From assembly GCA_020431405.1 (NCBI GenBank), contig JAGQIK010000095.1, positions 1 to 33,513 on the forward strand: 33,513 nt of DNA. Direction: 5' to 3'. Positions 1 through 33,513 of the stretch are shown in pieces. The notes under the pieces were generated by a model. That model worked only from the letters and a program-made list of their open reading frames with translations, was not told where the DNA came from and did not search any database. The position numbers and the translations under genes were made by a program. The first letter of the stretch is position 1, and each line of letters opens with the position of its first letter. The stretch is from Myxococcales bacterium (GTDB taxonomy: Bacteria; Myxococcota_A; Polyangia; GCA-2747355).

Positions 1-66
1 ACCGGCTGGCGCCGCGGTCGAGGCGGCCGCTTCAGCGTCAACGACATCCCAGGCAAGCGCCACTAA
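1..66 (+). CDS. C-terminal end of a gene entering from the left
   Basis: Frame 1 is open from the window edge and stops with TAA at 64-66, encoding a 21-residue tail that ends FSVNDIPGKRH. The residues look like an ordinary protein end (mixed Arg/Gly, then a non-repetitive tail). The sequence beyond the stop changes to a C-rich, non-coding-looking composition. Too little is present to name a family. It could be chance, because another plus frame is also open across this region. Confidence 0.3.
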   Translation, partial: TGWRRGRGGRFSVNDIPGKRH

Positions 67-391
67 CGCAGTCCCCCAACGCCCCAAGCCTGCAACTCGG
101 CCCGCCGAGCCAAGACGACAGTCCATCAGCGCCGCGCCCGCCAACGCAATCGCACGCACAACGCCCCGAGGCGTCTCGCCACGGCCCGCGAAAGGCACGC
201 CCGCGCCCCCTCCACGCCCCGCCAACCACGCCAAACGCCCGCAGGCCGCCAGCCTCCCATCTCGTCGCCAGCCCAGCCGTGCCCGAACGCGCCCCAACCA
301 CAAGCGCAGGAGGCGTCCTCTCACGCCCACGCCCGCGCCCCCTCCCCGCTCCGCTGCGTTCAGCAGACTAGATAGAACCGATACGGAACGC
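67..391. other. C-rich intergenic spacer without a supported gene
   Basis: This 325-base stretch has a marked strand bias on the plus strand: long runs of C and few G. That differs from the balanced GC of the flanking genes. An 87-codon open frame on the minus strand (301 to 38) is Gly/Arg/Cys-rich, has no recognisable motif and overlaps the putative gene end, so I do not call it. No convincing promoter or intrinsic terminator is visible. The spacer contains an 18-base exact direct repeat. Confidence 0.5.
196..345. repeat. 18-bp direct repeat pair in C-rich spacer
   Basis: The 18-mer CACGCCCGCGCCCCCTCC occurs exactly at 196-213 and again at 328-345, 132 bases apart. Both copies lie in the C-rich spacer. 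The sequence is low-complexity, so this may reflect local slippage rather than a functional repeat. Confidence 0.6.
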
Positions 392-1276
392 CTAAGGCGC
401 GCAGCCGGCGTTGTAGGCGCCGCAGCAGGCGGCGCAGTTCTTGGGGGTCAGCGTGAAGGTCGCCCAGACGCCGTTGCGGCAGACCTGCGTGATCATCGTG
501 TTCCACATCGGGCTGTGCACGCAGCGCCAGGTCTCGGCGGGGTAGCCGGCGCAGGAGTCGCCGTTGTCGCCGCTGGTGCCGGCGGTGCACGTGCCGCCGC
601 AGCCGTCGCCGCTGCCGCAGGCCTTGCCGTTGCAATTGGGCGTGCAGCAGCCCGAGCCGGCGTTGCACGTGCCGCCGCAGCCGTTGCCGGCGCCGCAGAG
701 CTTGCCGTTGCACGCGGGCGAGCAGCAGCCCGAGCCGGCGCTGCACGTGCCGCCGCAGCCGTTGCCCGCACCGCAGGTCTTGCCGCTGCAGCTCGGCGTG
801 CAGCAGCCGGAGCCGGAGCCGCACGTGCCGCCGCAACCGTCGCTGCTGCCGCAGGTCTTGCCGCTGCAGCTCGCCGTACAGCAACCCGAGCCCTGCGCGC
901 AGGTACCGTTGCAGCCGTCGCTCGAGCCGCAGGCCTTGCCCTGACACTTTGGCGCGCAGCAGCCCGAGCCGGGCAGGCAGTTGCCGCCGCAGCCGTCCGC
1001 GGCGCCGCAGAGCTTGCCCGCGCAGGCGGCACTGCAAGGGCTGTCGGGCTTGAGCGTGTCGGGCTTGAGCGTGTCGGTGCTGATCGGCACGCCGTCGGCC
1101 GTGCTGTCGAACGTGGTGGCGCCGAAGTCTTTCAACGTCTGCCCGTCGCCAACGGTGGAGAGCTTGGGCAGATCGGATCGGATCTGTCCGTCGCGCTCGC
1201 CGGCGCACGACAGCCACAGCGCTGCGGCCACCAGCACGACGAGCCTTGCACTCGCTTGACGCCCGATCGTCGACAT
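392..1276 (-). CDS. Cys-rich repeat exported protein, probable lipoprotein
   Basis: A protein of 294 residues starting MSTIGRQA. A hydrophobic signal segment (about residues 10-23) ends in LWLSC, a non-ideal lipobox, so lipidation at Cys24 is likely but not certain. An Asp/Thr-rich linker with a duplicated TLKPD motif follows. Then come about six tandem repeats of roughly 26 residues with the pattern C.GK.CG..DGCGGTC..GSGCC (about residues 75-235). The last ~55 residues form a separate Cys/Trp-containing domain. The repeats are probably disulfide-stabilised and extracellular; their function is unknown. Related repeats occur in the lipoprotein at 31362-32144, but the C-terminal domains differ. 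The ATG at 1276 was chosen because it directly precedes the signal segment; the frame stays open further upstream but there it overlaps other genes. It lies 38 bases after the GNAT gene and could be co-transcribed with it. Confidence 0.8.
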   Translation of the reverse strand: MSTIGRQASARLVVLVAAALWLSCAGERDGQIRSDLPKLSTVGDGQTLKDFGATTFDSTADGVPISTDTLKPDTLKPDSPCSAACAGKLCGAADGCGGNCLPGSGCCAPKCQGKACGSSDGCNGTCAQGSGCCTASCSGKTCGSSDGCGGTCGSGSGCCTPSCSGKTCGAGNGCGGTCSAGSGCCSPACNGKLCGAGNGCGGTCNAGSGCCTPNCNGKACGSGDGCGGTCTAGTSGDNGDSCAGYPAETWRCVHSPMWNTMITQVCRNGVWATFTLTPKNCAACCGAYNAGCAP

Positions 1277-1314
1277 CCGTGGCGCTAATTGTAGCAAAGG
1301 CGCTCTACGGGCTG

Positions 1315-1848
1315 CTAGCGCAGGGGCTTGCCGAGGCAGAGGCTCAACGGAGAGCCGACGTACTCGCCAAAGGGCTCGATATCGCGGTAGCCGCTGCTGC
1401 GGTAGAGCGCGATCGCCGCCGTCTGACGCGCGCCCGTCTCGAGCACCACGGCCGAGGCGCCGAGCGCACGCGCCTCGCCCTCGAGCGCCGCGAGCAGCAC
1501 GCGCGACAGCCCGCGGCCGCGCGCTTCGGGCACCACGAACATGCGTTTCAGCTCGGCGCGCACGCCGGACGCCTCCCGCTCGGCGTCGAGCAGCCGCAGC
1601 GCGCCACACGCCACGGCATCCGCCACTGGGCCCGAGGGCACGCCGTCGACGTGCATCACGAAGAAGCCGCCGCGCCCCGGCGCCACCTCGTGCCCGTCGA
1701 GACGGAAGTGCGTGGCGCCCTCCTCCGGATAGGTCGCGCTCAGCTCCGCGTCGAGCCGCGCGATGAGCCGCGCGGCGAGCGGCGACGCGATGTCGACGCG
1801 CGCGACGCGCACCACGCCCGTCTTGCTGGCGTGCCCGCCACCCGTCAC
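1315..1848 (-). CDS. GNAT-family N-acetyltransferase
   Basis: A 177-residue protein with the GNAT fold signature. The acetyl-CoA-binding segment is LKRMFVVPEARGRGLSRVLL, about residues 107-126, the usual beta4 plus R/Q-x-x-G-x-G/A region. It is followed by AIALYRSSGYRDIEPFGEY, the typical C-terminal GNAT motif (about 145-165). The substrate cannot be inferred. The GTG start at 1848 is chosen because it overlaps the stop of the upstream LOR gene by four bases (GTGA). That is the usual translational-coupling geometry, and no ATG precedes the conserved region in frame. It belongs to a minus-strand operon with the LOR protein and the hypothetical gene at 2344-2802. Confidence 0.85.
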   Translation of the reverse strand: MTGGGHASKTGVVRVARVDIASPLAARLIARLDAELSATYPEEGATHFRLDGHEVAPGRGGFFVMHVDGVPSGPVADAVACGALRLLDAEREASGVRAELKRMFVVPEARGRGLSRVLLAALEGEARALGASAVVLETGARQTAAIALYRSSGYRDIEPFGEYVGSPLSLCLGKPLR

Positions 1849-2333
1849 ATCGAGCGGTGCTCTTCGTCGTCGCAGATGAGGTCGATGACGACAACCGTCG
1901 CGAGGATCGCGACGTCGTCCTCGCCCTCGTCGATCTGTACGCCGTAGACGTCGTCGAGCTGCCACAGGTCGCGCGACACGCGCGCCACCACGCTCGCCTC
2001 GCGCTCGAACACGAACTCGTGGTCCCAGAACGAGCCCGTGATGAAGTAGTCGTTGGGGCCAGGCACGTCGAGCGTGAACTTCTTTTTGAACCAGCTCCAC
2101 TCTTTGATGATGCGCGCGTACTCTTCGCCGTCACGCAGCAGCCTGTAGGTCGGCCTCATGCTCAAGACCTTCTGCTCGACGCGAGCGACCTCGTTGCCGT
2201 GCATGTCCTGCATCGACAGATCGTCGCCCCACGAGAAGACCTTGCCCACCAGCTGAAACGCTGGCCCCGACTCCGTGTCGATGGTGAAGCGGTCTCTTGC
2301 CGACCAGAGCTTGTGCCTGAGCATGTAGAGCAT
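1845..2333 (-). CDS. LURP-one-related (LOR/YxjI-type) family protein
   Basis: A 162-residue protein whose whole length fits the LURP-one-related/tubby-like beta-barrel family (DUF567). Seen here are the start RHKLWSARDRFTI, a beta-rich middle containing ARVEQKVLSMRPTYRLL, and an acidic-hydrophobic end (VAILATVVVIDLICDDEE) like the C-terminal helix of tubby-like folds. Bacterial members have no firmly established biochemical role. Some eukaryotic relatives are phospholipid scramblases or bind membranes. The start at 2333 has a second in-frame ATG three codons later. The stop overlaps the downstream GNAT start, and the upstream hypothetical gene ends 10 bases before this start, so the three are very likely co-transcribed. 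Confidence 0.8.
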   Translation of the reverse strand: MLYMLRHKLWSARDRFTIDTESGPAFQLVGKVFSWGDDLSMQDMHGNEVARVEQKVLSMRPTYRLLRDGEEYARIIKEWSWFKKKFTLDVPGPNDYFITGSFWDHEFVFEREASVVARVSRDLWQLDDVYGVQIDEGEDDVAILATVVVIDLICDDEEHRSM

Positions 2334-2343
2334 GCGAACCCTG

Positions 2344-2802
2344 CTAACGATCGATATGCTCGATGCCGAAGCCTTCGAGCAGCTTGGAGCATACTTCGCA
2401 GGCTGCCTTGATGTGGCCGAAGGTGCCGCGGGGCCTAAATGTGTCGCCTGGCTTGAGGCTCGTGTTGGTCAGGTCGAGCCGAATCGCGACGCAGCGGCCG
2501 CCAGCGAGCTTGCCGGTGTCTCCGAGCTCGCGCAGCGCTTTCGTGATGCTCACCGGCTCGGCGCACTGGCCGTGAAAGGGCAGCGTGAACTCGATCTCGC
2601 CCAGCGCGGCGCTGACCGCGTCATTGAGCGTGCGCTCCGCCAACCACCAGCTGACGCCGAGAAACGCCTTAGGCGCGGCTGGCACCCACAGCGCCGACGC
2701 CGTCAGCGGCTGGTGGCCGTGCTCTTGCACCAGCGCGCGATAGCGATGGAGGTAACGATATCCGAAGTCTGCGGCGCGTTGTCTGAGGTAGGCGGCATCC
2801 AC
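2344..2802 (-). CDS. hypothetical protein, 152 residues
   Basis: I do not recognise this family. The protein is soluble, with no signal peptide or membrane segment. Its N-terminal third is helical and aromatic/basic (YLRQRAADFGYRYLHRYRALV). A middle part contains SWWLAERTLNDAVSAALGEIEF, and a Cys pair (CEVCSKLL) sits near the C-terminus. Codon use resembles the neighbours. The GTG start at 2802 is the first in-frame start. It is the first gene of the minus-strand group and ends 10 bases before the LOR gene, so its role may be linked to that protein. Confidence 0.65.
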   Translation of the reverse strand: MDAAYLRQRAADFGYRYLHRYRALVQEHGHQPLTASALWVPAAPKAFLGVSWWLAERTLNDAVSAALGEIEFTLPFHGQCAEPVSITKALRELGDTGKLAGGRCVAIRLDLTNTSLKPGDTFRPRGTFGHIKAACEVCSKLLEGFGIEHIDR

Positions 2803-2834
2803 GTCCGCTATTCTGATCGCTGCGCGAGCGCATT

Positions 2835-2862
2835 GCTAGCGCGCTAGCGCACACGCGCTAGC
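2835..2862. terminator. GCTAGCGC palindrome cluster at end of the suc operon
   Basis: GCTAGCGC occurs at 2835-2842 and again at 2843-2850, and its reverse complement GCGCTAGC lies at 2855-2862. The second and third copies form a perfect 8-bp stem with an ACAC loop. The hairpin overlaps the stop codon of the last gene in the sucA-sucB-lpd-GNAT operon. No T-run follows on the minus strand, so it is not a classical intrinsic terminator. It could stabilise the mRNA 3' end or be a small palindromic repeat. Confidence 0.45.
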
Positions 2863-3340
2863 TCACCGCGCCCGACCAGTCGACCTCGTAGACGATGTAG
2901 CCCGCCGCGCGCAGGCCCAGCGCCTCGTAGGTGCGCATCGCCCGCGCGTTCTCGCGCTCGACGTAGAGCCGGATGCCGCCCACGTCGCCCTGCTCGCGAG
3001 CCAGCCCCTCGATGTGCTCGTAGAGCGCGCGAAAGACGCCCTTGCGCCGCGCGCCCGGCTCGACATAGACGCTCTGGATCCACCACAGCACGCCGTCGCG
3101 CCAATCGCTCAGCTCGTAGGTGATCATCGTCTGACCCACGGGCTGCGCGTCGATCTCGGCGATGAAGTAGCGGCACAGCGCCGGCGAGGCCAACGCCCGG
3201 TCGACGCCCGACGTGAGCGTCGCGCGATCGATGGCCTTGTCCTCGCTCTCGCGCGCCAGCGCCAGGTTGTAGTCGACGATGCGATCGCGATCGCTCGCCA
3301 CGGCGTCGCGAACGCGGACCTCTGCTCTCGCCTCAGCCAT
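2858..3340 (-). CDS. GNAT-family N-acetyltransferase coupled to lpd
   Basis: A 160-residue single-domain GNAT enzyme. The central beta4/acetyl-CoA loop reads IQSVYVEPGARRKGVFRALY (about residues 88-107), a variant of the R-x-x-G-x-G/A motif. It is followed by LYVERENARAMRTYEALGL (about 124-142), the typical GNAT terminal motif. The ATG at 3340 overlaps the lpd stop by eight bases (ATGGCTGA), so translation is almost certainly coupled to the 2-oxoglutarate dehydrogenase operon. The substrate is unknown; a protein or small-molecule acetyltransferase tied to acyl-CoA metabolism is a reasonable guess only. The gene ends inside a strong palindrome. Confidence 0.85.
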   Translation of the reverse strand: MAEARAEVRVRDAVASDRDRIVDYNLALARESEDKAIDRATLTSGVDRALASPALCRYFIAEIDAQPVGQTMITYELSDWRDGVLWWIQSVYVEPGARRKGVFRALYEHIEGLAREQGDVGGIRLYVERENARAMRTYEALGLRAAGYIVYEVDWSGAVS

Positions 3341-4754
3341 GGATCGGCCTCTTGTCCACGGCGAGCGCGGCCTCCTTGACGATCTCGGAGAGCGTCGGAT
3401 GCGCGTGCACCGTGCGCGCCACGTCCTCGGCGCTCGCCGAAAACTCGAAGGCCATCACCAGCTCGGCGATCATGTCCGACGCGCGCGGCCCGACGATATG
3501 CGCCCCGAGCAGCCGGTCGGTCTTGGCGCAAGCGACGAGCTTGACCATGCCGTCCTCGGCGCCGACCAACGTCTTGGCGCGGGCGTTGGGCTTGAACGAG
3601 TACTTGCCGGTGCGCACTTCGAAGCCGCGCGCCTTGGCCGCCTCCTCGCTGAGCCCGACCTCGGCCAGCTCTGGGTGCGTATAGATTACGTTGGGGATCG
3701 CCTCGTAGTTGACGTGGCCAGGTTGCCCCGCGATCAGCTCCGCCACCGCCACGCCCTCGTCCTCGGCCTTGTGCGCCAGCATCGGGCCACGCACGAGATC
3801 GCCGATGGCGTAGACGCCCTCGCGGTTGGTGCGGAAGTGATCGTCGATGGCCACGCGACGCTTGTCGTCGAGCGCGACACCAGCCTCCGCCAAACCTTCG
3901 CTGCGCGGCCGCCGCCCGACACAGACCATCACGCGATCGCAAGCCAGCGTCTGCTCGGCGCCGTCGCCGTCCTCGTAGCGCACCACCACGCCCTCACCTT
4001 GCACCTCGGCCCCCTTGACCTTGCAGCCGAGCAGAAACTCGAGCCCCTGCTTTTTCAGCGTGCGCAGCAGCAGCTTCGACATCTGCTTGTCCGAGTTGGG
4101 CAGGATCTCGGGCAGCAGCTCGACGACGCTGACCTTGGCGCCGAGCCGCGCCCACACGCTGCCCAGCTCGAGGCCGATCACGCCGGCGCCGACCACCACC
4201 AGGTGCTCGGGCACCGCCTCGAACGCCAGCGCCCCCGTCGAGCTGACCACGCGCTCGCCGTCAAAGGGCAGAAACGGCAGCTCGATGGGCTCGCTGCCGT
4301 TGGCCAGGATCACGTGACGCGCCGCGATCGTCTCGCCCGCCACCTCGACCTTGCCGCCGCCGCCGCCGCCGCCGCCCTCGCCCGCGGGCGCCTCGGCGAG
4401 CAGTCGCCCGAGGCCGTGCTTGACGGCGATTTTGTTCTTCTTCATGAGCAGCTTCACGCCGCCCGTGAGGTCCGAGACGATGCCGCGCTTGCGCTGCATC
4501 ATGCGCTCGAGGTCGAGCGAGACCGACGAGGCATTAACCCCGTGCTCGGCCATCTCGTGCTGCGCCACGGCGTAGAGCTCGCTCGACTCGAGCAGCGCCT
4601 TCGATGGGATGCAGCCCACGTTGAGACACGTGCCACCGAGCGTCGGGTCCTTTTCGATGATGCACGTCGAGAGCCCCAGCTGTGCGGCGCGGATCGCCGC
4701 CACGTAGCCGCCGGGCCCCGAGCCGATAACGATCACGTCGTAGTCGTAGGCCAT
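3333..4754 (-). CDS. lpdA: dihydrolipoyl dehydrogenase (E3)
   Basis: The E3 flavoprotein of 2-oxo acid dehydrogenase complexes. It reoxidises dihydrolipoyl groups on E2 and reduces NAD+. The 473-residue protein begins MAYDYDVIVIGSGPGGY, with the FAD-binding GxGxxG at residues 11-16. The redox-active disulfide motif GGTCLNVGCIPSK has Cys43 and Cys48. The NAD-binding loop VVGAGVIGLELG lies in the middle, and the catalytic HPTLSE motif is near the C-terminus. The start at 4754 is chosen because it directly precedes the FAD motif and lies five bases after the sucB stop. An unusual run of eight glycines, encoded by (GGC)8, interrupts the FAD domain around residue 140. Confidence 0.96.
   Translation of the reverse strand: MAYDYDVIVIGSGPGGYVAAIRAAQLGLSTCIIEKDPTLGGTCLNVGCIPSKALLESSELYAVAQHEMAEHGVNASSVSLDLERMMQRKRGIVSDLTGGVKLLMKKNKIAVKHGLGRLLAEAPAGEGGGGGGGGKVEVAGETIAARHVILANGSEPIELPFLPFDGERVVSSTGALAFEAVPEHLVVVGAGVIGLELGSVWARLGAKVSVVELLPEILPNSDKQMSKLLLRTLKKQGLEFLLGCKVKGAEVQGEGVVVRYEDGDGAEQTLACDRVMVCVGRRPRSEGLAEAGVALDDKRRVAIDDHFRTNREGVYAIGDLVRGPMLAHKAEDEGVAVAELIAGQPGHVNYEAIPNVIYTHPELAEVGLSEEAAKARGFEVRTGKYSFKPNARAKTLVGAEDGMVKLVACAKTDRLLGAHIVGPRASDMIAELVMAFEFSASAEDVARTVHAHPTLSEIVKEAALAVDKRPIHG
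4353..4376. repeat. (GCC)8 trinucleotide repeat inside lpd
   Basis: Eight uninterrupted GCC units on the plus strand (GGC codons in lpd) encode Gly8 within the segment GEGGGGGGGGK. Length changes by slippage would keep the reading frame, altering only the glycine linker length. Confidence 0.9.
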
Positions 4755-4759
4755 CGCCA

Positions 4760-6124
4760 CTACACGCCGATCATCATGCGCACCGGGTTTTCGATGCACT
4801 CGACGACGCGCTTGAGAAACGTCACCGCCTCGGCGCCATCGATGATGCGGTGGTCGTAAGAGAGCGCCAGATACATCATCGGCCGTACGGCGAGCTCGTC
4901 GCCGACGGCCACCGGGCGCTTCTTGATGCCGTGCATGCCGAGGATGCCGCTCTGCGGTGGGTTGAGGATCGGCGTCGAAAGCAGCGAGCCGTAGACGCCG
5001 CCGTTGCTGATGGTGAAGCAGCCGCCGCTGAGATCCTCGAGGGTCAGCGACTTGTCGCGCGCGCGCTGCGCCAGCTCGCCGATGCGGCGCTCGATGTCGG
5101 CGTAGCTCATCGACGCCGCGTCGCGTAGCACGGGCACCACCAGGCCGCGCTCGGTGCCGACGGCGACGCCGATATCGTAGACGTGCGGCTGCACGATCTC
5201 GTCGCCATCGATGCGCGCCGCCACCGCAGGCACGGCCTCGAGCGCCTCGACCACGGCTTTGACGAAGAACGACATGAAGCCGAGCTTGATGCCGTGCTTG
5301 GCGACGAAGGCGTCCTGCTGAGCCTTGCGCAGCGCCATCACCTCGCTCATGTCGACTTCGTTGAAGGTCGTCAGGATCGCCGCGTTCTGCTGCGCCTGCA
5401 CCAACCGCTGGGCGATGCGCCGGCGCATGCTGCTCATCTTGGTGCGCGTCTCGCGCGCTTGCTCCTCGCGCGCGCGCATCGCCGCGCCGCCGACCTCGAG
5501 CGGCGGCGGCGACGGTTTCGATTGCGCCGCGTGCGCGCCCGAGCCGCCCACCTGCGCGACCTCGATCTTCTTGCGCGCGCGCGACTGCACCTGCGCCTGC
5601 GCCTGCGACACGCGCTCGTCGCCCGACGCACTGTTGCTCGACGTCACGTGGGCCAGCACGTCGCCCTTGGTCAGGCGCCCGTCCTTGCCGCTGCCCTCGA
5701 TCTGCGCCGTGTCGACGTGATGCTCGGCCACCAGCCGCCGCACCGCCGGCGAGAGCCGCTCGCCCCCGTCCCCATCGCCAGCGCTCGTCGCCGCCGGCGC
5801 TGCCGCCGCGGGCGTCGCCGCCGCGGGTGTGGCCGCCGCGGGCGTGGCCGGTGCGCTCTGCTTTTCGGGCGCCGACACCGAACCGCTCGCCTGCTCGTCG
5901 ATGCTGCCCACCACCTGCCCGATCTCGACGTCGCTGCCGGCCTTGACCGTGATCTTCAGCTTGCCCGCGCTCACGGCGGGCACCTGCATCGTGATCTTGT
6001 CGGTCTCGAGCTCGAACAGCGGCTCGTCGCGCTGCACCATCTCGCCGTCAGACTTGAACCACTCGAGCAGCACACCTTCGGTGATCGACTCGCCCACCGA
6101 AGGGACTTTGATATCCACTGGCAC
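4760..6124 (-). CDS. sucB: dihydrolipoyllysine succinyltransferase (E2 of OGDH)
   Basis: The E2 core of the 2-oxoglutarate dehydrogenase complex, transferring succinyl from lipoyl to CoA. The 454-residue product starts [13 protein letters not shown]. It has an N-terminal lipoyl domain with the lipoylated lysine in ETDKITM (Lys43). An Ala/Pro-rich linker with tandem AATPA repeats follows. Next is a peripheral-subunit-binding domain ([11 protein letters not shown]...[14 protein letters not shown], about residues 133-172). The C-terminal acyltransferase domain carries the catalytic HRIIDG (His425, Asp429). No suitable ATG exists. The GTG at 6124 is preferred because GGAGAG lies nine bases upstream; another GTG at 6118 is less well spaced. 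It lies 26 bases after sucA and five bases before lpd. Confidence 0.95.
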
Positions 6125-6133
6125 GTTGTTTAG

Positions 6134-6139
6134 CTCTCC
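6134..6139 (-). promoter_or_regulatory. ribosome binding site deciding the sucB GTG start
   Basis: GGAGAG on the minus strand lies nine bases upstream of the GTG at 6124 and 15 bases upstream of the alternative GTG at 6118. This favours the first. Confidence 0.6.
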
Positions 6140-6150
6140 GATCTGGACGA

Positions 6151-8985
6151 CTAGCGCTCGCGCCCGGCGACGGCCTTGAGCTCGAGCGTCGGCGTCTGCG
6201 GCCGTTTGACCTCGCTGCCCAGCACGCTCTCGACGATCTCGGCCTGCTCTTCGCGGTGCACCCGCAGCGAGCCGGTCGACGCGCTGGCGCTGGCGCTGCG
6301 CCCGACGTAGGTGACGATGCGGTCGGGATACATCTGCAGCAGGTGCGGGAACATGAAGCTCCAGGCGCCGCGGTTCTTCGGCTCCTCTTGCACCCACAGA
6401 AGCTCGCGCGCCGCGCCGTAGCTGTCGATGACCTCCTTGAGCCGATCGACACGCAGCGGGTAGAGCTGCTCGACGCGCACCAGCGCGACGTGCTCGGCGC
6501 CGCGCATCTGCCGCGCCGCCTCGAGGTCGTAGTAGATCTTGCCCGAGCAGAGCACCACGCGGCGCGCCTTGGACGGCGCCTGCGGGTCATCGAGGATCTC
6601 CTGGAAGGTGCCCTCGGTGAGCTGCGACAGCGGCGACACGCACAGCTTGTTGCGCAGCAGGCTCTTGGGCGCCATCACCACCAGCGGCATGCGGAAGTTG
6701 CGCTTGATCTGGCGCCGCAGCATGTGGAAGTGCTGCGCCGGCGTGCTCGGGTAGCAGACCTGGATGTTCTCCTCGGCACAGGCCATCAAGTAGCGCTCGA
6801 GGTAGGCGTTGGAGTGCTCCGGCCCCTGCCCTTCGTAGCCGTGCGGCAGCAGCATCACGATGCCGCTGTCGCGCTGCCACTTGGACTCCGAGCCGGCGAT
6901 GAACTGATCGATGATCACCTGCGCGCCGTTGGCGAAGTCGCCGAACTGCGCCTCCCAGATGATGACCATGTTCGGCTCGGAGACCGAGTAGCCGTACTCG
7001 AAGCCGAGCACCGCCGCCTCGGACAGCGAGCTGTTGTAGACGCAGAAGCGCGACTGTCCGTCGCTGATCGCGTTGAGCGGCAGGTAGCGCTCGCCGCTCT
7101 CCATGTCACGCCACGCCGCATGGCGCTGCGAGAACGTGCCGCGCGCGCTGTCCTGCCCCGACAGGCGCACCGGCGTGCCTTCGGTGAGCAGCGTGCCGAA
7201 GGAGAGCAGCTCGGCAAAGCCCCAGTCGATGTCGCCGCCGCTCTGCACGATGTCGCGGCGCCCTTCGATCAGCCGCGCGACCTTGCGGTTGAGGTTGAAG
7301 CCTTGCGGCACGGTGGTCAGCGCTTCGGTGACGCGCGCGAGCTGCTCGCGCGTGACGGACGTATCGACCTCGTCGAAGCTGAACTTGGCGTCGAGCCCGC
7401 TCCAGTGCTTCTCGAAGGCCTGCACCTCGAGCGTCGGGTTTTCGCGCTTGGCCGCGCTGTGCGCGTCGTCGAGCTCGTCGCGAAAACGCGCCGCGATGCG
7501 CTCGGCCTCCTCTTCGGTGATGATGCGCTCGGTGAGCAGCCGCTCGGTGTAGAGCGCACGCACCGACGGGCGGTTGCGGATCTTGCGGTACAGCACCGGC
7601 TGCGTGAACGCCGGGTCGTCGCCCTCGTTGTGGCCGTGGCGGCGATAGCAGACGATGTCGACGACCACGTCGCGATGAAACTTCTGGCGGAAGCGCAGCG
7701 CCAGCTCCACGCAGTGCACGACGGCCTCGGGGTCGTCGCCGTTGACGTGAAAGATCGGCGCCTCGACCATCTTCGCCACGTCGGTGCTGTAGGTCGTCGA
7801 GCGCGCCTCGTCGGGCGTCGTCGTGAACCCGATCTGGTTGTTGACGATGATGTGCACCGTGCCGCCGACGTGGTAGCCGGGCAGCTTCGACAGCTGCAGC
7901 GTCTCGGAGACCACGCCCTGGCCGGCGAAGGCGGCGTCGCCGTGCAGCACCAACGGCAGCACGACGGCGCGATGATCGGTGTCGCCGCGCTGGCGCTGCT
8001 TGGCGCGCACGCGCCCCTCCACCACCGGATAGACGGCCTCGAGGTGGCTCGGGTTGGCGGTCAGACTGAGATGCACGGTGCGGCCGTGGCGCTCCACCGT
8101 CGAGCTGTAGCCCTTGTGGTACTTGACGTCGCCATCGCCCTGCACCGAGTCGGCGAGGAAGTTGCCCTCGAACTCGCTGAAGATCTGCTCGTAGGACATG
8201 CCGACGATGTTGCTCAGCACGTTGAGGCGGCCGCGATGGGCCATGCCGATCACGATCTCCTCGACGCCGAGCTCGGCCGATAGATCGATCACCGACTGCA
8301 TCGCTGGGATCAGCGTCTCGCCGCCCTCGAGCGAGAAGCGCTTTTGGCCCGGGTAGCGCGAGTGCACGAAGGTCTCGAACATCTCGGCGTCGATCAGCTC
8401 GGAGAGGATCCAGCGCTTGCGCGCGCGAGAGAGCACAGGCCGGTTGCGCACCGGCTCCATGCGCTCCTGCAGCCAGCGGCGCACCTCGCGCGACTGCACG
8501 TGGATGTACTCGACACCGACGCTGCGGCAGTAGGTCTGGCGCAGCACTTCCATGATCTCGCGCAGCGTGAGCTGGTCGGGCGCCTTGAGGTGGCCGGTGT
8601 CGAAGAGGCGGTCGAGGTCGGCGTTGGTGAAGCCGAACGACTCGAAGCCGAGCGCGGGGTGATGTGGGTCGATGCGCGGCTCGTCGCCGAGCGGATCCAG
8701 ATCGGCGGCGAGGTGCCCGAGGCTGCGGTAGGCGTAGATCAGGCTCGCGACGTTGGACTGCGCGCGTGCGTCCTGCACGGCCGCCAGATCGGGGCGCGGG
8801 CTCGGCGCTGGCGCGGCTTTTTGCCCGGCGGCGGCCGCGTCCTCGTCAGCGCTGCGCTGAAATCCGAGCTCGAATCCTTGGAAGAAGAGCTGCCAGTCGG
8901 GGTCGACGCTCTCGGGCGCCTCGCGCCAGCGCTGGTACATCTGCTCGATGTACTCGGGCCCGGCGATGGAGATCCTGTCGTTCAC
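6151..8985 (-). CDS. sucA: 2-oxoglutarate dehydrogenase E1 component
   Basis: The thiamine-diphosphate-dependent E1 of the TCA-cycle 2-oxoglutarate dehydrogenase complex. It decarboxylates 2-oxoglutarate and succinylates the lipoyl group of SucB. The 944-residue length is close to the usual ~930. The N-terminal region has [19 protein letters not shown], typical of E1o. Core motifs are [10 protein letters not shown] (about 248-257), [17 protein letters not shown] (about 308-324), GDAAFAGQG (349-357) and NNQIGFTT (382-389). The ThDP/Mg segment [11 protein letters not shown] follows. The GTG at 8985 is chosen because GGGAG lies 10 bases upstream; a GTG ten codons earlier lacks such a site. It is first in the order sucA-sucB-lpd-GNAT, with a 65-base gap from the DUF255 gene upstream. 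Confidence 0.97.
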
Positions 8986-8995
8986 GCTGGAGCTT

Positions 8996-9000
8996 CTCCC
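8996..9000 (-). promoter_or_regulatory. ribosome binding site deciding the sucA GTG start
   Basis: GGGAG on the minus strand ends 10 bases before the GTG at 8985. It lies inside the extended open frame, arguing against the more upstream GTG at 9015. Confidence 0.55.
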
Positions 9001-9050
9001 TTTGATTCCAAGCACCTATCGGGGGTGTTGGCGATGATAACAAGGGAGGA

Positions 9051-11300
9051 CTAGCGCTGCCAGCCCTGCGAGAGCTGTCGCGCGAACACCTTGGGATCGG
9101 TGGTTGGCGCCTTGCACTGGCCAAAACGACACACGTAGGCGGTGGGCTTGCCGCCGAGGGCGATCTTGTTTTCGGTGGCGGGCAGCGCGTCGAGCAGCGC
9201 CTTGGAGGATCCCTTGGCCGGCACGTGGATCGTCGCCGTGTAGCGTGCGAAGCGGCGCCGCAGCTCGTGATCGAACGCGCTGCAGGTGCCGTCGCTGGCG
9301 CTGCCGCCGCCGCCGGCGATAACGACCTCGTAGAATGGACCGCCGTCGAGCAGCAGCACGTCGAGCCAGCTCGGCATCTCGAGCGCGCCATCGCTCGCCA
9401 GGCGCGCCGATGCCGCCTTCAAGCCGCGCCGCGCGCGCGCGCGCAGCGTCTCGTCGCCGCGCATCGCCGCCGCGCGAAGCTGCGCGCGCAGCAGCACGGC
9501 CTGCGCCGCGGGCCGTACGCCGTCGTAGAAGCGCATCGGTCGACCGAGCGGCGACTCGCTCTGGCGCTGCGTGAAGTAGTAGCCGCCGCCCTCGGCGCGC
9601 ACGAAGCGCTTCTCGGCGGCGCCGATCAGCGCCATGACGCGGCGAAAATCGCCGAGGCGCTGCCCGGACTCGAACAGCTCGAGGTACGCCTCGGCGAGGT
9701 AGGCGTAGTCATCGAGCACGGCCACGCCGGAGGCCTTCCCGTCGTTGGAGGCGCGCGCCAGCTCGACGTCGTCCGCCGCAGCCTTCCCTCGATGCACGCT
9801 CCACAGGGTGTCGGCTGCTTTTCGCGCGACCGCCAGGTAGCGCGGCTCGCCGAAGGCACGCGCCGCGGCAGCGAAGGCGCGGATCGCGAGCGCGTTCCAG
9901 CTGGTGACGACCTTCTTGTCGAGCCCCGGCCAGACGCGCTTGGCGCGCACCTCCTGCAGGCGCTGGCGATAGCGCTCGAGCAGCGCGCGCCCAGCGACGT
10001 GTCCTTCGGCGCGCCAGGTTGGGATCCACGCGCCCTCGAAGCGCGCGACCGCCGTCGAGGCGCTGCCCTTGCTCGCACCGATGCCGAGCAGCTTGGCGAG
10101 CTCGCGCCCGTCGGCGCCGGGCACGGCGGCTTCGATCTGCGCCGGCGTCCAGACGTAGAACGTGCCCTCGTGGCCGCCGCTGTCGGCGTCGTAGCTCGCG
10201 TAGAAGGCGCCGCTCTTTTCGTCGCGCATGCGGCGCAGCAGAAACTCGAGCGTCTCGCGCGCCACGCGCTCGTAGCGCGCGTCGCCGAACACGCGCGCGG
10301 CCTCGATGTAGAGCAACGCGAGCTGCGCGTTGTCGTAGAGCATCTTCTCGAAGTGCGGCACCAGCCAGCGCGCGTCGGTGGCGTAGCGATGAAAGCCGCC
10401 GCCGATGTGGTCGTAGATGCCGCCCGAGGCCATCTTGTCGAGCGTCAGCTTGACCGCCTGCGCCGCCGCCTTGTCGCCGTGCTTGCGGTAGTAGTGCATG
10501 AGCAACGACCAGCGCGCCGGCGTCGGAAACTTCATCCGCCCGCGCGTGCCGCCCCACGTCGGATCGACGCGCGCGATCAGCGCACGCACCGAACGCTCGA
10601 CCAGCTTGGCGTCGACGCGCGCGTCGGCTGCCGCGCGTTTTTCCTCGGCGGAGACGGCGGCGTAGAGGCGTGCCGCCGCGCCCTCGAGGGTCTGGCGCCG
10701 CTTGGCGTAGAGATCGACGAGGCGGCGCAGCAGCTTGGCGAAGCGCTCGCGCGGGATGTAGGTCGCGCCGTAGAACGGGCGCAGGTCGGGCAGCAGAAAC
10801 GCGGTCAGCGGCCAGCCGCCGCCGCCGGTCATCATCTGCACGGCCTGCATGTAGACCGCGTCGATGTCGGGCCGCTCCTCGCGGTCGACCTTGATCGAGA
10901 CGAAGTGCGCGTTGAGGTAGCGCGCGACGTCTTCGTTTTCGAAGACCTCGCGTTCCATCACGTGGCACCAATGGCAGGACGCGTAACCGATGGAGAGAAA
11001 GATCGGCCGCCCGAGCATCTTGGCGCGCGCGAGCGCGGCCTCACCCCAGGGGTACCAGTCGACCGGGTTGTAAAGGTGTTGCCGCAGGTATTGCGAGCGC
11101 TGCCCTAGGAGATGATTCGCCCGACGCGGCGCCTTCTTCGCGCCTCGCGCCGCCGTGCCGGTGCCCGTCCCCGCCCGCGCCCGTGCCCCTCCCCCGTCAC
11201 CCGACTCCCCCGACCCCGACCACCAGATGACACCACCAACGACCCCAACAACCAGCAGCGCAGCGACGATCGTTCCTTTCACGGCGTGCGACTTTGACAT
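9051..11300 (-). CDS. membrane-anchored DUF255 / thioredoxin-fold protein (YyaL/SPATA20-like)
   Basis: A 749-residue protein. An N-terminal membrane segment (VKGTIVAALLVVGVVGGVIWW, split here as residues 8-28) is followed by a Gly/Arg/Thr-rich linker. The conserved family start is NHLLGQRSQYLRQHLYNPVDWYPWG. The thioredoxin-like domain has YASCHWCHVME, with the CxxC pair Cys109/Cys112. An alpha/alpha-barrel, N-acylglucosamine-epimerase-like region fills the rest; it includes FPTPARWSLLMHYY, GGGFHRYATDARWLVPHFEKML and VTSWNALAIRAFA. Family members are usually cytosolic and lack this anchor, so this copy probably acts at the envelope face. The biochemical role is not established; a redox or glycan-related function is possible. 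It ends 65 bases before sucA and may share transcription with it. Confidence 0.9.
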   Translation of the reverse strand: MSKSHAVKGTIVAALLVVGVVGGVIWWSGSGESGDGGGARARAGTGTGTAARGAKKAPRRANHLLGQRSQYLRQHLYNPVDWYPWGEAALARAKMLGRPIFLSIGYASCHWCHVMEREVFENEDVARYLNAHFVSIKVDREERPDIDAVYMQAVQMMTGGGGWPLTAFLLPDLRPFYGATYIPRERFAKLLRRLVDLYAKRRQTLEGAAARLYAAVSAEEKRAAADARVDAKLVERSVRALIARVDPTWGGTRGRMKFPTPARWSLLMHYYRKHGDKAAAQAVKLTLDKMASGGIYDHIGGGFHRYATDARWLVPHFEKMLYDNAQLALLYIEAARVFGDARYERVARETLEFLLRRMRDEKSGAFYASYDADSGGHEGTFYVWTPAQIEAAVPGADGRELAKLLGIGASKGSASTAVARFEGAWIPTWRAEGHVAGRALLERYRQRLQEVRAKRVWPGLDKKVVTSWNALAIRAFAAAARAFGEPRYLAVARKAADTLWSVHRGKAAADDVELARASNDGKASGVAVLDDYAYLAEAYLELFESGQRLGDFRRVMALIGAAEKRFVRAEGGGYYFTQRQSESPLGRPMRFYDGVRPAAQAVLLRAQLRAAAMRGDETLRARARRGLKAASARLASDGALEMPSWLDVLLLDGGPFYEVVIAGGGGSASDGTCSAFDHELRRRFARYTATIHVPAKGSSKALLDALPATENKIALGGKPTAYVCRFGQCKAPTTDPKVFARQLSQGWQR

Positions 11301-11330
11301 GCACGCCGTCGGGCTGCCAGCGGCCGCGCG

Positions 11331-11858
11331 CTACGAGCCGCTGCTGTGCGTGATGTCGCCCCACGGCGGGTAGGTCGGCCGGCGCTGTCGGCGCGGCTCG
11401 CCGGGGCGCGGCGCGAGCGTCACGCAGCGCAGCTCGGCCCAGCGCTCGCCGATCTCCGCGCGCTCGGGTCCGGTCAGGTCGTGGCGCGCCAGCGGGAAGA
11501 GAAACTTCTCTTCCTTGGTGAAGTGCCGCGTGGCAAGCGTGATCACCCGCTTGAGCAGCTCGCGCGCCTCTTCGACGTTGTCCGAGAGCCGAGCCATGCG
11601 CAGCACGTCCTCGAGCTCGGTGTGCTCGTCGCGCATCACCGCCAACGCCCCGCCCTGACCGATCTTGCGCTCCATGGCCGGGATCAGGATCTTGTCCTCC
11701 AGCCCAGAGTGCGCCGTCAGGCCCGCCTCCAGTGTGTCGATAGCCCAACCCAGCTGCTCCCGCGTCGTCGCCGTTGGCAACGCGCGCTCTACTTGCTCGA
11801 ACAGCGCGTTGAGCATCCCGTGCTCGCCCAAGAGCACGTCGATGATGTCGACTGACAT
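11331..11858 (-). CDS. hemerythrin-like HHE-domain protein
   Basis: A 175-residue four-helix-bundle protein with the ligand pattern of a non-haem di-iron hemerythrin: His13 (GEHGML), His50/Glu54 (HSGLED), His79/Glu83 (DEHTELED) and His112/Glu116 (RHFTKEE). The last ~40 residues are an Arg/Pro-rich tail of no known function. Related proteins bind O2 or NO or act in iron and redox stress. The start at 11858 precedes the first helix and follows a G-rich stretch that may serve as the ribosome binding site. It ends 30 bases before the DUF255 gene. A palindrome lies 63 bases upstream. Confidence 0.88.
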   Translation of the reverse strand: MSVDIIDVLLGEHGMLNALFEQVERALPTATTREQLGWAIDTLEAGLTAHSGLEDKILIPAMERKIGQGGALAVMRDEHTELEDVLRMARLSDNVEEARELLKRVITLATRHFTKEEKFLFPLARHDLTGPERAEIGERWAELRCVTLAPRPGEPRRQRRPTYPPWGDITHSSGS

Positions 11859-11920
11859 GCTTCGCCCCCTCTGAGATTGCCCGCGCCGTTAAGGGCAGCA
11901 ACCCACATACCACCCGAGAA

Positions 11921-11938
11921 ACGCGTACAAATACGCGT
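11921..11938. promoter_or_regulatory. perfect palindrome, operator candidate
   Basis: ACGCGTA-CAAA-TACGCGT forms perfect 7-bp arms with a 4-base spacer in the divergent region between the hemerythrin gene and the aldehyde dehydrogenase gene. The size fits a TetR- or MarR-type dimer operator. No regulator gene is adjacent in the window. Confidence 0.45.
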
Positions 11939-12091
11939 GTCGGCGCGAGCGACCATCGCGAGGCGCGCGCACTTCTGAGCCGCTGGTCCCTCGAAGCTGA
12001 CAGGGCGCAGGGCCTTCTTGACCCGCCGAGATCCCGGGCGGTACACGACCGTGGCGTGGCGCCGCGCATTCGAGCTATGGTCCGCCGCACC

Positions 12092-13723
12092 ATGCGCACG
12101 ACGACCACGCCCAACGCATCCCGAGCCATCCATCTAGACCCGGCCGCCGCCGCCACGCGCGAAACCGTGCCCTGCTACGACTCGGCCACCGGCGAGCTGC
12201 TCGGCCACGTGCCCGCGATGAGCCGCGACGAGGTCGTCGCCGCCGTCGAGCGCGGGCGCATCGCGCAGCGGGCGTGGGCGCAGACGTCGTTCAAAGCGCG
12301 CCGGCGCGTGCTGCGCGACGTGCTCGCCCACATCGTCGACAACCAAGACGAGATCTGTCGTCTCGCGGCGCGCGATTCGGGCAAGACGATGGTCGACGCG
12401 GCGCTCGGCGAGCTGTTTGCCACCTGCGAGAAGCTGCGCTGGGTCATGCAGAACGGCGAGCAGGCGCTGCGCCCGCAGGGCCGCGCCTCGGGCCCGCTGC
12501 TGCTGCACAAGCGCGGCTGGGTCGAGTACCAGCCGCTCGGCGTGGTCGGTGTCATCGCGCCCTGGAACTTCCCCTTCCACAACCTCTTCGGACCCACGAT
12601 CCCGGCGCTCTTCGCCGGCAACGCCGTGGTCGCCAAAGTCTCCGAGCACTCGAGCTGGTCGGCCGCTGACTACGTCGACATCTTCCAGCGCGCGCTGCGC
12701 GAAAACGGCCACTCGCCCGACCTCGTGCAAGTGGTCACCGGCTACGGCGAGACCGGCGCAGCGCTGGTGGGCAGCGGCGTGGACAAGGTCTTCTTCACCG
12801 GCTCGCCGCAGAACGGCAAGAAGGTGATGGCCGAAGCGTCCAAGACGCTCACCCCGGTGGTCCTCGAGCTGGGCGGCAAGGACCCGATGATCGTGCTCGA
12901 CGACGCCGACCTCGAGCAAGCCGTCGGCACCGCGCTGCTCGGCGTTTACACGGCGTGCGGACAGATGTGCGTCGGCGCCGAGCGCATCGTCGTGCAAGAC
13001 GGCATCTACCAGCGCTTCGTCGACCGCGTCGTCGAGCGCGTCGCCGCGCTGCGCCAGGGCGCCCCCCTCGCCGCGCCGGCGAACACCGATGTCGGCGCCA
13101 TGACGATGCCGGGCCAGCTCGAGATCATCGACACGCTCGTCAAAGACGCCGTCGCGCGCGGCGCGCGCGTGCTGGCCGGCGGCGAGCGCAACACGGACCA
13201 AGCTCACCCGCAGTTCTACAAGCCGACGGTGCTCGTCGACGTCACGCCCGACATGCGCATCGCGCGCGAAGAGACCTTCGGCCCCGTGATGACGATCATG
13301 CGCTTTTCCAGCGACGACGAAGCGTTGCGCATCGCCAACGACTGCGCCTACGGCCTCGGCTCGAGCATCCTCAGCAAGAACCTGCGTCGCGCAGAGAAGC
13401 TCGCGCGCCAAGTCAGCGCCGGCATGACCGTGATCAACGACTACGGTCTCGCCTACATGATGCAATCGCTGCCCTTCGGCGGCGTACGCATCTCGGGCTT
13501 CGGCAAGATCAACGGCGTCGAAGGCATGCGCGCCTGCTGCCTGCAGAAGGCCATCGTCACCGATCGCCTGCCGCTTCACCGCGACCTCTCCTTCTACCCG
13601 ATCCACGGCGACAGCTTTCCACGCCTGCGCGAGTCGATCCGCCTCGTCTACGGCCGCGGCATCCTCCAGCGCGCCCGCGCCGCGGCGGCGCTCATCGGCC
13701 AGCTCGTACGCCCGCGCGGCTAG
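12092..13723 (+). CDS. NAD(P)-dependent aldehyde dehydrogenase, ALDH22-like
   Basis: An aldehyde dehydrogenase superfamily enzyme oxidising an aldehyde to the acid. The 543-residue protein has the cofactor-binding [10 protein letters not shown] (about 155-164). The general-base Glu259 is in LELGGKD, and the catalytic Cys293 is in [11 protein letters not shown]. The conserved EETFGPVM motif follows further downstream. It has an extra C-terminal tail of ~50 residues (from about 495) containing [17 protein letters not shown]. From memory this resembles the tail of plant ALDH22A1-type enzymes. The substrate is unknown. The ATG at 12092 gives a typical N-terminus; ATG 12077 and GTG 12056 are in-frame alternatives, and no clear ribosome binding site separates them. 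Its stop shares CTAG with the convergent lipoprotein gene. Confidence 0.9.
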
Positions 13724-15033
13724 GGCGGCAGCACCAAGCAGGTGTAGCGCACAGCGGTCGACTCCGCGTACGCCACGTGCAGCAGACCGTCGGCCGCCGC
13801 CAATACGACGCGCCCCGCCGAGCCCGCGCCCATCACGGAGATCGCGTTGCTCCAAGCCGCGGTCAACGTGCGCAGCGCCAGCTGCTGGCTGTTCGTATCG
13901 CGGTAGGCAAAGTGAAGACGATCCCGAGCGTCGACCGTCGCCGCGATGGTCGTCGCGTCCTGCAGCCCAGAAAACCCGCCGACGGCGCTATAGGTCAGCG
14001 AGCCGCCCGCAGAGCCGACGGGCGCCTGCGCGTGCTGCAGCACGCCCGGCAAGACGCGCAGCACGTGCACCACCGATGTCGCCATGCCGATGGCGTAGGG
14101 CACGCCGCTCGTGTCGCTCGAAGATAGGTACGCGGTCGCGTTAACGTAGCTCGAGTCCGAGTTGAGCTCGAAGGTTCCACCCAAGCCGTTGCTGAGCAGC
14201 ATCTGGCGCCCGAACGCCACCACACCGTTGCGCGCCTCGACCAGCGCCGAGAGCCAGCGCTCGGACCCCGGGGCGAGGTGCTCGCGCGCGTAGAACGAGC
14301 CGACGTCCTGAAAGCGCTTGTGGTCGCTCGGCGTCGCCGCCGCGCCCGACGAGTAAGCGACGACACCGTAGGCCGCGGTGCCGAGCGCCGTGACGTCGAG
14401 CGCGTGCACGGTGCGCGACATCGACGCGTCGAGGATCGTGGTCGACGACCAGCTGCCGCTGATTCGCGAGCGCAGCGACGCCGCCTTGTCCGTCGCGACG
14501 GCGAGGAAGATGCGCCCCTTGTCGTTGATCGCGGCGCGCAGCTTGGTGTGCGACGGAAGCGCTAGCGACTCGTTGACGCGCTTGAAGCCGCCGCCCGTGA
14601 TCGTGATCTGACCGACGCGGTGCTCGATGGTCCCGGTCGAGGTCAGGTAGAACACGTGCGGCGCGCCGCTGGGGTCGATCGCCATGTCCATCGCGTCCAC
14701 TTCCACGGGGGCCGAGAAGCTCGATACGGTGAACGCGCCGCCGGGGCAGGTCAGCACCGGCGGCGCGTCGGAGACTGCGTCGAGCGTTGGCTGCAGCCCG
14801 TCGGGGCCGACCACGTCAGAGCGCGCGTCCGTGGGCGCGCCATCGAGACCGCTGTCCACGTCGCCGTCGATGCGCGCGTCCGCTGGCGCGTCTCCGCGCG
14901 CGTCGCGCGCCGCGTCCACGCCCGTATCGCCAGATGGAGTGGAGCCGACGTCGCCGCCGAAGAACGTCGCGATCTGCTGGCAGCCCGCAGCGCTGGTGAG
15001 CAGCAGCAGCGCGAGCGCGCGCGCTGCCATCAT
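13720..15033 (-). CDS. lipoprotein with Asp/Ala linker and beta-propeller-like repeats
   Basis: A 437-residue protein with a clear lipoprotein signal: ALALLLLTSAAGC, lipid-modified Cys18. A low-complexity Asp/Ala/Gly linker (about residues 30-80, with DAARDARGD-like units) follows. The remainder (about 95-437) has recurring blade-like motifs such as IDPSGAPHVFYLTS, INDKGRIFLAVAT, VDARDRLHFAYRD and AADGLLHVAYAES. These suggest a BNR/Asp-box-like propeller. The function is unknown; it is probably surface-exposed. The ATG at 15033 overlaps the upstream kinase stop as ATGA, so the two are translationally coupled and may be functionally linked. A second ATG follows immediately. Its stop overlaps the ALDH stop in a shared CTAG. 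Confidence 0.82.
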   Translation of the reverse strand: MMAARALALLLLTSAAGCQQIATFFGGDVGSTPSGDTGVDAARDARGDAPADARIDGDVDSGLDGAPTDARSDVVGPDGLQPTLDAVSDAPPVLTCPGGAFTVSSFSAPVEVDAMDMAIDPSGAPHVFYLTSTGTIEHRVGQITITGGGFKRVNESLALPSHTKLRAAINDKGRIFLAVATDKAASLRSRISGSWSSTTILDASMSRTVHALDVTALGTAAYGVVAYSSGAAATPSDHKRFQDVGSFYAREHLAPGSERWLSALVEARNGVVAFGRQMLLSNGLGGTFELNSDSSYVNATAYLSSSDTSGVPYAIGMATSVVHVLRVLPGVLQHAQAPVGSAGGSLTYSAVGGFSGLQDATTIAATVDARDRLHFAYRDTNSQQLALRTLTAAWSNAISVMGAGSAGRVVLAAADGLLHVAYAESTAVRYTCLVLPP

Positions 15034-16025
15034 GTCGGCGAAAGCTCGCTCGCGACAACGCTCGCCGGTGCGCGCGCCTCCGCCTGCGGCTGCAAGCAGA
15101 CCTCGAGCAGCGCGCGCAGGCGCGCCGACTGTTTGACCGTGGCGACGCGCTCCTCGATGTGTCGCCGCGTCATGCGCCCTCGGATCCCCGCGACCACCTC
15201 TGCCGGCGTGGAGCCCGCCGGCGGCAGCAGCATCGTGCCGGTGAGCATCTCGAAGAGCAGCGCGCCAAAGGCCCACACGTCGGCGGCGCAGCTGACGCGC
15301 CCCGGCGCGCGGCCGGTGACGTCGTCAAGCAGCTCCGGCGCCATATACGACGGTGTGCCCGCCGCCAAGACCGTGCGCTGGCTGTCGTCGGGCAGCCGGC
15401 AGGCGCTGAGGTCCGACAGCAGCGCGTGCGACTGCGCGGCCTCGTGCTCGCCGGCGGCGACCACAAAGACGTTGGCCGGCTTGATGTCGCCGTGCACGAT
15501 GCGGTGCTCGGCCAGCGCCTCGAGCGCCTTGGCGATACCACGCGCGAGCCCGATACCGAGCAACGGGCTGAGCACCCGTCGCCGGATCAGGTGCTCGACG
15601 GTCACACGCGGCGGCGGCACGAGCGCCATCGTGTAGTAGCCCGTCTCGACAAAACCGCCGCCTTGGATGTCGGGGATCTGAGCGCGGGCGTAGTCGTAGA
15701 CCTGCACGATGTGCTCGTGCTCGACCATCGCCATCGCTTTGTATTCGGCGGCGAGCTGCACGTCGGCCGGCGCGAGGTTGCGCGATTGGCGCGAGAGCAG
15801 CTTGACGGCCACCTCGCGCCCGGCGCGCCGGTCGAGCGCGCGCCAGACCTGCCCCATGCCGCCCTGTCCGAGAAACTGCTGCAGCTCGTAGCGCCCGTCG
15901 AGCACCATGCCCGACTTCTGCATCACGGCGAAGGTCTGGCTGTCGGGCTCGAACGAGACACAGGCCTCGCAGAGCTCGTCCCCCTCCATCGCGGGCGCCC
16001 CACAAATCTCACACGGTGCAATCAC
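15030..16025 (-). CDS. Ser/Thr protein kinase with N-terminal zinc ribbon, atypical catalytic motifs
   Basis: A 331-residue Hanks-type kinase. Cys5/Cys8 (CEICG) and Cys19/Cys22 (CEAC) form a probable zinc ribbon. The kinase domain starts near residue 46. It has a glycine loop GQGGMGQVW (53-61), VAVK Lys75, a candidate C-helix Glu94 and the catalytic loop HGDIKPAN (Asp180, Lys182, Asn185). In place of DFG it has DLS (205-207), and the APE motif is YMAPELL. The catalytic and metal-binding Asp residues are kept, so activity is plausible. HGD instead of HRD suggests no activation-loop phosphorylation control. There is no membrane segment; the protein ends at the kinase domain. The GTG start is kept because it includes the first Cys pair. 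It is coupled to the downstream lipoprotein and divergent from feoAB. Confidence 0.88.
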   Translation of the reverse strand: MIAPCEICGAPAMEGDELCEACVSFEPDSQTFAVMQKSGMVLDGRYELQQFLGQGGMGQVWRALDRRAGREVAVKLLSRQSRNLAPADVQLAAEYKAMAMVEHEHIVQVYDYARAQIPDIQGGGFVETGYYTMALVPPPRVTVEHLIRRRVLSPLLGIGLARGIAKALEALAEHRIVHGDIKPANVFVVAAGEHEAAQSHALLSDLSACRLPDDSQRTVLAAGTPSYMAPELLDDVTGRAPGRVSCAADVWAFGALLFEMLTGTMLLPPAGSTPAEVVAGIRGRMTRRHIEERVATVKQSARLRALLEVCLQPQAEARAPASVVASELSPT

Positions 16026-16082
16026 GCCGACGCTCTGATGGTGCCACGACCACGCCCCCGTCGGGCCCTGGAAAACTGCTTT

Positions 16083-16097
16083 TGAGAATCACTTGCA
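16083..16097. promoter_or_regulatory. Fur-box-like site upstream of feoAB
   Basis: TGAGAATCACTTGCA matches the 7-1-7 Fur inverted repeat TGATAAT-N-ATTATCA at 11 of 14 arm positions. It lies in the 107-base divergent gap, 35 bases before the feoAB start. Iron-responsive repression of an Fe(II) transporter by Fur is the standard arrangement in proteobacteria, which supports the call. Confidence 0.55.
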
Positions 16098-16132
16098 AGT
16101 CGCTCTCGCAAGGGCTACTGCTCCAGCAGGTG

Positions 16133-18667
16133 ATGAGTAGTCTCGACAAGCTGCGGCGCGGCGAGGCCGCCGAGGTCGTGGCCGTCGGCGGCGAAGCCGC
16201 CTTTCGCCAACGCCTGCTCGAGATGGGGCTGGCGCCCGGCGTGCGCGTGCGCCGCGGCGGGGACGCGCCGCTCGGCGATCCCATCGAGGTCGAGCTGCGC
16301 GGCTATCGCCTCACGCTGCGCCGCGCCGACGCCGCGCACGTCGACGTGCGCCCGCCGCCGCAGCTGCAACCCGCAGCGCCCGCGCGCGAGCGACGTCCCA
16401 CCGGACCGCAGCTGCCCGCGCCACAACCCACTTCACGCGCGCTGCCGCGCATCGCCCTCGCAGGCAATCCCAACACCGGCAAGTCGACGCTCTTCAACCG
16501 CCTCACCGGCGGCCGCGCGCGCGTCGGCAACTACCCCGGCACCACCATCGACGTCGCCCGCGGGCGGCTGCGTCTCGGCGAGCGCGAGGTCGAGCTCGTC
16601 GACATCCCTGGCGCCTACAGCCTCAACACGCGCTCGGGTGAAGAACAGATCGCGATGGACGCGCTGATCGGCCGCACCGATGACGGCCCACCAGACGTGA
16701 TCGTCGTGATGCTCTGCGCCACCGCGCTCGAGCGCAGCCTCTATCTGCTGCTGCAGATCCAGGAGCTGGCGCTGCCCACGCTGGCGGTGGTGAACATGCT
16801 CGACGAGGCCGAGCGCTCGGGCGTGCGCATCGACGTCGAGGCCATCTCGGCGCACTTCGGCGTGCCCGCCATCGGCGTCGTGGCGCGCAGCGGCCGCGGC
16901 TGCGACGAGATCGTGCCGCAGCTGGCGGCGCTGCTCGACACGCCGCCGCCGGCGCAGCCGTGGCACTGGTCGCCGCCGCAGTGGCTCGAAGGCGCCCTCG
17001 ACGAGCTCGCGCCGGTGGCCAGCTCGGTGCTGGCCAACGGAGACGACGGCGAGGTGCCCGACGAGCGCGGCCGCGCGCTGGCGCTGTGGTCGCTGATGAG
17101 CCTGCGCGACGGCGAAGACTCGCTGCGCGTACCGCCGTCGCTGCGAACCCGCGCCGCCGGCGTTCGCTCCGAGCTGAGCGAGCGCGGCCACGACGTCGAC
17201 CTCGAGGTCACGCGCGCGCGCTATCGACACATCGACGAGGACGCGCGCAGCTTCATCGAGCGCCCCGCCGACCGCGCCGCCGACGCTGCCGCCGAGCGCG
17301 AGCGCGCCGGCGACGACAGCGGCAGCGTCGAGAGCGACACGCCCACATCGCGCACCGAGCGCATCGACGCCGTGCTGACGCACCCCGTGGCCGGCCTGCT
17401 GGTCTTCCTCGGCATCATGGCGCTGCTCTTCACGGCGATCTTCGACTGGGTCGCGCCCGTGATGGACGGCATCGACGCCGGCTTCAACGCGCTCTCGGCC
17501 GCCGCGCTGGCCGCGCTCCCTGAGGGCTTCCTCTCCGAGCTCTTCGCCAAGGGCGTGCTCAAAGGCGTCGGCGCGGTGGTGGTGTTCCTGCCGCAGATCC
17601 TGCTGCTGTTGTTCCTGCTGGCCCTGATGGAGGGCTCGGGCTACATGGCGCGCGCCGCCTACATGATGGACCGCGTGATGCGCGCGCTGGGCCTCTCGGG
17701 CAAGGCCTTCGTGCCGATGATCTCGGGCTACGCCTGCGCGATCCCCGCGATCCTCGCCACGCGCACGCTGCCCACGCGGCGCGACCGGCTGCTGACGATG
17801 GCCGTGATCCCGCTGATGAGCTGCTCGGCCCGCCTGCCGGTCTACTCGCTGATCGTCGCCACGCTGCTGCCGGCGCAAAAGAAGCTGCTCGGGCCGCTGA
17901 GCGTGGGCGCCGCGACGATGATGGGCGTCTACATCATCTCGACGATCCTCGCGCTGGTGGTCGCCGGCGTGCTCGGCAAGACGCTGCTCAAGGGACGCCA
18001 GCCACCGCTGCTGCTCGAGCTGCCGCCCTATCGTCTGCCTTCGCTGCGCGCGGTGGCCAGCGCGCTGTGGCAGAAGACGCGCGCCTTCTTGCGCACCGCT
18101 GGCACGGTGATCGTCATCGCCAGCTGCGTGCTGTGGGCGCTGCTCGCCTACCCCAAAGACGTCAAGCTCTCGCGCGACTACAAGGGCGCCATCGCCGCGG
18201 CCAAGCGCCGCGGCAACAAGGAGGCCGCCAAGCATCTCGCCGACGCGGCGCAAGCCGAGCGCACCGCGCAGAGCTACGCTGGCCGGCTGGGCCACGCCAT
18301 CGAGCCGGTGATCAAGCCGCTGGGCTTCGACTGGCAGATCGGCGTCGGCCTCATCGGCGCATTCGCCGCGCGCGAGGTCTTCGTCGCCACCATGGGCCTT
18401 GTCTACGGTGCCGGCGGCGAGGTCGACGAGAAGTCACCCACGCTGCGCCAGGCGATCAAACGTCAGCGCCGCTACACGCCGCTTGTGGCGATCTCGCTGA
18501 TCGTCTTCTTCATGGTCGCCATGCAGTGCGTCTCCACGCTCGCGATCATCCGCCAGGAGTCGGGCGGCTGGCGTTGGCCCCTGTTTACGCTCGCTTACCT
18601 CAGCGGCCTGGCCTACTTGCTGTCGTTTCTGACGTTCCAGATCGGTCGCGCGCTCGGCTTTTCGTAA
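16133..18667 (+). CDS. feoB: FeoA-FeoB fusion, ferrous iron transporter
   Basis: A fused Fe(II) uptake protein of 844 residues. Residues 1-75 are a FeoA/SH3-like domain (LRRGEAAEVVAVGG...RLLEMGLAPGVRV). A Pro-rich linker (about 74-104) follows, then the FeoB G domain. The G domain has G1 GNPNTGKS (111-118), G2 NYPGTT, G3 DIPGAYSL and G4 NMLDEA. An acidic spacer with SESDTPTSRTERID precedes the membrane part. The membrane domain carries the Gate/core motifs GYACAIPAILATRT and MSCSARLPVY. FeoA is usually a separate gene, so the fusion is notable. ATG 16133 starts directly at the FeoA domain; the preceding codon is also a possible GTG start. A Fur-like box lies upstream, supporting iron control. 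Confidence 0.95.
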   Translation: MSSLDKLRRGEAAEVVAVGGEAAFRQRLLEMGLAPGVRVRRGGDAPLGDPIEVELRGYRLTLRRADAAHVDVRPPPQLQPAAPARERRPTGPQLPAPQPTSRALPRIALAGNPNTGKSTLFNRLTGGRARVGNYPGTTIDVARGRLRLGEREVELVDIPGAYSLNTRSGEEQIAMDALIGRTDDGPPDVIVVMLCATALERSLYLLLQIQELALPTLAVVNMLDEAERSGVRIDVEAISAHFGVPAIGVVARSGRGCDEIVPQLAALLDTPPPAQPWHWSPPQWLEGALDELAPVASSVLANGDDGEVPDERGRALALWSLMSLRDGEDSLRVPPSLRTRAAGVRSELSERGHDVDLEVTRARYRHIDEDARSFIERPADRAADAAAERERAGDDSGSVESDTPTSRTERIDAVLTHPVAGLLVFLGIMALLFTAIFDWVAPVMDGIDAGFNALSAAALAALPEGFLSELFAKGVLKGVGAVVVFLPQILLLLFLLALMEGSGYMARAAYMMDRVMRALGLSGKAFVPMISGYACAIPAILATRTLPTRRDRLLTMAVIPLMSCSARLPVYSLIVATLLPAQKKLLGPLSVGAATMMGVYIISTILALVVAGVLGKTLLKGRQPPLLLELPPYRLPSLRAVASALWQKTRAFLRTAGTVIVIASCVLWALLAYPKDVKLSRDYKGAIAAAKRRGNKEAAKHLADAAQAERTAQSYAGRLGHAIEPVIKPLGFDWQIGVGLIGAFAAREVFVATMGLVYGAGGEVDEKSPTLRQAIKRQRRYTPLVAISLIVFFMVAMQCVSTLAIIRQESGGWRWPLFTLAYLSGLAYLLSFLTFQIGRALGFS

Positions 18668-18694
18668 GCTGCCGACTGTATTAGTCTCCTCGGC

Positions 18695-20635
18695 ATGGCT
18701 CATCGGCAGATCCGTTGCCCCAACTGCGGTGGCGACCTCAAGCTGGCCAACCCCGGCATCACGCAGATCGTCTGCCACTACTGCAAGACGGTGGTGTACT
18801 GGGGCGAGGACCAGGTGCTCCAAACCGGCACGCAGTCGATCCTGCCCGAAGGCGACACGCGGCTTTACATGCACGCCACCGGCAGGCTCGATGGCCGCGA
18901 CTTCGAGGTCGTCGGCCACGTGCGCTACGACTACGGCCGCGGCTCGTGGGACGAGTGGTACCTGCAGATGGGCGACGGCGGCGTGGCGTGGCTCGCCGAG
19001 GACGAACGCAAGCTGACCCACGACATGGCGACCAACGCCGGCGGCGTGCTGCCTTACTCGCAGCTGCAAGTCGGCGCGCAGGTGATGATCGGCCACCCCG
19101 AGAAGGTGCCCTACACCGTACGCGAGCTCGGCGTGGCGACCTGCATCGGCGGCGAGGGGCAGACGCCGTTTACGATCTTGCCCGGCGAGCAGTACCCCTA
19201 CGCCAATCTCGCCAGCTACGACGGACAGCACTCGGCCACGCTCGAGTACGACAACGACGACGGCACGGCGACGGCGTTTGTCGGACGGCCGCTCGACCAC
19301 TCGCAGCTGCAGCTCGACGAGGAGCGACCGGCTGCGGCCGTCAGCTCGCACGCCGGCCAGTCGATCACGTGCAAGAACTGCAACGCGGCGGTGGAGGTCA
19401 GCGGCGCGCGCACCGTGCAGACCAAGGTCTGCGACTACTGCGGGGCGCAGCTCGACCTGACCGGCGCCGAAGCGCAGGTGATGGGCGTCAACCCGGTCAA
19501 CTTCGACCACGGGTTGATCTTCGAGATCGGCGCCAAGGCGACGCTGCGCGGCAAGCCCTACGAGGTCGCAGGGCGCATGCTCTACATCGATCCCGAGGGC
19601 TATCGCGCGCGCGAGTACCTGCTGTGGAACGCCGAGGCGGGCTATCTATGGCTCGCCGAGGAGAACGGCCACTACGTCATCAACGAGCCGACGCAGATGG
19701 CGCCCAAGGTCGACCCGATGCGCCTCGGCCCGAAGACGCCGGTGATGATCGGGGCGCAGCGCTTCATGATGTACGAGGCTGGCAGCAGCCGCCTGCAGTA
19801 CGTCGACGGCGCGCTGCCGTGGCTCGCGCGCGTCGGCGACAACTTCGGCTATGCCGACCTCATCGCGCCGCCCAAGATGTTCGGCGTCGAGACCGACGGC
19901 AACGAGGTCGAGTACTTCATGGGGCATTACGTGCCCCACACCGAGGTCTGGGCGGCGTTCAGCAAGCAAGGCGTGCCGCCCAAGCCCATCGGCGTGCACC
20001 CGGCGCAGCCCTACGTGCGCGGCACGGTGACCAAGCTGCTGATGCTGTTCGGGCTGATCTTCGCGCTGGTCAACCTGGCGCTGCTGATCTGGGCGGCGTC
20101 CAAGTCACCCACCCGCGTCTACTCGCAGACCTTCTCGTCGTCCGAATACCTGCAGGAGACCAACGGCAACAAGTTCAAGATCGGCGATCAGGGCAAGGTG
20201 ATGGCGATGAAGGTGCGCGCGCCACTCTCCAACTCGTGGCTCTACGTCCAGATCGCCCTGGTCAGCGCCGCCAAGAACATCGCCGTCACCGAGGTCGACG
20301 CCGAGCTGTCGTACTACTACGGCTACTCGGGCGGCGAGAGCTGGTCCGAAGGCAGCCGCACCAGCACGGTCTACTTCAAGGCGCCGCCGGCCGGTGAGTA
20401 CTACGTCGTGCTCAAGGGCCAGGGCGGCAGCGGCAACTACAAGGGGCCGCCGCGCGGCGAGCCGATGCGCATCAGGCTCTACCAGGGCGACGTGCTGCTG
20501 CGCTACTTCGCCATCATGCTGGTCTTCTGCCTGCTGGTGCCGATCATCGCCTGGCGCCGCAAGAAGTCCTTCAACCGCCGTCGCTGGGCGCCCGTCATGG
20601 GCGGCGACGATGATGACGACGATGACTGGGATTAG
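18695..20635 (+). CDS. DUF4178 protein with two zinc ribbons and two membrane segments
   Basis: A 646-residue protein with a duplicated architecture. A first zinc ribbon (Cys8/11/27/30) is followed by a DUF4178-like domain (about 45-190). A second ribbon (CKNC...CDYC, about 228-256) is followed by a second DUF4178-like domain (about 265-405). A membrane segment (TKLLMLFGLIFALVNLALL, about 446-464) precedes a beta-rich extracytoplasmic region (about 480-600). A second membrane helix (YFAIMLVFCLLVPIIAW) then leads to an Asp-rich tail. DUF4178 proteins are often encoded beside membrane-linked spermidine-synthase-like enzymes, as here, but their role is unknown. The gene starts 27 bases after feoAB. 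Confidence 0.85.
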   Translation: MAHRQIRCPNCGGDLKLANPGITQIVCHYCKTVVYWGEDQVLQTGTQSILPEGDTRLYMHATGRLDGRDFEVVGHVRYDYGRGSWDEWYLQMGDGGVAWLAEDERKLTHDMATNAGGVLPYSQLQVGAQVMIGHPEKVPYTVRELGVATCIGGEGQTPFTILPGEQYPYANLASYDGQHSATLEYDNDDGTATAFVGRPLDHSQLQLDEERPAAAVSSHAGQSITCKNCNAAVEVSGARTVQTKVCDYCGAQLDLTGAEAQVMGVNPVNFDHGLIFEIGAKATLRGKPYEVAGRMLYIDPEGYRAREYLLWNAEAGYLWLAEENGHYVINEPTQMAPKVDPMRLGPKTPVMIGAQRFMMYEAGSSRLQYVDGALPWLARVGDNFGYADLIAPPKMFGVETDGNEVEYFMGHYVPHTEVWAAFSKQGVPPKPIGVHPAQPYVRGTVTKLLMLFGLIFALVNLALLIWAASKSPTRVYSQTFSSSEYLQETNGNKFKIGDQGKVMAMKVRAPLSNSWLYVQIALVSAAKNIAVTEVDAELSYYYGYSGGESWSEGSRTSTVYFKAPPAGEYYVVLKGQGGSGNYKGPPRGEPMRIRLYQGDVLLRYFAIMLVFCLLVPIIAWRRKKSFNRRRWAPVMGGDDDDDDDWD

Positions 20636-20676
20636 ACGATGATGCCGACGACCGCGAACAACGATAAGGTAGTGCC

Positions 20677-20895
20677 ATGCGCTGGGTAGGTTTCATCATC
20701 ATGATGGCGGTCTTCGTCTGCGGCACCGGCGGCGCGCTGCTCGCGTCGGCGGGCGGCTGGGGTCTGCCCGGCGAGCTCGACGAGCCGATCAGCATCCGCC
20801 AGGGCTCGAGCGGCCCCTACGGCCGTCGCGGCGGCGTGTTCATCTACTTCGGCGCACGGCGACACTACGGTGGCGGCTACGGCCACGGAAAGTAG
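20677..20895 (+). CDS. small exported or membrane protein in the aminopropyltransferase operon
   Basis: A 72-residue protein with an N-terminal hydrophobic segment (VGFIIMMAVFVCGTGGALLAS, about residues 4-24, too long to be chance) and a Gly/Tyr/His-rich tail (YGGGYGHGK). AAGG lies seven bases before the ATG. It sits between the DUF4178 gene and the aminopropyltransferase gene and overlaps the latter by 26 bases. The layout suggests a subunit or accessory of that system. I recognise no named family. Confidence 0.6.
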   Translation: MRWVGFIIMMAVFVCGTGGALLASAGGWGLPGELDEPISIRQGSSGPYGRRGGVFIYFGARRHYGGGYGHGK

Positions 20896-22597
20896 CCCCT
20901 CCGCCGCAGCCGAGGAGCGCTCCGAAGCGCGCGAGGGCGAAGCCCAAGCCGCCGCCGGCGCCGACGCCGGTGCAAAGGCGAAGGCGAGCACCAACGCGAG
21001 CGATGCGAGCGCCGCGCCGCCCACCGATCTGCCCGAGCGCATCCGCGGCAGCGGACCGCTGCTGCTCGCCAGCGTCTTCGTCATCGCCGTCTGCGGGCTC
21101 GTCTACGAGCTGCTAGCCGGCACCCTCTCGTCCTATCTGCTCGGCAGCTCGGTCACCCAGTTCTCGCTGGTGATCGGCATCTTCCTCTCGGCGATGGGCA
21201 TCGGCAGCTTCCTGTCGCGCTTCGTACGCCGCGAGCTGACGCGCACGTTCCTGATCGTCGAGATCCTGATCGGGCTGGTGGGCGGCTTCTCGGCGCTGAC
21301 GCTGTTTACGGCCTTCGCCACCATCGGCGGCTACAAGGTGCTGCTGATCTCGTTCTCGGTGGTCATCGGCACGCTGGTGGGCCTCGAGATCCCGCTGCTG
21401 ATCCGCATCATGCGCGGACAGCTGAGCCTGCGCACGGTGGCCTCCAACGTGCTCGCGGTCGACTACATCGGCGCGCTGGCCGCCTCGCTGCTGTTTCCGC
21501 TGCTGCTGGTGCCGTACCTCGGCCTGGTGCGCACCGGCTTTCTGTTCGGGCTGCTCAACGTCATCGTCGCGCTGTTCGGCTTGCACGTGCTCGGCCGCAA
21601 GGTGCGTGGCGCGGCGAGCCTGCGGCTGAGCGCCGGCTTCGTCGGCGTGCTGATGATCGCGGGGCTGATCTCGGCCGGCTTCACCACGCGCTGGCTCGAA
21701 GACATGCTCTACGACGACGAGATCGTCTACGCCAAGACCACGCCGTTTCAGCGGCTGATCATCACGCGCTGGCGCGGTGACTTTCGGCTCTTCATCAACG
21801 GCAACATCCAGTTCTCGACCGTCGACGAGTACCGCTACCACGAGTCGCTGGTGCATCCGGTGATGGGCCTTTCGCGCACGCCGCGCAACGTGCTGATGCT
21901 CGGCGGCGGCGACGGCATGGCGGCGCGCGAGGTCTTCAAGCATCGCGGCGTCGAGTCGCTCACGCTGGTCGACCTCGACCCCGCCATGACGCGCATCTTC
22001 CGCGACATCGAACCGCTGGCGCGCCTCAACAAGCGCGCGCTCCACGACAAGCGCCTGCACATCGTCAACACCGACGCGATGAAGTTTCTCGAGCGCGACA
22101 ACAAGCGCTACGACGTGATCATCATCGACCTGCCCGACCCCAACAACGAGGCGCTGGGCAAGCTCTACTCGCGCTCGTTCTATCGGCTGGTGGCCAAACA
22201 CCTGGCCCCCACCGGCGTGATGGTTACTCAGGCCACGTCGCCCTACTACGCCACCAACGCCTTCTGGTGCATCAACAACACCATCGCCGACTCGAGCATC
22301 TCGTCGGCGGGCGGCAAGCTGCAAGCGCTGCCCTACCACGCCAACGTGCCGTCGTTCGGCGACTGGGGCTTCGTGCTGGCCTCGTTTCGCCCGCTGCGCG
22401 CCGGCGACATCAAGCTCGACCCCAAAGCGCTCGGCACGCGCTACCTCACGCGCCCGCAGCTCGACGCGCTGTTCGTCTTCGCCAAGGACATCGGCCCGCG
22501 GCCAACGCCCATCAACCGCCTCGACAACCAGGTGCTGTTGAGGCTCTACGAGCGCGGCTACCAGCGCTTCAACGGGCAGGGCAAACAGAAGAAGTAG
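20870..22597 (+). CDS. membrane-embedded spermidine-synthase-like aminopropyltransferase
   Basis: A 575-residue protein. An Ala/Glu-rich cytoplasmic tail (1-60) is followed by about seven membrane segments (about 64-275). The polyamine synthase domain then starts YDDEIVYAKTTPFQRLIIT. It has the substrate signature LFINGNIQFSTVDEYRYHE (about 307-325), the decarboxylated-AdoMet-binding GGGDG (345-349) and the catalytic Asp region DLPDP (420-424). It probably transfers aminopropyl groups or a related moiety at the membrane. Membrane-fused homologues have unproven substrates. The only sensible start is the GTG at 20870, inside the end of the small upstream gene, which implies translational coupling. 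Confidence 0.88.
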   Translation: MAATATESSPSAAAEERSEAREGEAQAAAGADAGAKAKASTNASDASAAPPTDLPERIRGSGPLLLASVFVIAVCGLVYELLAGTLSSYLLGSSVTQFSLVIGIFLSAMGIGSFLSRFVRRELTRTFLIVEILIGLVGGFSALTLFTAFATIGGYKVLLISFSVVIGTLVGLEIPLLIRIMRGQLSLRTVASNVLAVDYIGALAASLLFPLLLVPYLGLVRTGFLFGLLNVIVALFGLHVLGRKVRGAASLRLSAGFVGVLMIAGLISAGFTTRWLEDMLYDDEIVYAKTTPFQRLIITRWRGDFRLFINGNIQFSTVDEYRYHESLVHPVMGLSRTPRNVLMLGGGDGMAAREVFKHRGVESLTLVDLDPAMTRIFRDIEPLARLNKRALHDKRLHIVNTDAMKFLERDNKRYDVIIIDLPDPNNEALGKLYSRSFYRLVAKHLAPTGVMVTQATSPYYATNAFWCINNTIADSSISSAGGKLQALPYHANVPSFGDWGFVLASFRPLRAGDIKLDPKALGTRYLTRPQLDALFVFAKDIGPRPTPINRLDNQVLLRLYERGYQRFNGQGKQKK

Positions 22598-22632
22598 CGG
22601 CGAAAAAAGACGCTCGTGTTTCAGCAATGTGA
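22592..22632 (+). repeat. intergenic ~40-bp direct repeat, copy A
   Basis: AAGTAGCGGCGAAAAAAG continues into CGCTCGTGTTTCAGCAATG. It is about 85-90% identical by eye to 23761-23799, with one 2-base gap. The 22-base core (22611-22632 versus 23778-23799) matches at 20 of 22 positions. Copy A includes the stop codon of the aminopropyltransferase gene and part of the terminator of the convergent gene. Confidence 0.75.
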
Positions 22633-22641
22633 TCGCGTCTT
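22603..22641 (-). terminator. intrinsic terminator of the ARPP-1-like gene
   Basis: On the minus strand AAGACGC (22641-22635) pairs with GCGTCTT (22613-22607) around a 21-base loop. It runs directly into a T tract (six A on the plus strand, 22603-22608). It lies 22 bases after the stop of the minus-strand gene, as expected for a Rho-independent terminator, though the loop is long. Confidence 0.5.
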
Positions 22642-22663
22642 CGGCGTCTGATCGGCGTGGGCG

Positions 22664-23662
22664 TCAGTGTGCGTAGATCGTCTCGCGCAGCGTCTTGCCC
22701 GTCTTGCGGTCCTTGCTGACGCTGTCGCTGACGCTGTCGCCATCGAAGTCGACGTTGCTCGTGCGCTTGCCGTTGTAGCGCCGGCGCTTGCGCTGCTTGC
22801 GACTGGCGCGCGCCTGGTTGACGAAGTTGCCTGCCTTGGCGGCGTCGAGCGCAGGCGCGTTGGCGACGCGTTTGTGACCGAGCGCCTCGAGGATGTAGGC
22901 CGACATCAGCTTGGCGCGCAGAGCGCGAAACAGCAGCGGATTGCCGAAGATGTCAGCGACGCGCACCTTTCCGTTGATGGCGAAGACGACGCCCGCGATC
23001 TTCATGTCGCGCGGCAGCTTGGCCAGCAGCTTCTCGCGGTAGGGCGCGATCCTTCCGCGCACCTTGGCGTTTTGGATCGTGCGACGGTACGTGCTCGTCG
23101 CGTTGGTGGTCTTTTGCTCGGCGTTCTTGCGCGCGACCTCGGCCCAGACCTGGCGCTGCGAGGCCTTCATCGCCGCGAGGCGCAGCTTGACGTGGGCGAT
23201 GGCGCCACCTGCGCCGAACTTCATCTTCTGACCACGCCAGCGCCCTTGTTCGACGCAGAACACGCCGACCTTTGTCCAGCGCCTGTCGTTGTCGATGACG
23301 GTATCGCGCGAGATGATGCGGTCCTGTTTGCCGCCGAGGATCATCTCGCCGCCGAGCAGATATGCCGGCCGCGGGCCCGTGTTCCTGACCTCGACGAAGG
23401 CCACGCGCGCGCGACCGGCGTTGCCGTCGAGCTCGCGCACAGCCAGCGTCTGCATTCTGACGCCCTGCTCGAGCAGCGTGTAGCGCTGAAAGGGCCCGCG
23501 CGCGCGCGTGCCCACCGGCACGACCGTCATGTTGTAGTAGCGGATCGCCTTGCCGAAGATCAGCTGGTCGCTCTTGTTGCCTTTGACGGAGCCGCGCGCC
23601 CAGCTGTAGGCGCACGTGAGCACCATCGTGCTGCCTGCGAGCAGCGCGAGCACACGTCGCAT
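22664..23662 (-). CDS. exported ARPP-1 (DUF6569)-like protein
   Basis: A 332-residue protein with an N-terminal signal peptide (VLALLAGSTMVLTCAYSWA, likely cut near residue 22). The region AVRELDGNAGRARVAFVEV...RPAYLLGGEMILGGKQDRII (about 80-120) resembles the ARG/PhyH-associated ARPP-1 family. In that family a VxN...G(E/D)xLxGGKQ(N/D)R motif is typical; this family call is from memory. The C-terminal part is basic and ends with an Asp/Ser-rich DFDGDSVSDSVS stretch. The function is unknown. AAGGA lies seven bases before the ATG. It is divergent from the Ppx/GppA-like gene and convergent with the aminopropyltransferase gene. The gene plus its promoter is bracketed by two copies of a ~40-bp repeat. 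Confidence 0.72.
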   Translation of the reverse strand: MRRVLALLAGSTMVLTCAYSWARGSVKGNKSDQLIFGKAIRYYNMTVVPVGTRARGPFQRYTLLEQGVRMQTLAVRELDGNAGRARVAFVEVRNTGPRPAYLLGGEMILGGKQDRIISRDTVIDNDRRWTKVGVFCVEQGRWRGQKMKFGAGGAIAHVKLRLAAMKASQRQVWAEVARKNAEQKTTNATSTYRRTIQNAKVRGRIAPYREKLLAKLPRDMKIAGVVFAINGKVRVADIFGNPLLFRALRAKLMSAYILEALGHKRVANAPALDAAKAGNFVNQARASRKQRKRRRYNGKRTSNVDFDGDSVSDSVSKDRKTGKTLRETIYAH

Positions 23663-23760
23663 GGTCCCATCCTTTCGTGGTCTTGACGTTCAACGCGCTA
23701 GACTCGGCGGCGGTCTTTTTTTGTGCGGAAGGAATTCTCGCGAGCCGCGTACGGCGCCAA

Positions 23761-23799
23761 AAGTAGCAGCGAGAAAACGCTCTTGTTTCAGCGATGTGA
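23761..23799 (+). repeat. intergenic ~40-bp direct repeat, copy B
   Basis: The second copy of the element at 22592-22632, in the same orientation, lies 99 bases upstream of the ARPP-1-like gene. It carries the same terminator-like half (GCGTTTTC on the minus strand), although no minus-strand gene ends here. This suggests a duplicated or stranded gene-end sequence. Confidence 0.7.
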
Positions 23800-23920
23800 C
23801 AGCGCAGAAACGCGTTCCAACCTTTGTAGCCGGCGGCAGATTGGCCTTCCGGCGCGCCTTCGCTAAGCCCCCGAGATCGAGCCCGGCAAGCTAGCACGGT
23901 CATTGCTAACAACGGCGGCC

Positions 23921-24994
23921 GTGACCCGTCGCCCCAAAACACTCGCCACGACGATCGCCGCGCCGCTGTCGCTGCTGCTGCTGCTGGCGAGCGGCGCGGC
24001 GCACGCGCGGTCCGGGCGCCGAGCCGCCATCGACTTCGGCAGCTCGAGCGCCAAGCTCGTGATCGTCGACCACAAGGGGCGCGTGCTGGCCGACCTCAAG
24101 CACAGCACCAACTTCGGCCGTGGCATCGGCAAGCGACGCTTGCTGCCCAAAGCCAACGTCGGTCGCGCCATGACCGCGCTGCGGCGCTTCGTCGGCATCG
24201 CCAGGCGCTACGGCGTGCAGCCCAAGGACATCGCCTTCATCGCCACCGCCGCCACGCGCAACGCCGACGGCAACGGCGGCGGCAGCAAGGGCGGCGAGAT
24301 CACCGGCCGCGCCTTCATCGACCAACACGTCAAGGGCACGCTCGGCCTGCTCGGCGCACGCGTGCTCGACGGCGAGCAAGAAGCGCAGCTCGGCTACCGC
24401 GCGGCGATCTCTGGCTGGACGCGCGAGCGCGCCGCCAAGAAGCTCGGCTACGACCCGTCGCGGCTGTTGATCATCGATCAGGGCGGCGGCAGCCACCAGG
24501 TGCTGCACGGCGACTGGAGCGGGCCGAACCGCTCGACGCAGGTCGGCAGCCTCTCGGTGGACGCCCTGCTCGGCAAGTCATACGCCCTCGGCAAGACATC
24601 GCTGAAGAAGGCCGACCGCGCGCTGCGCGAGCTCGTCACCACGCCCACGGCGCTGCTCACCGGCGGGCTGGCCAAGTTCCTGCGCGTGCACTTCCAAAAG
24701 GACGTCATCACGCGCCGCGACGTACAGCGGCTGCGCAGGCGCCTCGCGGGCCTCTCGAAAAAACAGCGCAGCGCCGCCATCCGCCGGCACGCCGATGGCA
24801 GCGCGCTGAGCAAAAACGAGCTGCGCGCGCTGGGCATGTACGGCGCCGGCGTGGGCAAGCCGAGCGGCCGCAAGCTGCCGGCCAAGATGACGCTGCTGCT
24901 GCGCGTGCTCGACCTCAACGGCATTGGCGACAAGCGCGCAAAGCTGCTGTTGGCCCCCAAAGACGCCCGTCACGTTCTGGTCACCCAGTGGTAG
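23921..24994 (+). CDS. exported Ppx/GppA-family phosphatase-like protein
   Basis: A 357-residue member of the exopolyphosphatase/guanosine pentaphosphate phosphatase family, with an ASKHA fold. The first phosphate-binding motif AIDFGSSSAKLVIVD is at about residues 35-49. It is followed by IATAATRNADGNG, LDGEQEAQLGYRA and the second nucleotide/phosphate motif LLIIDQGGGSHQV. An N-terminal hydrophobic signal (IAAPLSLLLLLASGAAHA) precedes the domain. Family members are normally cytoplasmic, so export is unusual. The C-terminus lacks the extra HD-like domain of long Ppx proteins. The GTG at 23921 is preferred; a TTG at 23903 is in frame, and neither has a clear ribosome binding site. It is followed 27 bases later by a small zinc-ribbon gene. 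Confidence 0.85.
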   Translation: MTRRPKTLATTIAAPLSLLLLLASGAAHARSGRRAAIDFGSSSAKLVIVDHKGRVLADLKHSTNFGRGIGKRRLLPKANVGRAMTALRRFVGIARRYGVQPKDIAFIATAATRNADGNGGGSKGGEITGRAFIDQHVKGTLGLLGARVLDGEQEAQLGYRAAISGWTRERAAKKLGYDPSRLLIIDQGGGSHQVLHGDWSGPNRSTQVGSLSVDALLGKSYALGKTSLKKADRALRELVTTPTALLTGGLAKFLRVHFQKDVITRRDVQRLRRRLAGLSKKQRSAAIRRHADGSALSKNELRALGMYGAGVGKPSGRKLPAKMTLLLRVLDLNGIGDKRAKLLLAPKDARHVLVTQW

Positions 24995-25021
24995 ACTCTG
25001 GGAGCAGAACGGAGGCGCGTC

Positions 25022-25195
25022 ATGGCCGAATGTCAAAAGTGCGGCGAAGAGGTCGAGGAGCTGTACCGCGTCAAGGTCGGAACCCGCCGAGTGCAGATGT
25101 GTGAAGATTGCCTCGAGCTCCACAAGGAAGAGCAGGCCATCGCAGCGGAGGCCGAGGGGGCGATGCAAGACATGATGGGCTATAAGGGGCGCTAG
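25022..25195 (+). CDS. 57-residue zinc-ribbon protein
   Basis: A short gene with an excellent ribosome binding site (GGAGG, seven bases before the ATG). The product has two CxxC knuckles, CQKC (Cys4/Cys7) and CEDC (Cys27/Cys30), and an acidic helical tail ending MMGYKGR. It is probably a cytoplasmic zinc-binding protein; no enzymatic domain is visible and the role is unknown. It lies 27 bases after the Ppx/GppA-like gene on the same strand, so they may be co-transcribed. It is convergent with the lipoprotein at 25225-26946. Confidence 0.78.
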   Translation: MAECQKCGEEVEELYRVKVGTRRVQMCEDCLELHKEEQAIAAEAEGAMQDMMGYKGR

Positions 25196-25224
25196 CCGCC
25201 CGCGCCGCCCATCACCGCCACGCC

Positions 25225-26946
25225 CTACTGGCAGCCGGAGAAGACGGTCACGTCGTCGAGGTAGACGCCCTCGCCGCTGTTGTTCTGCAGCGTGACGGTG
25301 TCGAACCGAAAGACGATGCGCACCTGCCGTCCGGTCCAGTTGCTCAGCGACAGCGCGATCTGCTGCCACTGCTGTTGCGGCGTGCTCACCGAGCGACGCC
25401 AGATGCGGCCGCCCGTGCCGAGGATCGGCGCCACCTCGACATCGAGCAGATCCTCGAAGGGCGACGTCTGGGTGTCGAAGTAGACCCAGAAGCGGATGCC
25501 CGCCGAGATGCCCGCTTTGACGACAAACGCCTCGGTGGTGATCGTGCCGCTGTTGGCTAGCCCGTTGTCGAAGCTCTTCTTCGAGGGGTCACCGTAGTAG
25601 AACGACCAGCTGCCGCCGCCGGCGCGCCCGCTGTTGGTGAGCTGCCAGCCGACGTCCATGTGGCTGTTCATCACCGACCAGTCGGCGGGCACCTTGCCAT
25701 CCTCGAAGCCGAAAAAACGCACGTCGGCGTTGCTCGTGCCGGCGGTCCACTGCGTCGTGCTCTTGCTGACGTCACAAACAAGACAGCCGCCGGCCACCGC
25801 CTGCTTGTCGGCGTAGCACGAGCGGCCGATCTCGCAGCGGTTGGGCGCCGTGCTCCAGGCAAGCTGCGCTAGCGTGGCGTCACAGACCTGACAGGCATCG
25901 TTGGGGTTGCCGTCGCCGCTGTTGAAGCAGCTGCCGTCGACGTAGCACTGACCGGCGCCGATCGACCACTGCCTCTGGTTCGTGCTCGGATCGCAGCTGC
26001 CGCAGGGGATGCCCGCCGCACCGGCGCCGAAGCAGGCGCCGGCTATCAGGCAGCTCTGGGGCAGCACGGTCCACTCGCTGGTCGACTTGCTCGGGTCGCA
26101 GACGGCGCAGCTGCCCAGCGTGGCGTTGGCGGCGACACATTTGCCGTCGATGAAACAGCCGTCGACCTTGACCAGCGTGGGCTGGCCGTTGGAGAGCTCG
26201 CAGCGCGTACAGCCGTCGGCGGCGCTCTTTCCGAGCTCGACGCAGGCGCCGCCGCTGTCGACGCAGCCAGGGCGCAGCGTCCAGAGGGTGCTGCTCGTGT
26301 TGGGATCGCAGACATCGCAGCTGCCGGGGCGATTGGCGCCGGCGTCGGCGCAGGCGCCGTTGATCAAGCACTTGTCGGCGCGCACCTTGTTGTCGCAGGT
26401 GCCATCGCCGCGACACGCGTCGTCGGTGCAGGCGAGCCCGTCGTTGCAGCTATAGGGTGTGCCGCGGCACCTGCCGGCCTGGCAGCGGTCATTGCGCGTG
26501 CAAGGATCGCCGTCGTCGCACGCGCCGTTCGTGCGTGGGTACCAGCCGTTGGGCGATCGCAGCGAGTCGCACACGCCGCAGCTGTCCTTCGGGTTTTCGT
26601 CGCGGTCGCGGTAGCAAGTGCCGTCGATGACGCAGAAGCCGGGGCGCGGTTGGAAGAAGCACGAGCCGTTGGACAGGCAGCTGTCGTCGGTGCAGGCCAG
26701 CCCGTCGTCGCAGTTGCAGTCGCCCGAGTCGAAGCGCGGCCCGAGATCGCGCACGGCGCCATCGACTTGGTAGCAGAAGCTCCAGGCGCGGCAGTCCTCG
26801 TCCGCGCAGTCGGTGCGGCCGTCGCCATCGTTGTCGATGTTGTCGCGGCACTCGGCGGCGGAGGTCTCGAAGCCTTGCTCGAGCGGCGCGCGGCTCTCGA
26901 AGCAAGCCGGCAAGACGAGCAGCAGCGCGAGGAGTACATGGCGCAT
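25225..26946 (-). CDS. MopE-like Cys-rich repeat lipoprotein with C-terminal jelly-roll-like domain
   Basis: A 573-residue protein with signal VLLALLLVLPAC, lipid-modified Cys15. Directly after it is a MopE-type Asp-rich metal-binding motif (ECRDNIDNDGDGRTDCADE, about residues 33-51). Then come many Cys-rich units (about 70-405) with recurring patterns C.DG.ACTDD.C and C.IDG.C......GSC.VCDP..S...W. The last ~165 residues form a beta-rich domain (FFGFEDGKVPADWSVMNSHMD...YLDDVTVFSGCQ), like carbohydrate-binding or MAM-type jelly rolls. It is surface-exposed, perhaps adhesive or calcium-binding. ATG 26946 was chosen because it starts the signal peptide; the frame is open 75 codons further upstream but without signal character there. 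Confidence 0.85.
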   Translation of the reverse strand: MRHVLLALLLVLPACFESRAPLEQGFETSAAECRDNIDNDGDGRTDCADEDCRAWSFCYQVDGAVRDLGPRFDSGDCNCDDGLACTDDSCLSNGSCFFQPRPGFCVIDGTCYRDRDENPKDSCGVCDSLRSPNGWYPRTNGACDDGDPCTRNDRCQAGRCRGTPYSCNDGLACTDDACRGDGTCDNKVRADKCLINGACADAGANRPGSCDVCDPNTSSTLWTLRPGCVDSGGACVELGKSAADGCTRCELSNGQPTLVKVDGCFIDGKCVAANATLGSCAVCDPSKSTSEWTVLPQSCLIAGACFGAGAAGIPCGSCDPSTNQRQWSIGAGQCYVDGSCFNSGDGNPNDACQVCDATLAQLAWSTAPNRCEIGRSCYADKQAVAGGCLVCDVSKSTTQWTAGTSNADVRFFGFEDGKVPADWSVMNSHMDVGWQLTNSGRAGGGSWSFYYGDPSKKSFDNGLANSGTITTEAFVVKAGISAGIRFWVYFDTQTSPFEDLLDVEVAPILGTGGRIWRRSVSTPQQQWQQIALSLSNWTGRQVRIVFRFDTVTLQNNSGEGVYLDDVTVFSGCQ

Positions 26947-26966
26947 CTCGGCAATCGTAGCAGCCC

Positions 26967-26991
26967 AAGGCTGTGGATTCTCAAGGCTGTG
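26967..26991. repeat. AAGGCTGTG direct repeat upstream of two divergent genes
   Basis: AAGGCTGTG occurs exactly at 26967-26975 and 26983-26991, with start points 16 bases apart, in the divergent promoter region. It could be a tandem regulator half-site or chance. Confidence 0.35.
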
Positions 26992-26996
26992 ACACA

Positions 26997-27024
26997 GGTG
27001 CCCCTCGAATTCCTGAGGGGCGCC
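26997..27024. promoter_or_regulatory. GC-rich inverted repeat in divergent promoter region
   Basis: GGTGCCCCTC and GAGGGGCGCC flank an 8-base loop (GAATTCCT). They form a 10-bp stem with one G-U pair; the inner seven pairs are perfect. No T-run follows on either strand, so an operator or a leader hairpin is more likely than a terminator. Confidence 0.45.
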
Positions 27025-27046
27025 CGCGGCTAGCAGCCCGATTTCA

Positions 27047-27058
27047 TGACAGTTGTCA
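27047..27058. promoter_or_regulatory. TGACA-GT-TGTCA palindrome before the cytochrome gene
   Basis: Perfect 5-bp inverted arms end 33 bases before the GTG of the di-haem cytochrome gene. Position and symmetry fit an operator overlapping a promoter. I can name no regulator. Confidence 0.35.
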
Positions 27059-27091
27059 GCGTGGCCCCGGCCTTGCTCATAGACGCCGCCC

Positions 27092-28393
27092 GTGAGACGT
27101 CGCCTTGCCAGCATTCTCCTCACACTTGCCGTCCTCGGGGTGGCGATCGGCTGTGGCGTGGACGAGCCCACGGCGGAGCGCTACCTCGGGGACGGCGCCT
27201 TTCGTCGCGGCGTGCTCGAACGCTCGCTGTGGCGCCCCGACCTGCCCTACTCGCGCAGCCTGCTGGCGAGCTACGCGCTCGGCGACGCGGGCTGGGACCT
27301 GCTCTCACCGATGACCGAGCTGACAGCGCTCGTCACGCGCGCCGACAGCGAAGCGCTGCAGGCCGGCCGTGCGCTGAGCCTCGACGACGCCGAGCCCGTG
27401 GCGGGCGCCGGCAGCGACGTCGACGCGCTGCCCAGCGACGAGGCGGCCTGGGTCGCGCTGGGCAAGCGCGTCTTCGAGCGGCTGCCCATGCGGCCCGATG
27501 GCTTTCTGCGCTACCTCGTCGGCACGCCCGAGATCTGGCAGCGCGTAGGCATCCGCGAGCGCGCTGACGGCACGCTGCGCGGCATCGTCAAGTACCGCGA
27601 CGTGCGCGGTGACGTGCGCGTCGGGTTGACCTGCGCGCTGTGTCACGCCTCGCCATCCGACGACGCCGCGCTCGCGGCCGCACCGGCGCTGCAACGCAAC
27701 GGCGACAGCATCAACGGCCGCGCCGACCGCGGCCTCGACCTCGGCCTCGCGCGCGCGCTCGCCAGCGAAGCCAGCGGCGTGAGCGCCGACCCGCGCCTTC
27801 GCAGCTGGGGCGCCGGCCGCGTCGACGTCACCGACGACGGCGTCAACACGCCGACGGCCGTGCCCGACCTGTGGGCCATGCCGTACAAGACGCACCTCAA
27901 CCACAGCGGCGTGATCAAGATCGTCTCGCCCGCCACGTCCGCCGTGCGCTTCGAGACGCAGTACGTGCTCGGCCACCGCATGGAGACGCGCCCGCGCCGC
28001 GCGCTGACTTGGGCGCTGTCGCGCTACATCGCCGCGCTGCAGCCGCCGGCGCCCCCCAGCGCGCCGAGCGTGCCGCCGAGCGCCGAGCTCGCGCGCGGCA
28101 AGGCACTCTTCGGCGAGCGCTGCGCCAGCTGCCACCGCCCGGACCGCGGCTTCGCCGGCGAGATGGTGCTCGCCAGCCAGCTGATGCACGACCCCGCCGT
28201 GGCGACGACGCCCGAGCGCGGCACCGGCTACTACAAGGTGCCGAGCCTCGTCGGCGTGCGCTACGGCGCGCCCTATCTGCACGACGGCAGCGAGCCAACG
28301 CTGGCCTCGCTGCTCGAGCGCGGCCACCCGCGCGGCCGCGCCATCAGCGGCGACGACCAACGCGCCCTCATCGCTTACCTCGAAACCCTCTGA
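27092..28393 (+). CDS. di-haem cytochrome c lipoprotein, CCP/MauG-like
   Basis: A 433-residue exported protein with signal ending VAIGC (probable lipid-modified Cys21). Two haem c sites are present, CALCH (Cys181, Cys184, His185) and CASCH (Cys344, Cys347, His348). The C-terminal segment YKVPSLVGVRYGAPYLHDGSEP (split as residues 381-402) is the hallmark ending of the bacterial cytochrome c peroxidase/MauG superfamily. There it provides residues around the second haem. It acts as a periplasmic or outer-membrane peroxidase or oxidase; MauG relatives oxidise protein side chains. The GTG at 27092 begins the signal directly. It is the first gene of a plus-strand run with two paralogous lipoproteins, a Tat lipoprotein and a radical SAM enzyme. 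Whether it acts with them is inference. Confidence 0.85.
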   Translation: MRRRLASILLTLAVLGVAIGCGVDEPTAERYLGDGAFRRGVLERSLWRPDLPYSRSLLASYALGDAGWDLLSPMTELTALVTRADSEALQAGRALSLDDAEPVAGAGSDVDALPSDEAAWVALGKRVFERLPMRPDGFLRYLVGTPEIWQRVGIRERADGTLRGIVKYRDVRGDVRVGLTCALCHASPSDDAALAAAPALQRNGDSINGRADRGLDLGLARALASEASGVSADPRLRSWGAGRVDVTDDGVNTPTAVPDLWAMPYKTHLNHSGVIKIVSPATSAVRFETQYVLGHRMETRPRRALTWALSRYIAALQPPAPPSAPSVPPSAELARGKALFGERCASCHRPDRGFAGEMVLASQLMHDPAVATTPERGTGYYKVPSLVGVRYGAPYLHDGSEPTLASLLERGHPRGRAISGDDQRALIAYLETL

Positions 28394-28419
28394 AGACCAT
28401 CGTCGGGAAGGAACTAGAT

Positions 28420-28989
28420 ATGTCGCGTCTAAGGACCCTCAGAATGCTCACCGCCGTCAGCGCCATCGCGCTGCTCGGCATCGGCTGCGGCGGCCGCTCC
28501 ATCGAGGGCGAGACGCCGGCCAAGTCACTCGAGGTCAGCTACGTCTCGGGGCACCTCGGCAGCGATCAAGGCTGTTCGGCGAGCCGCGCGGCAGGCGACG
28601 CCGCCGGTGCCTTCGCGCCGTGCGAGCCGAGCGACACCAACTGCGGGCCGCCGCCGAGCTACTGCGAGGACGGCGCCGTGACGATCCAGCTCAGCAACGT
28701 CGGCGACGCCGCCTTCAAACAGCTCGACGTCGGCGCGCTGGTGCTGCGCGCGGTCGGCGGCGACGACAGCAACCTCGAGATCCTCGGCGTCACGCGCGAC
28801 GACGGCAGCAAGTTCGACGGCACGCTCGAGCCCACGCAGGCGATCAAGATCCGCGTCAAGTTCCCCGCGCCTGCCTACAGCAAGGTGCCCAAGGGCGCCA
28901 CGCTGCAGATCACCGTCGTCACGGACGGCGGCGGCGAAAAGCAGGTCGAGACGCCCGAGCTTCACGTGATGCCGATGTGGGCGACGTAG
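28420..28989 (+). CDS. lipoprotein, tandem paralogue A
   Basis: A 189-residue exported protein with signal AVSAIALLGIGC (lipid-modified Cys23). The mature part starts CGGRSIEGE, followed by LEVSYVSGHLGSDQGC. After that are three further cysteines, a GAVTIQLSNVG strand, RDDGSKFDGTLEP and FPAPAYSKVPKGATLQI. I recognise no family; the sequence looks like an all-beta domain with two disulfides. AAGGA lies eight bases before the ATG. It starts 26 bases after the cytochrome gene and 50 bases before its paralogue, so a single operon is likely. Confidence 0.8.
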   Translation: MSRLRTLRMLTAVSAIALLGIGCGGRSIEGETPAKSLEVSYVSGHLGSDQGCSASRAAGDAAGAFAPCEPSDTNCGPPPSYCEDGAVTIQLSNVGDAAFKQLDVGALVLRAVGGDDSNLEILGVTRDDGSKFDGTLEPTQAIKIRVKFPAPAYSKVPKGATLQITVVTDGGGEKQVETPELHVMPMWAT

Positions 28990-29039
28990 ACGCCAGCAAC
29001 TCTCCGCTTACAACGACAAACGATCACAGGAGCCATGCC

Positions 29040-29588
29040 ATGACCCGCTTCAAGACCACCTTCATCGCGCTGTGCGTCGCGCTCGCTGCGCTCGTCAGCG
29101 TCGCCGGCTGCGGCACCGACCGCGCCTTCGAGTCGCGCCTCGAGGTCAGCTACGTCTCGGGCCACCTCGGCACCGACCAAGGCTGCTCGTCCAATGCCAA
29201 GCTCGCCGACATCGCCGGCGCCTGCGCGGCGGACGTGCCCAACTGTGGCGGCTACGGCGGCTGCGAGGAGGGCGCGGTGACGCTGCAGCTGGCCAACACC
29301 GGCAACGTCACGCTGCTCGGCCTGCAGCTCGACTCGCTGCTGCTGCAGATCGTCGGCGGCAACCAGAGCGCGCTGAGCGTGCTCGACGTCAAGCGCGACG
29401 ACGGCAGCGCGTTCGACGGCAAGCTCGAGCCCAACGCGTCGATCAAGATCCGCGTGCGCTTCCCGGCCCCCGGCTACCAGAAGGTGCCCAAGGGCGCCAC
29501 CATCGAGGCCGTGATCGTCACGGGCGGCGGCAAGCAGCAGCGCGTCATCACGCCCGAGCTGCACGTGCTGCCCACGGTCGCGACCTAG
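29040..29588 (+). CDS. lipoprotein, tandem paralogue B
   Basis: A 182-residue lipoprotein with signal LVSVAGC (Cys24). It is about half identical by eye to the preceding gene. Shared are LEVSYVSGHLG[ST]DQGCS, the Cys spacing, GAVT[IL]QL.N.G, RDDGS.FDG.LEP and FPAP.Y.KVPKGAT, and both end in ATs before the stop (MWAT, TVAT). AGGAG lies seven bases before the ATG. The pair arose by tandem duplication and has diverged, so each copy probably has its own role. The function is unknown. Confidence 0.8.
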   Translation: MTRFKTTFIALCVALAALVSVAGCGTDRAFESRLEVSYVSGHLGTDQGCSSNAKLADIAGACAADVPNCGGYGGCEEGAVTLQLANTGNVTLLGLQLDSLLLQIVGGNQSALSVLDVKRDDGSAFDGKLEPNASIKIRVRFPAPGYQKVPKGATIEAVIVTGGGKQQRVITPELHVLPTVAT

Positions 29589-29725
29589 TAGGCGCGACGT
29601 CCCGCTTCGCAGCGGCTGACAGATATCACCTGTTGTGCCGCGAACTTCTGTGCGGGTGCGCCCGCGCGCCTCGAATATCTAAGCCTCGCGCGCTCCAACC
29701 GCCGAGGATCGCGCCATCGGACGCG

Positions 29726-29741
29726 TGGCACATGCGATGCA
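29726..29741 (+). promoter_or_regulatory. sigma-54-type promoter candidate
   Basis: TGGCAC-N6-TGCA matches the -24/-12 consensus (TGGCACG-N4-TTGCA), with the invariant GG and GC exactly 10 bases apart. The predicted start of transcription would be near 29752, just before the GGAGG ribosome site of the Tat lipoprotein gene. The leader would be very short, which lowers confidence. Confidence 0.35.
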
Positions 29742-29763
29742 CCTCCCGCGCGCGGAGGCATCC

Positions 29764-30165
29764 ATGGGCAAACGCGACTTTCGCCAGGCTCACCACGACG
29801 TTCAACCGACCTACCCCACGCACCGCTCCGGTCTAGGGCGCCGCGAGTTTCTCGCCGGCGCCTTTCTTATCGCCGGCGGCGGCGCGCTGCTGAGCGCCTG
29901 CGGAGGTCGCGCCATCGAGGACGAGCCGAAGCCCAATCCGCAGCCTAATCCGAACCCACCGGAGCACTACGCCGGCGGCGCGCCGATGCCGCCAGCGCCG
30001 GCGGACGGGGGCCCGCCCGAGCCCGACGTACAGCCGCCCGACACGACGCACGACCGCGGCGAGCCCGACAGCGAGCCCGAGCACTGGGCCGGCGGCATGC
30101 CCGGCCCGCCCGCGCGCGTCGACGCCGGCGCCGCCGATGACAGCGGCGACTGCCCGCTGCCATGA
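29764..30165 (+). CDS. Tat-signal lipoprotein with PEH[YW]AGG repeats, candidate substrate of the adjacent radical SAM enzyme
   Basis: A 133-residue protein with a twin-arginine signal (GRREFLAGAFLIAGG, Arg26-Arg27) ending in a lipobox LSAC (Cys46). The mature part is short, unfolded-looking and rich in Pro, Asp, Glu and Gly. It holds two copies of one motif: PEHYAGGAPMPP (66-77) and PEHWAGGMPGPP (105-116). It ends GDCPLP with a single Cys130. After the lipid Cys it reads CGGRAIEDE, close to CGGRSIEGE in paralogue A. ATG 29764 has GGAGG five bases upstream. The gene overlaps the radical SAM gene by ATGA, so the two are made together. I infer a precursor modified in the cytoplasm before Tat export; this is not shown. 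No named RiPP family is recognised. Confidence 0.75.
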   Translation: MGKRDFRQAHHDVQPTYPTHRSGLGRREFLAGAFLIAGGGALLSACGGRAIEDEPKPNPQPNPNPPEHYAGGAPMPPAPADGGPPEPDVQPPDTTHDRGEPDSEPEHWAGGMPGPPARVDAGAADDSGDCPLP

Positions 30166-31307
30166 ACCTCACGCTGTTTCTCAACCACCGCTGCAACCTG
30201 CGCTGCAGCTACTGCTACACCGGCGAGAAGAAGAACCAGCCGATGTCGCTCGCCACGGCGCGCCGCGCCGTCGACTTCGGCCTCGAGCAGACCGAAAGCG
30301 GCGTGCTGCTGCTGTCGATGTTCGGCGGCGAGCCGCTGCTCGAGAGCGCGCTGATCGCGTCGGTGGTCGACTACGCGCGCTCCGCCGCCGAGCGCGCCGG
30401 CGTGCGCGTCTACTTCGGCGTCGCGACCAACGCCACGGTGCTGTCCGAGCGAACACTCGCGCTGCTGCGCCGCGAGCGCTTTCAGGTGCAGGTCAGCATC
30501 GACGGCGTGGCGGCGGCGCACGACGCTACGCGACGCTTCGTCGCCGGTCGCAGCTCGCACGCGCTGGTGCAGCGCAACCTGCTGCGCCTGCTACACAGCG
30601 GTCTGCGCGTGCGTGTAACCGCCGTCATCGATCCCGCCAACGTCGAGCACCTCGGCGCGAGCTTCGACTATCTCGTCGACCTCGGCGCGCGGGTCATCAA
30701 CTTCGCGCCCAACTACAGCGGCGCCTGGGACGATGACGCCTGCGCCCGCTTCGAGCGCGCCCTGCGCGAGCTCGGCGAGCGCTACATCGCGCGCATGCGC
30801 GCTGGCCAAGACGTGCGGCTCGATCCGCTCAACGGCAAGATCGTCACGCATCTGTCGGGCGGCTTCAGCAGCGCCCAGCGCTGTCAGTTCGGCCAGCAGG
30901 AGCTCGCCGTGGCGCCGAGCGGCCGGCTCTACCCTTGCGATCGGCTGGTCAACCAAGACGACGACGCCTCGGTGTGCATCGGCTCGCTCGAGCGCGGCAT
31001 CGACCACGCGCTGCGCGACGCGCTCGTCGCCGAAAAGAACGCGCCCGACGAAGAATGCGCTGCCTGTCCGCTCAGCGAGCGCTGCATGCGCTGGTGTGGC
31101 TGCGCCAACTACGAGACCACGGGCAGCGTCGCCCATGTCTCGGCGGTGCAGTGCTGGTTCGAGCGCTGCTTCATCGCCGAGGCCGACCGCGTCGCCAACG
31201 TGCTCTACACCGAGGGCGTGCCGGCCTTCACGCGGCGCTTCTACCTGCCCAGCCTGAAGCTCGCCGCAGCACCCTCGCGACGCGCGGTGCGCCCACAACC
31301 GCGCTGA
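30162..31307 (+). CDS. radical SAM/SPASM protein-modifying enzyme
   Basis: A 381-residue iron-sulfur enzyme. The AdoMet cluster motif is Cys11/Cys15/Cys18 (CNLRCSYC) directly at the N-terminus, followed by MFGGEP (53-58) for AdoMet binding and the VSIDG strand (111-115). The C-terminal SPASM domain fits the family rule exactly. Cys241 precedes GX4C (Cys259), then CX2CX5CX3C at Cys299/302/308/312, then Cys331, with further Cys at 272, 314 and 336. It can therefore carry two auxiliary clusters. Relatives include PqqE, MftC and sulfatase maturases, which act on peptides. There is no separate peptide-recognition domain. Coupling to the PEH[YW]AGG lipoprotein makes that the likely substrate; the reaction is unknown. 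Confidence 0.93.
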   Translation: MNLTLFLNHRCNLRCSYCYTGEKKNQPMSLATARRAVDFGLEQTESGVLLLSMFGGEPLLESALIASVVDYARSAAERAGVRVYFGVATNATVLSERTLALLRRERFQVQVSIDGVAAAHDATRRFVAGRSSHALVQRNLLRLLHSGLRVRVTAVIDPANVEHLGASFDYLVDLGARVINFAPNYSGAWDDDACARFERALRELGERYIARMRAGQDVRLDPLNGKIVTHLSGGFSSAQRCQFGQQELAVAPSGRLYPCDRLVNQDDDASVCIGSLERGIDHALRDALVAEKNAPDEECAACPLSERCMRWCGCANYETTGSVAHVSAVQCWFERCFIAEADRVANVLYTEGVPAFTRRFYLPSLKLAAAPSRRAVRPQPR

Positions 31308-31361
31308 GGCTTCGGCGCCGGTCAGACGACGTATCGCGGACCTTCGTGCCATCATTGCGGC

Positions 31362-32144
31362 ATGGGACAAAGGGCGTTGATGATAGTGGCCGCGGCCGCG
31401 GCTTTGGTGCTGGCAGGCTGTCCCGGAGGCGGCACCACGACGCGTGGAGACAGCTCCGCGCCAGTGCCCGACGCGCCGCCCGGTAGCTGCGGCGTAGCCA
31501 ACTGCGCGGGCTGCTGTTCGGGCGGTGTCTGCTACGGCGGCACGGAGACGACACGCTGCGGAACGACAGGTGCGCTGTGTGTCGATTGCAGCGCTGCTGG
31601 TAGCTGCGTCTCGCAACGCTGCAGTCAGTGCACGCCGAGCTGCAGCGGCGTTGTCTGCGGCCAGGGCGATGGCTGCGGCGGAGCCTGCGTCGCCGGGTCG
31701 GGCTGCACGCCGTCGGCGTGCACGCCGGTTTGTGCGGGCAAGCCGTGCGGCGACGCCGATGGTTGCGGCAGCGTATGCGTGGCGGGGTCGGGCTGCACGT
31801 CGTGTACGCCGAGCTGCGCCGACGCGATCTGCGGCGCCGCCGATGGCTGCGGCGGAACCTGCGCCGCCGGTTCGGGATGCTGTCCGAGCTGCCCGCAGTT
31901 CAAGACCTGTCGGGCCAGCAACTGCGTCAACGATTGTTCGCTCAGCACGTTCAGCGACTGCGCCACGCAGCAAACGCTCGTCATCTGGTACGGCCCATCG
32001 GTCAAGATCTCGCAGGCTGCCACGGCCTGCCCGCAGGCGACGCACTTCGCGATCACCGTCAACGGACAGTTCGTCAACTACTACACCGCGGGCGGCGGCA
32101 CCGACTTCACAGTCAACTGCGGTCAAGCGCTGTTTCTGGAGTAG
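31362..32144 (+). CDS. Cys-rich repeat lipoprotein
   Basis: A 260-residue protein with signal VAAAAALVLAGC (lipid-modified Cys20), a short linker and a Cys-rich region (about residues 43-190). This includes three units of the type C.PSCSGVVCGQGDGCGGAC, the same repeat family as the protein at 392-1276. The last ~60 residues are a small beta-rich domain (TLVIWYGPSVKISQAATACPQATH). It is surface-displayed and disulfide-rich, with unknown function. The ATG at 31362 begins the signal; an ATG at 31380 is an alternative. It lies 54 bases after the radical SAM gene on the same strand; I see no specific functional link. Confidence 0.82.
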   Translation: MGQRALMIVAAAAALVLAGCPGGGTTTRGDSSAPVPDAPPGSCGVANCAGCCSGGVCYGGTETTRCGTTGALCVDCSAAGSCVSQRCSQCTPSCSGVVCGQGDGCGGACVAGSGCTPSACTPVCAGKPCGDADGCGSVCVAGSGCTSCTPSCADAICGAADGCGGTCAAGSGCCPSCPQFKTCRASNCVNDCSLSTFSDCATQQTLVIWYGPSVKISQAATACPQATHFAITVNGQFVNYYTAGGGTDFTVNCGQALFLE

Positions 32145-32148
32145 CCCG

Positions 32149-32676
32149 TCACAGGCGCGCGCGCTGTGCGAGCGCTATCTCGGTGGTCGCGTCGGCGAAG
32201 CGATCGATCTCCACCTCGTCGGCGGGCAGCTCCAGCCCCTCGACGGGATCGACGAGCTTGTCGGCGACGGCGAACAGGACATCGGGACGCACGCGCAGCA
32301 CGACGAGGGCCTGCGGGCCGCGCAGCGCGTCGAGCACCGCAGGCCAGTGCACCTCGCCGCGTGCCTCGAGCTTGCCGACTTCGAGCAGCAGCACGTCCGC
32401 GCGCGCGGCCGCGGCTCGGGCGATCCAGCTGCGGCCGAGCGCGATGGCCGTCTCGGCGAACGCGAAGTCGCAGATGTCGGGGCTATCCGTCGTGCGGCTC
32501 GCCAGCGTGCAGCGCTCACCCTCGAGAAGGTCGACGAGCTCGAAACCGTCGGCGAGCACGCGCTGCTCGAAGCCGCCAACACGAAGCCCCGCCGCGCGCC
32601 AGCGGGCCAGCACGCGCTCGGTGGCCGGTCCCTTGCCGTGGCGCGAACGGCCGACCATTGCAGCCCAGAGATTCAC
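32149..32676 (-). CDS. THEP1/DUF2478-like P-loop NTPase
   Basis: A 175-residue protein resembling nucleoside-triphosphatases of the THEP1/DUF2478 type. An N-terminal strand LWAAMVG leads into a P-loop-like GRSRHGKG (9-16). The family's VGGFEQRV and a following GFELVDLLEGER region come next, then a Walker-B-like strand DVLLLEVGKLEARG (about 100-113) before HWPAVLDAL. The P-loop has Gly, not Ser/Thr, after the lysine, which may impair activity. The GTG at 32676 is preferred over ATG 32658 because it keeps the first beta strand and has CGGAG upstream. It is divergent from the secreted-protein gene at 32777. Confidence 0.68.
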   Translation of the reverse strand: MNLWAAMVGRSRHGKGPATERVLARWRAAGLRVGGFEQRVLADGFELVDLLEGERCTLASRTTDSPDICDFAFAETAIALGRSWIARAAAARADVLLLEVGKLEARGEVHWPAVLDALRGPQALVVLRVRPDVLFAVADKLVDPVEGLELPADEVEIDRFADATTEIALAQRARL

Positions 32677-32776
32677 GCTCCGATATTGCGCGATCGCCAG
32701 CGGCGGCGCAAAGCGCATGCGCCAGCGCGAGGCGTGCGAAACGAGCCGTCTCGGCGGCGTGTTAGGATGCGCTCCC

Positions 32777-33461
32777 GTGCCGCGCATTCTCTCGTCAACG
32801 CTGCTGCTGCTGCTGCTGGTCGCCGCACCCACCAGCGCAAAACCCCCGCAGCGCCCGAAGGCTCCCAAGCCCCCCGCCGTCGACCTCGTGCGCCTGGTGC
32901 GCACCATCAGCTCGGTGCGATCGAGCGCGCTGACCGTCGCGCGCGCCTTTGGTGTCACCGCCAAGCGCGCCGCCGCCCTGGTGCCGCGCAGCGAGCCGAT
33001 CGATACGCGCTACCCCGCGCTGTCGCTGCCCGGCGATCTGCCCAAGGCCGACTACCCCAACCGCGCCGCGGTCGCGCGCCCGGTGCGGCTGTTCGGCAAG
33101 AAGGCCACAGCGCGCGTGCTCAGCGAGCTGCGCACGATCAAGGATCGCACGCGGCGCGCGGCGCTGCTCGGCAACCGCAAGGCGCGCATCGTCGTGATGC
33201 TGATGCTCGAGGGCATCAAACGACCGGCGCAGGCCGTCGCCCTCGCGCGCGTCGAGCGGCTGTTGCGCAAGCTCGGCGCCCGCACGCTCGGCAGCGGCCG
33301 CCTGGGCGTCTGCGGCAAGGCGGGGCCGTGGTGCTACACGCGCGCGCTGCTGATCGACGCGCACAAGGGTCACTACCGCGTACGTGCACCTCGAGCTGTC
33401 GCACCCGGCGCGCAGCAAGGCCGCGCGCGTGCGCGGCATCAAGCTCGTACGCTGGCCCTAG
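32777..33461 (+). CDS. secreted protein with apparent 1-base frameshift
   Basis: Starting at GTG 32777, a signal peptide with six leucines (LLLLLLVAAPTSA, CTG repeats) is followed by a basic Pro/Lys linker and an alpha/beta domain. That domain includes VRLFGKKATARVLSELRTIKDRTR, VMLMLEGIKRPAQAVALARVE and GVCGKAGPWCYTRALLIDAHKGHY. In this frame the sequence becomes Arg/Ala-rich after about 33377 and stays open to the window edge. In the +1 frame, from 33381, it reads YVHLELSHPARSKAARV and stops at TAG 33459-33461. Removing one C near 33376-33379 would join the two as HYAYVHLELS. The second stop shares CTAG with the neighbouring gene end, supporting it as the true end. This is a sequencing error or a real mutation. 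The family is unknown. Confidence 0.65.
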
Positions 33462-33513
33462 GACCTGCGCACCTTCCGACCAGCGAGCGCGTCGACGATG
33501 CAGCGCGCGAGCT
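33458..33513 (-). CDS. C-terminal end of a gene entering from the right
   Basis: On the minus strand the last 17 codons read LARCIVDALAGRKVRRS, ending with TAG at 33460-33458. The composition is typical of a protein C-terminus. The stop overlaps the convergent gene's stop in CTAG, the same geometry as at 13720-13723. The family cannot be determined. Confidence 0.55.
   Translation of the reverse strand, partial: LARCIVDALAGRKVRRS

Follow-up and report, generated by a model that had tools for sequence, protein, structure and literature searches.

A Tat lipoprotein and an adjoining radical SAM/SPASM enzyme as a candidate substrate and maturase pair in Myxococcota

Does a small lipoprotein gene that overlaps the gene of a radical SAM/SPASM enzyme in a Myxococcales contig mark a dedicated protein modification system and, if so, which part of the lipoprotein is the target? 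We addressed this question computationally in a 33,513-bp stretch of DNA (contig JAGQIK010000095.1, positions 1 to 33,513; hereafter the window), for which an initial annotation had proposed an undescribed system acting on PEH[YW]AGG repeats. The computation established a conserved pairing of the two genes, a shared leader motif, a recurring core motif and an additional cysteine in the SPASM domain of the enzyme. We put the probability at roughly two in three that the genes encode a maturase and its substrate, such that the leader is recognised, the motifs are modified and the product is then exported by the Tat route.

The candidate substrate is a Tat lipoprotein of 133 amino acids encoded at 29,764–30,165 (+), an open reading frame that matched the leader model described below with E = 6e-14. 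A ribosome-binding site, GGAGG (29,754–29,758, +; read directly), lies 5 nt 5' of the ATG at 29,764, and an alternative upstream GTG start (29,725) is without a comparable site. On the same strand, the gene encodes a Tyr-Pro leader motif N-terminal to the Tat motif (residues 17–18; 29,812–29,817), which is conserved in the partners of homologous enzymes, followed by the twin-arginine motif RREFL (residues 26–30, twin Arg at 26–27; 29,839–29,853) and the lipobox LSAC (residues 43–46; 29,890–29,901) with Cys46 at the predicted signal peptidase II site, the latter two motifs being read directly. Two modules, PEHYAGGAPMPP (residues 66–77; 29,959–29,994, +) and PEHWAGGMPGPP (residues 105–116; 30,076–30,111, +), sit in a Pro/Asp-rich tail and agree in 9 of their 12 residues and in 26 of the 36 nt encoding them. 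Both modules are free of Cys, and the protein has a Cys in a C-terminal DCPLP. Its stop codon overlaps the ATG of the enzyme gene (30,162) as ATGA. The open reading frame, its modules and the overlap are real, and the initial annotation had described and placed them correctly. Neither a sigma-70 promoter nor a terminator was found near the two-gene operon. An NCBIfam search with the lipoprotein returned no relevant model at E ≤ 1, including the companion lipoprotein of the TIGR04133 system, and no NCBIfam or Pfam model names the candidate substrate.

The second gene (30,162–31,307, +) encodes a radical SAM/SPASM enzyme of 381 amino acids (Pfam Radical_SAM, 6.5e-14; AlphaFold2 model with pLDDT 92 and pTM 0.88). 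Ligands of the SAM-binding [4Fe–4S] cluster are provided by CNLRCSYC (30,192–30,215, +), whose cysteines are invariant in 17 homologues. The SPASM domain extends from C241 to C331 (30,882–31,154, +) and scored 17.2 bits with the Pfam SPASM model, under the cut-off of 21.5, and the complete cysteine pattern reported for it previously (C241, C259, C299, C302, C308, C312 and C331) is present and invariant in the alignment of the 17 homologues. The same alignment revealed an additional invariant cysteine, C314, that is absent from the initial annotation. Together with C312 (C312-G-C314; 31,095–31,103, +), it forms the C-x3-C-x-C end of a C-x2-C-x5-C-x3-C-x-C pattern found in 82 of 87 near relatives (enzymes scoring at least 155 bits) compared to none of 26 remote SPASM enzymes. 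The equivalent site reads CGGGCPQE in a true PapB from Paenibacillus and CSGGCAAN in CteB, both without the extra cysteine. Because of this distribution, we regard C314 as a hallmark of the family. A role as a free catalytic cysteine was considered and is weakened by a subclade of four members (f36; L040, L162–L164) that keeps C314 and has lost C312, so that C314 may replace a cluster ligand; by sequence comparison, it may serve either as a cluster ligand or as a catalytic residue.

Membership in the radical SAM/SPASM superfamily is evident from the CxxxCxxC and SPASM cysteines and from the fold of the model, which matches CteB and anaerobic sulfatase maturase (anSME; Z = 33.3). CteB (5wgg) was the closest PDB fold among the matches listed (Z = 38.9, rmsd 2.3 over 338 residues) and was aligned only from its residue 94, and its N-terminal peptide-binding domain is therefore missing in the window enzyme. 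The protein begins at the radical SAM domain and is without an N-terminal RRE domain, a domain present in some RiPP enzymes and not in all. At the family level, the enzyme stayed under the curated cut-offs of all of the best 25 NCBIfam models listed, in line with the initial annotation, in which the system could not be matched to a named RiPP family. The top score was to PapB (NF047865; 219.5–220.1 bits versus a cut-off of 340), with the true PapB member from the Paenibacillus genome reaching 435.3 bits against 220.1 for the window enzyme on the same model. QhpD came second (TIGR03906; 165 versus 453), and scores were likewise low for TIGR04064 (155 versus 519), sulfatase maturases (TIGR03942; 92.7 versus 349.45) and rSAM_w_lipo (TIGR04133; 28.5 versus 425). 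In the set of cyclophane-type models (GrrM/OscB, FxsB, XyeB, YhhB and AmcB), the enzyme scored 63.5 of the required 310 for GrrM, 67.6 of 370 for FxsB, 65.6 of 445 for YhhB and 78.7 of 425 for AmcB, and XyeB was outside the best 25 models listed. Based on these cut-offs, we rejected membership in the PapB, TIGR04133, QhpD, sulfatase maturase and cyclophane families.

Homologous enzymes were taken from the same class and phylum (Myxococcota) and from named genome records, including those of Akkermansia, Saprospiraceae, Lachnospiraceae, Lentisphaerae and Fibrobacter. Tat or Sec lipoproteins adjoin the homologues in Myxococcota and, at greater distance, those in Akkermansia, Saprospiraceae, Lachnospiraceae and Fibrobacter. 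The closest relative, in genome G001 (enzyme 59% identical), keeps the same gene pair with five analogous modules in the lipoprotein, whereas none of the window's flanking genes was found around it, leaving only these two genes common to both loci; for this reason, the pairing appears to be more than chance. Using a detector blind to Tyr-Pro, a lipoprotein-like open reading frame was found beside 31 of 58 near relatives, and several partners were missed because their Tat signal is without a lipobox (L029 and G200) or their segments are atypical. Tyr-Pro before a hydrophobic segment occurred in the neighbours of 25 of the 58 near relatives compared to 1 of 51 remote SPASM enzymes (Fisher p = 1e-7), and 12 of 13 loci fetched later (L214–L226) had a Tyr-Pro lipoprotein partner. 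On the enzyme tree, the clade of the window enzyme (37 rows, SH-aLRT 96) contains 27 rows with such a partner, and one locus outside the clade (L226) has one as well. In some cases, several precursors stand in a row 5' of one enzyme (G040, G019, G027 and G200). About half of the near relatives have no Tyr-Pro lipoprotein neighbour within the stretch examined, some of them lying at contig ends, and in certain subclades (f22, parts of f12 and f24, and Planctomycetes) the partners differ or are not apparent. Conversely, G303 and G062 contain precursors, and no near enzyme was found in these assemblies, which are 86–87% complete. As is typical of RiPPs, the candidate substrate gene adjoins that of the modifying enzyme.

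In G056 (L179–L187), about ten Tyr-Pro leader proteins are scattered genome-wide and a single near enzyme is located at a contig start; many of these proteins combine a small folded domain with core motifs placed both behind the signal and C-terminally, and they are apparently substrates in trans.

The leader shared by the Tat members has the consensus P-x-Y-P, a short spacer and then R-R-x-F-L, with Tyr-Pro and Arg-Arg invariant in aligned rows that were chosen partly by Tyr-Pro. In other members, for example from Akkermansia, Tyr-Pro stands directly before a Sec-type lipoprotein signal. When the leader model was applied to 379 genomes of the phylum, matches covering Tyr-Pro were found in seven, six of which also encode the enzyme (the seventh is G303), and the only strong match in the window genome was the window lipoprotein itself. 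The combination of a conserved leader with a variable and repeated core is another RiPP-type trait. A second leader type (RPVxxYxxPxYP-like) was observed at L042, L044, L031, L037, L149, L165, L033 and L058, where the adjoining enzymes are somewhat more distant and have the same SPASM hallmark; the partners at L042 and L044 have APIFQHG/APLFLHG and TGC motifs in common, and the core motif is mostly absent from them.

The core pattern [ADG]-G-[GD]-[IMAV]-x-x-P recurs in partner tails that are otherwise unrelated and vary in composition and length, for example as LAGDVEQP and SGGIQAP (G001), LAGDMPAP and VDGDMEIP (G324), LDGGIGEP (G062), VDGDMAIP (G179), AGDIAYPY and GGGAPAPF (G508), IEGDLAMP (Lentisphaerae) and LAGVIADP (Fibrobacter). 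Modules 1 and 2 of the window fit it as AGGAPMP and AGGMPGP, respectively. Because the pattern was first spotted by eye, its count in the first 45 precursors (19 sites of the strict form versus 0.26 in shuffles) is post hoc. A cleaner test, although part of its proteins belong to families encountered earlier, was provided by 16 new precursors for which the patterns had been frozen beforehand: we found 23 sites versus 1.7 in shuffles, and 9 versus 0.16 for the strict form, with 0 of 1,000 shuffles reaching either number. Site density was 6.45 per 1,000 amino acids in precursors compared to 1.10 in other lipoprotein-like open reading frames of the same loci, and the mid pattern was absent from 32 of 61 precursors. 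At close positions around G....P, enrichment was strongest at +2 (Met 8.6-fold, Ile 6.0-fold), followed by Tyr at +6/+7 and by L/I/M at −2. Some tails contain a folded domain besides the motif; in a Tyr-Pro leader lipoprotein (L028:1829-2563), the predicted fold resembles a FliL periplasmic or FliL/stomatin-like domain (Foldseek E = 3e-4, TM 0.70–0.77 on target) and is followed by VPGGIVAP. A Pfam search of the partner domains gave no significant match.

The literal PEH[YW]AGG is a local variant of the broader motif. As a family motif it was rejected, having been seen in the window only among the loci searched, with one distant case (G274, enzyme 39% identical) that keeps YAGGMP within GGYAGGMPEPW. 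The initial annotation had named enzyme homologues without a motif-bearing neighbour as an observation that would refute it; this observation was made for the literal repeat, but the neighbours hold the broader form.

That annotation had further placed the modification on the Tyr/Trp or His of each EH[YW] and suggested a cyclophane or a His–aromatic crosslink, chemistry for which three-residue cyclophanes offer a model. The window protein agrees with it, His and Tyr or Trp being present in both modules, as do the G274 sequence, the Trp before several G001 modules and the aromatics enriched at +6/+7 in other members. Neither residue is conserved in homologues, however: L, P, V and I predominate at the Y/W position (−2), besides other residues, aromatics at −2 or −1 are confined to 6 of 78 motif sites, and at 25 of the 78 the stretch from −5 to +7 is free of Y/W/F/H. 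With cyclophane-family scores also far under their cut-offs, we consider this chemistry very unlikely. A ranthipeptide-like thioether maturase of the PapB/CteB/QhpD type, which would form a bond between the sulphur of a Cys and a carbon of a side chain, is quite unlikely as well. The family scores (PapB, then QhpD), the CteB-like fold, the lipobox Cys kept in precursors and the DCPLP cysteine of the window protein would suit such an enzyme, but the PapB cut-off is not reached, true PapB is without the extra SPASM cysteine, the modules are Cys-free, a Cys lies near only 4 of 78 motif sites (−5 to +9), and no lipobox Cys accompanies the Tat signal in the partners at L029 and G200 and in one of those in G062. 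Because of these three site counts, neither aromatic-ring nor thioether chemistry is favoured as the common reaction.

It is also conceivable, though unlikely, that the motif serves in binding or sorting and is not itself modified, and that the enzyme targets a different part of the partner, such as a folded domain or the lipobox region, or another substrate. The motif does flank a folded domain in several members, one of them FliL-like, and the mid pattern is missing from many partners; against this, the window protein and many others consist of little beyond a leader and a motif-bearing tail, and no other gene is common to the window and its closest relative, G001. Finally, such genomes encode several SPASM enzymes, and one of them could stand beside an ordinary, unrelated lipoprotein by chance, but the probability of this is close to negligible given the ATGA overlap, the pairing across families and phyla (p = 1e-7) and the shared leader motif.

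We therefore return to a maturase and its substrate, the core of the original proposal, which the conserved pairing and the shared leader and core motifs support. The best reading is that the window enzyme represents a new family of RiPP-like maturases for exported lipoproteins. The ATGA overlap would couple translation of substrate and enzyme, and the enzyme, having no RRE, would bind the cytoplasmic precursor via the Tyr-Pro stretch in front of the export signal. A 5'-deoxyadenosyl radical, with the auxiliary iron–sulphur clusters, would then introduce the modification at every [ADG]-G-[GD]-[IMAV]-x-x-P site of the disordered tail, including both sites of the window lipoprotein. The modified precursor would subsequently be exported by the Tat machinery, lipidated and cut at the lipobox by signal peptidase II, so that the tail is displayed on a membrane. 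Modification in the cytoplasm fits the export of finished proteins by Tat, and maturation before export, as first suggested, is probably the order of steps.

The motif sites have no invariant residue with a reactive side chain, and the aliphatic residue at +2 is the best-constrained neighbour of the anchored Gly. As to the reaction, our tentative guess is therefore a change at a backbone alpha carbon or an aliphatic C–H around the Gly and the +2 residue, epimerisation being one option. More doubtful is the full picture of an unnamed, multi-phylum radical SAM family that would introduce a backbone-centred change (D-residues or another alpha-carbon modification) into a Gly-centred motif of surface lipoproteins, with the export signal as leader and the extra SPASM cysteine as a catalytic residue.

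The surroundings of the pair were also inspected. Directly 5' lie two tandem paralogous lipoproteins (28,400–29,588, +; SLEVSYVSGHLGSDQGC and RLEVSYVSGHLGTDQGC) without a Pfam match, preceded by a lipoprotein with a C-terminal cytochrome c domain (27,092–28,393, +; Pfam RoxA-like 6.7e-7, Cytochrom_C 1.1e-6) and a large Cys-rich protein (25,225–27,171, −) in which CDP-type units are repeated and for which Pfam likewise gave no match. Beginning 54 nt 3' of the enzyme gene, a Cys-rich lipoprotein (31,362–32,144, +) has CxPxCxxxxCGxxDGCGGxCxxGSGC-type repeats and was not found near the G001 enzyme. Elsewhere, the window encodes a single protein with a FeoA domain fused N-terminal to FeoB (16,016–18,667, +) and the E1 (6,151–9,015, −) and E2 (4,760–6,397, −) components of 2-oxoglutarate dehydrogenase. 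The window genome (G000) contains two more SPASM enzymes: one (L021; G000:C146:10087-11067) is preceded by an open reading frame of very long Asp/Glu runs and the other (L022; C276:1160-2155) by a Tat lipoprotein with CTxCTGGSTG repeats and no Tyr-Pro leader, possibly another radical SAM and lipoprotein pair.

None of the curated protein families searched here provides a name for the enzyme–lipoprotein pair, and a literature search for radical SAM, lipoprotein and Tat RiPPs returned no description of it, although one may exist outside the literature covered. Several known systems nonetheless work in a similar manner. The rSAM/lipoprotein system (TIGR04133) likewise places a radical SAM gene beside a lipoprotein thought to be modified, and a TIGR04133-like enzyme of G043 (under the cut-off) has a lipoprotein open reading frame directly before it (L133); in contrast to the window pair, that partner has ACYGPPDGEWP and no Tyr-Pro leader, and the window enzyme scores far too low for the family. 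The PapB model is also short (330 positions), was matched from its start and gave the closest score, but the Cys-free modules, the extra SPASM cysteine and the exported lipoprotein substrate set the window system apart from PapB and CteB. Anaerobic sulfatase maturases and QhpD are also SPASM enzymes, and their protein substrates are modified while still cytoplasmic and exported afterwards; the window partner is neither a sulfatase nor an amine dehydrogenase subunit, and scores are again far under the cut-offs. Export signals on RiPP precursors are reported to be rare and are known chiefly from MNIO systems (PMC12452194). In bufferins and further RiPPs of the MNIO type, a Sec signal peptide serves as leader, and some of the precursors are predicted lipoproteins (PMC12452194), but they are modified by MNIO enzymes, mostly at Cys, whereas the window system has a radical SAM enzyme, Tat as well as Sec signals and a Cys-free motif. 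By the tests made here, the window system thus resembles rSAM/lipoprotein pairs, sulfatase and QhpD maturation and MNIO bufferins in its apparent working and is a member of none of them. A vague annotation of a SPASM enzyme next to a lipoprotein would be replaced by a defined family that extends to gut bacteria such as Akkermansia, comes with searchable and testable signatures (leader motif, target motif and enzyme hallmark) and offers a minimal two-gene system for biochemistry. It would be a large radical SAM counterpart to the MNIO export-signal RiPPs, in part with the Tat route and lipid anchors.
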